Assembly: GCF_016031655.1 (NCBI RefSeq)
Contig: NZ_JACCHQ010000005.1
Span: forward strand, 1 to 64,000
DNA from: Bradyrhizobium glycinis
Lineage (GTDB): Bacteria > Pseudomonadota > Alphaproteobacteria > Rhizobiales > Xanthobacteraceae
DNA: 64,000 nt
Direction: 5' to 3'
Shown: in pieces, positions 1 through 64,000 of the stretch
Layout of the letters: each line of letters begins with the position of its first letter
How positions within the stretch are numbered: position 1 is the first letter of the stretch
Position numbers and translations under genes: made by a program
Notes under the pieces: model-generated
Seen by the model: only the letters and a program-made list of their open reading frames with translations
What the model was told of the DNA's origin: nothing
The model's database searches: none

Positions 1-1
1 C

Positions 2-550
2 GCGCGCCTGAAGAACAGGATCGAGAGCTGCCGTAACGTGGCAATCAACAAGCTCTGGCATGAGGATATCGCTCGCCTGGAGCAACGTGAGAGCGCCGAA
101 CTCAAGGCTCTGGTCGCCTCGATCCGCAAGTATCCCGATCTTGCCGAGAGGCTTGCGCTGATCAATAGCGTCGATGGCATCGGGCTGCCGACTGCCGTTG
201 CCATCCTGGTGCGTCTGCCCGAGATCGGCCGGGTTACGCGCGAGCAAGCCGTCGCTCTCGCCGGCCTTGCACCGTATGACGACGACAGCGGTGACCAGGT
301 CGGGGTTCGGCACATCGAGGGCGGACGAAAGCGGCTGCGTCGTGCCCTTTATACGGCTTCACTGGCGGCTTCGTTTCGATGGAATCCGCAGCTCATCAAG
401 CTCTATCAACGGCTGACTGCCGCCGGAAAGGAACACAAACGCGCGCTCGTTGCCTGTGCCAGGAAGATGCTCATCTTCGTCAACGCCGTGGTGGCTCGCG
501 GCACGCCGTGGTGCGGCGAACCACCGATGCGATCATTCCCTGTTTCTTAG
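2..550 (+). CDS. IS110-family transposase, C-terminal part (cut by window edge)
   Basis: The reading frame is already open at the left edge, so the N-terminal DEDD nuclease half lies outside the window. What remains is the C-terminal Transposase_20 (IS116/IS110/IS902) domain: a helix-hairpin-helix-like segment with the core INSVDGIGLPTAVAILVRL, then the basic GGRKRLRRALY stretch and a KRALVACARKML segment that are typical of this family. The serine of the conserved IS110 active-site region would lie near LAGLAPYDDDSG. The last residues (GTPWCGEPPMRSFPVS) look less conserved, so the 3' end may be slightly altered. No insertion-sequence end could be fixed because IS110 elements lack clear inverted repeats. 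Whether the element is intact cannot be judged from this window. Confidence 0.85.
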   Translation, partial: ARLKNRIESCRNVAINKLWHEDIARLEQRESAELKALVASIRKYPDLAERLALINSVDGIGLPTAVAILVRLPEIGRVTREQAVALAGLAPYDDDSGDQVGVRHIEGGRKRLRRALYTASLAASFRWNPQLIKLYQRLTAAGKEHKRALVACARKMLIFVNAVVARGTPWCGEPPMRSFPVS

Positions 551-820
551 TTCGACCGGCACGCGTTTCTTCGTCCCGACCTGCGGCTGCTCACGACGTC
601 GCGCGCAGCGGCGGTCAAGGATGGCCGTCGCTCGCCCTAACCTCACCTGATCTGCCGCCAGGCCACGCCTTGACCGCCGCGAGCACGGCGTCATCATTGG
701 AAGACGCAGACGACCCCAAAGGCAGCTACCGTTTAATGGTTGCTACGTACTGTGATCACCATCACAGGCGTGGCCGCCTTCCCTTGTCTATACTGCCGGT
801 TCGGAAGCAGGGTGGCGACC

Positions 821-2533
821 ATGCGGAATCGGATTGCACTGGTTTTCAGTTTCTTTTTTTTCACTTTTCTGGGAGCCGCTGATCTTGCGGCCGCAGACGA
901 CCGGACAATCTGCGCGCAGCGTGGCCATGAAGGCCGGATCGCCGCGTGCTCGCGGCTGATCGCAAAGAGCGGCGGGCGCGACGCGTTGGCGTTCGACAAT
1001 CGCGGTGCCGAATATGGCGACAAGGGCGACTACGATCGCGCAATCTCCGATTTCAGCGAGGCCATCCGCATCGATCCGAAATACGCGCTTGCCTGGCAGC
1101 ATCGCGGCGCCGCCCTGCTTCGCCGGAACGAGGTGGATCGGGCCATCGCCGACCTGACCGAGTCGATCCGGCTCGATGCAAACAATCTGAACGCGTTGAA
1201 CGATCGCGGCATGGCCTATGCCGCTGCAGGTGATTCCGAGCGCGCGCTTTCGGATTACAATGCAGCGATCCGCATCAATCCGAGGTTCAAGTTCGCCTAC
1301 TTCAATCGAGGGCGGCTCTATGCCGGCAAGGGCGACCACACCCGGGCGATTGCCGAATACTCCGAGGTAATTCGCATTGACCCGACCTACGGTTATGCGT
1401 TCAACAATCGCGGACTGTCCTATCAGCACACCGGCCAGTCCGAGCGTGCCGTGGCCGATTTCAGCGAGGCGATCCGGCTTTTGCCGAGGACGACGCTGGC
1501 CTACAACAATCGCGGCGACATCTATCTCCTTCAGGGCAGGTACGATCAAGCTCTCGCCGATTTCAATGAGTCGCTGCGCAATGATCCGCAACATCAGAGC
1601 GCGCTGGTAAACCGCGGAATGGTGTTCGAGAAGCTGGGCGAGGTCGCAAAGGCCCGCGCCGACTTCAACGCAGCTCTGGCTGCCCCGCAGAAGTACGACA
1701 GCGCGAAATGGTCGATGGACAAGGCGCGCGAACGCCTCGCCGCGCTGGACGATACGTCAATCAAGACCGTTCCCGCCACCACCACGTCGGTCATCGCGCT
1801 GCCGGGATCGTCAAGTAGAAATGACAGGCGCATCGCGCTCGTGGTCGGAAACTCCGCTTATGAGAATGTCGCAGCGCTCGCCAATCCGGCGCGCGATGCG
1901 GCGCTCGTCGCCGAAACGCTCAAGCTCACCGGATTCGATTCCGTCACGCTGCTGACCGATCTGCGCAAGGATGAGTTGACCGCGGCGCTGCGCGACTTTG
2001 CAAGGCAGGCGGAAATCGCCGACTGGGCGATGGTATATTACGCCGGTCACGGCATGGAGGTCGGCGGCGTCAACTATCTGATCCCGATCGACGCGAAGAT
2101 CGCCTCCGACCGCGACGTCAGTTTCGAAGCCGTGGCGCTGGACCAGGTGTTGAACGCGGCGGAACGCGCCAAGCGGCTGCGCCTCATCGTCCTCGATGCC
2201 TGCCGCGACAATCCCTTCGCCAACCAGATGAAGCGCACCATGACGCTAGCGTCGCGTTCGGTGTCGCGAGGCCTTGCGGCGATCGAGCCCGAGGCGGGCA
2301 CGCTGGTGGTGTATGCCGCCAAGGACGGAGAGATGGCGCTCGACGGAGAGGGCAGGAATAGCCCGTTCGCCACGGCGTTCGTCAATAATATGCGCAAGCC
2401 CGGTCTCGAGGTGCGCCGGCTGTTCGACGTCGTGCGTGACGATGTCATGGAGGCGACCAATCGTGCACAAAAGCCGTTCAGCTACGGATCGGTCTCGGGC
2501 CGGCAGGATTTTTACTTCGTTGCCGGGAAATGA
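821..2533 (+). CDS. secreted TPR-repeat protein with C-terminal caspase (peptidase C14) domain
   Basis: A 570-residue protein. The chosen ATG gives a clear signal peptide (hydrophobic run ALVFSFFFFTFLG, then AAA-D cleavage region); the frame is open further upstream but without export features. About seven to eight TPR units follow (roughly residues 50-310), recognisable by repeated NRG/DRG and DY-A-A/S-F-EAIR patterns. The caspase-like fold begins near residue 335 (RRIALVVGNSAYENV). The catalytic histidine is H410 in YYAGHGM and the catalytic cysteine C461 in LDACRDNPF, so both dyad residues are present. This is a bacterial caspase-homologue architecture; export implies action in the periplasm or outside. 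Substrate and role are unknown. It stands alone between a transposase fragment and a repeat. Confidence 0.88.
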   Translation: MRNRIALVFSFFFFTFLGAADLAAADDRTICAQRGHEGRIAACSRLIAKSGGRDALAFDNRGAEYGDKGDYDRAISDFSEAIRIDPKYALAWQHRGAALLRRNEVDRAIADLTESIRLDANNLNALNDRGMAYAAAGDSERALSDYNAAIRINPRFKFAYFNRGRLYAGKGDHTRAIAEYSEVIRIDPTYGYAFNNRGLSYQHTGQSERAVADFSEAIRLLPRTTLAYNNRGDIYLLQGRYDQALADFNESLRNDPQHQSALVNRGMVFEKLGEVAKARADFNAALAAPQKYDSAKWSMDKARERLAALDDTSIKTVPATTTSVIALPGSSSRNDRRIALVVGNSAYENVAALANPARDAALVAETLKLTGFDSVTLLTDLRKDELTAALRDFARQAEIADWAMVYYAGHGMEVGGVNYLIPIDAKIASDRDVSFEAVALDQVLNAAERAKRLRLIVLDACRDNPFANQMKRTMTLASRSVSRGLAAIEPEAGTLVVYAAKDGEMALDGEGRNSPFATAFVNNMRKPGLEVRRLFDVVRDDVMEATNRAQKPFSYGSVSGRQDFYFVAGK

Positions 2534-2581
2534 GACGCAAGGCTTTGGCTGTCGCGCGGGCAAAATTTCACGGTAATTGAG

Positions 2582-3190
2582 CCGAATTTCGGAAATATCG
2601 TATCTCCCGCCCATCCCGGCTCATCCTGAGGGGCGATCGCGTCGTCGTCTTGTTCGCGAGCCGGGCTTGCGGTGGACGCGGCAGCGTCGGGCGCGAGAGG
2701 TGCGGGCAGGGAGGGTAGTCCCCGGTGAGCTCGAAACCGCGCGCGGACGAACGGCGCTGCTAGGCTCGTCTCGTCTGCAAGTTTCCGGCTTCGTCGGCGG
2801 GGTTGGAAATACTGCAGGCGAAATGGCGGGCCGTGCGTGCGGCAAAACCGTGTGGTCCTGGCCGTCGTTGCTGCGGTCAAGCTCTTGCGGATGCGGCTCT
2901 CGCGTCAACCGGCGCAGGTGCCGGTGACTTTCGCAAGAACGAGGGAGGCCAGAAGGAACTCGGCTCCCGGGAGAGCACGGCATAAGCCGTCCGACCATCG
3001 CGCAGGGAAGGCCGAGTGATCGGCACCACCTGTATGCTGCTGTGCGGTTTTCCTGCGCGTGCATTTCGCGCAGCAGACCGCGGGTGCCTGTCGGCACCCG
3101 GCCTTCCCTGCGCCCTCTTATCAAGAGGGTGGAGTGACCAAGCAAAGCTCGGGCAATATCAGCCGCGAGATTGCAAAGGCGTGCGTGCAA
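2582..3190 (+). repeat. 0.6-kb dispersed repeat, copy A
   Basis: This stretch is clearly related along most of its length, in the same orientation, to 23682-24290. Both copies begin with a short palindrome (CCGAATTTCGG here, CCGAAATTCGG there) followed by GAAATATCGTAT. Near the 3' end both carry a nested structure: outer arms GCGCAGGGAAGGCC (3000-3013) and its complement (3100-3113), and an inner perfect hairpin CGGGTGCC/GGCACCCG (3081-3100). Long open frames cross it on both strands, but similarity between copies is at the DNA level with frame-breaking indels, so I do not call a gene. The remaining 3191-3488 holds nothing I can identify. Confidence 0.75.
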
Positions 3191-3488
3191 TCAGTGTGGC
3201 GCCTGTCAGAGGCATCTTGCCCCCTGATCCGTCGGCGCGAGCGTCCTGTCCGCGGGTCATTGAAGCCGATCAGTCGTGCCTACACCAGCGACATCGGCGC
3301 AACCAGCGCGGGCAGCGCTGCTCGGGCCGTCGCGCAGAGAAACGCACGGACGGCGAACTTCATCCGTTTTGGGTCATTTAGCCTCACCTCTATTGGCCGC
3401 TTCCCGAGCTGGAGGCCGAACGGGCTGGAACTCGTGGGCGCGTCGGTCGTTGCTTGGCCGCGGCAATGGCAACCGAGTAGGAGAGCAC

Positions 3489-4991
3489 GTGAATCGACGC
3501 CAGCTTGTTCAAGGGTCGGCGTTGCTGCCGGCTTTGCTGCTTGCTTCCCGACGCAGCTTGGCCGCCCCGTCGGATGCATTCGGGCCGTCCACCGTGCGGG
3601 ACCTGGCGCGGATGCTGGCGAGCAAGCCCTACGAGGCGCCGGACGAGAAGCTCCCGAGCGGATTGAAGGACCTGGATTACGATCAGTATCGTTCGATCCG
3701 CTTCTTGCCCGAGCGGGCGCTCTGGCGCGGCAAGAATCTTCCGTTCGAAGCGCAGTTCTTCCACCGCGGCTTCTTCTACAAGAACAGGGTGAACATCTTC
3801 GAGGTCGCGGATGGAAAGGCATCCGAGCTCAAGTACCGCAAGGCGGACTTCTCCTTCGGCGGGAAAGTCCCTGCGTTCGAGGATAGCGATCTCGGGTTCG
3901 CAGGCTTCCGCATCCATGCGCCGATGAACCGCCCCGACTATTACGACGAGGTCTGCGTCTTCCTGGGCGCGAGCTATTTCCGCGCCGTGGCCAAGGGGCA
4001 GACATACGGGCTTTCCGCCCGGGGGCTGTCGATCGATACGGGCGAAGCCAAGGGCGAGGAGTTTCCGCTCTTCAAGACGTTCTGGCTCGAGCGGCCGGCG
4101 CCGGGTGCGACCTCGCTGGTCATTCATGCTCTGCTCGACAGCAAGAGCTGCGCAGCGAGCTATCGATTCACCGTGCGCCCCGGGGAGACGACGGTGTTCG
4201 ACGTCGAAATGTCGGTCTACCCGCGCGTCGAGATGCCGCGGGCCGGTCTCGCGCCCATGACCAGCATGTTCTTCTACGGTCCGAACGACCGCAACGACAT
4301 CGACGATTTCCGCCCCTCCGTCCACGATTCCAATGGCCTTGCGATCTTCAACGGGAAGGGCGAGACCCTGTGGCGGCCGCTCAGCAATCCTCGCGATCTC
4401 CAGATCAGCACCTTCCAGGATCTCAATCCGCGCGGCTTCGGGCTGATGCAGCGGGAGAGAAACTTCTTCGCCTACCAGGACATCGAATCCAGCTTCGAAA
4501 AACGCCCAAGTCTCTGGATGGAGCCGATCGGGGATTGGGGCGAGGGCGGCGTCGTGCTGTTCGAGATCCCGACCAAGGAGGAGATCCACGACAACATCGC
4601 CGCATTCTGGCGACCGAAAAACCCGCTGCAGGCCAAGGGCGAACACAACTACACCTATCGGCTTCATTGGGGGCCGGATAGCCCGAAGCCGCATTCGCTC
4701 GCCCGATTCACGCGAAGCGGGATAGGGGCGAGGGGCGAGGACGCGCGCCTGTTCGTGCTCGATCTGTTCGGCGACAACCTTAGGGGCGTCGATCCTGCCG
4801 GTGTCAAAGGCGTGGTGACGGCGGGGAAGTCCGAGATGAAGAACATCGTCACGCAGCCCAATCCCTACACCGGTGGCTGGCGGCTCAGCTTCCAGTGCCA
4901 GGTGAAAGGCGAGCCGATCGAGCTGCGGGCGTTCCTGGCCGAAGGCGACAAGCCGTTGTCGGAAACTTGGGTCTACCGATGGGCGCCCTGA
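3489..4991 (+). CDS. opgG: glucan biosynthesis protein OpgG/OpgD (MdoG family)
   Basis: 500 residues, the usual size for the family. It acts in the periplasm in synthesis of osmoregulated periplasmic glucans, shaping the backbone made by OpgH. The GTG start is chosen because it gives an export signal (NRRQLVQG then a hydrophobic stretch and SLAA-P); the twin arginine suggests Tat export, as known for OpgD. Family segments visible include the YDQYRSIRF motif near residue 75, FFHRGFFYKNRV, GASYFRA, and the C-terminal domain with GWRLSFQC and ELRAFL. The opgH start overlaps its stop by 13 bases, indicating translational coupling. The frame is open upstream of the chosen start but that part is low-complexity and not conserved in character. 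Confidence 0.93.
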   Translation: MNRRQLVQGSALLPALLLASRRSLAAPSDAFGPSTVRDLARMLASKPYEAPDEKLPSGLKDLDYDQYRSIRFLPERALWRGKNLPFEAQFFHRGFFYKNRVNIFEVADGKASELKYRKADFSFGGKVPAFEDSDLGFAGFRIHAPMNRPDYYDEVCVFLGASYFRAVAKGQTYGLSARGLSIDTGEAKGEEFPLFKTFWLERPAPGATSLVIHALLDSKSCAASYRFTVRPGETTVFDVEMSVYPRVEMPRAGLAPMTSMFFYGPNDRNDIDDFRPSVHDSNGLAIFNGKGETLWRPLSNPRDLQISTFQDLNPRGFGLMQRERNFFAYQDIESSFEKRPSLWMEPIGDWGEGGVVLFEIPTKEEIHDNIAAFWRPKNPLQAKGEHNYTYRLHWGPDSPKPHSLARFTRSGIGARGEDARLFVLDLFGDNLRGVDPAGVKGVVTAGKSEMKNIVTQPNPYTGGWRLSFQCQVKGEPIELRAFLAEGDKPLSETWVYRWAP

Positions 4992-7099
4992 GCACGGCAC
5001 CGCGGCCGATTGCCGGCGAGATCGCGACCCAGCGCCTGCTGCCGGGCGAGTCCCCCCTTCCGATGGCTCCCGGCGACCTCGGAAAGGACCGGGTTCCCGA
5101 CCGTATTCCTGCGCCTGTTGCCCCCGCGATGGCCTGGCGGCGCGGCCTCATCCTTCTTTCGACGGCGGCGCTCACGGCCGGCGGCGGATATGAGATGTAT
5201 CGCGTGCTGCAGGTCGGCGGCGTCACCGTCCTTGAGGCCATGGTGCTGGCGCTCTTCCTGGTCCTGCTCGCCTGGGTCGCCTTCTCGTTCGCCTCCGCGC
5301 TGGCTGGCTTCTTTGTTCTGCTCGCCCATCGTCCGGGCGCCTTCGCGCCAGACGCGGAGCTGCCTGCGATCGCAAGCCGCACCGCCATGCTGCTTCCCAC
5401 CTACAACGAAGATCCGCACCGATTGACGGCGCGGCTTCGTGCGATCATCGAATCCCTGGAAACGACCTCGCAAGGAAAGCTGTTCGATTGGTACGTTCTG
5501 AGCGACAGCACCGATCCCGACATCTGGGTCGCCGAGGAAAAAGCGCTCCTCGCGCTGCGACAGGCGGTGGGGACGCCACGGCTGTACTATCGCCACCGAG
5601 CCGAGAATACGGCGCGCAAGGCCGGGAACATCTCCGAGTGGATCACGCGGTTCGGCGGCGCCTACGACTTCATGATCGTGCTCGACGCTGACAGTCTCAT
5701 GAGCGGGCAGACCATTGTCCGACTGGTCCATGCCATGGAGAGCAATCCGAGCGCCGGCCTCGTCCAGACGCTTCCCGTGGTCGTCAACGCGCGAAGCCTG
5801 TTCAGCCGGGTCCAGCAATTCGCGGGCCGCCTTTACGGACCGATGATCGCCGCCGGCGTCGCCTGGTGGCACGGCTCCGAAGGCAATTACTGGGGCCACA
5901 ATGCGATCATCCGGGTGAGGGCGTTTGCTGAAGCGGCGGCGCTGCCGCAGCTTCGGGGACGGAAGCCGTTCGGCGGGCACATCCTCAGCCACGATTTCGT
6001 CGAGGCCGCGCTGATGCGGCGCGCCGGGTGGGGCATCTACATGCTGCCGACGCTCGGCGGAAGCTACGAAGAGGTGCCGCCTTCGCTGCTCGATTTCGCA
6101 GCGCGCGACCGGCGCTGGTGTCAGGGCAATCTTCAGCATCTCGCCGTAGTGCCCGCGCGGGGCCTCCACTGGATCTCGCGCGTGCATTTCATGGTGGGGA
6201 TAGCGGCATATCTGACGGCCCCCCTCTGGCTGCTGTTCCTCCTGCTGGGGATGCTGATCTCGTTGCAGGCCCGCTTCGTGCGTCCGGAGTATTTTTCGAA
6301 GGGGTTCTCGTTGTTTCCGACGTGGCCGGCCCAGGATCCCGTGCTCGCCATCTGGGTGTTCGTCGCCACGATGGGGGTGCTGCTGTTGCCGAAGCTGCTC
6401 AGCCTCGTCCTCGTCTGGATGCGAGGCCCGGTGAGACGCCAGTTCGGCGGCGCGTTGCGTGCTTTGGCCGGAGTTCTCGCGGAGATCGTCGTATCCGCGC
6501 TGATGGCGCCGGTGATGATGATCTTTCAGTCGATCGCCGTGGTCGAGATTCTGGCCGGTCGCGATGCCGGCTGGCAGACGCAAAGGCGCGACGACGGCAA
6601 GGTGGAGCGCCGCGAGCTCTATCGGAAATACGGCGTTCCGACCCTGTGCGGCGTTGCGATGGCCGCAAGCGCCTACGTCGTTTCGCTGCCCCTTCTGCTC
6701 TGGATGTCGCCGGTCATCGTTGGGCTGCTGTTCGCCGTTCCCATAGGCGCGCTGACCGCCATGCCCGTCTCCGGAGGATTGTTTGTTACTCCCGAAGAAC
6801 GAGAGCCGCCTCCCGTCCTGCGGCGAGCGAACGAACTCAGCGCGTCGGCGGATCTAGCGGGCAGCCCTGCCTTGGTGGAGCTGCGCCAAGACCCCGCGCT
6901 CCTGGCCTTCCACCTCGCGCAGCTGCCGCCTCCTCGCCCCACCAGGCCCGACACGGTCGACGCCAATCTGGCGGTCGGCCGTGCCAAGGTCGATGCGAGC
7001 GAGACTTTCGAGGAGGCCGAGAAGCATCTATCCTCGCGAGAAATCTTCTCGATCTTGAACGACGGTCCGACGCTCTCCTCCGTGCTGCAGAAGCGATGA
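4979..7099 (+). CDS. opgH: glucans biosynthesis glucosyltransferase OpgH (MdoH)
   Basis: 706 residues. An inner-membrane family-2 glycosyltransferase that polymerises glucose from UDP-glucose and moves the chain across the membrane. Two N-terminal hydrophobic segments (about residues 50-110) precede the catalytic domain, which shows LPTYNED near residue 138, the metal-binding DAD at 236-238, and a QxxRW-type site RDRRWCQGN with W380. Several membrane spans follow to about residue 600, then a soluble tail ending in the family motif region (TLSSVLQKR). The start codon overlaps the end of opgG. Long for the family's core but normal for alphaproteobacteria. Confidence 0.94.
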   Translation: MGALSTAPRPIAGEIATQRLLPGESPLPMAPGDLGKDRVPDRIPAPVAPAMAWRRGLILLSTAALTAGGGYEMYRVLQVGGVTVLEAMVLALFLVLLAWVAFSFASALAGFFVLLAHRPGAFAPDAELPAIASRTAMLLPTYNEDPHRLTARLRAIIESLETTSQGKLFDWYVLSDSTDPDIWVAEEKALLALRQAVGTPRLYYRHRAENTARKAGNISEWITRFGGAYDFMIVLDADSLMSGQTIVRLVHAMESNPSAGLVQTLPVVVNARSLFSRVQQFAGRLYGPMIAAGVAWWHGSEGNYWGHNAIIRVRAFAEAAALPQLRGRKPFGGHILSHDFVEAALMRRAGWGIYMLPTLGGSYEEVPPSLLDFAARDRRWCQGNLQHLAVVPARGLHWISRVHFMVGIAAYLTAPLWLLFLLLGMLISLQARFVRPEYFSKGFSLFPTWPAQDPVLAIWVFVATMGVLLLPKLLSLVLVWMRGPVRRQFGGALRALAGVLAEIVVSALMAPVMMIFQSIAVVEILAGRDAGWQTQRRDDGKVERRELYRKYGVPTLCGVAMAASAYVVSLPLLLWMSPVIVGLLFAVPIGALTAMPVSGGLFVTPEEREPPPVLRRANELSASADLAGSPALVELRQDPALLAFHLAQLPPPRPTRPDTVDANLAVGRAKVDASETFEEAEKHLSSREIFSILNDGPTLSSVLQKR

Positions 7100-7220
7100 A
7101 GCTTCGGCCTGGATCTGTCCTGTGACCGTTTGAAGCTTTTCTCGTTGCGTAGACCGGTATTGCTCTCTCCCTTCATGGCCGGCATCCTCGAACCAATCGC
7201 GCGGAGAAGCGACCCTGACG

Positions 7221-7234
7221 ATGGTCCGGACCAT
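7221..7234. promoter_or_regulatory. 14-bp perfect palindrome, candidate operator
   Basis: ATGGTCCGGACCAT is a perfect inverted repeat about 50 bases upstream of the start of the sugar isomerase remnant. Its place ahead of a sugar-type isomerase/oxidoreductase pair suits a LacI- or GntR-type operator, but no regulator gene is adjacent. Symmetry is seen; function is inferred. Confidence 0.35.
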
Positions 7235-7285
7235 TGGGTGTCCGCAACGCATTCGTCACAAAACGTCCAAGGAAGGAAGCACGCG

Positions 7286-8099
7286 ATGAAGATGATCAAA
7301 GGGCCTGCGATATTCCTCGCTCAGTTCGCTGCTGACGCGGCGCCGTTCAATTCGCTCGATGCGATATGCGGATGGGCCGCCTCGCTTGGCTACAAGGGGA
7401 TTCAGATTCCGAGTTGGGATGGGCGGCTCTTCGACTTGAACAAAGCCTCGGAGTCTCAGACCTACGCCGACGAGGTGAAGGGTGTTGCGGCTCGCCACGG
7501 CCTTTCCATCACCGAGCTTTCGACCCATCTGCAAGGCCAGCTCGTCGCCGTTCATCCGGCCTATGATGCGGCGTTCGACGGCTTCGCCGCGCCGGAGGTG
7601 CGTGGCAACGCCAAGGCCCGCACGGAATGGGCCATCGATCAGGTCAAGCGCGCCATCCTGGCGTCCAGGCGGCTCGGGCTCAGTGCCCAGGCGACGTTCT
7701 CCGGCGCGCTTGCCTGGCCCTATGTCTATCCCTGGCCGCAGCGTCCCGCCGGCCTGCATCAAGGCGTTTCACGTCAAGGACGCCGAGTTCAATCCGACCG
7801 GCCGCCAGGGCGTCTATGGCGGGTTCCAGAGCTGGGTCGACCGAGCCGGCCGCTTCCGCTCACTCGGCGATGGTCAGGTCGATTTCGGTGCCATCTTCTC
7901 CAAGCTCACGCAATACGATTACGACAGCTGGGCGGTGCTCGAGTGGGAGTGTGCCCTGAAACACCCCGAGCAAGGCGCGCGCGAAGGCGCCGAGTTCATC
8001 CGAAACCATATCATCCAGGTGACAGAGAAAGCCTTCGACGATTTCGCAGGCAGCGGCACTGACGCGACTGCCAACCGCAAGATGCTCGGCATCTCCTGA
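7286..8099 (+). pseudogene. sugar phosphate isomerase/epimerase, disrupted by internal deletion and frameshift
   Basis: The first frame encodes a normal TIM-barrel xylose-isomerase-like N-terminus (MKMIKGPAIFLAQF to PYVYPWPQRPAGL). It breaks at about 7757, and the protein resumes in another frame with the family's C-terminal part (IKAFHVKDAEFNPTGRQGVYGG to the end near KMLGIS). The two halves total about 270 residues against roughly 350 expected. What is missing is the middle segment, which normally carries metal-binding Glu/His/Asp residues, so about 240 bases were lost and the frame shifted at the same point. The ATG has a good AAGGAAGG ribosome site. A sequencing deletion is less likely than a real one because of the size, but cannot be excluded. 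Confidence 0.82.
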
Positions 8100-8113
8100 A
8101 GAGAGGGGACAAC

Positions 8114-9289
8114 ATGGCTATCGAAGCAAGCAATGAAACCGGCGGCCATCGTCGCATCCGTCTTGGGATGGTCGGCGGTGGCCAGGGTGCCTTCATCGGC
8201 GCCGTCCACCGGATTGCCGCTCGCATCGACGACCAGTTCGAACTGGTGGCCGGCGCGCTCGCGTCGGATCCGGTTCGTGCCAAAGCCTCCGCAAAGGAGC
8301 TCGGCATCGCTGACGGCCGTGCCTACGGCTCTTTCGAGGAGATGGCGCGGGCTGAAGCCGCGAGAGCGGATGGTATCGAGGCGGTCTCGATCGTGACGCC
8401 CAATCATATGCACAGTCCGGTCGCGAAAGCTTTCCTTGAAGCCGGCATCCACGTCATCTGCGACAAGCCGCTGACCACCACCGTTGCCGAGGCCGAGGAA
8501 CTGGTCGCGCTGGTCAGGAAGACCGGCAGGGTCTTCGTCGTCACGCACAATTATACCGGCTATCCCATGGTCCGGCAGGCGCGCGCCATGATCGCGAACG
8601 GCGATCTCGGCGAGATCCGTCTCGTCAAGGTCGAGTATCTGCAGGATTGGCTGACCGAGCGCTTGGAAACCACCGGCCAGAAGCAGGCGGCGTGGCGCAC
8701 GGACCCGTCCCGGTCCGGCGCGGGCGGGTGCATCGGCGACATCGGCACCCATGCCTACAATCTTGCCCGCTTCGTCAGCGGGCTCGAGCTGGACGAACTG
8801 CTCGCCCAATTGTCGACCTTCGTCGGAGGGCGGCGGCTCGATGACGATGTGCAGATCCTCCTCAAGTGGAAGGGCGGCGCCAGGGGCATGCTGTGGGCGA
8901 GCCAGGTTGCCGTCGGCAATGAGAACGGGCTCACGCTGCGCGTCTACGGCAGCAAAGGCGGCCTCGAATGGGCGCAGGAGAATCCGAACCACCTCTGGTT
9001 CACACCCTATGGCAAGCCCAGACAGCTCCTGACCCGCGGCGGGGCCGGCGCATCGGGCGAGGCGGGTCGGGTCACCCGCATCCCATCGGGGCACCCCGAG
9101 GGCTACCTCGAAGGCTTCGCAACGATCTATGCCGAGGCGGCGCGCGCTATCCGCGCGGCAGCGGCCGGCGAAAAGCCCGATCCCGATGCCGTTTTCCCGA
9201 CAGTCGAGGATGGCCTCGCAGGCGTGAAGTTGATTGATGCTGCGGTGAAGTCATCCGCGGGCAATGGCGTCTGGGTTCGGATGACGTAA
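8114..9289 (+). CDS. Gfo/Idh/MocA-family NAD(P)-dependent oxidoreductase
   Basis: 391 residues. The N-terminal Rossmann fold has the dinucleotide motif GMVGGGQGAF near residue 18. The family's EKP motif appears as DKP (residues 117-119), and a C-terminal alpha/beta domain follows with GGCIGDIGTHAYNL, in which the last His is the usual catalytic-site histidine. Members oxidise sugars, inositols or their derivatives. The start follows GAGAGGGGAC by a short gap, 14 bases after the end of the broken isomerase, so the two were one operon for sugar or cyclitol conversion. With the partner broken, the pathway may now be incomplete. Confidence 0.9.
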   Translation: MAIEASNETGGHRRIRLGMVGGGQGAFIGAVHRIAARIDDQFELVAGALASDPVRAKASAKELGIADGRAYGSFEEMARAEAARADGIEAVSIVTPNHMHSPVAKAFLEAGIHVICDKPLTTTVAEAEELVALVRKTGRVFVVTHNYTGYPMVRQARAMIANGDLGEIRLVKVEYLQDWLTERLETTGQKQAAWRTDPSRSGAGGCIGDIGTHAYNLARFVSGLELDELLAQLSTFVGGRRLDDDVQILLKWKGGARGMLWASQVAVGNENGLTLRVYGSKGGLEWAQENPNHLWFTPYGKPRQLLTRGGAGASGEAGRVTRIPSGHPEGYLEGFATIYAEAARAIRAAAAGEKPDPDAVFPTVEDGLAGVKLIDAAVKSSAGNGVWVRMT

Positions 9290-9513
9290 CTGCCCACGTG
9301 CATCCGACATCGGCGCAATGCTGGGTGGAAAGGCGTGCATCCCCGGGACAAGCCCGGCCCATCCGGCACGGGCAGACGCGTAGGAACTCTTGCACATGGT
9401 CGAAACTTGACTCTGCGGGTCAGCGTCGCCGCCGATGGCTGGCCTGCACGGCCCCGCCTCCAAGCCCCCCATACCCCCCAGGGTGGGGCCGTGCTTCCAA
9501 GCAGGAGGTGCAA

Positions 9514-9675
9514 TTGTCCGAGCCGACCGAGCAAGAGATCAGAGAACGCGCGCACCAATTGTGGGAGCAGGCGGGCAAGCCCGAAGGGCGCGAAGAGGAA
9601 TTTTGGCACGCGGCGGAGCAGGAGCTACGCAACGAGGACAGGTCGAACACGCTGCGGACGCCGGATACGCTGTGA
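9514..9675 (+). CDS. small DUF2934 protein
   Basis: 53 residues from a TTG start placed 5 bases after AGGAGG. The body matches the short DUF2934 domain found in many rhizobia: E-x-I-R-x-R-A-H-x-L-W-E-x-A-G-K-P with a following EEFWHAAEQEL. The upstream open frame from 9298 has no such character and is not included. Function is unknown. Its stop overlaps the next small gene by 4 bases. Confidence 0.65.
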   Translation: MSEPTEQEIRERAHQLWEQAGKPEGREEEFWHAAEQELRNEDRSNTLRTPDTL

Positions 9676-9857
9676 CCGACAAGACCTGCCCATTCTGCCA
9701 GGGTCTTGGATGGGTCTGCGAAAACCATCCGCTCCGGGTCTGGAGCGAGAAGCTCGGCGGCTGCCGCTGCGGCGAGGGCATGCCCTGCACGTGCAACACG
9801 ACTGAGGACCCTGAAATCAGGGTGGTGATCGTCGAAGCCGACACGACGTGGCACTAG
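9672..9857 (+). CDS. 61-residue cysteine-rich protein, unknown function
   Basis: Starts with GTG overlapping the TGA of the preceding DUF2934 gene, which suggests coupled translation. It carries two cysteine groups, CPFCQGLGWVC near the N-terminus and CRCGEGMPCTC in the middle, a pattern that could bind a metal such as zinc; it also resembles the CxxCxGxG repeats of DnaJ-type zinc fingers. Nothing further can be assigned. Confidence 0.55.
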   Translation: MTDKTCPFCQGLGWVCENHPLRVWSEKLGGCRCGEGMPCTCNTTEDPEIRVVIVEADTTWH

Positions 9858-9948
9858 CGGCGCCGGCTGCTTCGGTTCGAGCGATGCTGCGCAGCTGATC
9901 ACTTCCGAAAGCGCTGCGCCTCAAGGAACGGACCATCCGGGAAAGGAA

Positions 9949-10278
9949 TTGAGTGTCCGCACGGCTCCGACAACAATCCTTTCCACGGCAGTTTCGGCGG
10001 TGGACGAGCAGAAGAAGCTAGAGCACCAGATCGAACTCGCAACGCGAGCGGCTTCGCTCGTCAAGGACGAAACCACCGGACAGCGCTTCAGGAGCTTCGC
10101 CGAGGAGCTGAAACGAAAGCTGCTTCGCATGATGCGCCGTGGCAAGGTGCGCACACGCGCCTATGAGCTCTGGGAGCAGGCCGGCCGGCCGAGCAATCGG
10201 GAGCTGGACTTCTGGCTTGAAGCCGAACGTCAGATCGAAGATGAACGCGAGGAGCGAAAGGGCTCGGGCGCTTCATAG
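9949..10278 (+). CDS. DUF2934-containing small protein
   Basis: 109 residues from a TTG after GAAAGGA. The N-terminal half (about residues 20-60) is a predicted helix of the DEQKKLEHQIELATRAASL type; the C-terminal half is a DUF2934 domain (RTRAYELWEQAGRPSNRE, then LDFWLEAERQI). It is a second, longer member of the family seen at 9514-9675. Unknown function; the start is uncertain. Confidence 0.6.
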   Translation: MSVRTAPTTILSTAVSAVDEQKKLEHQIELATRAASLVKDETTGQRFRSFAEELKRKLLRMMRRGKVRTRAYELWEQAGRPSNRELDFWLEAERQIEDEREERKGSGAS

Positions 10279-10342
10279 CGCGAGGCGGTATCTGCGTCCT
10301 TCTGCACGCGGAGTCGCAGGTGTCGGTCGCGCAGCCAAGGAA

Positions 10343-10374
10343 AAAGCCGCCGGGTTCTTCACCCTGACGGCTTT
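10343..10374. terminator. stem-loop between convergent genes
   Basis: AAAGCCG (10343-10349) pairs with CGGCTTT (10368-10374), and an inner GGGT pairs with ACCC around the loop TTCTTC region. The run of A before and T after the stem makes it usable in both directions, between the DUF2934 gene and the minus-strand binding-protein gene. The rest of 10279-10566 shows nothing else. Confidence 0.55.
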
Positions 10375-10566
10375 GCAAAGTCCGTAGCTGTTGATCGTCT
10401 CCCCAGCCTCGTGCGTACCGCCGTTACCTTGTTTGCGGCCATGCCCGACCCTTGTAGGCGATGGTGCGCGATTCCGCTGTGATCTGGAGCACACAGTGGA
10501 AGGGATTCGATGTGATGTTCTGAAGCCCGCGCCGCGCTGCAACCATGAGCGCGCTCACGAGTCCCA

Positions 10567-12354
10567 TCAGGTCCGATACCACGCCGCCAGGTTCCACGTG
10601 ATGGTGTCCCAGCCGGAGATGTCGATCATCAAATTGTTGGCGCCGGCATTGACGACGTGGCGCGAGAGCAGGGGCAGGAACACGTTGGCCTCACAGAAGA
10701 TCTCGTCGACCTTCATCAGCAGCGCGGCGCGCTTGACCGGATCGAGCTCGTTCTGCGCGGCCTTGTAGGCCTTGTCGGCTTCGGGATCGGAATAGCGGGA
10801 ATTGTTGCGGCCGAGCCACTTGTTGTCCTTGGTGGCGATCTCCCAGGACACGCACTGGTTCAAGAGGCGCTCCGGATCGGGCTGCGGCTGCGTCGTGTTG
10901 TACATCTCCATGTCGGCATAGAATTTCGAGTAAGTATCGGGATTGCCGACGTCGGATGAGAAGAACACGGAGGCGGTGACCGCCTTGATCTCGATGTCGA
11001 TGCCGGCCTTCTGGCACGCCTGCTTGATGATGGCTTGCGTCTTCTGTCGCGGGGCGTTGGTCGAGGTCTGGAATACGTATTTGAGCTTCTTGCCGTCCTT
11101 CTCGCGGATGCCGTCCGCGCCCCTAGTCCAGCCGGCCTCGTCGAGGATCTTGTTGGCCTTGTCGATGTCGAACTCGTATTTCAGCTTAGGCGATTTGAAC
11201 TGCTTGGGCGCGTTGACGAAGCTCGCGGTTGCGATGGCGGCGCGTCCGTAGATGAACTTCTGGATCGAATCGCGGTCGATCAGAACATTGATGGCGCGTC
11301 GAACGGCGGGGTCGGACAGCGTCGGATGCTTGGTCTTGACGCTCGAGCGTTCGCCGTCGACCTCGGTCCAGGGGTCCGTCGTGTTGAGGATGATGAACTC
11401 GACATTGCCGGAAGGCGTGATGTCGAGCTTGCCTTTGCCGCCCGCCTCCATGCGCTTGAGGACCTCCTCCTCCACCTGCATGTTCCAGGCAAAGTCGTAC
11501 TCGCCGGTCTGCAGCACGGCGCGCGCGGCCGACACCGCGTCGCCGCCGCCCTTGACCTCGACCATATCGAAATGTGGCTGGTTCTTGATGTGATAGTCGG
11601 GATTGCGTTCGGCGCGGATCATGTCGCCCGGCTTGAACTCGACGAATTTGTACGGGCCGGTGCCGACCGGCTTCAGATTGCCCGGCGCTTCGCGCGACTT
11701 GGCCCCGACGTACTCGCCGAAATGGTGCTTTGGCAGGATCATCCCGACCGAGCCGACGAACGGATCGGCCCAGAACGGCGTCGGCGCCCGGAAGACCACC
11801 TTGACGGTGTGGTCGTCGATCTTCTCGACCTTGATGTCCTTGTAGGAGCCCGTGGTGTAGGCCGCGGTGGCGAGATCCGCGGCGTATTGCCAGGTGAAGA
11901 CGACGTCGTCGGCGGTGAAGGGCTTGCCGTCATGCCAGGTCACGCCCCGCTTCAGCTTCCAGATTACGCTCATGCCGTCGGCCGCAAGGCCGCCGTTCGC
12001 CTTGGTCGGAGCCTCGGCGGCAAGGCAGGGGATGAGGTTGCCCTCCTTGTCCCACCCGGCAAGCGGCTCGAAGAAGATGCGCGAGGCGATCTGGTCCTTG
12101 GTGCCGAGCGCGAAATGCGGATTGAGCAGGGTGGGCGCCTGCCAGAGCAGCATCTTGAGCGTGCCGCCGCCGCCGGCCTTGGCCGGCTTGTACGGCAGCG
12201 TGGCGTCAGCCATCGCCACGTCGTGCCAGACCAGGATCTGGCTGGCGATCGGCGCCGCGATTCCGACCGCGGCCATTGTCCTGATGAACGAGCGCCGCGA
12301 TACTGTGCCTTGCTTCACCTCCGCGACCAGATTGCGGATTTCGTTCTCGTCCAT
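10567..12354 (-). CDS. peptide/nickel-type ABC transporter substrate-binding protein (SBP_bac_5)
   Basis: 595 residues, normal for family 5 solute-binding proteins. A Tat signal is visible: RRSFIRT at residues 20-26 followed by a hydrophobic stretch and an AMADA cleavage region. Family landmarks include VIWKLKRGVTWHDGKPFTADDVVFTW, PVGTGPYKF and LIDRDSIQKFIYGRAA. It would capture an oligopeptide or similar ligand in the periplasm. No permease or ATPase gene lies next to it here: upstream of its start (12355-12680) is non-coding and the next gene is divergent, so partners would have to be downstream of its 3' side outside this unit or elsewhere. Ligand unknown. Confidence 0.92.
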   Translation of the reverse strand: MDENEIRNLVAEVKQGTVSRRSFIRTMAAVGIAAPIASQILVWHDVAMADATLPYKPAKAGGGGTLKMLLWQAPTLLNPHFALGTKDQIASRIFFEPLAGWDKEGNLIPCLAAEAPTKANGGLAADGMSVIWKLKRGVTWHDGKPFTADDVVFTWQYAADLATAAYTTGSYKDIKVEKIDDHTVKVVFRAPTPFWADPFVGSVGMILPKHHFGEYVGAKSREAPGNLKPVGTGPYKFVEFKPGDMIRAERNPDYHIKNQPHFDMVEVKGGGDAVSAARAVLQTGEYDFAWNMQVEEEVLKRMEAGGKGKLDITPSGNVEFIILNTTDPWTEVDGERSSVKTKHPTLSDPAVRRAINVLIDRDSIQKFIYGRAAIATASFVNAPKQFKSPKLKYEFDIDKANKILDEAGWTRGADGIREKDGKKLKYVFQTSTNAPRQKTQAIIKQACQKAGIDIEIKAVTASVFFSSDVGNPDTYSKFYADMEMYNTTQPQPDPERLLNQCVSWEIATKDNKWLGRNNSRYSDPEADKAYKAAQNELDPVKRAALLMKVDEIFCEANVFLPLLSRHVVNAGANNLMIDISGWDTITWNLAAWYRT

Positions 12355-12680
12355 TGGATGATCCCCACCTCGTCCCCACCGGCTCAGTGCGCTAACTCAG
12401 CACGTCGGGCGTGGTAGAGTCAAAGAGAAGGGCGTGGGCGCGGGGCGGATGGAACGAAAGTGTAATCCGGGAATCACGAGCGCCAGTGGCCCTGCTTGCG
12501 CTGCGGGCCATGCCGGCTACGTGCGCGCAATTTGTCGCACTCTGCGTTCTTTTCCCGTTTGCGCCTGAATGGAGAAAGGCTGGCCCTTAACCCGCGGCCA
12601 ATATGGATTTCCATTTCATTGATTTCGCAGCGCAGAAAAGGGAATACGGTTCCGTTGCCGCAGCTTCCATGGAGACCAAG

Positions 12681-13463
12681 ATGTCGTTTCGCCTTTCCCT
12701 GATTCTCTCCGCCGTGCTGGCCGCATGGTCCGCCGCAGCCGCGGCCGAGACCATCAAGATCGGCGTGACGCCGGGGCCGCATGCGCAGATCCTCGAAGCC
12801 GTGAAGCCGATCGCCGCCAAGCAAGGCCTCAACATCCAGCTGCTCGAGTTCTCCGATTACGTGGTGCCGAACGCCGCGCTCGATGCCGGCGAGATCCAGG
12901 CCAATTCGTTCCAGAACCAGCCCTACCTGGACAACCAGAAGGCCGACCGCGGCTACAAGATCGAAGCCGTCGGCCTGACCGTGAACTTCCCGATCGGCGT
13001 CTATTCGAAGAAGCACAAGGCTTTCGGCGATATCCCCGAGGGCGGCAAGGTCTCGATCCCGAACGACCCGACCAATGGCGGCCGCGTGCTGCTGCTGCTG
13101 CGCGACAAGGGCGTGATCAAGCTGAAGGACGGCACCGGCTTCAAGCCGACCGTGCTCGACATCACCGACAATCCCAAGAAGCTGAAGTTCATCGAGGTCG
13201 ATGCGGCGCAGGCGCCGCGCGCGCTCGAGGACGTCGACGCTGCCGCGATCAACACCAATTACGCAACCCAGGCCGGCCTCGATCCGGTCAAGGACCCGAT
13301 CCTGCGCGAGGATCCGAAGGGGCCCTATGTCAACCTGATCGCGGTGCGCAGCGCCTACAAGGACAAGCCTTGGGTCAAGATCCTCGTGGACAGCTACCAC
13401 ACGCCTGAGGTCAAGGAGTTCATCCTGACCAAGTTCAAGGGCGCGGTGCTGCCGAGCTGGTAG
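12681..13463 (+). CDS. MetQ/NlpA-family ABC transporter substrate-binding protein
   Basis: 260 residues. The start at ATGTCG, 6 bases after GGAG, gives a clean signal peptide (FRLSLILSAVLAAW, then AAAE cleavage). The frame is open further upstream, but that segment is not signal-like. The mature part is an NlpA lipoprotein-type binding domain (IKIGVTPGPHAQILEAVKP, then FSDYVVPNAALDAGEIQAN, NSFQNQPYLDNQ, IPNDPTNGGRVLLLL). There is no lipobox cysteine, unlike E. coli MetQ. No metN or metI is beside it, so methionine may not be the ligand. It precedes the luciferase-like/AhpD genes and may supply a sulfur compound for them. Confidence 0.88.
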   Translation: MSFRLSLILSAVLAAWSAAAAAETIKIGVTPGPHAQILEAVKPIAAKQGLNIQLLEFSDYVVPNAALDAGEIQANSFQNQPYLDNQKADRGYKIEAVGLTVNFPIGVYSKKHKAFGDIPEGGKVSIPNDPTNGGRVLLLLRDKGVIKLKDGTGFKPTVLDITDNPKKLKFIEVDAAQAPRALEDVDAAAINTNYATQAGLDPVKDPILREDPKGPYVNLIAVRSAYKDKPWVKILVDSYHTPEVKEFILTKFKGAVLPSW

Positions 13464-13610
13464 GCAATCTGCCCGCCAAGAGTCCACATCAGGGCGAACC
13501 GGCGGGCAGCCTTGCGTATGAGCTTGCGTATGAGCCCTGCGTAATGCCCGCTTGTCGGGAGCTGCGGCAACCGACATCATCGGGACCCATCCTCGTCCGA
13601 CAGGGATCGT

Positions 13611-14648
13611 ATGAAACGCTTTGCCAACCTGAAACGCCTGGGCTTCTTCACGCGGCTGCTCGACGAGGCGCCGGCGGCGGACCGCTATCGCTTCGCCGCC
13701 GAGCAGATCGTGCGCGCCGAGAAGGCCGGGCTCGATTCCGCGTGGATCGCGCAGCATCATTTCCATGAGCGCGAGGGTGGCCTGCCGTCGCCCTTCACAT
13801 TCCTGGGTTATGTGGCCGCGCAGACCTCGCGCATCCGCCTCGGCACCGGCATCGTCACGCTGCCGCTGGAGAACGCGGTGCGGGTGGCCGAGGACGCCGC
13901 GGTGCTCGATCTTCTCTGCAACGGCCGCTTCGAGCTCGGCGTCGGCACCGGCGGCAATCCGTCGGCCTTCGCCGCCTTCGGCCTCGACAGCGCCCGGCGC
14001 AACGAGATTTTCAGCCACAATCTGGACATCGTCCGCAAGGCCCTGACCGGCAAGCCGCTCGATGGCGGCGATACGCTCTATCCGCAGCGGCCGCAACTGG
14101 ACAAGCGCATCTGGCAGGCGACATTCTCCGTCGCCGGCGGTGCCCGCGCCGGCAAGGCGGGCGATGGCCTCCTGCTCTCGCGCACGCAGCCACGGGCCAA
14201 GGACGCGCCGAACGCGACGCTTGCCGAGATCCAGAACCCGATCATCGACGCCTATCTCGCCGCGCTGCCGCCGGGCTGCGAGCCGCGCATCATGGCCTCG
14301 CGCAGTGTCTTTGTCGCCGACGACCATCGCGAGGCGATGCGGCTTGCCGACATCGGATTGCGCCGCGCGCTGCCGCAATTCATGAAGGGCGGACACCTTC
14401 CCCCCGGCGAGACGCTGGAGGAGATGATCACCGCGTTCGACACCCATGTCGGCGATGCCGACCACGTCATCGCCTCGCTCCGTGCCGATGCCACGCTCGA
14501 GCGGGTGACTGACCTCGTCTTCCAGGTGCATTCGGTCGATGCGCCGCATCCTTACGTGCTGCGCTCGATCGAGCTCGTCGCCGACAAGGTCGCCCCAGTA
14601 CTGGGCTGGACCCGGACGGCCGCCAAAGACGTTGCTCTTGCGGGCTAG
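13611..14648 (+). CDS. luciferase-like FMN-dependent monooxygenase (KPN_01858-type family)
   Basis: 345 residues. A TIM-barrel LLM-class flavin enzyme: DSAWIAQHHFHER near residue 45, SRIRLGTGIVTLPLEN near 75, and FELGVGTGGNP near 110 are hallmark segments. It resembles the TIGR family described as putative FMN-dependent luciferase-like monooxygenase, KPN_01858 family, and its two downstream neighbours match the two CMD/alkylhydroperoxidase families (Avi_7170 and Avi_7169 types) that accompany it. It probably oxidises a small, perhaps sulfur-containing, substrate using reduced FMN and oxygen. Substrate unknown. A 12-base tandem repeat (CTTGCGTATGAG, 13511-13534) lies in the leader. Confidence 0.85.
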   Translation: MKRFANLKRLGFFTRLLDEAPAADRYRFAAEQIVRAEKAGLDSAWIAQHHFHEREGGLPSPFTFLGYVAAQTSRIRLGTGIVTLPLENAVRVAEDAAVLDLLCNGRFELGVGTGGNPSAFAAFGLDSARRNEIFSHNLDIVRKALTGKPLDGGDTLYPQRPQLDKRIWQATFSVAGGARAGKAGDGLLLSRTQPRAKDAPNATLAEIQNPIIDAYLAALPPGCEPRIMASRSVFVADDHREAMRLADIGLRRALPQFMKGGHLPPGETLEEMITAFDTHVGDADHVIASLRADATLERVTDLVFQVHSVDAPHPYVLRSIELVADKVAPVLGWTRTAAKDVALAG

Positions 14649-14682
14649 CCGGAATGAATGGAAACGCGTTGCACGAGGCTGA

Positions 14683-15285
14683 ATGATGGGTGCGCAAGAT
14701 ATCATCGACACGCTCGCCGGCATTGAGCCCGGCTCCACGCTCGACGCCATCCGCGCGCGCCGCCTGCAGGCGTGCGAGAATGCGCAGAAGAGCTATCTCG
14801 CCCTGTTCGAGCCGGTCGATGCGGGCGATTTTCCGCTTGCCGAACGCGCCGCGGTCGCGGCCTTCGTGACCGGGCTCCATGGCGAGTCCCCCGTCGCCGC
14901 CTTCTATCGCGATAAGCTTGCCGCGACTGCGGATGGCGCGCCTCTGCTTGACGCGATCAACGCCGAGATCGAGCGCGGCAAGACCTCGGGCCCATACGGC
15001 GCCTATCCGGCCGGTCCGTTGTCGATCGAGAACAAGGCCGGGCTGATCTATCGCGTCAGTGCGGAGCGCAAGCCGGTGCTCGGCGCCAAGCTGGTCGCAG
15101 CATTGGAGCACGCGCATCTCCTTGTCTTCCACCCGCGCGATGCCGCAGCCGCCGACATGAAGGCGCTACTGGCTGCCGGCTGGTCGACCACCGGCATCGT
15201 CACGTTGTCCCAGCTCGTTGCGTTCCTGTCGTTCCAGGTGCGCGTGGTCAGCGGCTTGCGCACGCTCGCCGCGGCAAACGCGTAA
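14683..15285 (+). CDS. CMD-domain protein (Avi_7170-type family)
   Basis: 200 residues. The fold is the carboxymuconolactone decarboxylase/AhpD type: AERAAVAAFVTGLHGESPVA near residue 50 and WSTTGIVTLSQLVAFLSFQVRV near 165 correspond to the helical core. The catalytic CxxC pair of AhpD is not present in this member, so it may be structural or a partner of the next protein. It starts 34 bases after the monooxygenase and ends 12 bases before the next gene, so the three form one operon. Confidence 0.8.
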   Translation: MMGAQDIIDTLAGIEPGSTLDAIRARRLQACENAQKSYLALFEPVDAGDFPLAERAAVAAFVTGLHGESPVAAFYRDKLAATADGAPLLDAINAEIERGKTSGPYGAYPAGPLSIENKAGLIYRVSAERKPVLGAKLVAALEHAHLLVFHPRDAAAADMKALLAAGWSTTGIVTLSQLVAFLSFQVRVVSGLRTLAAANA

Positions 15286-15297
15286 GGAGGCCCAATC

Positions 15298-15873
15298 ATG
15301 AGCACCGTCAATCCGCCCGTCGTCTTCACCCAGGACGAGCTCGGCTGGGTGTCGTGGATCGACCCGCTGCCCGAGGCCGAGCTGACAGAGCGGCACTACG
15401 CCGGCCTCGTCGATCGCGCCCGCGCCAAGTCGGAATATTTCCGCCTGCTAGTGCGCGATCCCGAAGTGCTGGAGGCCCGCACCAAGACCGACAAGGACAT
15501 TTTCTACAACGTCGCCGACGGCCTGCCGCGCGCCGAGCGCGAGCTCGCAGCGGCGGCCACCTCGCGCTACAACGGCTGCATCTATTGCGCCTCGGTGCAT
15601 GCGCGCTTCGCCAGCACCTATTCCAAGCACCGTGACGACGTGCAGCGCCTGCTCGACGAGGGCGTTGGGGCCGATCTCGGCGAGCGCTGGAATGCGGTGG
15701 TCAAGGCCTCCGTGGCGCTGGCCGCCACGCCGATCGCATTCGGGCCCGACAACATCGCCGAGCTGCGCCGGGCTGGTCTCGACGACGCCGAGATCGTCGA
15801 CGTCATCAACGGCGCCGCGTTCTTCAACTGGGCGAACCGGCTGATGCTGTCGCTCGGCGAGCCCTCGAAATAG
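15298..15873 (+). CDS. alkylhydroperoxidase-domain protein (Avi_7169-type family)
   Basis: 191 residues. AhpD/CMD fold with the redox motif CIYCASVHA, C94 and C97 plus H101, as in active peroxidases of this fold. Upstream, ERELAAAATSRYN leads into the motif; downstream, LRRAGLDDAEIVDVINGAAFFNWANR is the usual second helix pair. It starts after AAGGAGG. It probably reduces a peroxide or handles a thiol intermediate produced by the flavin monooxygenase in the same operon. Unlike its neighbour it keeps both cysteines. Confidence 0.85.
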   Translation: MSTVNPPVVFTQDELGWVSWIDPLPEAELTERHYAGLVDRARAKSEYFRLLVRDPEVLEARTKTDKDIFYNVADGLPRAERELAAAATSRYNGCIYCASVHARFASTYSKHRDDVQRLLDEGVGADLGERWNAVVKASVALAATPIAFGPDNIAELRRAGLDDAEIVDVINGAAFFNWANRLMLSLGEPSK

Positions 15874-15945
15874 GCAATCTTACCGGCACGAGAATTGCTG
15901 CTCGTATCAACTGACTCGAATCAACTGAAATGGATGGAGCCGTGC

Positions 15946-17103
15946 ATGAGCAACATCGATCGTCGCACCCTGGTCAAAGGCTCGCTCGCCGCGATGATGG
16001 CGGGCACGGCCTTTTCCCGCGCCGCGCTGGCGCAATCCGCCGAGCCGATCCTGCTCGGCGTCAGCGGCCCGCTCACGGGACCGAACGCGCAATATGGCGC
16101 GCAGTGGAAGCAGGGTTTTGATCTCGCGCTCGACGAGATTCACGCCGCCGGCGGCATCAACGGTCGCAAGCTCGCCTACCAGTTCGAGGACAGCCAGAGC
16201 GATCCGCGCCAGTCGGTGGCGATCGCCCAGAAATTCGTCTCCGATCCCCGCATCGTCATGGAGCTCGGCGATTTCTCGAGTCCCGCCTCGATGGCGGCTT
16301 CCCCGATCTATCAGCGCGGCGGCCTGGTGCAGTTCGGCTTCACCAATTCGCACCCCGACTTCACCAAGGGCGGTGACTTCATGTGGAGCACGTCCGTGAG
16401 CCAGGCCGACGAGCAGCCGCTGCTGGCGTCTTACGCCGTCAGGCGGCTCGGCCTGAAGAAACTTGCGGTGCTGCACCTCAACACCGATTGGGGCCGCACC
16501 AGCCGCGACCATTTCGTCAAGGCGGCCAAGGAATACGGCGCCGAGATCGCGGTCACCGAGGGCTACATCGCGGAAGAGCGCGACTTCCGCTCCACCCTGG
16601 TGCGTGTGCGCGACGCCAGCCCGGACGGGCTGATCCTGATCTCCTATTATTCCGACGGTGCACTGATCGCGCGCCAGGCGCGCCAGGTCGGCCTGAAGCA
16701 GACGATCTGCGCGGCCAGCTCGGTGTACTCGCCGAAATTCCTGGAGCTCGGGGGCGAGGCGGTCGAGGACGTCCATCTCGGCACGCGCTATTTCCCGCAA
16801 GATCCGCGGCCCGAGGTGAGGAAGTTCATCGAGGGCTTCAAGGCCAAGTACAACGGGCAGGAGCCCGACGCCTTCAACGCCTATTCCTATGACGCGATGA
16901 ACATGGCTGCTGCCGTGGTGAAGATCGGCGGCACCGACCGCCGTGCCATCCGCGATGCTTTCGCCAAGGTGAAGGACGTCTCCAGCGTCATCTTCGGTCA
17001 GGCGACGTTCGACGTCGAGAGCCGCCGCGTCAAGGGCGCCATGAACGCCGAGCTCGTCGTGCGCAAGGGCCAGTTCACGCTGTGGGACGGCAAGCCGACC
17101 TGA
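15946..17103 (+). CDS. livJ: branched-chain amino acid-type ABC transporter substrate-binding protein
   Basis: 385 residues. A twin-arginine signal (DRRTLVKGS, then a hydrophobic stretch to RAALAQ) is followed by a Peripla_BP_6 domain with ILLGVSGPLTGPNAQYG near residue 35 and INGRKLAYQFEDSQSDP, where the ligand groove of LivJ-like proteins begins. The start at 15946 places GGAG 8 bases upstream; an earlier in-frame start would bury the Tat motif. It is followed by the permease and two ATPases, so this is a complete importer. Ligand is unknown; many LivJ-like proteins bind amides, aromatic acids or other compounds rather than leucine. Confidence 0.9.
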   Translation: MSNIDRRTLVKGSLAAMMAGTAFSRAALAQSAEPILLGVSGPLTGPNAQYGAQWKQGFDLALDEIHAAGGINGRKLAYQFEDSQSDPRQSVAIAQKFVSDPRIVMELGDFSSPASMAASPIYQRGGLVQFGFTNSHPDFTKGGDFMWSTSVSQADEQPLLASYAVRRLGLKKLAVLHLNTDWGRTSRDHFVKAAKEYGAEIAVTEGYIAEERDFRSTLVRVRDASPDGLILISYYSDGALIARQARQVGLKQTICAASSVYSPKFLELGGEAVEDVHLGTRYFPQDPRPEVRKFIEGFKAKYNGQEPDAFNAYSYDAMNMAAAVVKIGGTDRRAIRDAFAKVKDVSSVIFGQATFDVESRRVKGAMNAELVVRKGQFTLWDGKPT

Positions 17104-17109
17104 CCTGAT

Positions 17110-17131
17110 GGCCGGAGCGCGCGCTCCGGCC
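17110..17131. terminator. 22-bp GC-rich palindrome between binding protein and permease genes
   Basis: GGCCGGAGCGC followed directly by its reverse complement. In the 53-base gap after livJ it would form a strong hairpin. In this position it commonly acts as an attenuator or mRNA-stabilising structure that leaves the binding protein more abundant than the membrane parts. There is no T-run. Confidence 0.5.
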
Positions 17132-17156
17132 GCTTCACCCTCATTAGGAACGCGGC

Positions 17157-18980
17157 GTGTCTTCCTGGTTCGACTACACAATTAACGGGCTGATCATCGG
17201 CAATGTCTACGCCCTGGTCGCGGTCGGGCTCGCGCTGATCTTCGGCGTCAGCCGGCTGATCAACTTCGCGCAAGGCTCGATCTATCTGGTCGGCGCCTAT
17301 ATCGGCTGGGTCGCGGTGGTGCGGCTGCATACGCCGCTGCCGCTCACCATCATCGTGGTGGCGGCGGCCGCCGCACTGGTCGGCCTGGTCATCGAGCGGT
17401 TCGGCCTGCGGCCGCTGCAGAACTCGGTGCGCATCGCGCCGCTGCTCGCGACCATCGGCATCAGCTTCGTGCTCGATCAATTGGTGATGCTGACCTTCTC
17501 GCCCAATCCGCGCGCGCTGCCGAGCCAGCTGCCGGACGTGCGCTTCCAGCTCGGCGGCGGCACGATCGGGCCGCTCGATCTGCTCATCGCCGGCGTCGGC
17601 ATCACCAGCGCGCTGCTGCTGTTCGTGTTCCTGCGCTACAGCAAGCTCGGCTGGGCTGTGCGCGCGGCGTCGCAGGACCGCGACGCCGCGATGCAGATGG
17701 GCGTTGACGTCAATCGCGTCAATCAGGCCGTCTTCGGCATCGCGGCGGCGCTCGGCGGCGTCTCCGGCATGCTGGTCGGGATGTACTACAACCAGATCGA
17801 CACTGCGATGAGCCTGCAGGCGACGCTGAAGGGCGTCGTTGCCGAAGTGGTCGGCGGCGCCGGCAACGTGCCCGGCGCGGTGATCGGCAGCTTGCTGCTG
17901 GGCCTCGTCGAGAGCTACGGCGTTGCCGTGTTCGGCACCAGCTACCGCAACCTGTTCGCCTTCCTGCTGCTGGTCGTCGTCCTGGTGCTGCGGCCGAACG
18001 GCCTGTTCATCAGCCCCCGGCAGGCACCGCCCGAGCCGCTCACAGGCACCTTCATCGCGCCGAGCCGCCCGTTGCGCATTCCGCGCTGGGCGCTGGCCGT
18101 CGCAGGGGCGATCTTCGCGGTGCTGCCGCTCTTCCCGGTGTCCTTCTACGTGCTCCAGACCCTGATCAATGCCTGGCTGCTCGGCATGCTCGCGCTCAGC
18201 CTGACGCTGGTTGCGGGCACGATGGGGCAGGTCTCGCTCGGGCATGCCGCGTTGCTGGCGATCGGGGCCTATACGTCGGCGTTGCTGTCGCTGACCCTCA
18301 ACGTCCCGGTCGGTCTCGCCATCATCGGTGGCGGCCTGATGAGCGCTGCGCTCGGCACGCTCTTGATCTCGCCGTCCTTCCGCCTGCGCGGGCACTACGT
18401 GTCGATCGCGACGCTTGCGATCGGCGAGATCGTGGCGCTGGTGATTCTGAACTGGGAGAGCGTGACGCGCGGCCCGATCGGCATCTCCGGCATCCCGCCG
18501 CTGACGCTGTTCGGCTACGACCTGATCAGCCCGTCCTCGGTCTACTGGTTCAGCCTTGCCGTGATGGTCGTGCTGGCGCTGCTGCAGGGGCGGCTGCTCA
18601 CCTCGCATCTCGGCCGCAGCTTTCGTGCCATCCGCGACGACGACATCGCCGCGCGCGCCTATGGCCTCAGCCTGAACCGCTACAAGTCGCTCGCCTTCAT
18701 CTTCGGCGGCTTTGCCGCCGGCGTCAGCGGCGGCATCGCCGCGCATCTTTATTCCTACATCAACCACGAGACCTTCAACACGCAGCAATCCATCCTGGCG
18801 CTGACCGTCGTCATCCTCGGGGGCCTCGGAAACGTCGTCGGCGCCATCGTCGGGTCGGTCGCGCTGGTCGGCCTGCCCGAGGTGTTCCGGATCGCGGCGG
18901 AGTATCGCATCCTAATCTACGGCATCGTGCTGCTGCTGCTGGTGCGGTTCAGGCCGCAGGGCCTGTTGGGGACGATCTGA
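17157..18980 (+). CDS. fused LivH-LivM branched-chain amino acid-type ABC permease
   Basis: 607 residues, twice the size of one permease because both subunits are in one chain. Residues 1 to about 285 are LivH-like ([23 protein letters not shown] near 20 and [20 protein letters not shown] near 240). A short linker rich in Pro follows. From about 305 the LivM-like half runs to the end ([21 protein letters not shown], then [19 protein letters not shown] and [14 protein letters not shown]). The GTG start follows AGGAACGC. The stop overlaps the next ATG in TGATGG, indicating coupling. Such fusions are well known in this transporter class. Confidence 0.93.
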
Positions 18981-19828
18981 TGGAGAAGCAGCTTCACTCC
19001 ATGCTGTCTCTGCGCGGCCTGACGCGCCGTTTCGGCGGCCTCACCGCGGTCGACACCATCGACCTCGACCTCGCCAAGGGCGAGCTGATCAGCATCATCG
19101 GCCCGAACGGCGCCGGCAAGACGACGCTGTTCAATCTGGTCACCGGGCTTGACCGGCCCGATGCTGGCACCGTCAGCTTCGAAGGGCAGGACATCACGGG
19201 CCTGTCCCCGGAGCGGCTCGCGGCCGAAGGCATCGCGCGCACCTTCCAGCTCGGCCGCGTGTTCGGCAATCTCAGCGTCATGGACAATGTCCTGATCGGC
19301 GCGCACACGCGGCTGCGCGCGGTGAAGCCGGCCGTGCCGGTGATCGGTCCGCTGCTGGAATTAGGTCTGGCCCTGCTGCGTCCTGCGAGTGTCAAGGCCG
19401 AGGAGGAGCAGCTGCGCGAGGAGGTGAAGGCCATCCTCGCCCGTTTCGGCGAGCGGCTGCTGCCGCGCATCGACCAGCCCGCCTATAGCCTCTCCTACGC
19501 CAACCGCCGCCGGGTCGAGATCGCGCGTGCGCTGGCGCTGAAGCCGCGGCTGCTGCTGCTCGACGAGCCGACCGCCGGCATGAACCCGACCGAGACCGCG
19601 GAGATGCAGGGGCTCGTCGCCGAATTGAAAGCCGAAGGGCTGACCATCCTGCTGATCGAGCACAAGCTGGAGATGGTAATGCGCCTGTCCGACCGCGTCA
19701 TCGTCATGGACGAGGGCAAGAAGATCGCGGAAGGGCCGGGCGAGCAGGTGCGAACCGATCCCAAAGTGATCGAGGCCTATCTCGGCCACGGCCTGTCAGG
19801 GACGGCGGAGCAGGAGAGCGCGGCATGA
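18980..19828 (+). CDS. livG: branched-chain amino acid-type ABC transporter ATP-binding protein LivG
   Basis: 282 residues. Walker A is GPNGAGKTT near residue 40, Walker B is LLLLDEPTAGMNPTE near 190, and the H-loop is LLIEHKLEMV. The ABC signature reads LSYANRRRVEIARAL, whereas LivG proteins usually have a Gly at the fourth position (LSYGxQR); here Ala-Asn replaces Gly-Gln. This may be a tolerated variant. It overlaps the permease stop by 1 base and the next gene by 4 bases. Confidence 0.92.
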   Translation: MEKQLHSMLSLRGLTRRFGGLTAVDTIDLDLAKGELISIIGPNGAGKTTLFNLVTGLDRPDAGTVSFEGQDITGLSPERLAAEGIARTFQLGRVFGNLSVMDNVLIGAHTRLRAVKPAVPVIGPLLELGLALLRPASVKAEEEQLREEVKAILARFGERLLPRIDQPAYSLSYANRRRVEIARALALKPRLLLLDEPTAGMNPTETAEMQGLVAELKAEGLTILLIEHKLEMVMRLSDRVIVMDEGKKIAEGPGEQVRTDPKVIEAYLGHGLSGTAEQESAA

Positions 19829-20565
19829 CGAACTCTGCTCCCGAAGCGCTGCTGACACTGTCGAACGTCAACACCTTCTACGGCCCGGCCCAGGTGCATT
19901 TCGACCTGTCGATCACGGTCGCACGCGGCCACATCGTCTGCCTCCTCGGCGGCAACGCCAGCGGCAAGTCGACGACGATGAAGATCATCCTGGGCCTGGT
20001 GAAGCCTCGATCGGGCGAGGTGACGTTCGACGGCGCCTCGCTGATCGGGCTTTCCACGCCGCAGATCGTCCGCCGCGGCATCGCCTCGGTGCCGGAGGCG
20101 CGGCGGCTGTTCGCCGACATGAGCGTGCGCGAGAACATCCTGATGGGCGCGTTCGTGCGCAACGACCGCGACGCCGTTGCGCAGGATCTCGACCGGATGC
20201 TGACGCTGTTCCCGAAGCTCGGCCAGCGGCTGTCGCAGCGCGCCGGCTCGCTCTCCGGCGGCGAGCAGCAGATGGTGGCGATGGCGCGCGCGCTGATGAG
20301 CCGCCCCCGCATGATCGTGATGGACGAGCCGACCATGGGCCTGTCGCCGCTTTACGTCGACCGCGTGCTGGAGCTGATCCGCAGCATCAACCAGGCGGGC
20401 GTCTCGGTGTTCATGGTCGAGCAGAACGCCAGCCTTGCGCTCGAGATCGCGCACGAGGCCTATGTGCTGCAGACCGGCAAGATCGTGCTGTCGGGCCCCG
20501 CGCGCGCGCTGAAGGACGACCCCCGCATCCGCGACGCCTATCTCGGCGGCTCCGAGGCGGCGTAG
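19825..20565 (+). CDS. livF: branched-chain amino acid-type ABC transporter ATP-binding protein LivF
   Basis: 246 residues. Walker A is GGNASGKSTT (Ala replaces the usual Gly), the signature is the standard LSGGEQQMVAMARALM, Walker B is MIVMDEPTMGLSP, and the switch histidine is replaced in MVEQNASLAL as is normal for LivF. It is the second ATPase of the importer and pairs with LivG on the cytoplasmic face of the fused permease. Last gene of the operon; a palindromic repeat follows 9 bases after its stop. Confidence 0.93.
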   Translation: MTNSAPEALLTLSNVNTFYGPAQVHFDLSITVARGHIVCLLGGNASGKSTTMKIILGLVKPRSGEVTFDGASLIGLSTPQIVRRGIASVPEARRLFADMSVRENILMGAFVRNDRDAVAQDLDRMLTLFPKLGQRLSQRAGSLSGGEQQMVAMARALMSRPRMIVMDEPTMGLSPLYVDRVLELIRSINQAGVSVFMVEQNASLALEIAHEAYVLQTGKIVLSGPARALKDDPRIRDAYLGGSEAA

Positions 20566-20573
20566 GCGTCTCA

Positions 20574-20692
20574 ACCTCTCCCGCTTGCTTGCGGGAGAGG
20601 TCGCGCCGAAGGCGCGGGTGAGGGCTCTGTCCTCTTGTGGGCTGTCCGCTGAGGAGAGACCCTCTCCCCAACCCTCTCCCGCAAGCGGGAGA
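20574..20692. repeat. intergenic palindromic repeat element between convergent genes
   Basis: Contains a hairpin CCTCTCCCGC/GCGGGAGAGG (20575-20600), a second CGCGCC/GGCGCG hairpin (20602-20616), and a third CTCTCCCGC/GCGGGAGA copy (20673-20691) that repeats the first in like form. Elements of this composition are abundant between genes in Bradyrhizobium and Rhodopseudomonas. It probably ends transcription from both the liv operon and the opposing ATPase gene. Confidence 0.7.
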
Positions 20693-20719
20693 CGGAGCGC
20701 ATCTCACGCGTCGTAACAA

Positions 20720-22234
20720 TCAACCCGACGCCGCGCTCGCGACCTGCTCCGCCGGCTGATCATCGGCGTTCGGATCGCCCGGCGCGGTCGCCCAGGCGAG
20801 CTCCACCAGCGTCACGATCCGGCGGCCGCCGCCGTCGAGCTGGACGACGATCAGGCCCTGCTCCTCCATGTAGCCGAGCAGGCGCTGCGCGCGGCGCAGC
20901 GAGTGCGAGCCGTAGGCGCGTGCAATCGCGGCATCGCCCGGGCAGGGCCAGCCTTCCTTCGCCGCGCGCGCAATCATCATGAACACGCCCTGCATGTCGT
21001 CGGGCAGGATCGAGGCGCGCAGCGCCACGTCCTGCCAGGCGTCGTCTTCGGTGAGATCCGTCCCGAGCCCGGCGCGCGCATGCGTCAGCATGCGGCGGAA
21101 TTCGTTGAGATCGGGCACCGCCGCGCCTAGGCCCTCGATGCGGCAGCGGACCACGAACTCCTGATAGAGCACGCCGATGGCGCGGAAGCCGGCATCGGGC
21201 TCGGCCATCACGGCACGCAGCGTGCGATCCACGCGCTCGCGCCGCTCGGCGAGTTCTTCGGCACTGACGGGAGCCTCGACCAATTCGGGTCGGATCTCCG
21301 GCACCGCGGCGGCCTTCGCCGCGCGAAGCTGCTCGAGCAGATCCGGCGCCGGCCGTCGCTGCGGCCGGCTGGCATCGGGCGGCGGTGCGGCGAGAATAAC
21401 CGCGCGAGCGTCTTCAAGCGTGGCCTCCGGCAGCGGCATCAGCCGCGGCGTCGCATTGCGCGGGCTGGTCTCGGTCGGGCCGATGTTGAGGCGCAGCGGC
21501 CGGCGCGACAGCGCAGGTCCCAGCGCCATGAACTGGCCGCGCTCGAGATCGCGGAAGGCTTCCGCCTGCCGCCGCTCCATGCCGAGCAGGTCGGCCGCGC
21601 GCGCCATGTCGATGTCGAGGAAGGTGCGCCCCATCAGGAAGTTCGAGGCTTCCGCCGCGACGTTCTTGGCGAGCTTGGCGAGGCGCTGGGTCGCGATGAT
21701 GCCGGCAAGCCCGCGCTTGCGGCCACGGCACATCAAATTGGTCATGGCGCCGAGCGAGAGTTTGCGCGCCTCGTCCGAGACTTCGCCCGCCACCGCCGGC
21801 GCAAACAGCTGCGCCTCGTCGACGACCACGAGCATCGGGTACCAATGATCGCGGTCGACGTCGAACATCCCGCCGAGGAAGGCAGCTGCGCGTCGCATCT
21901 GATTCTCGGCATCTAAGCCTTCGAGATTGAGCACGGTGGAGACGCGATGCAGCCGCGCACGCTCGCCCGCGACCTGGAGGCCGCGCTCGGTGTGATCCTC
22001 GGCCTCGATCACCAGATGGCCAAAGCGCTCGGCGAGCGTGACGAAGTCGCCCTCGGGGTCGATGATGGCCTGCTGCACCCAGGGCGCGCTCTGCTCCAGG
22101 AGGCGCCGCAAGAGATGCGACTTGCCGGAGCCCGAATTGCCCTGCACCAGGAGACGGGTCGCCAGCAGTTCCTCGAGGTCCATGGCGGCCGCGGCGCCTG
22201 CCGTGGTCTGCCCCATCTCGATCGCAACCGTCAT
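20720..22234 (-). CDS. HerA/DUF87-type ATP-binding protein
   Basis: 504 residues. Walker A GNSGSGKS at residues 32-39, directly after a short N-terminal strand. Walker B lies in LVVVDEAQLF near 147, and the sensor-like segment GLAGIIATQRLAKLAKNVAAEASNFLMGRT matches HerA/TrwB-type DNA-translocating ATPases. The C-terminal third (about 300-504) has a helical region ending in a winged-helix-like part (AIARAYGSHSLRRAQRLLGYMEEQGLIV). No nuclease such as NurA is adjacent. Such stand-alone ATPases are chromosomal in many rhizobia with unknown target; a role in DNA handling is inferred only from the fold. Confidence 0.8.
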   Translation of the reverse strand: MTVAIEMGQTTAGAAAAMDLEELLATRLLVQGNSGSGKSHLLRRLLEQSAPWVQQAIIDPEGDFVTLAERFGHLVIEAEDHTERGLQVAGERARLHRVSTVLNLEGLDAENQMRRAAAFLGGMFDVDRDHWYPMLVVVDEAQLFAPAVAGEVSDEARKLSLGAMTNLMCRGRKRGLAGIIATQRLAKLAKNVAAEASNFLMGRTFLDIDMARAADLLGMERRQAEAFRDLERGQFMALGPALSRRPLRLNIGPTETSPRNATPRLMPLPEATLEDARAVILAAPPPDASRPQRRPAPDLLEQLRAAKAAAVPEIRPELVEAPVSAEELAERRERVDRTLRAVMAEPDAGFRAIGVLYQEFVVRCRIEGLGAAVPDLNEFRRMLTHARAGLGTDLTEDDAWQDVALRASILPDDMQGVFMMIARAAKEGWPCPGDAAIARAYGSHSLRRAQRLLGYMEEQGLIVVQLDGGGRRIVTLVELAWATAPGDPNADDQPAEQVASAASG

Positions 22235-22402
22235 GTCCCCGACTCAAAGTCCCGTCATTCGCGGACAGCGGCTTATCAATCCAGCGTTGGCGCGTCGAGC
22301 GCTCCGGTGCGAATCAGGCGGTGTTGCCCACGCCAAAACTGGAAGGCTCCGCCCTGGCTCCATTCCTTCCGCCCGAGTGCCGACGTTGCCGGAAGCGGCG
22401 CA

Positions 22403-23458
22403 CTACTGCGCGCCGGAGCCGCCCTGCACGATCTTCTCGTTCAGCTTCTGGTCGACGGTGCGATCGATCTCGGCGTTGGGAACGCCGAGCTGATGCGAGA
22501 TCAGCTTCACCAGGAGGTCGACGCGCTCGATGAAGGGCGCGCCGCTCGCGACCGCGCGCGCGGCCGATGACGGCTTGAGCAGGCTCTCCGCGGCCTTGGC
22601 GTATTTCGCGAACGGCACCTGGTCCTGCGGATCGGCGCCGAGGCGGCGGGCGATCGCATCGACATGGTCGTAGATCGTCTGCGAGCGCTTAAGATCGCCG
22701 TGCACGGCGTCGCGGATGGACTGCGGCTCGTTCGGCGTGATGCAGCGGTAATTGCCGGTCAGCAGCATCGACCATTTCGCCAGCGGAACGAACAGGGAAT
22801 CGAACACTTTCAGCTTCACCGGCACGTCGTGGCCGTCGAGCGTCACCGCGTCGATGTCGGCCTCCAGCTCGCGCAGCAGCTTGTTGTGCTTCTCGTCGGC
22901 GAAGACCGACGCCTTGAAGTTGGTGGGCAGGCCGACATGCAGCACGTTGGCGGCTTCTTCCGGCGGACGGAAGGCCTGCGGGTCTGGCGAGCACAGCGTC
23001 ACCAGCCCCGGCTCGAACCGCTCCCAGACCTGCGCATTGGTGTAGGCCTCCTCGAGGTCCATGTCGGCGAGTGCCGGAAGCCGCTTCAGATAGGGCAGCG
23101 GCGGCATGTTCATGATCGACAGGCACGGCAGCTTCGCGGCGGCGATCTTGACCATGAGGACGCGCACCGTGTGGTTGGTGTATTGCGGCTCTTGCATCGC
23201 GAGGCCGACCAGATCGTAGCGGGAGAGGTCGACATTGGCCGGCGTCACTGCGTCGAGCTTGCCGGGGAGGTTGCGGGAGAAGATCGCCCGGTGCACTGCC
23301 TCGTCGCGCAGCTTAATGCGCACCTCGGTACCGTCGCGATTGATCAGCTCCGCGGTCTTGGCGCGGCAGACCAGGGTCACATTATGCCCGGCCATCAGCA
23401 GCTTCGTGCCCAGCAGCGAGCCGTAAGAAGCCCCGAGAATCAATATGTTGCGCGCCAT
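22403..23458 (-). CDS. ketopantoate-reductase-like dehydrogenase (ApbA/PanE N-terminal fold)
   Basis: 351 residues. The N-terminus NILILGASYGSLLGTKLLMAG is a Rossmann strand-turn-helix of the ApbA family, in which the usual GxGxxG is GASYGS. The following LVCRAKTAELINRDG is where NADPH specificity is set. The C-terminal part is helical and longer than in true PanE, and the conserved catalytic Lys/Glu pair of ketopantoate reductase could not be placed with certainty. It may therefore reduce another keto acid or be a related dehydrogenase. It lies 168 bases from the ATPase gene on the same strand. Confidence 0.72.
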   Translation of the reverse strand: MARNILILGASYGSLLGTKLLMAGHNVTLVCRAKTAELINRDGTEVRIKLRDEAVHRAIFSRNLPGKLDAVTPANVDLSRYDLVGLAMQEPQYTNHTVRVLMVKIAAAKLPCLSIMNMPPLPYLKRLPALADMDLEEAYTNAQVWERFEPGLVTLCSPDPQAFRPPEEAANVLHVGLPTNFKASVFADEKHNKLLRELEADIDAVTLDGHDVPVKLKVFDSLFVPLAKWSMLLTGNYRCITPNEPQSIRDAVHGDLKRSQTIYDHVDAIARRLGADPQDQVPFAKYAKAAESLLKPSSAARAVASGAPFIERVDLLVKLISHQLGVPNAEIDRTVDQKLNEKIVQGGSGAQ

Positions 23459-23681
23459 GCTCCGTCCCTTGGCAATCTGTGTGATTTTGGGCCCCGGCCT
23501 TCATCCGCGGGGGCGAGTTGGGGGCATGTAAAGCGAAGAGCGGGGGATGGCAACTGGGATAATGCATACAAGGCCGCACTGGTTCTGGGCCGCAAGGGTA
23601 CGGACGCCGTCGTTCAAGGACCTGCCCGGCGGGCGTGTTTCGCCTCCTGTCAACTCGTTCAGGCAAAAATATTCTTCTTTA

Positions 23682-24290
23682 CCGAAATTCGGAAATATCG
23701 TATGTATCGCCCATCCCGGCTCGATCTTGAGGGGCGATCTTGATGTCGTCACGTGTCGCGAGCTGGGCTTGCGGTGGACGCGGCAGCGTCGGCATGAAAG
23801 GTGCGGGCAGGGCGGGTAGTCCCTGCGAGCTCGCAACCGCGTGCGGACGAGCGGCGCTGTAAGGCTCGTCTCGCCAGCATTTCTCCCGTGACGTCGACAG
23901 CGCGGGAGAACCCTGCTGCGACCATGCGAGCCGCGCGTACGGCAAAACCGTGTGGTCCTGGCCGTCGTTGCTACGGCCAAGCCCTTCGAAGATGCGCGCG
24001 AGCCCAACCGGGCAGACGGCATCGTCAATTCGCAGGGTGAGGGAGGCCAGAAGGAACTCGGCTCCCGGGAGAGCGCGGCATAAGCCGTCCGACCATCGCG
24101 CAGGGAAGGCCGTGTGTACGGCACCACCTGTATGCTGCTGTGCGGTTTTCTGCGTGTGCCTTTTGCGCAGCAGACCGCGGGTGCCAGCCGGCACCCGGCC
24201 TTCCCTGCGCCCTCTTGGCTCAACAGGGTGGAGTAACGAAGCAAAGCTCGGGCGAAATCAGCCGCGAGATCGGGAAGGCGTGTCTGCAGG
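23682..24290 (+). repeat. 0.6-kb dispersed repeat, copy B
   Basis: Same family and orientation as 2582-3190. It opens with CCGAAATTCGG then GAAATATCGTAT. Shared landmarks include CTTGCGGTGGACGCGGCAGC, GGCAAAACCGTGTGGTCCTG, GAGGGAGGCCAGAAGGAACT and ACCACCTGTATGCTGCTGTG. The nested end structure is conserved: outer arms 24098-24111 and 24197-24210, inner hairpin CGGGTGCC/GGCACCCG (24178-24197) with a different loop (AGCC instead of TGTC). The middle part (about 23880-24040) has diverged. The preceding 23459-23681 shows nothing I can name. Confidence 0.75.
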
Positions 24291-24332
24291 CTGACCCGAG
24301 AGTTGGTGAATGACCATGCGACCTCATATTCC

Positions 24333-24410
24333 GTCATTGCGAGCGAAGCGAAGCAATCCAGAATCCCACCGCGGAGAGACTCTGGATTGCTTCGCTTCGC
24401 TCGCAATGAC
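24333..24410. repeat. perfect 30-bp inverted repeat with 18-base loop
   Basis: The left arm 24333-24362 begins GTCATTGCGAGCGAAGCG and the right arm 24381-24410 is its exact reverse complement. The arms themselves hold short direct repeats of GCGAAGC. This type of GTCATTGCGAGCGAAGCGAA palindrome is a common intergenic repeat in Bradyrhizobium-like genomes. It sits just downstream of the minus-strand MarR gene and can serve as its terminator. Confidence 0.85.
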
Positions 24411-24441
24411 GATGTTGATGCAGCGCCGCTTCTTGGCGGCC

Positions 24442-25077
24442 TCAGCCCTGGCTCGCCACGCGCTCGCGGTCGAGATGCTGCTCGATCTTGGGGCGGTCAC
24501 GCGTGCGCTCGAAGCTGGTGCAGAGCAGCTCGGTCTCCTCGAGCGAGATCGGAGCACGATAGAGCCGGCACATGAATTCGGCCGTTCCACGACCCTTGCC
24601 GGTGCCCGGGCCTCGCTCTGCGAGAAACATGCAATCCCGGCAGATGCTCGCTTCGAGCCGCTGATGGGCTGCATCGAGGTGATTGAGGATCTCGCGGAGA
24701 GAATCGCGCAGCCTGATGCACTCCTCGGTCCCGAGCGCCGTCACCGCGTTCACCACGTGATTGATCGGATCGTGCTGGCTCAGGCATTTCTCGCCCTGCG
24801 GCGTGACGTGCAGGACGACGGAACGCTTGTCCTCGTGCGACGGCTTGCGCACCAGGTACGACTTGCTCTCCAGAGTCTTCACAATCTGCGATGCAGTCGC
24901 GCGTGTGGCGCCGATGAAGCCGGCCAGTGCGGACGGCGTGCGCGAAAACCTGTTGGCGCGCCCGAGAAAGCGCAGCGCCATCCATTCCCGATCGCGCAAT
25001 CCATGCTGATTGCCCTCGAAATACCAAGCCCGCGCCGCCTGAACCAGCAGCTCGACGGCTTCCCGCGCCAATGGCAT
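24442..25077 (-). CDS. MarR-family transcriptional regulator with conserved C-terminal cysteines
   Basis: 211 residues from an ATG preceded by GAGG; the upstream open frame is Arg-rich and not regulator-like. A winged-helix DNA-binding core is visible: HGLRDREWMALRFLGRAN, then RTPSALAGFIGATRATASQIV as the recognition helix region and KRSVVLHVTPQGEKCL as the wing. After the dimer helices comes an unusual C-terminal extension with ICRDCMFL and FMCRLYRAPI, giving three cysteines. The gene at 62388-62966 is a clear paralogue with the same three cysteines. The cysteines could bind metal or sense redox state. Target genes unknown; it lies next to the flagellar cluster. Confidence 0.85.
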   Translation of the reverse strand: MPLAREAVELLVQAARAWYFEGNQHGLRDREWMALRFLGRANRFSRTPSALAGFIGATRATASQIVKTLESKSYLVRKPSHEDKRSVVLHVTPQGEKCLSQHDPINHVVNAVTALGTEECIRLRDSLREILNHLDAAHQRLEASICRDCMFLAERGPGTGKGRGTAEFMCRLYRAPISLEETELLCTSFERTRDRPKIEQHLDRERVASQG

Positions 25078-25892
25078 GAATCTACCTCGTCCCCGGAACT
25101 TCGTCTGCGGCGTCCCGAAGCCGCCTTGCGCCCTGACTGTAAGACGAGCATGTCGAGTCGAACTCTCGCACAATGGCGCGGATCGCGCCGCGCCCGACCT
25201 GGGCCGATGAGCGTCGCATCGTCCGCAGCGAGAAGCCGTATCGCTGATGGCGTGCCAACGGCGTCGTCGTCGCGCGGGAGCTCGGGTTGCCGTCGCCGGC
25301 AAACGGTGGATCGGAGTAGCTCAACCGAAGCCCCAAAAAGTTCAAGTCACAAGCAGACGTTTCTTAATACTCAACCAAAACGATGGATGAGCTTGTCAAC
25401 AAAATCAAGTAGTGACCCTCTCGCAGACTGGATGTCGTTGCAGGCGAATGTGTCGTTCAAGGACAATCTCGCTGTTCGGGACACACGATGGTGAACGCAA
25501 TACATGGCATGGCGAGCAATATGCACTCGATAGTGTGAGAGTTTGATTGCACGCGCGTTGTTGTCTTACGTTGATGCAAACTGATCGAAGCTTGTGCATC
25601 ACGAGAGCGTTTGGCGGCACGTCATCCACAACTTGTGCGTTCTGCCGCGGAATTGTCGAGGGAATTTGTTGGAACTACACGTGTCGGTTGTTCCCGCCGT
25701 GCTTGCCAAATCGGTCCTCCCGATCGCTTGCGCTGCGCTCGCGCACTTGTGTTCACCCGAACGGGTGAATTCGCTCACGAGACAAATCGCTGACCGATGT
25801 GCACGCGCATGCACTGGAAGCGTAGCGACATGCGCAATCTCCTGTCGAAAACCAAGGGCAGGGCGGACGGCGGGCGCTCACCCTCTCCACCG
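25078..25892. other. 815-bp non-coding stretch with lower GC
   Basis: No open frame here has ribosome site, codon pattern or recognisable product. The region from about 25330 to 25830 is noticeably richer in A and T than its surroundings. One small hairpin, TTCACCC-GAAC-GGGTGAA (25752-25769), lies near the 3' side of the minus-strand fliI operon and could be an operator or weak terminator. The left part must contain the promoter of the MarR gene. Confidence 0.5.
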
Positions 25893-27218
25893 TCATTCGC
25901 CCTTGAGCATGTCGCGGAGCTCGCGGAACGGATCGGCGCTCGGCGAGGCCGACGCGCCCTGTCGCATCGCGTTGTAGATTCGCGGAACCATCTCGACCGC
26001 CTGGTCGAGGCCCGAATCACGTCCCGGCTGATAGCCGCCCATCAGGCGAAGGTCGCGCGTGTCCTCGTATTTCGCGATCATGGCGCGCAGCTTGCTCACC
26101 AATTCGCGCTCCTCGGGGTCCCAGACGTTGTGGGCGAGGCGGGAGACCGAGGCCAGAACGTCGACGGCCGGATATCGCGCCTGGTCGGCGATATGCCTTG
26201 AGAGCACGATGTGCCCATCCAGCGTGCTGCGGATGGTATCAGCAATCGGCTCGTTGTGATCGTCGCCGTCGACCAGCACGGAGAAGATCCCGGTGATGGT
26301 GCCGGATCCCTCCTCGCCGGGGCCGGCGCGCTCGAGCAGGCGCGGCAGATCGGTGAAGACCGTCGGCGCGTAGCCGCGCGCCACCGCGGGCTCGCCGGCG
26401 GCGAGCGCGACCTCGCGAGCGGCGTGGGCAAAACGGGTGATGGAATCGACCATCAGCAGGACCGATTCGCCGCGGTCGCGGAAATATTCGGCGACCGCCA
26501 TCGCCGTCTTCGGCGCCAGCCGCCGCATCATCGGGCTTTCGTCGCCCGTCGACACGATTGTGACAGCGCGATGACGGTCGTTGCCCAGCACGTCCTCGAT
26601 GAACTCGCGCACCTCGCGGCCGCGCTCGCCGACAAGGGCCAGTACGACCGTGTCGAAGCCCTGGCTGCGGGCGAGCATCGCGAGCAGCGTCGATTTGCCG
26701 ACGCCCGATCCCGCAAAAATGCCGACGCGCTGGCCGGCGCAGATCGGCGCGAACAGGTCGATGACGCGCACGCCGGTGCGTAGCGGCCTGTGCACGCGCG
26801 CACGCTTCATGGCCGACGGCGCCTCCGCCTCCGCCGAGACCGCCTGCGATCCCTGAGGGAGCGGCCCCTGTCCGTCGAGTGGCGCGCCGAGCGCGTTGAT
26901 GACGCGGCCCTTCCAACCGGGATCGGGCGCGAAGGACAACGGCGGCATGCGGGAGGCGACCGAGCCAAGCCCGCCTGCAAACTGCCGGTCGAACGGCTTG
27001 GCAATAATGCCGTCACTGTCGATCCGGACCACCTCGCCGATCTGGCGCTTACCGCCGCAATCGACGCCGATGAGCTCGCCGAGCCTGACAAAGCGCGACA
27101 GGCCGGAGACGCGGAAATGCGTCGGCGCGATCTCCGAGATCGCGCCGCTGACGCTTGCCAGGGGAGTGCTCTGCTGAAGCTCCAGCAGCGCCCACTCGAG
27201 TTGCCGAAGAGCGTTCAA
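25893..27218 (-). CDS. fliI: flagellar export ATPase FliI
   Basis: 441 residues, the normal size. It energises type III export of flagellar subunits at the cytoplasmic face of the basal body. The Walker A motif is GIFAGSGVGKST near residue 170; further F1-beta-like motifs are LVGERGREVREFIEDVLG and the Walker B segment SVLLMVDSITRFAHA, followed by GEPAVARGYAPTVFTDLPRLLERAG. It is the last gene of the minus operon DUF1217-flgF-fliI; flgF ends 42 bases before its start. Confidence 0.97.
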   Translation of the reverse strand: MNALRQLEWALLELQQSTPLASVSGAISEIAPTHFRVSGLSRFVRLGELIGVDCGGKRQIGEVVRIDSDGIIAKPFDRQFAGGLGSVASRMPPLSFAPDPGWKGRVINALGAPLDGQGPLPQGSQAVSAEAEAPSAMKRARVHRPLRTGVRVIDLFAPICAGQRVGIFAGSGVGKSTLLAMLARSQGFDTVVLALVGERGREVREFIEDVLGNDRHRAVTIVSTGDESPMMRRLAPKTAMAVAEYFRDRGESVLLMVDSITRFAHAAREVALAAGEPAVARGYAPTVFTDLPRLLERAGPGEEGSGTITGIFSVLVDGDDHNEPIADTIRSTLDGHIVLSRHIADQARYPAVDVLASVSRLAHNVWDPEERELVSKLRAMIAKYEDTRDLRLMGGYQPGRDSGLDQAVEMVPRIYNAMRQGASASPSADPFRELRDMLKGE

Positions 27219-27260
27219 GGAAACCGTCCAACCTCAATCCTGCTGCGCGCGAGGCGCAGT

Positions 27261-27989
27261 CTACTTCCCGGGTTCGCCGAGCGTCCGGATCGCGTTCTGC
27301 AGCGAGTTCTCGGTGCCCTCGATCATCGAATTGGTGCCGTCGAAAGCGCGCGAGGCCGAGATCAGCCGCGTCAGTTCGAGCATCGGATTGGCGCCGGAGC
27401 CTTCGACATAGCCTTGCTTGAAGCCGTCCCGGGAGAAGTCCGCGATGGCGGTCGCAGGCCGGTCGGGCGTCACGCCGGAATTGCCGTAGCGTTCGAGATT
27501 GGCGTCGGCCGGAATGCTGAACAGGCCGATGGTGCCGATCTCGTTGTTGTCCTGGATGATCGCGCCGCTGCGCGCGATCGAGATCGGGCCGCCGTTCGGA
27601 TCGAGCGTGATCTGCGCGCCGCCGGAATCGACGATCGGAAAGCCGCTCACGGTCTGAAGATCGCCGTTGGGGGCGATCTGGAGCCTTCCGTCGCGCGTGT
27701 AGACTGTGCCGTTCGGACCGGCGAAGGCGATCCAGCCCTGGCCGACCACGGCGACGTCGAGCGGATTGCCGGTCTCGGTGATGTTGCCCATCTCGCGCGA
27801 GATGATGTTGTCGCCGGGCGAGGAGAACGCCACCGGCGTCGGGCCCGCCTTGGACAGCACGGTCTCGAACTTCACCACGTCGGTGCGGAAGGCGGCCGTG
27901 TTGACGTTGGCGACGTTGTTGGCGATCGTCTGGAGGCGCTTCTCGAGAGCGACCTGCGCCGACAATCCGACATAGAGAGCCGATTGCAT
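27261..27989 (-). CDS. flgF: flagellar proximal rod protein FlgF
   Basis: 242 residues. It has the rod/hook N-terminal motif (VALEKRLQTIANNVANVNTA), a central GNPLDVAVVGQGWIAFAG segment typical of FlgF/FlgG, and the C-terminal heptad region (ELTRLISASRAFDGTNSM). It builds part of the periplasmic rod. Unlike flgB, flgC and flgG, which lie in the plus-strand operon at 33.7-35.7 kb, flgF is with fliI, as in Sinorhizobium. Confidence 0.95.
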   Translation of the reverse strand: MQSALYVGLSAQVALEKRLQTIANNVANVNTAAFRTDVVKFETVLSKAGPTPVAFSSPGDNIISREMGNITETGNPLDVAVVGQGWIAFAGPNGTVYTRDGRLQIAPNGDLQTVSGFPIVDSGGAQITLDPNGGPISIARSGAIIQDNNEIGTIGLFSIPADANLERYGNSGVTPDRPATAIADFSRDGFKQGYVEGSGANPMLELTRLISASRAFDGTNSMIEGTENSLQNAIRTLGEPGK

Positions 27990-27992
27990 GAC

Positions 27993-28781
27993 TTACCTGT
28001 TGAACTTGATGTTCTGAAGCGTCGTGAGCACGTTGGTATCCATGCTGACCGACGTCGCGGCGCCGGCGATCAGGACCAGCGCAGGATTGGTCGAGCTGTC
28101 ATTCCGGGCCTGGGTCGCATCCCACATCGCCGCAAAGCGCTGCACGAACTTGGTCACCTTGGCCGGGTCCTGGAAGTCGGTGAGCTTGATCTTGTCCGCG
28201 ATCATCTTGGCTTGGGCGTCGATGTTGGCCGCGCTGATCGTCGACGGCAGGCCGAGCGCGGTCTGCACCACCTGCGTCAGCGCCTTATCGGCCAGGATTT
28301 GGTAGGCGGTCGTGATCGTGGAAGCCTTGCGGGTGAAATACAGCGCCAAACGCAGGCCTTCGTTCTGATCGCCGGCCTTCTCCTCCATCGTCTGCGTGAC
28401 GTACTGGGTTGCGGTGCCGGTCGTGGCCGCGGCGGTCTGGGTCGCCTTGTCGCCGAGTGCGGCGAAGTTGAAGGCGGTCGCGAATTGCCGGTAGCGGGCG
28501 TCGGTCAGCTTGTTGGCGAAGGCGTCCTTGCTCGCAACACCCTCGGTCAGCACCTTGCGCATGAACGCCTTGGCATAGGTCATGTCGCTGAGGCCGTAAG
28601 CCTTCATCGCATAGGAATAGAGACGATAGTCCTTTAGGAAATCGTCGATGGTCTTCACCTTGCCGATATGGCTGAGGAAGTAGTCGGTCTCGCGGCTGAC
28701 ATCCGGCTGCTTCGCGACCTGCGTCAGCGACTTGCCCATGTCCTTGGTCAGCCTGGTGTAGTCCGCGATCGTGGATAGCAT
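27993..28781 (-). CDS. DUF1217 flagellar-cluster protein
   Basis: 262 residues, all-helical and rich in Ala and Lys, with no signal peptide or membrane span. It matches the DUF1217 family, which recurs in rhizobial flagellar clusters (DFLKDYRLYSYAMKAYGLSD and MTYAKAFMRKVLTEGV are recognisable). The gene ends 3 bases before flgF and heads the operon. Family function is not established; its placement suggests a secreted or export-related flagellar part. A promoter motif lies 51 bases upstream (28832-28843, minus strand). Confidence 0.85.
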   Translation of the reverse strand: MLSTIADYTRLTKDMGKSLTQVAKQPDVSRETDYFLSHIGKVKTIDDFLKDYRLYSYAMKAYGLSDMTYAKAFMRKVLTEGVASKDAFANKLTDARYRQFATAFNFAALGDKATQTAAATTGTATQYVTQTMEEKAGDQNEGLRLALYFTRKASTITTAYQILADKALTQVVQTALGLPSTISAANIDAQAKMIADKIKLTDFQDPAKVTKFVQRFAAMWDATQARNDSSTNPALVLIAGAATSVSMDTNVLTTLQNIKFNR

Positions 28782-28829
28782 GACGCGCCCCTCTGGCCGC
28801 CGGTGCGACCCGCTTCAAGCTGCCGCCAA

Positions 28830-28874
28830 TTGCTTGCGCGGGGCTGGCGACCTCGAAGCCAGCTTCGCGCAAGC
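28830..28874. promoter_or_regulatory. two divergent copies of the flagellar upstream motif
   Basis: In the 139-bp gap between the DUF1217 gene and motA, the minus strand carries AGCCCCGCGCAAGCAA (28830-28845) and the plus strand carries CTTCGCGCAAGC (28863-28874). They face outward and together make a near-perfect dyad (outer arms GCTTGCGCG/CGCGCAAGC, inner GCTGG/CCAGC). The copies end 46 to 50 bases before their respective start codons. The same motif precedes flgB, lafA2, fliF, flgE and flhA, so it is probably a promoter or activator site. Confidence 0.6.
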
Positions 28875-28920
28875 GTCGCCGACTAGGTATTCCCGGTGGG
28901 ATCGGCGATGGAGCGGCGCG

Positions 28921-29817
28921 TTGGGCAGTTTCGTGGGGATTTTCATCACGGTAGCGGCGCTGCTCGGCGGCTTTGCCGCCATGGGCGGGCATCTGGCCGT
29001 GCTCATGCAGCCGTGGGAATTCGTCATCATCATAGGCACCGCGGTCGGCACCTTCATCCTGGCCAATCCGTGGAAGACGGTCGTCGACAGCGGGGTCGCC
29101 TGCATGCAGGCCATCACCAACGCGGTGCCCGGCCAGCGCTATTACCTCGACCTGCTCGGCGCGCTGCACGCTTTGATGCGGGAGCTCAGGGGCAAGGGCC
29201 GCAACGAGGTGGAGGCGCATATCGACGATCCCTCGTCGTCCGAGATCTTCAAGGCATTCCCGAGCGTGCTCGGCGACCCCTCGCTGCTGCAGTTCATCTG
29301 CGACTACGTCCGCCTCATCATCATGGGCAATGCGCGCACGCACGAGATCGAGGCGCTGATGGACGAGGAGATCCACACCATCGTCAAGGGCAAGCTGGCG
29401 CCTTATCATGCGCTGGTGACGGTCTCGGAGGCGATGCCGGCCCTCGGCATCGTTGCTGCGGTGCTCGGAGTCATCAAGGCGATGGGCGCGCTCGACCAGT
29501 CGCCGAAGCTATTGGGCGGCTTCATCGGTGCCGCCCTCGTCGGCACCTTCGCCGGCATCTTCCTATCCTACGGCATCATTTCGCCGTTCGCGATCAAGAT
29601 CAAGATGATGCGCGAGAAGAAGTGCCGGCCCTATATCATCGTCAAGCAGACGCTGCTGGCATTCATGAACGGCGCCATGCCGCAGATCGCCGTCGAACAC
29701 GGCCGCAAGATGATCTCGAGCAGCGAACGTCCCTCGATCGACGTCGTCGAGAACGAGACGATCGCAGGTCCCAAGGCCGTCGTTGCCGACGCCGAACCCA
29801 AGGCGGCGCGCGCATGA
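28921..29817 (+). CDS. motA: flagellar stator protein MotA
   Basis: 298 residues from a TTG codon 7 bases after GGAG. This start aligns residue for residue with the N-terminus of rhizobial MotA (first span SFVGIFITVAALLGGFAAMG); GTG at 28933 is the alternative. Four membrane spans are visible: about 5-25, 32-52, and two near 165-185 and 200-220 (ALGIVAAVLGVIKAMG and GGFIGAALVGTFAGIFLSYG). The torque loop contains RTHEIEALMDEEIHTIV. With MotB it forms the proton channel. ATGA overlap with fliM. Confidence 0.95.
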   Translation: MGSFVGIFITVAALLGGFAAMGGHLAVLMQPWEFVIIIGTAVGTFILANPWKTVVDSGVACMQAITNAVPGQRYYLDLLGALHALMRELRGKGRNEVEAHIDDPSSSEIFKAFPSVLGDPSLLQFICDYVRLIIMGNARTHEIEALMDEEIHTIVKGKLAPYHALVTVSEAMPALGIVAAVLGVIKAMGALDQSPKLLGGFIGAALVGTFAGIFLSYGIISPFAIKIKMMREKKCRPYIIVKQTLLAFMNGAMPQIAVEHGRKMISSSERPSIDVVENETIAGPKAVVADAEPKAARA

Positions 29818-30755
29818 TGATGGGAGACGCCGAAGTCGACCAGCGCAAGCAGCTGCCGAACTACCTGCTGGACGCTGCCGGCATATCGATCGAGCGTATG
29901 CCGATGCTCAATGTGATCTTCGATCGCATGGCGGCATCGTGCACCGACAGCCTGCAGCCGATGGCTGGAACGCCCTGCTATTTCTCGGTCAACGGCATCA
30001 CCAACGACCGGGTCGGCGATATCATCAAGGACTACGAGGCCAACGCGGTCGCGGCGGTGCTCTATGCCGAGCAGTGGGACTCCCGCGTCATCATCATGCT
30101 CGACCGCGACTTCGTGTTCACGATGGTCGAGGCGATGTTCGGCTCCGACGGCGCCGAGCCGCCGCTCGACGTCGAGCGCGCGTTCTCGAACATCGAGCTC
30201 CGCCTGGTCCAGGCGCTGTTCGAACGGTTCGCCAAGGCGCTGCAATCCGCCTTCGCCGGTACGTCGAACGTGACCTTTCGCGTCGAGCGGGTCGAGACGG
30301 CGATGGCCTCGCTCGCGATCGGGCGGAGCGGCAACATGTCGATCTGCGCGAACATCATGCTGCAGGCGCTCTACCGCGGCGGCCAGATGTTCCTCATCAT
30401 TCCGCACTCCGCGCTCAATCCGCTGCGCCAGAAGCTCGCTCACGTTGTCGTCAGCGACGGTCGCGCCGCCGACCCACGCTGGCGCGAGCAGATGGAAAGC
30501 GAGGTGCAGCGGACCGAGGTGACGCTCAGCGCCGTGCTCGACGAGAAGATGGTGACGCTCGGCGACGTGGTGAAGTTCGAGGTCGGGCAGGTGCTCGAGC
30601 TCGAGGCCACGCCGCGCACGCTGGCCCGTCTCGAAAGCAACAATCAGGTGTTGTTCTGGTGTCAGATCGGCCAGCTCGATGGCTATTACGCCATGCAGGT
30701 GGCAGATCCCGTCGATCAGAAGCGGGAGTTCGTCGATGATATCCTATCTCGTTGA
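29814..30755 (+). CDS. fliM: flagellar motor switch protein FliM
   Basis: 313 residues. A CheC-like middle domain (about 40-200) and a C-terminal SpoA domain (VKFEVGQVLELEATPR to about 300) are visible; it forms the C-ring with FliG and FliN and is the docking point for CheY-P. The N-terminal CheY-binding motif of enteric FliM (LSQxEIDALL) is not recognisable; the start is the short MMMGDAEVDQRKQLPN. There are three consecutive ATGs in frame; the first overlaps the motA stop. Confidence 0.93.
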   Translation: MMMGDAEVDQRKQLPNYLLDAAGISIERMPMLNVIFDRMAASCTDSLQPMAGTPCYFSVNGITNDRVGDIIKDYEANAVAAVLYAEQWDSRVIIMLDRDFVFTMVEAMFGSDGAEPPLDVERAFSNIELRLVQALFERFAKALQSAFAGTSNVTFRVERVETAMASLAIGRSGNMSICANIMLQALYRGGQMFLIIPHSALNPLRQKLAHVVVSDGRAADPRWREQMESEVQRTEVTLSAVLDEKMVTLGDVVKFEVGQVLELEATPRTLARLESNNQVLFWCQIGQLDGYYAMQVADPVDQKREFVDDILSR

Positions 30756-31041
30756 TATCGTGCTGCTGGTTGCGCTCGCCTTCACCAGCATGCGGGTGAC
30801 CAGGATGCATCGCGAGCTGGCGCGGTTGCGCAGCTATCAGGGCGAATTCTCCTCCATCGTGCACGAGACCGCAGGCGCCTTCGACACGGTCATCACCGCC
30901 GCGCACGATTCCACCGCGAATCTCGGACGCCTCGCCAACGTGCTGAGCGCGAAGATCGACCAGGCCCACGAGGCGATCGCGGCGCTCGATGCGCGGAGCG
31001 GGCTCGCACCCGCGGCGACCGCGGACCTGAACAAGCATTGA
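30736..31041 (+). CDS. small membrane-anchored protein between FliM and FliN
   Basis: 101 residues. One N-terminal membrane span (MISYLVDIVLLVALAFTSM) followed by a helical segment with RMHRELARLRSY and HETAGAFDTVITAAHD, likely coiled coil. Its start overlaps the last 20 bases of fliM, so translation is coupled. Proteins of similar size occupy this slot in other alphaproteobacterial flagellar operons (DUF6468-like), which suggests a motor- or C-ring-associated role, not proven. I cannot assign a function. Confidence 0.75.
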   Translation: MISYLVDIVLLVALAFTSMRVTRMHRELARLRSYQGEFSSIVHETAGAFDTVITAAHDSTANLGRLANVLSAKIDQAHEAIAALDARSGLAPAATADLNKH

Positions 31042-31117
31042 CAGCCGGCACCGGCAGAACAATACGGCCGGCACGCCACGGCGCTCCGGCAGCGGAAGTA
31101 CCAAGAGGCGATACCAA

Positions 31118-31492
31118 ATGGCGCAATCCTTCGACTACGAGTCTGCATCTGCATCGACTGAGGCCGAGACGTCCCCGCTGGAACGCCTGGCCGAGATCGC
31201 CCAGCGCACCGCCGAGGAGACCGGCAAGTTCGCCAACGTCGACGCCATCTTACGCATTCCCGTCACCATGCAGGTGGTGCTGGGATCGGCGACCATTCCG
31301 GTGGCGAACCTGATGAAGCTCGGACGGGGCGCGGTGGTTCCGCTCGATCACCGGGTCGGTGAGCCCGTCGACGTCGTCGTCAACGGCCGGATCGTCGCCC
31401 GCGGCGAGGTGGTCGTCGTCGAAGAGGACAATTCCCGCTTCGGCGTTTCGCTCACGGAGATCGTGGGGCCGCTGGGACAGGGTGATACCTGA
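31118..31492 (+). CDS. fliN: flagellar motor switch protein FliN
   Basis: 124 residues. The C-terminal SpoA domain (about 45-115: DAILRIPVTMQVVLGSATIPV, then VVPLDHRVGEPVDVVVNG and SRFGVSLTEIVG) is complete. It pairs with FliM in the C-ring and holds the export apparatus. The N-terminal 40 residues are acidic and variable, as is usual. Confidence 0.96.
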   Translation: MAQSFDYESASASTEAETSPLERLAEIAQRTAEETGKFANVDAILRIPVTMQVVLGSATIPVANLMKLGRGAVVPLDHRVGEPVDVVVNGRIVARGEVVVVEEDNSRFGVSLTEIVGPLGQGDT

Positions 31493-31494
31493 CC

Positions 31495-32535
31495 ATGACG
31501 GCACCGGTCGGCATCGCTCCCGTCAAGCAGCGAGGCGTTACCACGCTGGGCGGCACGGAAAAGGTCGCCGCGCTCCTGCTGGCGATGGGCCGGCAGGCGG
31601 CGGCGAGCGTGCTGCAGCAGTTCGAGCCGCAGGAGATCCGCATCGTCACCAAGGCGGCGGCGGAGCTGCGGCCGATCACCGCGCAGGAGCTCGAGGGAAT
31701 CGTCGAGGAGTTCGCCCAGCAGTTCTCGATGGGCGCGAACATTCTCGGCACGCTCGGCGGTCTGGAGGCCGTGCTCGGCGACGTGCTGCCGGCCGACCAG
31801 GTCTCGCAGATCATGTCGGATCTGCTTGGCAATTCGAGCCGGTCGGTGTGGGACCGCGTCTCGTCGGTGTCGGAAAACTCGCTGGCGAGCTACCTGTCCA
31901 AGGAGCATCCGCAGACCGCGGCGCTGATCCTGTCCAAGGTCAAGCCGGCCTGCGCCGCCAAGGTCATGAGCCAGCTGCCCTCGAGCCTGCGCAACGAACT
32001 GATGCGGCGCGTTCTGAGCCTCAAGCCGATCGTCGACGACGCCATGCGGATCATCGAGAAGACCCTGCATGAGGACCTGACGCTGAATTTCGCCCGCAAC
32101 CTGGGCGCCGACACGTACGCGCGGGTCGCCGACATCATCAACAAGATGGAACGCGGCCACATCGAGGACATGTTGAAGAGCCTGTCGGAGAAGCGGCCGA
32201 AATCGGCGGAAGTGCTGAAGGAGCTGCTGTTCACCTTCGACGACGTGGTCAACCTGACGCCGAAGGCGCGCACCATGATCTTCGACCAGGTGCCGACCGA
32301 TCGCATCGTCGTGGCGCTGAAGGGCACCGACAAGAATTTCCGCGAGCTGATCCTGTCCTCGGTCGCCTCGCGTGTCCGCCGCGTCGTCGAGCACGAGCTC
32401 GCCATCGGCGAGCCGTCCAACCAGCGCGACGTGCTGGAGGCACGACGCGTGATCACCGACCTCGCGCTTGAACTGGCGGAGAAGGGCGAAATCGAGCTCA
32501 ACCCCGAGCAGGAGGATGAGCTGGTCTTCCGCTGA
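31495..32535 (+). CDS. fliG: flagellar motor switch protein FliG
   Basis: 346 residues. All three FliG domains are recognisable: N-terminal (GGTEKVAALLLAMG), middle with the EHPQTAALILSKVKP motif near residue 125, and C-terminal torque domain (DQVPTDRIVVALKGTDKNFRELILSSVASR) which carries the charged helix facing MotA. It starts 2 bases after the fliN stop. Links the MS-ring (FliF) to the C-ring. Confidence 0.97.
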   Translation: MTAPVGIAPVKQRGVTTLGGTEKVAALLLAMGRQAAASVLQQFEPQEIRIVTKAAAELRPITAQELEGIVEEFAQQFSMGANILGTLGGLEAVLGDVLPADQVSQIMSDLLGNSSRSVWDRVSSVSENSLASYLSKEHPQTAALILSKVKPACAAKVMSQLPSSLRNELMRRVLSLKPIVDDAMRIIEKTLHEDLTLNFARNLGADTYARVADIINKMERGHIEDMLKSLSEKRPKSAEVLKELLFTFDDVVNLTPKARTMIFDQVPTDRIVVALKGTDKNFRELILSSVASRVRRVVEHELAIGEPSNQRDVLEARRVITDLALELAEKGEIELNPEQEDELVFR

Positions 32536-32548
32536 CCGCTGAACGGGC

Positions 32549-33634
32549 ATGGCAGAAACATCCGATCAGGAGAGCAAGACAGAAGAGCCGACCGAGAAGA
32601 AAGTCCGCGATGCGCTCGAACAGGGCAAGATTCCGGTCTCTCGGGAGGCCTCCATTTTCGCCTCGATGGCCGCGCTGATGGTGATCCAGGCGTTCCTGAT
32701 CGGCCAGGGCGTGCAGCAATTGACGCCGACGCTGAAGAGCCTGCTCGACGATCCCGAGGGCTTCCCGCTCTCGACCGGTGCGGACGCGCAGAACCTGCTT
32801 ACCGTGGTCGGACTGCAGGCACTGCGGTTCCTGGTGCCGCTGGTCGTCGTCCTTGTGGTGTTCGGACTCGCCGCCTCGCTGCTGCAAAACGCCCCGCGCC
32901 TGGTGCTCGAGCGCATCAAGCCGGACTTGTCGCGAATCTCCCCAATCAGCGGCTGGAGCCGGCTGTTCGGAACGCAGGGCCTGATCGAGTTCGCCAAGTC
33001 GCTGTTCAAGCTCGCCGCGGTGACCGCCGTCGTCGCCTTCGTGCTGCGCTCGTCCGAAGCGAAGGCGTTCGAGGCCATGTACACCGATCCAGTCGCGCTG
33101 CCGGAGATGATCCTCAACATCGCGATGCGCATCGTCTCGGCGATCTGCATCGCTACCATCGTCCTGGTGGCGATCGATCTCGCCTGGGCGCGCTTCCATT
33201 GGCGACGCGAGCTGCGCATGACGAAGCAGGAGATCAAGGACGAGCACAAGCAGGCGGAAGGCGATCCCCTGATCAAGGCGCGCCTGCGCTCGCTGGCGCG
33301 CGACCGCTCGCGTCAACGCATGATCGCCTCGGCCTCGCGTGCGACGCTGGTGATTGCCAACCCGACGCACTTTGCGATCGCGCTGCGCTACAAGCGCGAG
33401 GAAAACGCCGCGCCGCTGGTCGTGGCCAAGGGCATGGACGTGATCGCGCTGAAGATCCGCGAGGTTGCCGAGCAGAACCGAATCTCCGTCATCGAAAACA
33501 AGGCGCTGGCACGCGCGCTCTACGAGGCTGTCCAGGTCGATCAGGTGATTCCGGCGGAATTCTTCCGGCCCGTCGCCGAGATCATCTACTTCCTCCAATC
33601 CAAGCAGGCGCCGCGGCCCGAGAACGTTCGATAG
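32549..33634 (+). CDS. flhB: flagellar export gate protein FlhB
   Basis: 361 residues. After an acidic N-terminus (DQESKTEEPTEKK) there are four membrane spans to about residue 215, then the cytoplasmic domain with the self-cleavage motif NPTH at 271-274. Autocleavage there switches export from rod/hook to filament substrates. DEHKQAEGDPLIKARLRS precedes it as usual. Last gene of the motA operon; 64 bases separate it from the flgB region. Confidence 0.97.
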   Translation: MAETSDQESKTEEPTEKKVRDALEQGKIPVSREASIFASMAALMVIQAFLIGQGVQQLTPTLKSLLDDPEGFPLSTGADAQNLLTVVGLQALRFLVPLVVVLVVFGLAASLLQNAPRLVLERIKPDLSRISPISGWSRLFGTQGLIEFAKSLFKLAAVTAVVAFVLRSSEAKAFEAMYTDPVALPEMILNIAMRIVSAICIATIVLVAIDLAWARFHWRRELRMTKQEIKDEHKQAEGDPLIKARLRSLARDRSRQRMIASASRATLVIANPTHFAIALRYKREENAAPLVVAKGMDVIALKIREVAEQNRISVIENKALARALYEAVQVDQVIPAEFFRPVAEIIYFLQSKQAPRPENVR

Positions 33635-33650
33635 ATTTCCGGGGATGGTG

Positions 33651-33680
33651 CTTCGCGCAACAGCTTGACGAAAGCTTAAC
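33651..33680 (+). promoter_or_regulatory. flgB promoter region: flagellar motif and CtrA-like box
   Basis: CTTCGCGCAACA (33651-33662) is the flagellar upstream motif. It is followed by TTGA-N7-TTAAC (33665-33680), one base away from the CtrA consensus TTAA-N7-TTAA. Both lie 40 to 70 bases ahead of flgB, the first gene of the rod operon. Confidence 0.5.
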
Positions 33681-33719
33681 GCCCTAGGCTCGTTTCGAAT
33701 GGATCGGAATGGGGCCGTC

Positions 33720-34100
33720 ATGGGACCGCTTTATCTCTTCGAACTCGCATCGTCGCAGGCGCGCTATCTCGAGCTGCGTCAGTCGACCATCGCCACCAAC
33801 GTCGCCAACGCCAACACGCCGGGCTTCCGCGCGCGTGACGTCGAGCCGTTCAACAAGGTGCTCGACGGCATGCCGGTGAGGCTCGCAACGACGTCGCCCT
33901 CGCACATGCAATTGGCCGCAGCCGAGACCGATACGCGAGCGACCGCGAAGAAGGACAGCTGGGAAGTGGTTCACTCCGGCAATTCCGTCAGCCTCGAGCA
34001 GGAAATGATCAAGGGCAACGATGTCAATCGCGACTATTCGATGAACGCGGCGATCGTGCGGTCGTTCCACCGCATGGTCCTGTCGAGTGCAAAGGCCTGA
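33720..34100 (+). CDS. flgB: flagellar basal-body rod protein FlgB
   Basis: 126 residues from ATG at 33720, which aligns with family members that begin MxGPLYLFxLAS; ATG at 33699 would add 7 residues and cannot be excluded. It has the rod motif LRQSTIATNVANANTPGFRA near residue 18 and the C-terminal helix (EMIKGNDVNRDYSMNAAIVRSFHRM). Forms the base of the rod. Confidence 0.94.
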   Translation: MGPLYLFELASSQARYLELRQSTIATNVANANTPGFRARDVEPFNKVLDGMPVRLATTSPSHMQLAAAETDTRATAKKDSWEVVHSGNSVSLEQEMIKGNDVNRDYSMNAAIVRSFHRMVLSSAKA

Positions 34101-34111
34101 GGTGAACTGAC

Positions 34112-34528
34112 ATGCTGGACTCATTGAGCGCCTCTCTGACGGTCGCAAGCTCCGGGCTCGAAGCGCAGTCGACGCGCATGCGCATCGTCTCGGAGAACCT
34201 CGCGAACGCCACCTCGACGGGCCGCACCGCCGGCGCCGATCCGTATCAACGCAAGACCATTACCTTCGATGCCGCTATGGACCGCGCCTCGGGTGCGCAG
34301 CTCGCGAAGGTCAAGGAGATCGGCGTCGACACCACGCCCTACCGCGTGGAGTACGATCCGGGGCATCCCGCCGCCGACAAGGCCGGCTACGTCAAGCTGC
34401 CGAACGTGAACATGATGATCGAGATGGCCGACATGCGCGAGGTCAACCGCTCCTATGAGGCCAATCTCCAAGTCGTGAAGCAGGTGAGGTCCATGCTCGG
34501 CATGACCATCGATCTCTTGAGGAGCTGA
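34112..34528 (+). CDS. flgC: flagellar basal-body rod protein FlgC
   Basis: 138 residues. N-terminal helix [19 protein letters not shown] and C-terminal [24 protein letters not shown] are the paired terminal helices of rod proteins. Starts 11 bases after flgB and ends 2 bases before fliE. Confidence 0.96.
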
Positions 34529-34530
34529 CC

Positions 34531-34860
34531 ATGCTTGAGGCGATTTCATCCACCGCTATTTCCGCAGGGCAAGCGGCCAGCCGCGCGAGCGAGACGCAGG
34601 CCGTCTCGCCTGCCGCGACAAATTCGGTCCAGGCCAGTGACGATGTCGGCTTCGAGTCGGTGATGAAGCAGGTGACGTCCGACGCGATCGGGACGCTGAA
34701 GGCGGGCGAAGCCGCATCGATCTCGGCAATGCAGGGCAAGGAATCGACACGCCGCGTCGTGGAAGCGCTGATGTCCGCCGAGCAGGCCCTGCAGACGGCG
34801 GTCGCGGTTCGCGACAAGGTCGTCCAGGCCTACCAGGAAGTCGTCCGGATGTCGATTTGA
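34531..34860 (+). CDS. fliE: flagellar hook-basal body complex protein FliE
   Basis: 109 residues. The conserved second half is clear: GEAASISAMQGKESTRRVVEAL, then EQALQTAVAVRDKVVQAYQEVVRMSI, the typical FliE C-terminus. It joins the MS-ring to the rod and opens the export path. Confidence 0.95.
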   Translation: MLEAISSTAISAGQAASRASETQAVSPAATNSVQASDDVGFESVMKQVTSDAIGTLKAGEAASISAMQGKESTRRVVEALMSAEQALQTAVAVRDKVVQAYQEVVRMSI

Positions 34861-34878
34861 TCTGAAGGAGTGGGATTA

Positions 34879-35667
34879 GTGAAATCGCTCGCCATTGCGG
34901 CCACGGGCATGAACGCCCAGCAGACCAACATCGAAGTCATCGCGAACAACATCGCCAACATCAACTCGACCTCCTACAAGCGGGCGCGCGCGGAGTTCAC
35001 CGATCTGTTCTACCAGATGGACCGCATGCAGGGCGTCGCGAACACCAACGGCTCCTCGCCGATTCCGGAAGGCGCCAATCTCGGCCTCGGCGTCAAGTCA
35101 GCTGCGATCCGCAAGCTGCACATCCAGGGTGCGCTGACGCAGACCGGAAATCCCTATGATCTCGCGATCAACGGACGTGGCTGGTTTCAGGTGCTCGGCC
35201 CGAACAACGAGGTGCAATACACCCGCGCTGGCTCGTTCAACACCAACGCCAACGGCCAGCTCGTCACGATCGACGGCTATCTGCTCGACCCCGCGATCAC
35301 GGTGCCGCAGGGAACGGTGGAGGTCACCGTCAATGCCACCGGCCAGGTGTTTGCCAAGCTCGACACGGAAGTGAATCCGAGGCAGATCGGCCAGCTCAAC
35401 CTCGCCAATTTCGCCAACGAAGCGGGCCTGGAGCCGCTGGGCGGCAATCTCTACAAGGAGACGACGGCGTCCGGCACGCCGGTCGTCGGCCTGCCCGGCG
35501 ATGCCGGCTACGGCAAGATCAACCAGAAATACCTCGAAGCCTCGAACGTCGACCCGGTCAAGGAAATCACCGAATTGATCTCGGCACAGCGTGCCTACGA
35601 AATGAATGCCAAGGTCATCCAGGCCTCGGATGAAATGGCCCAGACGGTCTCGAAGGGCATGCGCTAG
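34879..35667 (+). CDS. flgG: flagellar distal rod protein FlgG
   Basis: 262 residues. GTG at 34879, 8 bases after AAGGAG, gives the family start [20 protein letters not shown]; a GTG at 34870 sits on the ribosome site itself and is unlikely. Central [17 protein letters not shown] and the terminal [25 protein letters not shown] are diagnostic. Forms the distal rod through the envelope. Confidence 0.96.
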
Positions 35668-35680
35668 TTCCGGTGTCGCG

Positions 35681-36157
35681 ATGTTGAACAGGGTAGGCCT
35701 GATAGTGCGCGGGTTGGCCGCCGTGCTGCTGGTTCTCGTCGCGGCGCGGGTCGCCGCGGCCGAGGAGAAGCGGCTTCCCGTGCCCGCTGTCTCGATCCGC
35801 GCCGGCGAGCTGATCCGCGAGGAGATGATCACCGAGCGCGCCTTCGCGCCGGGCCTGCTCGGCGTCGCCATGTTCATTGAGGGACGTCAGGTCCTGGTCG
35901 GCCGCATGGCGCGGCGCGCGCTGTTGCCGGGCCAGCCCATTCCAACCAACGCGGTGGAGGACCCCTGGACGGTCGCGCGCGGTGCCATGGTCAAGGTCGT
36001 GGTCGAGGACAGCGGCCTGTCCATCGTCACTTACGGCTCGGCGATGCAGTCGGGTGCAGCCGGCGCGCTGATCCCCGTGCGCAATACGGACACCGGCGTG
36101 ATCATCAGGGGCGTCGTCCAGCCGGACGGCACCGTCAAGGTCATGGACGGGTCATGA
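35681..36157 (+). CDS. flgA: flagellar P-ring assembly chaperone FlgA
   Basis: 158 residues. Signal peptide (VGLIVRGLAAVLLVLVAARVAA-AE) then a SAF-type domain: PVPAVSIRAGELIREEMITE, RMARRALLPGQPI, and C-terminal VRNTDTGVIIRGVVQPDGTV. The periplasmic chaperone for FlgI, which is the next gene; stop and start overlap in ATGA. Shorter than enteric FlgA but normal for rhizobia. Confidence 0.94.
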   Translation: MLNRVGLIVRGLAAVLLVLVAARVAAAEEKRLPVPAVSIRAGELIREEMITERAFAPGLLGVAMFIEGRQVLVGRMARRALLPGQPIPTNAVEDPWTVARGAMVKVVVEDSGLSIVTYGSAMQSGAAGALIPVRNTDTGVIIRGVVQPDGTVKVMDGS

Positions 36158-37284
36158 CCAGGCTCCTGCTTGCGCTCATCCTGCTGGTGTCGGCCGCCAG
36201 CGCCCAGGCCGCCGTCCGCATCAAGGACATCGCGGACATCAAGGGTCTGCGCGAGAACCAGATCGTCGGCTACGGCCTCGTCATCGGCCTCAACGGCACC
36301 GGCGACACGCTTCGCAACGCTCCATTCACGGAACAATCCCTGCAGTCGATGCTCGAGAACATGGGCATCAACGTCAGGAACGAGACCACGAGCACCAACA
36401 ACCCCCCGCGTCCGACCACGCTGCGCACGCGCAACGTCGCAGCCGTGATGGTGACGGCGGACCTGCCGCCTTCGATCGGGCCCGGCGAGCGCATGGACGT
36501 CACCGTATCCTCGCTCGGCGATGCGACGTCGCTGCTCGGCGGCACGCTGGTGATGACGTCGCTGCGCGCAGCGGACGGCGCCGTCTATGCAGTGGCGCAG
36601 GGCGCGATCACGGTTGCCGGTTACAGCGTCGGAGGCCAGGCGCAAAACGTCAGCCAGGGCACGCCGACGGCCGGACGCATTCCGAACGGTGCGCTGGTCG
36701 AGCGCGAGGTGCAGGGAAGCCTCCACGAGATGGAGTTCCTGGTGCTCCAGCTGAAGAACCCCGACTTCGTCACCGCAACGCGCATCCTCGACGCCGTCAA
36801 CGGCTACGCCGGCGGTCGCTACCGCGCGCAGATCGCATTCGAGCGCGACTACCGCACCATCGTGCTGTCGAAGCCGCGTCATGTCGGCCCTGTCCGCTTC
36901 CTCGCCGAGATCGGCGAATTGGTGGTCGAGCCGGATACGCCGGCGCGGGTCGTGATCAACGAGCGCACCGGCACGGTCGTGATCGGGCGCGACGTGCGGA
37001 TATCGACCGTTGCCGTGACCCATGGCAATCTGACGGTTCGCGTCACGGAGATGCCGGTGGTGTCGCAGCCGGCGCCGTTCTCGCGAGGACAGACGGTGGT
37101 CGTCCCGCAGACAATGGTCGAAGCCAACGAGGCGGGATCGCAGGTGGCGATCCTAAACGGGGTCGATCTCCAGCGCCTGGTGCGCGGGCTGAACCAGATC
37201 GGCCTGAAGCCATCGGGGATCATCGCGATCCTCCAGGCGATCAAGACGGCAGGCGCGCTCCAGGCCGACGTCATCGTGCAATGA
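36154..37284 (+). CDS. flgI: flagellar P-ring protein FlgI
   Basis: 376 residues. Signal peptide (LLLALILLVSAASAQA) then the family core: RIKDIADIKGLRENQIVGYG, LNGTGDTLRNAPFTEQSLQ, RTRNVAAVMVTADLPP, and the C-terminal LNGVDLQRLVRGLNQIGLKP. Forms the ring in the peptidoglycan layer around the rod. The 3' end overlaps a GCGCAAGC element (37286-37293) that may serve the next gene. Confidence 0.97.
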   Translation: MTRLLLALILLVSAASAQAAVRIKDIADIKGLRENQIVGYGLVIGLNGTGDTLRNAPFTEQSLQSMLENMGINVRNETTSTNNPPRPTTLRTRNVAAVMVTADLPPSIGPGERMDVTVSSLGDATSLLGGTLVMTSLRAADGAVYAVAQGAITVAGYSVGGQAQNVSQGTPTAGRIPNGALVEREVQGSLHEMEFLVLQLKNPDFVTATRILDAVNGYAGGRYRAQIAFERDYRTIVLSKPRHVGPVRFLAEIGELVVEPDTPARVVINERTGTVVIGRDVRISTVAVTHGNLTVRVTEMPVVSQPAPFSRGQTVVVPQTMVEANEAGSQVAILNGVDLQRLVRGLNQIGLKPSGIIAILQAIKTAGALQADVIVQ

Positions 37285-37351
37285 TGCGCAAGCGTCGTGC
37301 AAGCTTGGTCGCTCAATGCTCAGGTCTGAAGCGAGAATCGCACGCGGCCCG

Positions 37352-38110
37352 ATGCTGAAGTTGGATCATAGAGCCAAACTCCTCCTGCTGGCCGCGGCAA
37401 CAATGCTCGCGAGCGCTCCGCCCTCGCTCGCCTTGGACGAGGCCAAGCCGTCGAAGCCGCTCAACCTGCTCTCCTTCGCCCGCGTCCGCGCGGGTGGACC
37501 GCAGAAGCCACAGCCGCCGGCCACCGCGACACCTGGCGACAACGCTTCGACCCGGGCCACGGTATGGGCGGCCGAAGATTCGGGCCCCGCCGTCACCGGT
37601 GCGGTGCCGGAGGCGCCGACGCCTGCGCCCGCGCCAGTCCGTCCGGCCAAGCCAGGCAGCGTCACGGCGCCGCCGAAGCCTGCGCCGCCGCAGGCTGCAC
37701 CGGTCCCGGACAACGAAATCGCCCTGTTCTGCAGCAACGTCGCCGATCCCGCCGTCGACGCCAGGCTGGCCTGGCAGCTCAAGGAGCTCGAGAAGGCCGA
37801 GAGCCTGCTGCGCGAGCGCATCGCCGAAGTCGAAGCCAAGCGCGCCGAATACGAGAAGTGGATGGCGCTGCGCGACGACTTTCTGAAGAAGGCCGAAGCC
37901 AGCGTCGTTGAGATCTATTCGCGCATGAAGCCCGAAGCTGCGGCGACGCAGATCGCCGGCATGGCCGACGAGACCGCCGCCGCCGTGCTCGCCAAGCTCA
38001 GCCCGCGCAGCTCGAGCGCGATCTTCAACGAGATGGACACGGCACGCGCGGCGCATCTCGCCGACCTGCTCGGCGGCATGCGTCGCGTGGACGACGGAAA
38101 GAGCAAATAG
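37352..38110 (+). CDS. motE: MotE-type periplasmic motor chaperone
   Basis: 252 residues from the ATG that opens the signal peptide (HRAKLLLLAAATMLASAPPSLA); ATG at 37316 is an in-frame alternative. A Pro-rich linker (about 50-135) precedes a coiled coil (ELEKAESLLRERIAEVEAKR) and a C-terminal MgtE_N-like domain (IYSRMKPEAAATQIAGM, then LAKLSPRSSSAIFNEM). In Sinorhizobium MotE is the chaperone that folds MotC; motC is present here at 46321. Sits between flgI and flgH as in that genus. Confidence 0.88.
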   Translation: MLKLDHRAKLLLLAAATMLASAPPSLALDEAKPSKPLNLLSFARVRAGGPQKPQPPATATPGDNASTRATVWAAEDSGPAVTGAVPEAPTPAPAPVRPAKPGSVTAPPKPAPPQAAPVPDNEIALFCSNVADPAVDARLAWQLKELEKAESLLRERIAEVEAKRAEYEKWMALRDDFLKKAEASVVEIYSRMKPEAAATQIAGMADETAAAVLAKLSPRSSSAIFNEMDTARAAHLADLLGGMRRVDDGKSK

Positions 38111-38818
38111 ATGAATAAGCCGATCCTCATCCTCTCGCTGCTCGCGGGGTCCGTGCTTCTCGCCGGGTGCTATCATGATCCGGCCGAAGTTCTGACCGGT
38201 CCACAGATGTCGCCGGTCGGCAGCGGCCTGAGGATGCAGGTCGATCCGATCCCGGTGACGCCGCGCATGCGCACGCCCGTCAGCTACCGCTCCACCTGGG
38301 ACGACGGCACCGATCTCTACCGCGATCCCCGCGCCCGCCGCACCGGCGACGTCGTGACGGTGATCATCTCGATGCAGGACAAGGCCAAGCTCGACAACAA
38401 GACCGGCCGCTCGCGCGATTCGCAGATCAAGTTCGGGCTCGACTGGCTGATGGACGTCGCCGGATGGAGCGACACGGGCCAGGCCAACGCCAATCTCAGC
38501 ACCAACACCCAGATCAAGGGCAACGGCCAGATCGACCGCACCGAGGACATCAGGCTGTCGATCGCGGCTATCGTCACCGACGTGCTGCCGAACGGCAATA
38601 TGATGATCAGCGGTTCGCAGGAATTCCGCGTCAACACGGAGATGCGGGTGCTCAAGGTCGGCGGCATCGTGCGTCCGCGCGATATCTCGCGGGCTAACAC
38701 GATCTCCTACGACAAGATCGCCGAGGCGCGCGTGTCCTATGGCGGCCGCGGAAATCTGTCGGACGTGCAGCAGCCTGGATGGGGACACCGGATCTATGAC
38801 GCCGTGGCACCGTTCTGA
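38111..38818 (+). CDS. flgH: flagellar L-ring lipoprotein FlgH
   Basis: 235 residues. A lipoprotein signal with lipobox LLAGC (Cys about residue 20). The domain RARRTGDVVTVIISMQDKAKLDNKTG and the later GQIDRTEDIRLSIAAIVTDVLPNGNMMISG are diagnostic. Forms the outer-membrane ring. Starts 1 base after the motE stop. Confidence 0.96.
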   Translation: MNKPILILSLLAGSVLLAGCYHDPAEVLTGPQMSPVGSGLRMQVDPIPVTPRMRTPVSYRSTWDDGTDLYRDPRARRTGDVVTVIISMQDKAKLDNKTGRSRDSQIKFGLDWLMDVAGWSDTGQANANLSTNTQIKGNGQIDRTEDIRLSIAAIVTDVLPNGNMMISGSQEFRVNTEMRVLKVGGIVRPRDISRANTISYDKIAEARVSYGGRGNLSDVQQPGWGHRIYDAVAPF

Positions 38819-38860
38819 GACCGGCGCCGGCAGGGGCGCGTTCCGATGCCAGGGGACGCC

Positions 38861-39304
38861 ATGCGCCTGATCGCCGCCATCGTCGTGCTGACCCTGATCG
38901 CGATCGGCGCGGGCGCGCTTGCCGGCCTGCATCTGATCGCGACCGCCGAGCGCGTTGCCGACGCGAAGAAGAGCGCCACGCCGGCGCCGATCGCCTCGAG
39001 CTATGCCGGCAGCGCGCGGCTCAGGAAATTGTCCCCGATCGTGACCAATCTGGGCGCGCCGGCCAACAATTGGGCGCGCATCGAAGCCTCGATGGTGACC
39101 GACAGCATGAGCGACGAGGATGCCGGCATTCTGGCCGCCCATATCAGCGAGGACATCGTGACCTATCTGCGGTCGGCGACCGTTGCCCAGTTCGAGGGAT
39201 CGCGCGGGCTCCAGCATCTGCGCGACGACCTGACCGAGCGCGCCAGTATCCGCTCGTCGGGCAAGGTCCGCGAATTGATCATCGAGACGCTGGTGATCCA
39301 GTGA
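38861..39304 (+). CDS. fliL: flagellar basal body-associated protein FliL
   Basis: 147 residues from ATG preceded by AGGGGACG (an ATG 15 bases earlier is possible). One N-terminal membrane span (LIAAIVVLTLIAIGAGALAG) and a periplasmic domain (RKLSPIVTNLGAPANNWARIEA, then SSGKVRELIIETLVIQ) fit FliL, which surrounds the stator. Ends overlapping fliP by 4 bases. Confidence 0.85.
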   Translation: MRLIAAIVVLTLIAIGAGALAGLHLIATAERVADAKKSATPAPIASSYAGSARLRKLSPIVTNLGAPANNWARIEASMVTDSMSDEDAGILAAHISEDIVTYLRSATVAQFEGSRGLQHLRDDLTERASIRSSGKVRELIIETLVIQ

Positions 39305-40041
39305 GAGTGAAACTCCTGCTGCTCGCGTTGGTTCTGGTCGTGCTGCCCGAGGCCGCGCTGGCCCAGATTCCGGACCTGAATTCCCTGCTGCCGCCCGGGA
39401 ATGGCTCGACCAGCGGCCGGATCATCCAGCTGATGGCGCTGATCACGGTGCTGTCGGTGGCGCCGGGGCTGCTGATCATGGTGACGAGCTTCACGCGATT
39501 TGCGGTGGCGTTGTCGTTCCTGCGCGCCGGTCTCGGCCTCCAGACCACGCCTGCCAACCTGGTGCTGATCAGTCTCGCGCTGTTCATGACCTTCTACGTG
39601 ATGGCGCCGACCTTCGACCGCGCCTGGGAGACCGGCGTCCAGCCGCTGATGAAGAACGAGATCTCGGAAGAGGAAGCCTATCTGAAGATCACCGATCCAT
39701 TCCGCGAGTTCATGCTGGCTCATGTCCGCGATAAGGATCTCCAGACCTTCGAAGCGCTCGCCGCCGAAAGCTTCCGCAGGAAATTCGACGACAGGCGGGT
39801 CGATCTGCGCGTCATCATTCCGGCGTTCATGATCTCCGAGCTCAGGCGCTCGTTCGAGATCGGATTCCTCATCATCCTGCCGTTCCTGGTGATCGACATG
39901 ATCGTGGCGACGTTGACCATGTCGATGGGCATGATGATGATGCCGCCGACGATCCTGGCGCTGCCGTTCAAGATGCTGTTCTTCGTGCTGATCGACGGCT
40001 GGAATCTGCTGGCCTCCGGACTGGTCCGCTCGTTCTCGTGA
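39301..40041 (+). CDS. fliP: flagellar export gate protein FliP
   Basis: 246 residues. Signal sequence (KLLLLALVLVVLPEAALAQ), then LLIMVTSFTRFAVALSFLRAG near residue 65 and the C-terminal pair of spans with RRSFEIGFLIILPFLVIDMIVA and MMMMPPTILALPFKMLFFVL. Core of the FliPQR gate; fliQ and fliR lie 15 kb further on. The GTG start overlaps the fliL stop. Confidence 0.96.
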   Translation: MRVKLLLLALVLVVLPEAALAQIPDLNSLLPPGNGSTSGRIIQLMALITVLSVAPGLLIMVTSFTRFAVALSFLRAGLGLQTTPANLVLISLALFMTFYVMAPTFDRAWETGVQPLMKNEISEEEAYLKITDPFREFMLAHVRDKDLQTFEALAAESFRRKFDDRRVDLRVIIPAFMISELRRSFEIGFLIILPFLVIDMIVATLTMSMGMMMMPPTILALPFKMLFFVLIDGWNLLASGLVRSFS

Positions 40042-40065
40042 GCACCGCGAGCGCCGGCCGGCCGG

Positions 40066-40119
40066 TTATGGTTAAGCGAAAGGTGCTGGATATGGTTAGC
40101 GGCGCGTAATGTTAACCAT
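40066..40119 (+). promoter_or_regulatory. CtrA-type half-sites upstream of lafA1
   Basis: Two exact copies of the 8-base CtrA half-site TTAACCAT are present, one as its complement ATGGTTAA (40068-40075) and one direct (40112-40119). A third with one mismatch, ATGGTTAG, lies at 40092-40099. This cluster sits about 190 bases ahead of the flagellin start. CtrA binding at flagellar promoters is established in alphaproteobacteria; here it is inferred from sequence. Confidence 0.5.
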
Positions 40120-40215
40120 ATGATTTTACTGCTGAATTCAAGCTCGTCTTAATCCGGAAGCAAGATTCGGCGTGCTAGCAACACGGTACGGCGGGTTGGA
40201 CCCACACAGATCGGT

Positions 40216-40305
40216 CCAAAGGCATGATGCCGCCCTTCCGTACCGGTGGAAGCCCGGTATGTCCCCTCGTGAAAATGTAAACGCGTACATAAAGGGACAT
40301 TCGCA
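40216..40305 (+). promoter_or_regulatory. structured 5' leader of flagellin gene lafA1
   Basis: The first 51 bases (40216-40266) match the lafA2 leader at 46 positions. They contain a small GGC/GCC hairpin (40221-40231) and TACCGG/CCGGTA (40241-40259). ATGTCCC (40259-40265) can pair with GGGACAT (40294-40300), which includes the AAAGGGA ribosome site 8 bases before the ATG. The 28-base linker between these strands is unlike that of lafA2. Pairing would hide the ribosome site. Confidence 0.65.
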
Positions 40306-41214
40306 ATGTCAAGCCTGCTTACGAACTCGACTGCCATGACCGCACTCCAGACACTGCGGTCTGTGGGTTCGCAACTCTCCACCACGCAGAACCGGATCTC
40401 AACCGGCCAGCGCGTGGCCACCGCTTCGGACAACGCCGCCTATTGGTCGATCGCCACCTCGATGCGCGCCGACAACGCCGCGCTCTCCGCCGTCTCCGAC
40501 TCGCTCGGTCTGTCGGCTGCGACCGTCGACACCGAATATACCGCTCTGACCACGGTCATCGGTGACAAGGACTCCGGTCTGACCAAGCTCCAGTCGCTGC
40601 TGGTCCAGGCCAAGACCGCGGGTATCGACCGCACCAAGATCCAGGCGGACGTCACCCAGATCCAGCAGCAGATGAAGAGCACGGCCAATGCCGCGACCTT
40701 CAACGGCATCAACTGGCTGAGCACGACGACCGGCACCACACCGACGAGCTTCAGCCTGGTGTCGTCGTATTCTCGCGTCGGCGGCACGCCCACGATCGGC
40801 TCCATCACCGTGACGACTGCCAACTACACGCTCTACTCCAGCACGCAGACCGGTATCCTTGACACGGTGAGCGGCAGCGCCTCGGTCGACACGATCAACA
40901 TCGCCGCGCTGACGGACTCGGCAGCCGACCAGACCACGCTCGATGGCTACATCGCGCAGGTCACGACCGCCATCAATTCGGTGGCCGCGTCCGCCGCCAA
41001 TCTCGGTGCCGTCAAGAACCGCATTTCGACCAACACGGAGTTCGTGAAGTCGCTGATGGACTCGGTGGACCGCGGTGTCGGCCAGCTCGTCGACGCGGAC
41101 ATGAATGCGGAATCCACCCGCCTTGCCGCGCTTCAGGTTCAGCAGCAGCTCGGCGTTCAGGCGCTTTCGATCGCCAACAACAGCAGCCAGAGCATCCTGT
41201 CGCTGTTCCGCTAA
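40306..41214 (+). CDS. lafA1: flagellin, lateral type (LafA1-like)
   Basis: 302 residues. The N-terminal D0/D1 helices (MTALQTLRSVGSQLSTTQNR, then ISTGQRVATASDNAAYWSIA) and the C-terminal ones (SLMDSVDRGVGQLVDADMNA and LQVQQQLGVQALSIANNSSQ) are intact, with a short central domain of about 100 residues, so it is a small filament protein. Very similar to the next gene throughout. Size and tandem arrangement match the lateral flagellins of Bradyrhizobium. It is preceded by CtrA-type sites and a conserved leader, and followed by a strong terminator, so each flagellin is its own transcription unit. Confidence 0.96.
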   Translation: MSSLLTNSTAMTALQTLRSVGSQLSTTQNRISTGQRVATASDNAAYWSIATSMRADNAALSAVSDSLGLSAATVDTEYTALTTVIGDKDSGLTKLQSLLVQAKTAGIDRTKIQADVTQIQQQMKSTANAATFNGINWLSTTTGTTPTSFSLVSSYSRVGGTPTIGSITVTTANYTLYSSTQTGILDTVSGSASVDTINIAALTDSAADQTTLDGYIAQVTTAINSVAASAANLGAVKNRISTNTEFVKSLMDSVDRGVGQLVDADMNAESTRLAALQVQQQLGVQALSIANNSSQSILSLFR

Positions 41215-41230
41215 GACTGGATCATCGGGG

Positions 41231-41262
41231 AAGGGCCGCGCTTCTCGCAAAGCGCGGCCCTT
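41231..41262 (+). terminator. intrinsic terminator of lafA1
   Basis: A perfect 13-bp stem, AAGGGCCGCGCTT (41231-41243) with its complement (41250-41262), a 6-base loop, then TCGTTT. It ends transcription 17 bases after the lafA1 stop. Confidence 0.85.
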
Positions 41263-41329
41263 TCGTTTGGCGTGACCACGCGCGCTCAAGTTCGGCCCGC
41301 CTGTTGCGGCCGGGACACAGAGCCACAAG

Positions 41330-41341
41330 CCCCGCACAAGC
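41330..41341 (+). promoter_or_regulatory. flagellar upstream motif at lafA2
   Basis: CCCCGCACAAGC, one base from the consensus. It lies 144 bases before the ATG instead of the 42 to 57 seen at other genes, which leaves room for the ~100-base structured leader. A TTCGCTCGCTAACC segment follows; a similar TTCGGCGTGCTAGC follows CAAGA at the matching place of lafA1 (about 40161). Confidence 0.5.
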
Positions 41342-41401
41342 TTCGCTCGCTAACCTCGCCGCTACGACAGATTGGGCCTTGAACCCGCGTTTGCGGGAAG
41401 C

Positions 41402-41485
41402 CCAAAGGCATGACGCCGCTCTGTCGTACCGGTGCAAGCCCGGTATGTCCCCCAAGCTCGATTCAATCTTCAAAGGGACATCAAA
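41402..41485 (+). promoter_or_regulatory. structured 5' leader of flagellin gene lafA2
   Basis: Positions 41402-41452 align without gaps to 40216-40266. Hairpins GGC/GCC (41407-41417) and TACCGG/CCGGTA (41427-41445) are preserved, and ATGTCCC (41445-41451) again complements GGGACAT (41475-41481), covering the AAAGGGA ribosome site 4 to 5 bases before the ATG. Linker length (23) and sequence differ from lafA1, so the pairing elements are what is conserved. Confidence 0.65.
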
Positions 41486-42400
41486 ATGGGTTCTAGTCTC
41501 CTCACCAACTCCTCCGCCATGACCGCGCTCCAGACCTTGCGGTCTGTCAGCGCGCAACTCGCCACCACGCAAAACCGGATCTCCACCGGCCAGCGCGTGT
41601 CCACCGCTTCGGACAACGCCGCCTATTGGTCGATTGCGACCTCGATGCGTTCCGACAACGCCGCGCTGTCCGCGGTCTCCGACTCGCTCGGCCTGTCGGC
41701 TGCGACCGTCGACACCGAATATACCGCTCTGACCTCGGTGATCGGCGACAAGGAATCCGGCCTGACCAAGCTCCAGGCGCTGCTGGTCGAAGCCAAGACT
41801 GCCGGTATCGACCGCACCAAGATCCAGGCGGACATCACCCAGATCCAGCAGGACATGAAGCTCAAGGCCAATTCGGCCACCTTCAACGGCATCAACTGGC
41901 TGAGCACGACGACGGGTACCACTCCGACGAGCTTCAACCTCGTGTCGTCCTACTCGCGTGTCGGCGGCACGCCCACGATCGGTTCGATCACGGTGACGAC
42001 TGCCAACTACACGCTCTACTCCACGACGCAGACCGGTATCCTGGACACCGTGGCCGGCAGCGCGTCCGTCGACACGATCAACATCGCGGCGCTGACCGAC
42101 TCGGCCGCCGACCAGACCACGCTCGATGGTTACATCGCTCAGGTCACCGCTGCGATCAACTCGGTGAGCTCGGCAGCTGCCGATCTCGGTGCGGTCAAGA
42201 ACCGCATCTCGACCAACTCGGAATTCGTCAAGACCCTGATGGACTCCGTGGATCGCGGTGTCGGTCAGCTCGTCGACGCCGACATGAACGCGGAATCGAC
42301 CCGCCTGCAGGCTCTGCAGACCCAGCAACAGCTCGGCGTTCAGGCGCTCTCGATCGCCAACCAGAACAGCCAGAGCATCCTGTCGCTGTTCCGCGGCTAA
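41486..42400 (+). CDS. lafA2: flagellin, lateral type (LafA2-like)
   Basis: 304 residues starting MGSSLLTNSSAMTALQ; an in-frame ATG upstream at 41432 lies within the conserved leader and is rejected. Terminal helices are as in lafA1. The central part is also nearly the same (TPTSFNLVSSYSRVGGTPTI), and differences are scattered conservative changes, pointing to a tandem duplication held similar by selection or gene conversion. Followed by a terminator at 42418-42444. Confidence 0.96.
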   Translation: MGSSLLTNSSAMTALQTLRSVSAQLATTQNRISTGQRVSTASDNAAYWSIATSMRSDNAALSAVSDSLGLSAATVDTEYTALTSVIGDKESGLTKLQALLVEAKTAGIDRTKIQADITQIQQDMKLKANSATFNGINWLSTTTGTTPTSFNLVSSYSRVGGTPTIGSITVTTANYTLYSTTQTGILDTVAGSASVDTINIAALTDSAADQTTLDGYIAQVTAAINSVSSAAADLGAVKNRISTNSEFVKTLMDSVDRGVGQLVDADMNAESTRLQALQTQQQLGVQALSIANQNSQSILSLFRG

Positions 42401-42417
42401 GCGGCGCGTTCGAAAAC

Positions 42418-42444
42418 GACCGTGCTCCCTCAGGGAGCACGGTC
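42418..42444 (+). terminator. stem-loop after lafA2
   Basis: GACCGTGCTCCC pairs with GGGAGCACGGTC around a 3-base loop. No long T-run follows, but the 12-bp stem placed 17 bases after the stop is a probable transcript end. Beyond it, 42445-42695 holds the fliF promoter region. Confidence 0.75.
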
Positions 42445-42628
42445 CCCACCGTGATGGTGGGCGCCGACACGCGATGTGCCGGCAATCGACCTTCGTCACA
42501 CGTCTTGCGACATGCCGCAGCCGGTCAGGCTGCAATGCGCCCGAGCGCTCGCTCGCGGCTGCCAAACTAATTACGTCGCTCCGTCTTGCAAAATTGCAAC
42601 GCCTCGCCAGCGAACCCGATCATTCGCG

Positions 42629-42640
42629 CCTCGCGCAACC
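42629..42640 (+). promoter_or_regulatory. flagellar upstream motif at fliF
   Basis: CCTCGCGCAACC, two bases from the consensus CCCCGCGCAAGC, ends 55 bases before the fliF start. Weaker than the copies at flgE and the DUF1217 gene. Confidence 0.4.
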
Positions 42641-42695
42641 CTCAGACAAGGTTGGCAGCTGAGTGTCGTCACCATTCGCATTGGTACGAGGTCAT

Positions 42696-44321
42696 ATGCT
42701 CAGTCGTGCGCAGGTACAGCAACTGCTCAATAATCTGCTGGAGCTTGGGCCGCGACGCCTGATGGCCTTGGGACTGATCGGCTTTGCGGTTCTCGTCACC
42801 GTCGTCGGCGGCGCCTATTATCTCAGCCGCCCCGAGTTCGAAACGCTCTACACCGGCCTCACCCGCGAAGACGTGACGCGCATCGGCGCGGCGCTGCGCG
42901 AGCAGAACATCACCTTCGACGTCAATTCCGCCGGCGATGCGGTCTCTGTGCGTCCGAGCCAGACCATGCAGGCGCGGATGCTGCTCGCCGAGAAGGGGCT
43001 GCCGACCAGCGCCAATTCCGGTTACGAGCTGTTCGACAAGATCGGTTCGCTCGGGCTGACCTCGTTCATGCAGGAGGTCACCAAGCTGCGCGCGCTCGAA
43101 GGCGAGATCGCCCGCACCGTCCAGCTGATGAAGGGCGTGAAGGCGGCGCGTGTGCATATCGTGCTGCCGGTGCGCGGCTCGTTCCGCGCGACCCAGCAGC
43201 CGCCTTCGGCATCGGTGGTGCTGCGCACCGACGGCGCGATCGAGGCGCGTACGGCGCAGTCGATCCGGCATCTCGTCGCCGCCGCCATTCCCGGCATGAG
43301 CCGCGACAAGGTGACGGTGCTCGACGCCGACGGCTCGATGCTGCTCGCCGAAGAGGACGAGGCCAGCGCCGCGCCGACCAAGATGGCGAGCCTGCAGAAG
43401 ACGGTCAGCGGCATGGTGCAGGAGAACATCCGCAAGGCGCTGACGCCGTATCTCGGCCTCGACAATTTCGAGGTGAGTGTCGCTCCGCAGCTGTCCACCG
43501 ACAAGCGGCAGATCAACGAGACGGTCTACGATCCCGAGAACCGCGCCGAGCGCTCGGTACGGGCGGTGCGCGAGAAGGAATCCTCGCAGAACGCCGACCG
43601 TTCGTCGCCGACCACGGTGCAGCAGAATCTCCCCGACCAGCAGGTGAATGCGGGCGGCGGCAAGAACTCGAGCGAGGACAAGACCCGCCGCGAGGACGTC
43701 ACCAATTTCGAGGTCTCGTCCAAGACCACGACGACGGTCAGCGACGGCTATTCCGTCAAGAAGCTGTTCATCGCCGTCCTGGTGAATCGCGCGCGGCTGG
43801 TCGCCGATCTCGGCGACAAGAGCAACCAGGCCATCGTCGACAGCAAGCTCGCCGAGATCAGCCAGCTCGCGGCGACGGCGGGCGGACTGGACAAGGCGCG
43901 CGGCGATCAGATCCAGGTGACGGCCGTCGATTTCATCGAGGGCTCGCGTGAGCTGGCGCCGGTGCCGCCGATCAGCTTCGTCGAGATGATCAACAAGCAG
44001 CTCGGCAGCGTCATCAACGCGATCACGATCCTGGCCGTGGCTTCGATGCTGGTCTGGTTCGGGCTGCGGCCGGCGGTCAACGGCATTCTGACCCATCGCG
44101 CGGAGCAGGAGCAGGCGGAGGCGGCCGAGGCCGCCCAGCTCGAGGCCTCGGCGGCTCTTGCGCTGCCCGACGGCGAGGAGGCCGAGCTCAACCTTGTTGA
44201 AGACCTCGAAGGCAAGATGCAGCGAACGCCGCAGAAGCGGCTCGAGCAGATCGTCCGGCTCGATCAGATGCAGGCGGCGGCGATCCTTAAAGACTGGATG
44301 CGACGCGAGGAGGCGGCATGA
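42696..44321 (+). CDS. fliF: flagellar MS-ring protein FliF
   Basis: 541 residues from the ATG after ACGAGG; a GTG at 42663 would add 11 residues without a better ribosome site. Membrane spans near residues 25-45 and 445-465 bound the periplasmic ring-building motifs: YYLSRPEFETLYTGL, VRPSQTMQARMLLAEKGLP, GVKAARVHIVLP and SIRHLVAAAIPGMSRDKVTV. The C-terminal tail (QKRLEQIVRLDQMQAAAILK) binds FliG. In Sinorhizobium fliF lies before the visNR/flhB side; here it follows the flagellins. Confidence 0.96.
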   Translation: MLSRAQVQQLLNNLLELGPRRLMALGLIGFAVLVTVVGGAYYLSRPEFETLYTGLTREDVTRIGAALREQNITFDVNSAGDAVSVRPSQTMQARMLLAEKGLPTSANSGYELFDKIGSLGLTSFMQEVTKLRALEGEIARTVQLMKGVKAARVHIVLPVRGSFRATQQPPSASVVLRTDGAIEARTAQSIRHLVAAAIPGMSRDKVTVLDADGSMLLAEEDEASAAPTKMASLQKTVSGMVQENIRKALTPYLGLDNFEVSVAPQLSTDKRQINETVYDPENRAERSVRAVREKESSQNADRSSPTTVQQNLPDQQVNAGGGKNSSEDKTRREDVTNFEVSSKTTTTVSDGYSVKKLFIAVLVNRARLVADLGDKSNQAIVDSKLAEISQLAATAGGLDKARGDQIQVTAVDFIEGSRELAPVPPISFVEMINKQLGSVINAITILAVASMLVWFGLRPAVNGILTHRAEQEQAEAAEAAQLEASAALALPDGEEAELNLVEDLEGKMQRTPQKRLEQIVRLDQMQAAAILKDWMRREEAA

Positions 44322-45004
44322 ACGCGGCAATCGGAAAACTTCTGACGCAGTTCGATGCGAATGGCCGGATCAAGTCGCCGCCGCCTCCGCCTCCTAAAAT
44401 CCAGGACGTGCTGACCAGGCCAAAGGAGGCGAGGCGGGATCCGCAGCCTCAATCGCAGGCTCAGACGCAACTTCAGGCGCCGTCTCCGGCGCCCGCGACG
44501 GAAGCGCCGCCGGTCAATCTCCTGGACGATGCCTATCGGCGCGGCCATGCGGCGGGCGTCGCGGAAGGCGACGCCAAGCTGGCGGAGGAGCGCGTCCGCA
44601 GCGCGATCCGGCTCGGCGAGGAGCGGGCCAAATGGTCGGATCAGCAGGCGGTCGCGATCGTCAGCGGCTTCGAGGCGGCGTGCCGCGAGATCGAGAGCAA
44701 CATTGCAAGCTCGGTGGCGCGGATCCTGCTGCCGTTCCTCACCGATGCGGTGCGCGACAAGGCGATCGGATCGCTGGTCGAGCAGATCGCGACGCTGACC
44801 GGCAGCTCGACGGTGCCGGCCTTCAAGATCACCGGCCCGAGCGAGCTGCTGGACCTCGTGAAGACCCAGCTTGACGCATCCACGCGAACGGGCATCGCAT
44901 ACGAGGCGGCCGAGACGCTCGAGGTGCGCGTCGTGGCCGACCAGACCGTGATCGAGACGCAGCTCTCCGCCTGGAGTGAACGGCTCAAGGAAGCGCGCCG
45001 GTAG
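44318..45004 (+). CDS. FliH-like export regulator
   Basis: 228 residues. A Pro/Gln-rich N-terminal half (residues 15-70) followed by a helical region with DDAYRRGHAAGVAEGDAKLAEE, close to the GxxxG/AxxxG repeats of FliH/YscL, and a C-terminal domain (RILLPFLTDAVRDKAIGSLVEQI to the end). FliH binds and restrains FliI. The gene overlaps fliF by 4 bases and precedes motB. Sequence match is loose, so 'FliH-like'. Confidence 0.7.
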   Translation: MNAAIGKLLTQFDANGRIKSPPPPPPKIQDVLTRPKEARRDPQPQSQAQTQLQAPSPAPATEAPPVNLLDDAYRRGHAAGVAEGDAKLAEERVRSAIRLGEERAKWSDQQAVAIVSGFEAACREIESNIASSVARILLPFLTDAVRDKAIGSLVEQIATLTGSSTVPAFKITGPSELLDLVKTQLDASTRTGIAYEAAETLEVRVVADQTVIETQLSAWSERLKEARR

Positions 45005-45010
45005 TCCGCC

Positions 45011-46324
45011 ATGGAGGAGGTCAAGCATGAGATCGTGATCGTCCGCCGCCGCAGCGCCTTCGCCGAGGAGGCACATCATGGCGGCGTCTGGAAGATCGCC
45101 TATGCGGACTTCATGACCGCGATGATGGCGTTCTTCCTGGTCATGTGGCTGCTCAACGCGCTCAACCAGGACCAGAAGCAGGTCGTCGCGAGCTATTTCA
45201 ACCCGATCAAGCTCGCCGAGAACGCACCTGCTCCAAAGGGTCTCAAGGATCTCTCCAACAAGGAGCAGTCGTCGTTCGAAGGCCAGGACGGCAAGCGTCA
45301 GCCGGCCGGGCCGAACGAGGAACGGCGCGGCGATTCTCCGACGGCCGAGAAGCCGGCCTCTTTCGAGGAGAAGGTCCTGTTCCGCGATCCCTATGCGACG
45401 CTCGCCGAGATCGCTAACAGCGCGAACCAGTCCACGGGCCAGCGGCGCGCCGGCGCTCTGACCTCCGCTGAAGAGGACGGCCTCAAGGGAGGCGATGCCT
45501 ATCGCGATCCGTTCGATCCCGGCTACTGGAAGCTTGCGCCGCAGGCGTCCAAGGACGCCGATCGCTTCATCGAGAGCGAGCCGAAGCCGAACGCCTCTGC
45601 GCGAGACGGCGCAGTCGGAACAAATCCGGGCGAGCCGCTGACGCGCCGGACAAGGACGGATGATGCCGGCGGCAGCGTGGCTCCGAGCCCGGAGAGCTCG
45701 TCCGCGAGCCTGTCGCCGCTGCTGCCGCCGGGCGCCACACCGACGCACTCGGCGCGCGAGGGCAGCGCCCAAGCTGGCGCTCAGGTGAGCGCCGCCCCGC
45801 AGGCTCGTCTCAATGATACGGTGAAGGAAACCGAAGCGCGCGACACGGCGCAAACGCAGCAGCCCACGCTCAAGCAACTTCAGTCCGCGGTCGCGGAGGC
45901 GCTGTCGGACATCAAAGCAGGGGCGGGGCCGGCGGCCGAGGTGCGTCAGGTCGAGGAAGGGCTCCTGGTCAGCCTGACCGACGATGCGAGCTTCGGCATG
46001 TTCGCAGTCGGCTCGGCGGAGCCGCGGCCTGAGCTGATCCGCGTGATCGACAAGATCGGGCCGCTGCTGATGAAGCGCCAGGGCATGATCATCGTCCGTG
46101 GCCATACCGACAATCGGCCGTATCGGTCGGAAACTTACGACAATTGGCGGCTGTCGACCGCACGTGCGCAGATGGCCTATTACATGCTGGTCCGCTCCGG
46201 CGTCGATGCACGGCGGATCGAGCATATCGAAGGTTACGCCGATCGGCGACCGAAGCTCCCGAACGACCCGGCCGCCGCCCAGAACCGCCGGATCGAAATC
46301 CTGATCCGGGAGAAGCGCCCTTGA
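45011..46324 (+). CDS. motB: flagellar stator protein MotB
   Basis: 437 residues. One membrane span (FMTAMMAFFLVMWLLNAL) with the proton-accepting D33 in YADF. A long variable periplasmic linker (about 60-290) precedes a C-terminal OmpA-like peptidoglycan-binding domain with IIVRGHTDNRPYRSETYDNW and the RRIEILI end. Anchors the stator to the cell wall. motA is 16 kb away, whereas motC and fliK follow directly, as in Sinorhizobium. Confidence 0.95.
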   Translation: MEEVKHEIVIVRRRSAFAEEAHHGGVWKIAYADFMTAMMAFFLVMWLLNALNQDQKQVVASYFNPIKLAENAPAPKGLKDLSNKEQSSFEGQDGKRQPAGPNEERRGDSPTAEKPASFEEKVLFRDPYATLAEIANSANQSTGQRRAGALTSAEEDGLKGGDAYRDPFDPGYWKLAPQASKDADRFIESEPKPNASARDGAVGTNPGEPLTRRTRTDDAGGSVAPSPESSSASLSPLLPPGATPTHSAREGSAQAGAQVSAAPQARLNDTVKETEARDTAQTQQPTLKQLQSAVAEALSDIKAGAGPAAEVRQVEEGLLVSLTDDASFGMFAVGSAEPRPELIRVIDKIGPLLMKRQGMIIVRGHTDNRPYRSETYDNWRLSTARAQMAYYMLVRSGVDARRIEHIEGYADRRPKLPNDPAAAQNRRIEILIREKRP

Positions 46325-47496
46325 TCAGCCTGCTGCGCCGCGCCGTCTGGCTGCTGCCGTTCATGGCGGCAAATGCGCTTGCCCAGCCTGCGCCCCAGGG
46401 CAGCGAACCCTATCAGCTCGTCCGCGCGTTGCAAGCGGTGCAGGACGGCATCGCCAACGGCGACACCGCCGCACATGGCAGTCATATCTCGTTGATCCGG
46501 CAGATCGGCGAGAAGTTTCTCGCTGCCGATCCCGCGGTGTGGAGCAATCCGCGGAACGGCCAGGCCGTCGTTATCTACCTGCTCAGCGGCGGTGCCCCGC
46601 AAATCGTCCGCAAGCTGCCGCGCGACAAGATGAACATCGACGAACGCCTGTTCAACGGTGCGCTCGCCTATGTCGAGGGTCGTCAGGAGGAAGCGCGGGA
46701 GCTGCTCAAGGAGATCAAGCCGCGGACAATTCCCTCAGGACTGGGCGGACAGGTTGCGCTGGTTCAGGGCGCGCTGTTCGCGCGCGCAGAGGCCTCGCTC
46801 GCGATCGAGCGTCTGGACGATGCGCGCCTGCTGTTGCCCGGCACGCTGGTCGAGGAAGCGGCGCTGCGGCGCGAGATCCTGCTGGTGGGGCAGGCGGAGG
46901 ATTTCGACAAGTTCGAGTTCCTGACGCTGGCCTATATCCGCCATTACCGCAACTCGATCTATGCCGGCGATTTCTGGCAGCGCTTCTCCGCGGGGCTGAC
47001 GCAATCGAGCCTGGCACTCGACGAGCGCCGCTTTGCGCGGATATCAGCCCTGCTGGAGCAGATCGATCGCGCCAGCCGTCTCAAGCTATATCTCGTGATT
47101 GCGCGCGCCGCGATGGTGCGCGGACGGCTGACCGTGACCCGGCTTGCGGGCGAGCGGGCATTGACCCTCAGCGCGGATGCATCGGCGGAACGCGAGCGGG
47201 CCCATTTCTTCCGCGGCGCCTCGCGCGTGCTCACCGACGAATATGACGGCGGTCTCGCCGAACTGAAGGCGCTCGACCGGTCGAAGCTGCCCGAGCGCGA
47301 CGTTCCCCTTCTGAATGCCACCGTGCAGCTCGCGCTCGACGTCCGCAAGCCGTTCGCGGGCGGATCCGCCGCGGCAGCGGACAAGCTCCCGGCAACGCCG
47401 GCGCGACTCGATCTGGCGTCATCGACCGCGACGCTTGCACGGGCGCAGAAGCAGCTCGGCGAGCTCGAACTCCTGACCAAGGACCGCCGGCCATGA
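46321..47496 (+). CDS. motC: MotC-type periplasmic motor protein
   Basis: 391 residues from a TTG that overlaps the motB stop, with GGAG 8 bases upstream. It starts with a signal peptide (LLRRAVWLLPFMAANALAQ). The rest is helical (PYQLVRALQAVQDGIANGD, HISLIRQIGEKFLAADP, FLTLAYIRHYRNSIYAGDFW) and matches the rhizobial MotC, which binds the MotB periplasmic part and is needed for rotation. Folding is aided by MotE, also encoded here. Confidence 0.9.
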   Translation: MISLLRRAVWLLPFMAANALAQPAPQGSEPYQLVRALQAVQDGIANGDTAAHGSHISLIRQIGEKFLAADPAVWSNPRNGQAVVIYLLSGGAPQIVRKLPRDKMNIDERLFNGALAYVEGRQEEARELLKEIKPRTIPSGLGGQVALVQGALFARAEASLAIERLDDARLLLPGTLVEEAALRREILLVGQAEDFDKFEFLTLAYIRHYRNSIYAGDFWQRFSAGLTQSSLALDERRFARISALLEQIDRASRLKLYLVIARAAMVRGRLTVTRLAGERALTLSADASAERERAHFFRGASRVLTDEYDGGLAELKALDRSKLPERDVPLLNATVQLALDVRKPFAGGSAAAADKLPATPARLDLASSTATLARAQKQLGELELLTKDRRP

Positions 47497-48836
47497 CCAA
47501 GCTCAGTGGTACCTCCGGACAGCTCTTCAACGGTCTCGCCGAGAGTCTCAACATGCGCGGGGCGCGCTCCGCAAAGGGTGCCGGGACCAAACCGCAGGCC
47601 AATTCGTCCTTCAACGACCTGCTCCACACCGTCTCGAACCTCGCCAAGCAAGCACTGAGCGAAGATGACAGCGAGACGGTCGCGAAGAGTGGAACGCTGC
47701 GCACGCGCCTGATCCACCCGGCCGAGCAGGAGAAGCCGAAGCAGGCGACGCTGCGCGAACGCGTCGCGATCACTGCAGATCCAAAGTCTGTGGACGAGGC
47801 CTCCGACACGAAGTCCGACAAGTCGACGGAGAAACACCGTCCGGTCGATCATGTCGCCGGGACAGATCGCCAGGACCCATCCGGCATTGCTGCCGTGGTC
47901 GGGCAGGAGATCGTTGCCGCGCCTGTCTTGAAGCCGCAGATGCAATTGTCGCCGGCGGGCAAGGACGCGCCCGCGCACGACGAGCGGTCCCCCTCGGCGA
48001 AGCACGAGGCTCCGGGCGCGGTGAAGGCGGCGGCCGCCGATACCGGTCCATCCGGTCCTGCCTCGGCCGGCGGACGCTCGCAGGCTGCGGCTTCGCAAGC
48101 GATGGTCGCGCCGCAGCCGGCACTCACGGAAGGTACGGAGGCCTCGAGCCCAAGGCCGGCATCACCCGGCTTCGAGGCGGTCACGGCCGATGTCGAGCGC
48201 GCTGCCAGGGCTTCGGCGCGCGCCGCACTGCCCGAGACGACCAAGGTCACCGTGGTCCAGCAGGAAACCCATCTGCCACCGGCGCAGTTCAACGCCCCGC
48301 AGCAGGTCGCCAATGCAGTCGTCGCCGAGCTGAAGGGGTCCTCGGCACCGGCGGCGTCCGCGGCCCCAGATCTCGCAGCATCCCAGACCAACGCACCGGA
48401 TCAGCCGCTCAAGATCCTGACCGTCAACCTCGAACCGCCCGCGCTCGGCAACGTCACCGTGCGCCTGCGCCTCGTCGGCACCGAAGTGTCCGTCCAGCTC
48501 GCGGCCGAGCGCAAGGACACGAGCCAGATGCTCGACCAGCAGCGCGACCAGATCCGCGATCTCATGCAGGCGGCGGGCTACGTCGCCGACGTCGCACCGG
48601 TCCAGCACGGCTCGCTCGACGGATTCCAGAGCGGCTCCGGCCAGTCGCAGCCCCAGCTCTCGGGCCAGCAACAGTCCTCGCCGCAGTCGCAAGGCGCGTT
48701 CGGCGGTGCCGGCACGTCGTCGGGACAATCCGACGGCGGCGCGAAGCAGGCCCGCCAGGAGCGTCAGTTCAACCAGGAGACGCGTCATGAGCAGGACGTG
48801 GCGCCGCATCACCGTCGCGGCCCTGTTTATCTCTAG
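47493..48836 (+). CDS. fliK: flagellar hook-length control protein FliK (MotD)
   Basis: 447 residues. The N-terminal 300 residues are low-complexity, rich in Ala, Pro and Ser, as expected of the exported ruler part. The C-terminal Flg_hook domain is seen in ILTVNLEPPALGNVTVRLRL, then VSVQLAAERKDTSQMLDQQR and IRDLMQAAGYVADV. The tail is Gln/Ser/Gly-rich. Formerly called motD in rhizobia. It overlaps motC by 4 bases and the following gene by 50. Confidence 0.88.
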   Translation: MTKLSGTSGQLFNGLAESLNMRGARSAKGAGTKPQANSSFNDLLHTVSNLAKQALSEDDSETVAKSGTLRTRLIHPAEQEKPKQATLRERVAITADPKSVDEASDTKSDKSTEKHRPVDHVAGTDRQDPSGIAAVVGQEIVAAPVLKPQMQLSPAGKDAPAHDERSPSAKHEAPGAVKAAAADTGPSGPASAGGRSQAAASQAMVAPQPALTEGTEASSPRPASPGFEAVTADVERAARASARAALPETTKVTVVQQETHLPPAQFNAPQQVANAVVAELKGSSAPAASAAPDLAASQTNAPDQPLKILTVNLEPPALGNVTVRLRLVGTEVSVQLAAERKDTSQMLDQQRDQIRDLMQAAGYVADVAPVQHGSLDGFQSGSGQSQPQLSGQQQSSPQSQGAFGGAGTSSGQSDGGAKQARQERQFNQETRHEQDVAPHHRRGPVYL

Positions 48837-49368
48837 TGCGAGCGCCGCCGAGGCCGCCGCCGAAACTGCGCGCCCCTGCGAGCGCGCGATGGCGCGCGCG
48901 GCGCAGCAGCACGGGATTCCGCTCGGCATTCTCTATGCCGTCGGGCTCACCGAGACCGGTCGGCGCGGCGCGCTCCATCCCTATGCCCTTGGGGCCGACG
49001 GCCAGACCGTGTTCGCCAAGGACATGGACGATGCAATCGCGAATTTCGAGACCATGCGCAGCAAGGGAATCAAACTGATCGACCTCGGCTGCATGCAGAT
49101 CAACCATTATTATCATGGCGACAAGTTCGCTTCGGTCCGGGCGATGTTCGATCCCGCTGGGAATGTCGACTACGCCGCGCGCTTCCTGAAGGAGTTGAAG
49201 CAGCGCGAAGGCAGCTGGACCATGGCCGTCGCCCGCTACAATGCAGGTCCCAACAACCACCCCGCCCAGAAGCGCTACGTCTGCCACATTGTCGCGCACC
49301 TCGTATCGAGTGGCTTCGGCGCATGGACCGACAAGGCTCGCTCCTTCTGCCAGCCCAGAACGACCTGA
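48787..49368 (+). CDS. flagellar-associated lytic transglycosylase (SLT domain)
   Basis: 193 residues. Its ATG lies inside the end of fliK, after AGGAGACG. A signal peptide (WRRITVAALFISSASAAEA) leads into an SLT domain with catalytic E56 in GLTETGR, then CMQINHYYH and VARYNAGPNN. It would open the peptidoglycan for rod passage, replacing the muramidase half that is missing from the FlgJ-like protein at 58102-58581. Analogous to SltF of Rhodobacter. Confidence 0.9.
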   Translation: MSRTWRRITVAALFISSASAAEAAAETARPCERAMARAAQQHGIPLGILYAVGLTETGRRGALHPYALGADGQTVFAKDMDDAIANFETMRSKGIKLIDLGCMQINHYYHGDKFASVRAMFDPAGNVDYAARFLKELKQREGSWTMAVARYNAGPNNHPAQKRYVCHIVAHLVSSGFGAWTDKARSFCQPRTT

Positions 49369-49402
49369 CAACATGAAGTTGTGCATCGCGCCCAATCATC
49401 AG

Positions 49403-49414
49403 CCCCGCGCAAGC
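49403..49414 (+). promoter_or_regulatory. flagellar upstream motif at flgE
   Basis: CCCCGCGCAAGC, an exact consensus copy, 44 bases before the flgE start. The surrounding 16 bases (AGCCCCGCGCAAGCAA) are the same as those ahead of the DUF1217 gene. Confidence 0.55.
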
Positions 49415-49458
49415 AAGACCCCGCATTGTAGCTGCAACCTGACCAAGGAGCCCAATTC

Positions 49459-50688
49459 ATGAGCCTGTATGGTGTTATGCGCACCGGCGTTTCCGGCATG
49501 AACGCGCAGTCCAACAAGCTGTCGACGGTCTCGGACAACATCGCCAACGTCAACACGACGGGCTACAAGCGGGCTTCCACGGAGTTCTCATCGCTGATCC
49601 TGAAGAGCGGCTCCGGCAATTACGATTCCGGCGCGGTCGAGACCACCGTCCGTTATGCCATCTCCGATCCCGGCAACTATCACTTCACGACATCGACGAC
49701 GGATCTTGCGGTCCAGGGCAACGGATTTTTCGTCGTGCAGGACGCGAACGGAAACAACTTCCTCACCCGGGCGGGCGCGTTCGTGCCCGACGAAACCGGC
49801 AACCTCGTCAACACAGCCGGCTTCCAGCTGATGGGCTACAACATCGCGAACGGCGCCGTGCCCAACGTCGCCGCCAACGGTTTCGGCGGTCTCCAGGTCA
49901 TCAACGTCAACCAGATGGCGCTCCAGGCCGCGCCATCGACCAGGGCGACCGTGGCCGCCAATCTCGATCCGAGCGCAACCGCGATCGCAGCGCCGGCAGG
50001 GCCTGCCAACTACACGTCGAAGACCTCGATGGTGACCTACGACAATATCGGCAACGCCGTCACGCTCGACGTCTACGCTGCCAAGACGGGCGCCAATACC
50101 TGGGATATCCAGGTCTACAACGGCGCCACTGCGTTGACGACGCCGGGTCCCGCAACCACGTTCACCTTCGACGTCACCGCGACCGGCAAGGGCAGATTGG
50201 CCGCGGCGAGCCCGACGGCGCTCTCGGTCGCGATCCCGGGCGGTTCCGCCGCCTTCAATATCGATATGTCGGCCATGACCCAGGTCGCTGCCGCCTTCGA
50301 CTTCAAGGCGACGGTCGATGGCAACGCTCCGTCCGCCGTGGAGAAGGTGAACATCGACGACAAGGGCATCGTCACCGCCGTCCTCAAGAATGGCACCACG
50401 TTACCGAGCTTCCAGATCGCACTCGCCACGGTGCCGAGCCCGGACCATCTGACGCCCGAAGTCGGCAACGTCTATTCGCCGAACCTGGAGTCCGGAAACG
50501 TGCAGGTTGGCCTCGCCGGCCAGGGCGGTCTCGGCACCGTCAAATCCGGCGCGCTGGAAGATTCCAACGTCGATCTCGCGGACGAACTGACCTCGATGAT
50601 CGAGGCCCAGCGCGGCTTCACGGCGAACTCGAAATCGTTCCAGACCGGCGCGGATCTGCTGGACGTCGTCGTCAACCTGAAGCGCTGA
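49459..50688 (+). CDS. flgE: flagellar hook protein FlgE
   Basis: 409 residues. N-terminus RTGVSGMNAQSNKLSTVSDN, then the FlgE/F/G-type TTSTTDLAVQGNGFFVV and RAGAFVPDETGNLVN; C-terminus LTSMIEAQRGFTANSKSFQT. The central part is the hook surface domain. First of the operon flgE-flgK-flgL-flaF-flbT-flgD-fliQ; the start has AAGGAG 7 bases upstream. Confidence 0.96.
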   Translation: MSLYGVMRTGVSGMNAQSNKLSTVSDNIANVNTTGYKRASTEFSSLILKSGSGNYDSGAVETTVRYAISDPGNYHFTTSTTDLAVQGNGFFVVQDANGNNFLTRAGAFVPDETGNLVNTAGFQLMGYNIANGAVPNVAANGFGGLQVINVNQMALQAAPSTRATVAANLDPSATAIAAPAGPANYTSKTSMVTYDNIGNAVTLDVYAAKTGANTWDIQVYNGATALTTPGPATTFTFDVTATGKGRLAAASPTALSVAIPGGSAAFNIDMSAMTQVAAAFDFKATVDGNAPSAVEKVNIDDKGIVTAVLKNGTTLPSFQIALATVPSPDHLTPEVGNVYSPNLESGNVQVGLAGQGGLGTVKSGALEDSNVDLADELTSMIEAQRGFTANSKSFQTGADLLDVVVNLKR

Positions 50689-50722
50689 ATTCTTCGGCGC
50701 TCGTTTCGGGCAAGAGCACGTC

Positions 50723-52198
50723 ATGTCGCTTACCGCCGCTCTCAACTCGGCTCGCTCCTCGCTCATGGCGTCGAGCATCCAGTCGTCGGTCATCTCGCGC
50801 AACATCGCCGGTGCCAGCGCCACCGGCTATTCGCGCAAGCTCACGATGCTCGACAATCTGCCCGGCACCGGCGTCTATGTCGCGGCGATCCAACGCGCCG
50901 CCAGCTCGGGCCTCTACAACAACGTCCTGATCGCGACCTCGTCGTCCGCCAAGCAAACCGCGATCTTTGACGGCCTGCAGAAGATCGCCACCGCGACGGT
51001 GGACGATCCGGAGCTCGACCAGTCGCCGACGGCGCAGCTCAATGCGCTGAAGCAGGCGCTGCAGAAATATGCCAACGCGCCTGATAACACCACGCTGGCG
51101 CAGGCGGCCGTTGCCTCCGCCAAGGATATGGCGACCGCGCTCAACCAGGCGACCCGGACCGTGCAGTCGGTCCGCGACAGCGCCGATGCCGACATGAAGA
51201 CGTCGGTTCAGAACATCAACCAGCTGCTCTCCCAGTTCGAGACCGTGAACACCGCGATCGTGAAGGGCACGATTTCGGGCGACGACATCACCGACTATCT
51301 CGACCAGCGCGACAGCATTGTCTCGCAGCTGTCGCAGGAGGTCGGCGTCACCATGTCGATCCGGCCCAATGGCGACGCGGCGCTCTACGCCGACAGCGGC
51401 GTCGTGCTGTTCGACAAGACGGCGCGGACGGTGAGCTTCGCGCCGACGAATGCCTACACGGCCGCGACCACGGGCAACGCCGTCTACATCGACGGCGTCC
51501 CGGTGACCGGCGCCAATTCGGTGATGCCGCTGAAATCGGGCAAGCTCGCAGGGCTTGCCCAGCTGCGCGACCAAGACACCGTCACCTATCAGAGCCAGCT
51601 CGATGAAATCGCACGCGGCCTGATCAATACGTTCAGGGAAAGCGATCAGACCGCCGCGGCGCTGCCCGACGTTCCCGGTCTCTTCACCTATCCGGGCGCG
51701 CCGGCCATGCCTGCGAGCGCGACCGTCTCAGTGGGCCTCGCCGGCACGATTTCGGTCGCCGCATCGGTCGATCCGGCCTTCGGCGGCAACCCGAATCTGC
51801 TGCGCGACGGCGCGATCAGCGGTAGTCCCGCCTACCAATACAACACCGCCGGCAACGGCGGCTATTCGGCCCGGCTGCAGCAGCTCATCGGCGGCATGGA
51901 TGCCTCGCAGCCGTTCGACGCAACGACGCAAGGCAAGCCGAGCGGCAGCCTGATCGACTTCGCATCGTCGTCGGCGAGCTGGATCGAAAACCAGCGCAAA
52001 GCCGCCAACGACAATTCCGAGTACCAGAGCACGTTGCTCAACCGCAGCATCACGGCGTTGTCAAACGTCAACGGCGTCAACATGGACGACGAGATGGCCT
52101 TGATGCTCCAGGTCGAGCGCACCTATTCGGCCTCGTCGAAGATCATCTCGACCGTCGATGAAATGCTGCAGAGCCTGCTGGCCGCCGTGGGGAACTAA
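50723..52198 (+). CDS. flgK: flagellar hook-associated protein FlgK
   Basis: 491 residues. The first helix SIQSSVISRNIAGASATGYS and C-terminal NRSITALSNVNGVNMDDEMALM are family hallmarks; the NQLLSQFETVNTAIVKG and LDQRDSIVSQLSQEVGVTM segments are in the usual order. Forms the hook-filament junction with FlgL. Confidence 0.95.
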   Translation: MSLTAALNSARSSLMASSIQSSVISRNIAGASATGYSRKLTMLDNLPGTGVYVAAIQRAASSGLYNNVLIATSSSAKQTAIFDGLQKIATATVDDPELDQSPTAQLNALKQALQKYANAPDNTTLAQAAVASAKDMATALNQATRTVQSVRDSADADMKTSVQNINQLLSQFETVNTAIVKGTISGDDITDYLDQRDSIVSQLSQEVGVTMSIRPNGDAALYADSGVVLFDKTARTVSFAPTNAYTAATTGNAVYIDGVPVTGANSVMPLKSGKLAGLAQLRDQDTVTYQSQLDEIARGLINTFRESDQTAAALPDVPGLFTYPGAPAMPASATVSVGLAGTISVAASVDPAFGGNPNLLRDGAISGSPAYQYNTAGNGGYSARLQQLIGGMDASQPFDATTQGKPSGSLIDFASSSASWIENQRKAANDNSEYQSTLLNRSITALSNVNGVNMDDEMALMLQVERTYSASSKIISTVDEMLQSLLAAVGN

Positions 52199-52201
52199 GC
52201 C

Positions 52202-53248
52202 ATGATGAGCGCAAACTACATTTCCACCCTGATGTTGTCCTCGTCGTTGAGGCATTCGATCACGAACAATCAGGCGGCGCTGAGCAAGGCCTCGACGGAG
52301 GCGACCACTGGGCGCTTCTACGACGTCGGCCTCGAGCTCGGTGCCACGACGGGAAGCGACCTCACGCTGCGGGCCGACTTCAGCTTCGCCGATCAGCTCG
52401 TCGATACCAACGGGCTGGTCTCGGGGCGCCTCGACGTGACGCAGAACCGGATCACCCAGCTCAGCAAGACCGCGACGGACTTCCTCAAGGACCTGATCGC
52501 GGCCCGCAGCACCGACGGCGGCGGCCGGGTCATCCTGCCGCCTGCAGCCTCCAATCTCCAGGATCTGATCGGCGCGCTGAACGTCTCCTATAACGGCTCC
52601 TATCTGTTCTCGGGCATCAACACGCAGAACGCGCCCATCACCCCTTACGCCGCGGGCTCGGCCAGCAAGAACCAGGTCGATGCGGATTTTCTCGCGACCT
52701 TCGGCTTCTCGCAATCCTCAGCCAGCGTGGCCACTATCACGCCGGCTCAGATGCAGACCTTCCTGGACACCACCTTCGATGCCGAGTTTGCCAGCCCGGC
52801 CTGGAACACCAACTGGTCCTCGGCCACCGACCAGACCATGCAAAGCCGGATCTCCACCACCGAGATCGCCGACACGTCCGTGAGCGCCAACCAGGCCGGT
52901 TTCCGCAAGCTCGCCGAGGCCTACACCATGATGGCCGATCTCGGGAACGTCAACCTGAGCCAGGAAACGTTCCAGGTCGTCGTGGACAAGGCCATCGGGC
53001 TCGTCGGCAACGCCATCAACGACCTCGCTGCGCTGGGCGGCAGCGTCGGCACAGTCCAGCAGCGGATCACCACCGCGACCGCCAAGCTCAAGACGCAGCA
53101 GGACATCCTGAACAATCAGATCGTCGGCATGGAGAAGGTCGACCCGACCGAAGCCTCGGTCCGGGTCAACACGCTGCAGACACAGATCCAGACCGCGCTG
53201 GCGCTCACCTCGCAGCTCCAGAAGATCAGCCTCATCAATTATCTCTGA
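52202..53248 (+). CDS. flgL: flagellar hook-filament junction protein FlgL
   Basis: 348 residues. Flagellin-like terminal helices (LRHSITNNQAALSKASTEAT and TLQTQIQTALALTSQLQKIS) around a central domain with SYNGSYLFSGINTQ. Starts 3 bases after flgK. The C-terminus ISLINYL is the usual short end of FlgL. Confidence 0.95.
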   Translation: MMSANYISTLMLSSSLRHSITNNQAALSKASTEATTGRFYDVGLELGATTGSDLTLRADFSFADQLVDTNGLVSGRLDVTQNRITQLSKTATDFLKDLIAARSTDGGGRVILPPAASNLQDLIGALNVSYNGSYLFSGINTQNAPITPYAAGSASKNQVDADFLATFGFSQSSASVATITPAQMQTFLDTTFDAEFASPAWNTNWSSATDQTMQSRISTTEIADTSVSANQAGFRKLAEAYTMMADLGNVNLSQETFQVVVDKAIGLVGNAINDLAALGGSVGTVQQRITTATAKLKTQQDILNNQIVGMEKVDPTEASVRVNTLQTQIQTALALTSQLQKISLINYL

Positions 53249-53316
53249 GCCAAGGCTGCCCTGTCAGGCTCGTAACCCTTGTCCAGTTGTTCGGTTTCCT
53301 GCGAAGAGTGGTCCTG

Positions 53317-53661
53317 ATGACGTTTGAAGCCTATGAAGCGGTCGTTGACGAAAGTGGCTATGAGGCGCGCAGCCGGGAGCGGCAGGCACTCAGCCTCGGC
53401 ATCGACCGGCTCGAGCGGATCCAGAAGGGACGTTTCAGCCTCGAGGATCAGGTCGAGAGCCTGCTCTATGTGCGGCGGCTGTGGACGATCTTCATCGAGG
53501 ATCTCGCACACCCGGAGAACGGGCTGCCGGACAAGCTGCGCGCCGACATCATCTCGATCGGGCTGTGGGTGGTCAAGGAAGCCGACCGCCTCCGCGAGCA
53601 ACGGTCGAGCGACGTGATGCAGCTCATCGAAATCAACCGCCTGATCCGAGACGCGCTTTAA
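53317..53661 (+). CDS. flaF: flagellin biosynthesis regulator FlaF
   Basis: 114 residues from the ATG that gives the family start TFEAYEAVVDES; an earlier ATG at 53287 is possible. Diagnostic features are the RERQALSLGIDRLE and LYVRRLWTIFIEDLAHPEN segments and the C-terminal DVMQLIEINRLIRDAL. FlaF promotes flagellin secretion/assembly together with FlbT in alphaproteobacteria. TAATG overlap with flbT. Confidence 0.94.
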   Translation: MTFEAYEAVVDESGYEARSRERQALSLGIDRLERIQKGRFSLEDQVESLLYVRRLWTIFIEDLAHPENGLPDKLRADIISIGLWVVKEADRLREQRSSDVMQLIEINRLIRDAL

Positions 53662-54071
53662 TGAAGATCTCCTTGCGCGCGGGCGAACGGATTTACATCA
53701 ACGGCGCGGTGCTCCGCGTGGACCGCAAGGTCTCCGTCGAGCTCGTCAACGACGTGATGTTCCTGCTCGAAGGGCAGGTCATGCAGGCGTCGGACGCCAC
53801 CACGGCGCTGCGACAGCTCTATTTCATCGTCCAGCTCATGCTGATGAACCCGACCGACGTTCGCGACGCTGCGGCGCTCTACGCCCAGCATCACGCGGCC
53901 CTGTGTGCCGTTTGCGAGAACCGGGAGATGCTCGATGGGCTCGGCGCGATCGACGAACTGGTCGGGGCGACCCGCTATTTCGAGGCGCTCAAGCGGATTC
54001 GAGCGCTGTTTCCGGTGGAGCAGGCCATCCTGGCCGGCGCCGCCGCCGTTTCCCCAGTCGAAGCTGCCTGA
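53661..54071 (+). CDS. flbT: flagellin mRNA regulator FlbT
   Basis: 136 residues. Start MKISLRAGERIYINGAVLRV, then NDVMFLLEGQVMQ and FIVQLMLMNPTDVRDAAALY identify FlbT. In Caulobacter FlbT acts on the 5' leader of flagellin mRNA; in Brucella and Bradyrhizobium lateral systems it is needed for flagellin production. Both flagellin leaders in this window share a structured element that could be its target. The gene overlaps flaF by 1 base. Confidence 0.95.
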   Translation: MKISLRAGERIYINGAVLRVDRKVSVELVNDVMFLLEGQVMQASDATTALRQLYFIVQLMLMNPTDVRDAAALYAQHHAALCAVCENREMLDGLGAIDELVGATRYFEALKRIRALFPVEQAILAGAAAVSPVEAA

Positions 54072-54086
54072 CAGCGGAGAGACAAG

Positions 54087-54509
54087 ATGAACGTCAACAG
54101 CGCGACCGACACGACCGGCAAGTCGTCCAGCTCGAACGAGACCAATGTGCCGACGTCGAGCAACAGCGTGGACTACAACACGTTTCTCCAGCTCCTCATC
54201 GCCGAGATGAAGAATCAGGATCCGACCAATCCGATGGATACTTCGCAATATATGAGCCAGTTCGCCCAGCTCTCGACCGTCGAGCAGGCGATGCAGACGA
54301 ATGCGAAGCTGGACGCGCTGCTGTCCTCGCAGTCCTTGTCGCAGGCCAACGGGTTGATCGGGAAGACGGTCAGCTTCACCGACTCGACCGGCGCGACCTT
54401 CAGCGGCAAGGTCGTCTCGGTTTCCATCAACAGCGACGGCTCCATCGCGACCCTTCAGGACGGCACGAAGGTCGCGGTCGGACCCGGGCTCACGATCAGC
54501 CAGTCATGA
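54087..54509 (+). CDS. flgD: flagellar hook capping protein FlgD
   Basis: 140 residues, short compared with enteric FlgD because the C-terminal Ig-like/tudor part is reduced. The N-terminal signature DYNTFLQLLIAEMKNQDPTN then YMSQFAQLSTVEQAMQ is unambiguous. A single small beta domain follows (GKTVSFTDSTGATFSGKVVS). Short FlgD forms are normal in rhizobia. The ATGA overlap leads into fliQ. Confidence 0.94.
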   Translation: MNVNSATDTTGKSSSSNETNVPTSSNSVDYNTFLQLLIAEMKNQDPTNPMDTSQYMSQFAQLSTVEQAMQTNAKLDALLSSQSLSQANGLIGKTVSFTDSTGATFSGKVVSVSINSDGSIATLQDGTKVAVGPGLTISQS

Positions 54510-54772
54510 ACGAGCGGGACGCCCTCGATATCGTCCAGGCGGCGATCTGGACCATCATCGTCGCCTCCGGGCCCGCCGTCGGCGCAGCCATGCTGGTCGG
54601 TACGGTCATCGCGCTGATCCAGGCCCTGACCCAGATCCAGGAGGTGACGCTGACCTTCGTTCCGAAGATCATCGTCATTCTCCTGGTCGTTGCCGTCTCC
54701 GGCTCCTTCATCGGCGCGCATCTGTCGACATTCACCGAGATGGTCTATTCCAGGATCGAGCGCGGCTTCTGA
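54506..54772 (+). CDS. fliQ: flagellar export gate protein FliQ
   Basis: 88 residues with two membrane spans. IIVASGPAVGAAMLVGTVIALIQALTQIQEVTLTF contains the family motif (VGTVIALIQALTQIQE). Forms the FliPQR gate with FliP and FliR. Confidence 0.96.
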   Translation: MNERDALDIVQAAIWTIIVASGPAVGAAMLVGTVIALIQALTQIQEVTLTFVPKIIVILLVVAVSGSFIGAHLSTFTEMVYSRIERGF

Positions 54773-54793
54773 TCCGGACGGCCCCGGCACCAT

Positions 54794-54805
54794 CCCCGCG
54801 TAAGC
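54794..54805 (+). promoter_or_regulatory. flagellar upstream motif at flhA
   Basis: CCCCGCGTAAGC, one base from consensus, 42 bases before the flhA start and only 21 bases after fliQ. It marks flhA as the start of its own transcription unit. Confidence 0.5.
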
Positions 54806-54847
54806 TTTGCGCGGCAGATTACGGGCGGACCCCTCTGCCGGTGACCC

Positions 54848-56929
54848 ATGGCCGATACGTTAGCTGCCAGCCTGCCCAATCCACGCCGCCTCGGAACGGA
54901 TGCCTTTTTCGCCGCCGGCATCGTGACCATGCTCACGATCCTGTTCCTGCCGATTCCTCCGATCCTGATCGACCTCGGCCTTGCGTTCTCGATCGCGCTG
55001 TCGGCGCTGATCCTGATGGTCGCGCTGTGGATCCAGCGGCCGCTCGATTTCTCAGCCTTCCCGACCGTGCTGCTGATCGCGACGATCCTGCGCCTGGCGC
55101 TGAACATCGCGACGACGCGCCTGATCCTGTCGCGGGGCGGGGAGGGCGAACATGCGGCGGGCCACGTCGTCGCCGGCTTCTCGAAGTTCGTCATGGGCGG
55201 CGACTTCGTCATCGGCCTCATCATCTTCGCGATCCTGGTGACGGTGAATTTCGTGGTGATCACCAAGGGTGCGACGCGTATCGCCGAAGTCGGCGCGCGC
55301 TTCACCCTGGACGCCATTCCCGGCAAGCAGATGGCGATCGACGCGGACCTGTCCGCTGGCCTGATCGACGACAAGGAGGCCCAGCGTCGCCGCCGCGAGC
55401 TCGAAGAGGAGAGCGCGTTCTTCGGCGCCATGGACGGCGCCTCGAAATTCGTCCGCGGCGACGCCATTGCCGGCCTCATCATTACCGCGATCAACATCTT
55501 CGGCGGCATCGTCATCGGCGTCACCCATCACGGATTGACCCTGTCCCGCGCCGCCGACGTCTACACCAAGCTCTCCGTCGGCGATGGTCTGGTGTCGCAG
55601 ATGCCGGCGCTGATCGTGTCGCTGTCGGCGGGCCTGCTGGTCTCCAAGGGCGGCACCAGGGGCTCGGCCGAGCAGGCGGTGCTGCGGCAGCTCGGCGGCT
55701 ATCCGCGCGCGGTGTCGGCGGCGGCGCTGATGATGTTCGTGCTCGCCTTGATGCCGGGGCTGCCGATGGCGCCGTTCGTGCTGCTCGGGGGCGTCATGGC
55801 CTTCGTCGGCTATTCGCTGCCGAAGCGCCAGGCCGCGCTGAAGCAGAAGGAGGATGCCCGCAGGGCCGATGAGCGCGCCCAGGCCGAGGCCAAGGAATCC
55901 GTCAAGGAGCAGCTCAGGACCGCCGAGATCGAACTCGCGCTCGGTGGCCACCTTTCGGTCCATCTCCTGGGCTCGCGCACCGAGCTTGCCCACCGCGTGG
56001 CCAAGATCCGCAAGAAATTCGCCAAGCAGTACGGCTTCGTCATTCCCGAGATCAAGCTCACCGACAATCTGTCGATCGATCCCAAGAGCTACCAGATCCG
56101 GATTCACGACACGCGCGTTGCCCATGGCGAGCTCAGGCTCGGCGAGGTGCTGGTGCTGGTCGACAAGGACGGCAAGCCCGACGTGCCGGGCGACGAGGTG
56201 ATCGAGCCTGCGTTCGGCATGAAGGCGCTGTGGGTGACGGAAGCCTTCACCGACGAAGTCAAGCGGCAGGGCTGTAAGCCGGTCGACAATCTGTCGGTGC
56301 TGCTCACGCATTTGAGCGAAGTGATCAGGGCGAACCTCGCCCAGCTGCTGTCCTACAAGGACATGCGTGCCCTGCTCGACCGGCTCGATCCCGAGTACAA
56401 GCGCCTGGTCGAGGATCTCTGCCCGTCGCAGATCTCCTATTCGGGCCTGCTGGCGATCCTGAAGATCCTGCTCGCCGAGCGAGTCTCCATTCGCAATCTT
56501 CACCTGATCCTCGAGGCGATCGCTGAGATCGCGCCCCATGTGCGGCGCTCCGAGCAGGTTGCGGAGCACGTGCGGACCCGCCTCGCCCAGCAGATCTGCG
56601 GCGATCTCTCCGACAATGGCGTGCTCAACGTGGTCCGTCTCGGCAACCGCTGGGACCTCGCTTTTCACCAGAGCCTGAAGCGCGATGCCAAGGGTGACGT
56701 CATCGAGTTCGACGCCGACCCGCGCCTGATCGAGCAGTTCGCGACCGAAGCCAGCGCCGCGATCCGGAAATTCACAGAGAGCGGCACCAGCGTGGTGCTG
56801 GCAGCGACGCCGGAAGCGCGCCCCTATGTCCGGATGATCCTGGAGCGGGTGTTTCCGACATTGCCGATCCTGTCGCATGTCGAAGTCGCGCGCAGCGCCG
56901 AGATCAGGGCGCTCGGAGCCATCTCGTGA
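54848..56929 (+). CDS. flhA: flagellar export apparatus protein FlhA
   Basis: 693 residues. About eight membrane spans to residue 320, with the FHIPEP-family segment ([20 protein letters not shown] then [13 protein letters not shown]) near residue 70 and the loop [28 protein letters not shown]. The cytoplasmic domain (about 350-690) receives FliI/FliH and chaperone cargo. Ends overlapping fliR by 4 bases. Confidence 0.97.
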
Positions 56930-57678
56930 TCTCAGGGCTCGCCGACAGCGTGCTGGTGACGTTCATCGTGTTTTGCCGCATCGGCGCCTGCCTGATGCTG
57001 GTGCCCGGCTATTCCAGCGTCAACGTTCCGCCCCAGGTGCGCCTGTTCGTCGCGCTGGTCACGACGTTTGCACTGACGCCGATCCTGATCGCCGTCCTGA
57101 AGCCGCTCACCGACAACGCGGCTCCGTTGACGCTCGCGCTCCTGATCTGCTCCGAGCTCGTGGTCGGCAGCGTCGTCGGGCTCGGCGGGCGCGTGTTCTT
57201 TCTCGCCCTCCAGACCATGGCGACCATGATGGCGAGCGCGATCGGGTTGAGCAACATCCCGGGCACGCCGGTCGCCGACACCGATCCGGCGCCGGCCCTG
57301 GTGCCGCTGATCATGGCGGCTGTCACCACGCTGTTCTTCATGACCGACCAGCACTGGCAGGTGCTGCGCGGGCTGATGAACTCCTATGACATCTGGAAGC
57401 CCGGCAGCAGGCTGGGCGGCAGCGTCGCGCTCGACCTGCTCGTCGGCCGCCTTTCGGAAGCGTTCGTGCTGACGCTGCGGATCTCGAGCCCCTTCATCGT
57501 CTATTCGGTCATCGTCAACCTGGCGGTCGGCCTGATCAACAAGCTGACGCCGGCCATTCCGGTCTATTTCATCTCGGTGCCCTTCGTGCTGTTCGGCGGC
57601 TTCCTGCTGCTCTACCTCACCAGCGACGAGCTGCTGACGCAGTTCATGCTGGGCGTCTCGTCGTGGCTGGCGGAGTGA
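56926..57678 (+). CDS. fliR: flagellar export gate protein FliR
   Basis: 250 residues, about six membrane spans. [20 protein letters not shown] is the FliR/SpaR first-span motif, and [20 protein letters not shown] and [23 protein letters not shown] follow in the family order. The GTG start overlaps flhA. Confidence 0.95.
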
Positions 57679-57685
57679 CCGGGTC

Positions 57686-58105
57686 ATGACGTCGCGCGCG
57701 GACAAGCTCGGCCGGATGGTCTCGCTGGTGAAGCTGCAGCTCCGGCTCTCCGAATGGCAGCTCGCGCAATTGCGGCAGCAGGAGCGCAGCCTGCAGGACG
57801 AGCAGGAATGGCTGGTCGGAGCCCTGAACCATGGAAAGCCGCCGGCGGGATCGTCGAACGAATCGATCGCGCGGCGTCTCAACAGGACGAGCGTCGGCGC
57901 CCGCGCGGTGCAGGCAGAGGCCGCGCAGCAGCTCGACCAGGTTCGCCGCGAGACCCGCCGCGTGAAACAGCTCGAGGAGGTCGCCAAGGCCGCACTCGCA
58001 GACAAGCTCCGCGATGCCGAGAAGCGCTCGCTCGAGGACATGACGGGAACGAGCCATACCGTGCACGCCTGGACGCCACAGCCAGCCAACCGGAACAAGA
58101 CATGA
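57686..58105 (+). CDS. FliJ-like coiled-coil protein of the export operon
   Basis: 139 residues, almost wholly helical and coiled-coil (LVKLQLRLSEWQLAQLRQQE, then AEAAQQLDQVRRETRRVKQL). Size, charge and helical form resemble the FliJ export chaperone, and no other fliJ is visible in the window. Located between fliR and the rod-binding gene, overlapping the latter by 4 bases. No direct sequence signature, so FliJ is only a suggestion. Confidence 0.6.
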   Translation: MTSRADKLGRMVSLVKLQLRLSEWQLAQLRQQERSLQDEQEWLVGALNHGKPPAGSSNESIARRLNRTSVGARAVQAEAAQQLDQVRRETRRVKQLEEVAKAALADKLRDAEKRSLEDMTGTSHTVHAWTPQPANRNKT

Positions 58106-58581
58106 TCGTGACAGCAACGCCCGACCTCGTCCTCGACGTCCTCGAAGCCGCCGACCCCGCGGCGCAACGCGCCGCGACCGCGAAGCTCGACGCGCTGAAA
58201 TCGTCGGACGCCAATTTCGCCGTCACGATGGCGGAAGTCGGCAAGGCCAAAGCGGCGGCTGCCGACCAGGCCGCGGCGAAAGTCGCGGAAGCGCAGTCGG
58301 GTGCCGTGAACGGGGCGCCGGTGCAGGTGATCAAGGCCCCGGCGTCCGGCGAGGTTTACCGGAAGTTCGAAGCCTTCATCCTCCAGACCTTCGTCGAGAC
58401 GATGTTGCCGAAGGAGTCGGAGGAGGTCTTCGGCAAGGGCACGGCCGGCGGCGTCTGGAAGTCGATGCTTGCAGAGCAGCTCGGTAACCAGCTGGCAAAG
58501 GGCAACGGTGTCGGCATCGCCCGGCAGCTCGCCGCCGCACATCCCGCCGGACGGGACGCTGCGGCGAAGGCCGGATCATGA
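58102..58581 (+). CDS. FlgJ-like rod-binding protein
   Basis: 159 residues. The rod-binding domain is visible in YRKFEAFILQTFVETMLPKE and TAGGVWKSMLAEQLGNQLAKG (about residues 88-135), the Rod-binding family pattern of the FlgJ N-terminal half. The muramidase half is absent, and an SLT-type enzyme is encoded at 48787-49368 instead. This split arrangement is usual in alphaproteobacteria. Confidence 0.85.
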   Translation: MIVTATPDLVLDVLEAADPAAQRAATAKLDALKSSDANFAVTMAEVGKAKAAAADQAAAKVAEAQSGAVNGAPVQVIKAPASGEVYRKFEAFILQTFVETMLPKESEEVFGKGTAGGVWKSMLAEQLGNQLAKGNGVGIARQLAAAHPAGRDAAAKAGS

Positions 58582-58620
58582 TCCGCGAACGGGTGACAGA
58601 AGTTGAGAGGTGAATTTCCA

Positions 58621-59133
58621 ATGCAGGCACAAGAAGGCGCGGCGGCCGTGGTGATGGACCAGGCGGTCGCGGACACCGAAATGATGACGACGGAAGCCGC
58701 AGCGAGCGATGCGCTGCTGCCCGTGCTGCTGCCGATCGGGGCTGGCGAGGCGAGGGGCGACGCCACGGACGCGGCGAGATCGGACGAGATGCGTGGCCTG
58801 CTGGCCGCAATCCGCCGGCTCGCGACTATCGTCGAGGAGGAGACGACAGCACTCGCGACCGGCCAGAAGATCGATTTCGACGACTTCAGCGCGCGGAAGA
58901 GCCGGAGCATGCTCGAGTTCGTCCGCCTGATGCGGGCGCGGATGCACCTCGGCGGCGAGGTCGAGATCACCGAGGAGATTCAGCGGCTGCGCGAGAAGCT
59001 CGAGCGGAATCGATCCATTCTCGAAATGCACTACGACGCGGTCCGTGAGGTCGCGAGCATCATCGTCAAGGCGGTCAAGGACGCCGAGTCCGACGGCACC
59101 TATACCGGTCGCACAGCGCAGGACGGAAAATGA
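58621..59133 (+). CDS. FlgN-like flagellar export chaperone candidate
   Basis: 170 residues from ATG after GAGAGGTG. Acidic Ala-rich first 50 residues, then helices with LAAIRRLATIVEEETTALATG, FDDFSARKSRSMLEFVRLMRA and LREKLERNRSILEMHYDAV. The spacing of these two helices resembles FlgN, the chaperone for FlgK and FlgL, and no other flgN candidate is in the window. It overlaps the next gene by 4 bases. Assignment is tentative. Confidence 0.6.
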   Translation: MQAQEGAAAVVMDQAVADTEMMTTEAAASDALLPVLLPIGAGEARGDATDAARSDEMRGLLAAIRRLATIVEEETTALATGQKIDFDDFSARKSRSMLEFVRLMRARMHLGGEVEITEEIQRLREKLERNRSILEMHYDAVREVASIIVKAVKDAESDGTYTGRTAQDGK

Positions 59134-59588
59134 TCAGACTGGTGCTGGCCGGCCTCTGGGTATGCATCCTCACGGCGGGCACGAGCTATGCCGTCGCCTA
59201 TTGGAAGGAGAAGGGCAGCTTGCTGCCGGCGAAGGACGAGTATCTCGAAGGGCTGCAATATCACAAGACGCGGGCGCTGAGCGTACCGATGGTCGAGAAC
59301 GGCAATGTCCAGGGCTACATCGTCGCGCGCTTCGTCTACACCATGGAGGCGCGGACCATGCACCAGCTGAACGTCCCGCCGGAGCCGTTCGTCGTCGACG
59401 AGGCCTTCCGCAGGATCTACGCCGACGATCGTCTCGACTTCAGGAAGCTCGCCCGCTACGACCTCGCCATCCTGACGACGGCCATCAAGCAGCGCGTCAA
59501 CGAACGGATGCAGGGTGACATCGTCCAGGACGTCCTGGTCGAGGACTTCAACTACGTCTCCAAGGAAGAATTCCAGCAGAAGCCGTAG
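59130..59588 (+). CDS. membrane-anchored periplasmic protein at end of flagellar operon, unknown function
   Basis: 152 residues. An N-terminal span (IRLVLAGLWVCILTAGTSYAVAY) then a soluble domain, presumably periplasmic, with EYLEGLQYHKTRALSVPMVE, VQGYIVARFVYTMEARTM and TTAIKQRVNERMQGDIVQDV. The order (span, then alpha/beta domain ending in helices before a beta end) recalls FliL, but motifs do not match. A flagellar role is inferred from the operon only. Last plus-strand gene before ftcR. Confidence 0.7.
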   Translation: MIRLVLAGLWVCILTAGTSYAVAYWKEKGSLLPAKDEYLEGLQYHKTRALSVPMVENGNVQGYIVARFVYTMEARTMHQLNVPPEPFVVDEAFRRIYADDRLDFRKLARYDLAILTTAIKQRVNERMQGDIVQDVLVEDFNYVSKEEFQQKP

Positions 59589-59602
59589 CGCTTTTCTGCG
59601 GC

Positions 59603-59731
59603 CATCCTTCGAGACGCCGCTACGCGGCTCCTCAGGATGAGGACGGAATGCGCGGCGCCGGTTTCAGCGCGCACCGGCGCCGATTAGCCTCATCCTGAGG
59701 AGGCGCGTCAGCGCCGTCTCGAAGGACGAGG
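59603..59731. repeat. imperfect inverted repeat element
   Basis: The arm CCTTCGAGACGCCGCTACGC with CTCCTCAGGATGAGG (to 59642) is mirrored from 59688 to 59727 with few differences. Between them is a GC-rich hairpin GGCGCCGG/CCGGCGCC (about 59653-59681). A common intergenic element type in Bradyrhizobium. Confidence 0.75.
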
Positions 59732-59757
59732 CGTGCGTTCAGCTCGCCACCTTAAGT

Positions 59758-59796
59758 GCAACGGCCTCCGCGAAGGTGCTTCGCAGAGGCCGTTGC
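59758..59796. terminator. bidirectional terminator stem-loop
   Basis: GCAACGGCCTC (59758-59768) pairs with GAGGCCGTTGC (59786-59796), with an inner GCGAAG/CTTCGC pair. It lies between the convergent ends of the flagellar operon and ftcR. Confidence 0.75.
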
Positions 59797-59822
59797 CGGT
59801 TTCGTGGCGATGTCCTGCCGCG

Positions 59823-60593
59823 TCAGTTGCCGGCCGGATATGCCGCCGGGGCCGCCTGCGCCCTGTTCAGGAGGATGCCGACGTCCTCGAGCTCCTGCAC
59901 CGGCTCGTCGAGAGTTTCGCCTGCCGGGATGTTGAGGCGGTATCCGACGTAACGCCGGGCCACGATCGCGTCGAAGCCGAGGCGGTCGCGCAGCTTCTTG
60001 CGCAGCTTACTGACGTGGCTCTCGATCACGCTCTCGTCGAAGGTGGACTCGAAGATGCCGTAGACGGCGTTGAAGATCTGCGTCTTGGTGATCCACTTGC
60101 CGTGGTTGGCCACCATATATTCGAGAATGCGCAGTTCGCGGCGGGGCAGGGTGAGGGCGTGGCCCGCGATTTCGGGATCACGGCCGTTGAAGAAGACCTG
60201 GATCCTGCTCTCGCAGGGCCTCGGCAGCTCGCCCACCCGGCGGCGCGCGATCGCGGCCGTTCGGGCGAGGATCTCGCGCAGGTGGATCGGCACGTGGACG
60301 ACGTCGTCCACGCCCGATTCGAACAGCTCCAGCGTGTTCTTGAGCATCTTCTGGCCGCTCATGGCGATGATGGGTGCCGAGGAACGCTTGCGCATCGCCC
60401 GCGGCAGGCTTCCGCGGGCATCGCAATCTCCGAGGAGAAAGGCGTCCACCGCCGCCAGATCGGATTCGCTCGCAGATTGCAGCCAGTCCCAGAATTCTCC
60501 GGAGGAGAAGCCGATCGACGATACGCCTTCGCGAACGAGCCCTCCGACATAGCTGTTCGCGACGCTCTCGCGATCATCAACGATAATATACAT
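59823..60593 (-). CDS. ftcR: FtcR/Rem-type flagellar response regulator (LafR-like)
   Basis: 256 residues from the ATG that gives the family start MYIIVDDRESVANSY. An atypical receiver domain (1 to about 115; candidate phospho-Asp D50 in AAVDAFLLGD, Lys in MSGQK) is joined to an OmpR-type winged helix (about 135-230: LTLPRRELRILEYMVANHG, ITKTQIFNAVYGIFES, VIESHVSKLRKKLRD, VARRYVGYRL). Homologues FtcR in Brucella, Rem in Sinorhizobium and LafR in Bradyrhizobium switch on flagellar genes. No sensor kinase is beside it. The flagellar upstream motif was not seen in its own leader. Confidence 0.93.
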   Translation of the reverse strand: MYIIVDDRESVANSYVGGLVREGVSSIGFSSGEFWDWLQSASESDLAAVDAFLLGDCDARGSLPRAMRKRSSAPIIAMSGQKMLKNTLELFESGVDDVVHVPIHLREILARTAAIARRRVGELPRPCESRIQVFFNGRDPEIAGHALTLPRRELRILEYMVANHGKWITKTQIFNAVYGIFESTFDESVIESHVSKLRKKLRDRLGFDAIVARRYVGYRLNIPAGETLDEPVQELEDVGILLNRAQAAPAAYPAGN

Positions 60594-61412
60594 CAGTCTT
60601 TCGCCCCTGTTTCGCACTTGTTGCGGCCGGTTGGTTGTTGTGATGCCCCGGCTCGGCAACGATGCTGTTTGACGACATTCCATCCCGCGAACCGCTGTTG
60701 TGGTTTCGATATTCGCGGGCAGCCCTACGCGTTCAGTGCCTGCGTCTCGCAGGCCTGTTACTTCAACTCGATACTGAAACGCTTACTGCGTGAGGCTCGG
60801 CGGGTGTCTTACTGATCACCTCGCGGAGCAGATTGAGAAACGACCTAGAACAGTTGCGTCAAGTTGCTCATCGCGTCCGAACACTGCTGAACCGTGTCGA
60901 TCTCCTCGCCAACTGGCGAGAATCACTTGAGTAGAACCGTAGCGATTGCCGATTTCCGATCAAGCGTGCGGAAGAAAGCGATTGCTACACGCGCTTGATG
61001 CTGTTGATTCGTTTCGGGTTGTTTCTTGGTGTATCCAATCGTATCAGTTGATTTTGATGCCGAACTAGTTTTGCACCGTGCTGGCTGTATAGTTCCGCAT
61101 CCCCGTACAATTACAGTCATTTCGGGTGGTGCTCCGGAGTGCGCACATTGATGGGTTTTCAACCCCGGATTGACTCTGGAGCTCGTCTTTTCACATGCGG
61201 CAGTTCGACTCACGTCTGCGCCGCGACTCGAGCTTGATGAAATCTTGGCGAGTGTGTGTCTTTCGAGTCGCACTATCGCCACGTGTATGACGTGATCGAC
61301 TCATGCGACGTCGCATGAGGCGCGATGAAGGGCTTTCGACGCGCACGTTTCAGGCAAGCTTCGGCAAATAAGGTCGTCGTTCGACAGACCGAAACGAACG
61401 GAGCATTTTCAT
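60594..61412. other. 819-bp non-coding stretch, relatively AT-rich
   Basis: No gene is supported. It must carry the ftcR promoter on its left side and that of the gene at 61413 on its right. GC content drops visibly from about 60830 to 61180. The minus-strand open frame at 60923-61282 has no ribosome site or protein-like character. Confidence 0.5.
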
Positions 61413-62375
61413 ATGTTGTCCGATGGACAAGCTCGTCCCAACGCGACCGCGGATGCTTCCGCGGCGGCGAAGCCGGCGCCGGTGGCGAGCGATACAATGG
61501 ACAACGCGGCGCGGACGACCAAGCCTGCCGCGAGCGGAAAGCGTGTATCGGCCGCGGCGAGCGACGAGGCTCTCGCAAAGGAGGCTCTCGAGGGCTTGAA
61601 GCGCATCCGTGCCAAGGCGCGCCTCGACAAGATGGCGATCCCGAAACCTGCGCCGGCCGTGATCAAGCCGGCCGTGATCGTGGCGAAGCCGCCGCCACCC
61701 CGCCCGACATGGGTCGCGCCGCTCGCAACTCTGGCGGTCGCTGCCATGCTGGTGGTCTGCGCCTGCACTGGTGTGATCGCCTATCTCACCACCCAGCCCG
61801 CTCAGAACAACGCTGCGGCCAATGCGGAGATCAGAATTCTGCGCGAGACCGTCGCGCAACTGCGCAAGCAGGTGTCGGGCGTGTCTGAAAACCTCGACGG
61901 CTTGCGCACCGCCGTCGATCAATCCAGCAAGGTCACGAACGATCGCTTCGGCAGGTTTGCCGAGAATCTCGACCGGATCGAGCGGGTGAGCTCGTCCTCC
62001 ACCGTGAAGCTCGACAAGCTCGCTCAGGTGCAGGCCCAGGCCCAGGCCCAGGCTCCCGCGCCGGCGACGGTGCAGACGCAGCCGGTGTCAGCGCAAGGGC
62101 CGATGATGGCGGCGGTTGCCGCGCCCGAATTCACGGGATCGGTGCCTGCACCCGAGCGTGCGTCGGCGCCGCGCAAGGCGATCAAGGGCTGGTCGGTCCG
62201 TCAGGCGTATGAGGGGATCGCGATCCTTCAAGGGCCGAACGGCGTCATCGAAGCCGTGCTGGGGCAACCGGTGCCCGGTCTTGGCCGTATCGAAGATATC
62301 AGGAACGAGAACGGGCGCCTGGTGGTGGAATCCAGTAGCGGGGTCATCTATTCGTCGCGCAAGGCGACGCCCTGA
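61413..62375 (+). CDS. membrane-anchored protein with coiled coil and Gln-Ala repeat, unknown function
   Basis: 320 residues. The N-terminal 105 residues are Ala/Lys/Pro-rich and cytoplasmic in type; a single membrane span follows (VAPLATLAVAAMLVVCACTG, about 108-128). Then a coiled coil (EIRILRETVAQLRKQVSGVS to about 205), a QAQAQAQAQ run near 210, and a C-terminal domain of about 75 residues (KGWSVRQAYEGIAILQGPNG to SGVIYSSRK) that looks like a small beta-rich fold. The last part resembles a conserved domain of unknown function in Bradyrhizobium. Not clearly linked to the flagellum; it stands alone. Confidence 0.75.
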   Translation: MLSDGQARPNATADASAAAKPAPVASDTMDNAARTTKPAASGKRVSAAASDEALAKEALEGLKRIRAKARLDKMAIPKPAPAVIKPAVIVAKPPPPRPTWVAPLATLAVAAMLVVCACTGVIAYLTTQPAQNNAAANAEIRILRETVAQLRKQVSGVSENLDGLRTAVDQSSKVTNDRFGRFAENLDRIERVSSSSTVKLDKLAQVQAQAQAQAPAPATVQTQPVSAQGPMMAAVAAPEFTGSVPAPERASAPRKAIKGWSVRQAYEGIAILQGPNGVIEAVLGQPVPGLGRIEDIRNENGRLVVESSSGVIYSSRKATP

Positions 62376-62387
62376 TCGAGCCGCCTT

Positions 62388-62966
62388 CTATTGGCGGTGA
62401 TGCTCGAAGCTGGTGCACAGCAGATCGACCTCCGCCTCCGCGATTGGCGCGCGAAACAGGCGGCAGCTGAACTCGACCGTCGTCTTGCTGTCGGCACTGG
62501 CGCGATCCTCCCGCAGGAAGATGCACCGCTTGCAGACGTCGGTGTGGTGCCGCTGCTCGGCGGCATCGGAGTGGTCCAGGACGTGCCGGAACGTGTCGCG
62601 GAAGCGGATCTTGACCTCGTCGTCGAGAACGGCAATCGCCTCGACGAGGACGTTGACGGGATCGCGCACCAGGAACTTCTTGCCCTGCTGGGTCACGCTC
62701 AACGTCACCGACCGCTTGTCCGTGGCCGAGCGCTTCCGCTCGAGGTAACCGAGCCGCTCGAGCTCGCCGATAATGAACGAGGCGGTGCCGCGCGTGGTGC
62801 CGACGTAGCTCGCCAGCGCCGAGGGGGTTCGGGAAAATCGGTTGGCGCGGGAGAGGAAGCGCAGCGCCATCCATTCGCGGTCGCGCAAACCGTGCTTGGT
62901 GCCTTCGAACCACAGGATGCGTGCGGCCTGCTCCAGCAGTTCAATCGATTCGCGAGCCAAATTCAT
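62388..62966 (-). CDS. MarR-family transcriptional regulator, paralogue with conserved C-terminal cysteines
   Basis: 192 residues from the second in-frame ATG (MNLARESIEL), which aligns with the start of its paralogue at 24442-25077. The winged helix is in GLRDREWMALRFLSRANRFS, RTPSALASYVGTTRGTASFI and KRSVTLSVTQQGKKFL; the C-terminal extension has VCKRCIFL and FSCRLFRAPI with the same three cysteines. Located 12 bases from the convergent gene at 61413. Target unknown. Confidence 0.85.
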   Translation of the reverse strand: MNLARESIELLEQAARILWFEGTKHGLRDREWMALRFLSRANRFSRTPSALASYVGTTRGTASFIIGELERLGYLERKRSATDKRSVTLSVTQQGKKFLVRDPVNVLVEAIAVLDDEVKIRFRDTFRHVLDHSDAAEQRHHTDVCKRCIFLREDRASADSKTTVEFSCRLFRAPIAEAEVDLLCTSFEHHRQ

Positions 62967-63581
62967 TTCAGTTCCAGGTCGGATCACTTTTATTCAATTG
63001 GGCCTTGGGTAGCGCAATCGGGGCGGACGGGAATGAGACCCGCTCGCACTCCGCCGTCCGTTGCAGGCGAGCATCGCGCGTCGCGGGAAGAAGCCTCTGC
63101 GTTTCCGAAGATGGAACTTCCGGCTGTGGAACTAGGGTGTTACAAAGAAAGACCGGGTAAATCGCGCGGCCGAGATCCTCCGAAAATTTCAATCAAATGA
63201 CGGCGGTTCGCACGTGAATTGGCGATGACGAGCGATGCGCAAGCAACATGATGTGTCACGATCGTCACTGCGATTGCTATTTGTTGCGGCAGAGCCTGTC
63301 GGGTGTGCGCTCAGGAGCATTCTGTGCAGCGCCAAGCGGCCTGTCCGGCAGGAAAAGAACCATTCTTTTCGGTTAATGGATGTTGCGACGCAGGTGCAGC
63401 CAGACGGTTAAGTCCGGCACACGACCCACGCTCCCAGGGGGGCGGACACCGGCGCTCGCTAACGAAGGGATGAAAGTGGTGAGCCGCGTCCTCGCAGGCT
63501 GGTGACTTGCGTTTATCCGGCAATTACTCGCGAATGCGGCGCCCGAGGGCATCAGCATGGGAATCAGGAATGGGAAGATCG
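62967..63581. other. 615-bp non-coding stretch
   Basis: No supported gene or repeat. It contains promoters of the MarR gene (left) and of the hydrolase gene (right). Short open frames here lack ribosome sites. Confidence 0.45.
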
Positions 63582-64000
63582 ATGAGCTTTGCAACCACCA
63601 TGACATCCGACGTCGCTGGACTGACGAAAGTCGCCCCGCTGTCGCGCCGCGGATTCATGAGCGCCACCGCGGCCGTCGCCGCTGGCTACACGCTCGCGGC
63701 CGGTCCGGTCCGAGCCGAGATCATCACGACGGATACCAATGGCCTGCAAGCCGGCGATGCCAGGATCAAGGTCGGCTCCGAGGAAATGCCGGCTTATTTC
63801 GCCCGCCCGGCCGGCAACACCAAGGCGCCGGTGATCATCGTGGCGATGGAGATCTTCGGGCTGCACGAATACATCAGGGACGTGACGCGGCGCCTCGCCA
63901 AGCTCGGCGCGTTCGCGGTGGCGCCCGATTATTATTTCCGCAAGGGCATCGACCTGACCAAGGTCACGGATATCAAGGAGCTGCTGCCGGTGGTGAATGC
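63582..64000 (+). CDS. Tat-exported dienelactone hydrolase family protein (cut by window edge)
   Basis: The first 139 residues are present; an in-frame ATG at 63570 is a possible start. A twin-arginine signal (SRRGFMSATAAVAAGYTL, then AGPVRAE) leads into the alpha/beta-hydrolase fold of the DLH family (EEMPAYFARPAGNTKAPVII, then EIFGLHEYIRDVTRRLAKLG and AVAPDYYFRKG). The Glu in MEIFGLHEY matches the conserved Glu of the DLH active site. The catalytic Cys, Asp and His lie beyond the edge, so activity cannot be judged. Export of this subfamily by Tat is common. Confidence 0.88.
   Translation, partial: MSFATTMTSDVAGLTKVAPLSRRGFMSATAAVAAGYTLAAGPVRAEIITTDTNGLQAGDARIKVGSEEMPAYFARPAGNTKAPVIIVAMEIFGLHEYIRDVTRRLAKLGAFAVAPDYYFRKGIDLTKVTDIKELLPVVN

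Follow-up and report, generated by a model that had tools for sequence, protein, structure and literature searches.

A structured leader RNA at flagellin genes of Bradyrhizobium and other Hyphomicrobiales and its co-occurrence with one FlbT subfamily

The 64 kb stretch of Bradyrhizobium glycinis DNA analysed here (the window) carries on its forward strand two lafA-type flagellin genes, identified by the Pfam domains Flagellin_N and Flagellin_C, i.e. flagellin gene 1 (40306..41214, 302 aa) with a start codon at 40306 and flagellin gene 2 (41486..42400, 304 aa) with a start codon at 41486. The same strand holds flaF (53320..53661; Pfam FlaF, E=1.4e-31) and flbT (53661..54071; Pfam FlbT, E=2.3e-40), and an initial annotation, made from the letters alone, had rightly placed flbT in the same cluster as the flagellin genes. 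Both flagellin genes are preceded by leaders that BLASTN aligns without gaps over 51 bases (40216-40266 and 41402-41452; 46 of 51 identical, 90%), in agreement with the block that had been described there. A TACCGG/CCGGTA hairpin and a complementarity between ATGTCCC and GGGACAT, which the initial annotation had also reported, are indeed present in both leaders, the latter correct to the base and with linkers of 28 nt (leader 1) and 23 nt (leader 2) between its strands. One stem and one hairpin, real as they are, nevertheless give an incomplete picture, because the conserved unit is an RNA with five helices. The 51-base block is the core of a structured leader of approximately 120 nt, whose 5′ part, consisting of the helices P1 and P2, had gone unnoticed and reaches up to 40187 in leader 1 and 41363 in leader 2.

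Leader RNA 1 (40187..40308) extends through the start codon of flagellin gene 1 and is matched by two covariance models, R1 and R2, at E=4.4e-23 and E=6.3e-19, respectively; leader RNA 2 (41363..41489) extends into flagellin gene 2 (R1 E=4.7e-25; R2 E=1.8e-20). R2 finds both leaders and no other place in the window (E≤0.01), and R1 finds both and no other place in the whole genome (E≤10). In leader 1, P1 pairs 40188..40195 with 40234..40241, with a single C-U mismatch; in leader 2, it pairs 41364..41371 with 41420..41427. Two hairpins lie between these strands, P2 (40196..40219, pairing 40196-40202 with 40213-40219, and 41372..41405, pairing 41372-41377 with 41400-41405) and P3 (GGC-AUGAU-GCC at 40221..40231 and GGC-AUGAC-GCC at 41407..41417). 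The hairpin P4 (CCGG-UGGAAGC-CCGG at 40243..40257 and CCGG-UGCAAGC-CCGG at 41429..41443) is followed by the 5′ strand of P5, AUGUCCC, at 40259..40265 and 41445..41451. The 3′ strand of P5, GGGACAU, lies at 40294..40300, where it overlaps the sequence AAAGGG, the presumed ribosome site of flagellin gene 1 as judged from its position, and at 41475..41481, again over the presumed ribosome site. P1 to P4 are assigned on the basis of covariation among relatives, complemented for P3 by the conservation of its AUGA loop, and P5 on the basis of sequence, covariation and separate tests of this helix.

Computational folding of both leaders, a check suggested in the initial annotation, was modestly better than chance at best, with z-scores between −0.14 and −3.26: stretches of 146 nt gave −1.67 for leader 1 and −3.26 for leader 2, and shorter stretches −1.21 (leader 1, 96 nt) and −0.14 (leader 2, 91 nt). 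As folding of a lone leader thus says little, the question was settled by comparison across relatives. With a 161-base stretch around leader 2 as the query, matches were obtained in 51 of the 117 genomes from this genus, and 105 distinct Bradyrhizobium leaders were extracted by a script with a pattern that comprised the P4–P5 core including ATGTCCC and allowed up to four substitutions. Alignment of 47 of these 105 leaders by MAFFT and consensus folding by RNAalifold, i.e. with no structure imposed, yielded the five helices, which in the majority sequence read ACGACAGG/CCUGUCGU for P1, UUGGGC/GCCCAA with a variable loop for P2, GGC-AUGAN-GCC for P3, CCGG-loop-CCGG for P4 and AUGUCCC/GGGACAU for P5; the register of P1 and P2 was set by hand and differs slightly from that of RNAalifold at the P1/P2 junction. 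In this architecture, P1, P2 and P3 meet in a three-way junction that is closed by P1, and P4 and P5 then follow with almost no unpaired bases. P1 and P2 covary already within Bradyrhizobium, where P5 has changed in 15 cells, always by an A-to-G exchange opposite U and always with the pair retained.

Since P1 and P2, beginning at 40188 and 41364, covary as RNA and so should be transcribed, a transcription start downstream of 40265 or 41451, a finding that the initial annotation had listed as speaking against its proposal, seems unlikely. Mapped starts of lafA transcription were not found in the literature searched. Approximately 10 nt 5′ of P1, both leaders have a GCTA (40174-40177 and 41349-41352 in the window), the TA of which is invariant across the 47 aligned leaders; this GCTA may be part of a promoter, which would place the start just before P1.

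With R1 built from the 47 leaders of the same genus and R2 from 83 divergent matches, the comparison could be carried to more distant relatives. In an alignment of 124 matches (A7), both sides have changed in 26 of the 28 base pairs (P1 8/8, P2 6/6, P3 3/3, P4 4/4, P5 5/7), which are the compensatory changes that a covariance model had been proposed to look for. Paired cells amount to 93.2% overall and to 99.8% in P4, double-change cells number 490 as compared with 130 in shuffled alignments, none of 500 shuffles comes up to the real alignment in any of five measures, and sliding the register lowers the score greatly in every case. The 83-row alignment A4 has changes on both sides in 24 of 28 pairs. 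All these counts come from model-fitted alignments, which favour structure and count related sequences several times, and the model-free alignment by MAFFT and RNAalifold serves as a guard against the former of these biases. Conservation is pronounced in the loop of P3, which starts with AUGA in 118 and with AU in all of the 124 matches; the P4 loop is variable and conforms to UGNRANY in 37 of 124.

P5 deserves separate consideration. It is kept in all 105 Bradyrhizobium leaders, the second strand being GGGACAT in 92, GGGACGT in 10 and GGGGCGT in three, and the latter two still pair with the 5′ strand through G-U. Uncompensated breaks of this helix, which would have argued against the original proposal, were thus not seen among these leaders, which had been selected by their ATGTCCC core with up to four substitutions. 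Together with double changes in P5, which appear in relatives more distant than Bradyrhizobium, this lends comparative support to the proposed stem over the ribosome site. The reasoning first given for it, i.e. that pairing must have been maintained because the linkers differ, is not sufficient, since the P5 strands are identical in both window copies. Across 85 leaders, the P5 linker ranges from 15 to 41 nt with a median of 21 nt.

For a test of P5 on its own, the 12 bases right after P4 were set against the 24 bases before a start codon that a flagellin motif made recognizable, which could be done for 110 of the 124 rows. A stem of at least 5 bp is present in 105 of these 110 flagellin leaders and one of at least 6 bp in 97, with 37% and 13%, respectively, as the background when the 24-base site is shuffled; as more than a third of the shuffled sites already allow 5 bp, it is the 6-bp count that can be trusted. 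Broken pairing among homologues, again named beforehand as contrary evidence, does occur in five of the 110 leaders, which lack a 5-bp stem, against the 97 that form at least 6 bp; AUGUCCC has been lost in L137, L143 and leaders like them. For the 23 leaders with a first strand other than UGUCCC, their own partners beat permuted ones (2/2000; 18/10 000 in a longer run), as they do for the 16 that remain after dropping seven close relatives (74/10 000), with the own partner being better than the canonical one in just 12 of the 23. The clearest natural compensation is found in genome G356, where three tandem flagellin leaders have GUCUUUC/GAAAGAC in place of GUCCC/GGGAC. This rewritten P5 (L344, G356:C3:642000-647000) adjoins AAGGAAAG before the start codon, as it does in L160 from the same genus, and L126, a related leader, pairs AUGUUCC with GGAACAU. 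In A7, the outermost A-U pair of P5 fails in 67 of 122 cells, and its six inner pairs comprise 13 unpaired cells, as compared with 48 one-sided changes in P5 that still pair. P5 is thus a phylogenetically supported helix that covers the ribosome site, provided that the GGG, as its position suggests, is this site.

Among 397 Hyphomicrobiales genomes from 141 genera, R1 has matches in 99 genomes and 39 genera, and R2 in 112 genomes and 40 genera. On a class-wide sample of 385 genomes, R2 matched two, both from the genus of the window, and did not match the other 383, which include at least three more of the same order. Among the matches listed, the RNA occurs in Bradyrhizobium, Tardiphaga, Mesorhizobium, Ensifer/Sinorhizobium, Rhizobium, Agrobacterium and Aminobacter as well as in Hyphomicrobium, Microvirga, Xanthobacter, Pannonibacter, Roseibium and others. 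Named genomes were scanned with a pattern that fixed the first P5 strand as ATGTCC and gave at least 118 stretches, 80 of which were searched. Overall, this is a real and widespread leader RNA family, which is undescribed as far as our tools show.

Among the matches listed, there are 221 hits, i.e. 103 from collection A3 (R1) and 118 from collection A5 (R2), two collections that overlap and are not independent; 200 of these hits have a flagellin gene directly downstream, and in 196 of these 200 the start codon is within about 10 nt of the end of the model. The RNA is therefore located in the flagellin 5′ untranslated region, with covariation arguing that the element is transcribed as a whole. 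The 21 other hits among these listed matches comprise eight that run off the fetched stretch, nine chemotaxis-type genes and four other or unidentified genes (L106, L126, L161 and L229). According to Pfam, the chemotaxis-type genes encode a protoglobin with an MCP signalling domain in three whole open reading frames (L144/L174, L151/L175 and L159/L183), a protoglobin without an MCP domain in two open reading frames cut by the stretch (L147 and L156), HAMP with or without MCPsignal in L155, L163 and L224, and a CheA-like kinase in L132. Five protoglobin-chemoreceptor leaders have kept P1 to P4 and are missing AUGUCCC, which shows that the conserved domain and P5 are separable; leaders of this type include L147, L175, L156, L183 and L174. 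At L229:7339-7455 (minus strand), the RNA, with P5 apparently intact, lies approximately 230 nt before a gene for a protein with ALTTAQ repeats instead of a flagellin gene.

A candidate for a trans-acting partner of this RNA is FlbT. In an alignment of 22 FlbT proteins, two subfamilies can be distinguished: FlbT from the window belongs to the L-type, in which it is 47–51% identical to nine others and shares a motif like INGAVLRVDRK, and the other subfamily, with a motif like LREKDIL, is 19–24% identical to the window protein and contains the second FlbT of this genome. L-type FlbT, assigned at E≤1e-23, is encoded by 110 of 112 genomes with the RNA (78/80 and 32/32). It was found in four of 128 tested genomes that have FlbT and lack the RNA (0/48 and 4/80), the sample holding 177 such genomes in all and the last eight of the 80-genome set having been drawn unevenly, some for an odd-looking FlbT. 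A P-value of 1e-60 for the association of RNA and FlbT type takes no account of relatedness and is given no weight here; within Bradyrhizobium alone, L-type FlbT is present in 6/6 genomes with and 0/9 genomes without the RNA.

The exceptions are few. The RNA without FlbT is seen in G227, a genome that is 86% complete, and in G368, where the RNA hit is weak. Conversely, one of the four genomes with L-type FlbT and no RNA, G356, does have the RNA below threshold, and G234 has a single noise-level hit (E=0.125) that is not at a flagellin gene. G414 and G428 also have L-type FlbT; their flagellin leaders were inspected (L336, L339 and L340) and contain no match to R2, and have possibly been replaced or have highly diverged. 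When 33 other genomes without the RNA were searched as laxly as G356, the best E was 0.07. One RNA-less genome, G482, carries a decayed L-type flbT with four in-frame stops (G482:C4:43316-43687; 35% identity, E=4.7e-16), and G277 from the same genus has both the leader RNA and an open flbT.

As the RNA and flbT belong to one gene cluster, their co-occurrence demonstrates a package rather than an interaction. It could be explained by shared linkage, in which case FlaF and other products of the cluster should show the same association. In the 80 named-genome stretches searched, no flbT gene was found beside a leader RNA. The FlbT sequence has no counterpart better than E=1.1 among solved structures, and PDB fold searches with a FlbT model (mean pLDDT 89.5) gave no match at E≤0.001; the Z-scores of up to 9.9 stem from the helical part and are in a range common for helical bundles, and no structural conclusion is therefore drawn from them. 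A relationship of FlbT to CsrA found no support, the hhalign probability with a single CsrA sequence being 1.2%.

That FlbT acts on flagellin leaders in Caulobacter had already been invoked in the initial annotation. Review text does describe Caulobacter FlbT as a repressor that binds flagellin 5′ untranslated regions (PMC3930126), i.e. as a post-transcriptional regulator of flagellin leaders in another alphaproteobacterium, Caulobacter crescentus. The sign of control, however, may have to be reversed: as summarized in part of a review citing Mongiardini 2017, the flbT product of Bradyrhizobium diazoefficiens translationally induces LafA1 and LafA2 (PMC8429497), and for FlbT and fliC of Brucella, activation has been proposed by a mechanism that is unresolved in the portion available of a further review (PMC4347634). 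Available text from eLife states that FlbT-dependent repression in Caulobacter requires the flagellin FljJ (PMC7591256), and a screen for motility genes in Agrobacterium, as far as its accessible text goes, picked up both flbT and flaF (PMC9812332).

Sequence comparison has established the helices, the coverage of the presumed ribosome site by P5, the distribution of the RNA and its co-occurrence with one FlbT subfamily. We propose, with a probability of roughly 0.6, that the leader is a translational off-switch opened by L-type FlbT, in which P5-mediated repression, FlbT binding and the opening of P5 are the inferred components. P1 to P4 would form a compact domain, most likely a platform for protein binding, and P5, directly following P4, would pair with the ribosome site and thereby keep translation low by default. 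The most likely regulator would be the L-type FlbT encoded in this lateral-type flagellar cluster, although this assignment is a well-founded guess. By binding to the P3/P4 domain, FlbT would open P5 or prevent its formation, and flagellin synthesis would have to await expression of the flagellar genes, flbT among them. How FlbT recognizes flagellin messages, and why it should repress in one alphaproteobacterium and activate in others, are questions left unresolved in what is available of two reviews (PMC3930126 and PMC4347634). New here is a defined RNA, supported by covariation and given to the exact base, that accompanies one of the two FlbT subfamilies. In an order with nitrogen-fixing symbionts among its members, flagellin genes and some genes of the chemotaxis type are moreover connected by a shared leader RNA.

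A more far-reaching and quite tentative idea is that of a new motility riboregulon. The modular RNA domain may act as its receptor, read by either FlbT or a small molecule, and may set the expression of flagellins, chemoreceptors and the CheA-like gene, with P5 being just one output of several.

It is also conceivable, if rather doubtful, that the leader is such a translational switch but responds to another effector such as FlaF, flagellin itself, a global RNA-binding protein or a small RNA, with FlbT acting elsewhere or only as a partner. The gene flaF adjoins flbT and hence has the same linkage, and the FljJ requirement in Caulobacter (PMC7591256) would fit a flagellin as effector; yet FlbT is the sole translational regulator named for LafA1 and LafA2 in the available part of the review (PMC8429497). 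An unlikely variant is a riboswitch, with the three-way junction as the binding site of a small molecule or second messenger and P5 as the expression platform. The compact junction, the nearly invariant AUGA loop, the presence of chemotaxis-type genes among the targets and a modular output, with P5 at most flagellin genes and missing at protoglobin-chemoreceptor leaders, are in line with such a function. There are, however, few conserved unpaired bases besides AUGA, the RNA is restricted to one order in the samples searched and tracks a single protein subfamily, and no riboswitch in Rfam matches it.

Folded 5′ ends can shield an mRNA from decay, and the leader could be such a stability element for an abundant flagellin mRNA or a passive thermometer, in either case with no dedicated ligand. 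This is improbable, as the P3 loop and the letters of P4 are conserved beyond what stability would need, and the RNA also precedes chemotaxis-type genes and co-occurs with one FlbT subfamily. Mere paralogous descent of a promoter–leader region, or an inverted repeat at the DNA level, with no RNA function would account for the window copies taken alone, with their 90% identity over 51 bases and weak folding scores, and can hardly be upheld in view of the double changes at 26 of 28 pairs and of the fact that all 48 one-sided, still-pairing changes in P5 are U-G on the mRNA strand, which is not expected of a DNA palindrome.

In its layout, with a helix covering the ribosome site behind a conserved domain, the proposed switch has counterparts elsewhere. 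Leaders of the ribosomal-protein type and translational riboswitches can likewise sequester the ribosome site; in our proposal, the effector would be a flagellar protein, and no structural relationship to those leaders is claimed. The CsrA–FliW system, in which, according to the text available, a protein controls flagellin translation, is a functional analogy alone (PMC4894983). A description of the leader RNA was not found in the literature searched, with most subscription papers being outside its reach. Rfam 15 (4227 families) gave no match at gathering score in the window or at 20 loci of distant relatives with the RNA, and at E≤1 its only hit in eight loci, IRES_Bip at L120:1206-1288, lies outside the RNA and below the cut-off. 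In the leader region, the sole Rfam hit at E≤5 is Twister-sister (RF02681; E=2.1), with the consensus of which the P4 hairpin of leader 2 has the letters CCGGUGCAAGCCCGG in common. This candidate was rejected because its score of 17.9 bits is far below the cut-off of 34 and the P4 loop, which resembles a T-loop, lacks conservation. RF01736 (flg-Rhizobiales) resembles the leader described here in being a candidate cis-regulatory RNA that lies close to flagellar genes of this order, but differs in structure and sequence, with GGGAGA hairpins, and matches neither the window nor the 20 distant loci. Its only match in this genome at E≤1 (G000:C7:16020-16165; L172) lies beside rod genes of the FlgE/F/G type, so that two unrelated candidate leader RNAs for flagellar genes are found in one and the same genome.
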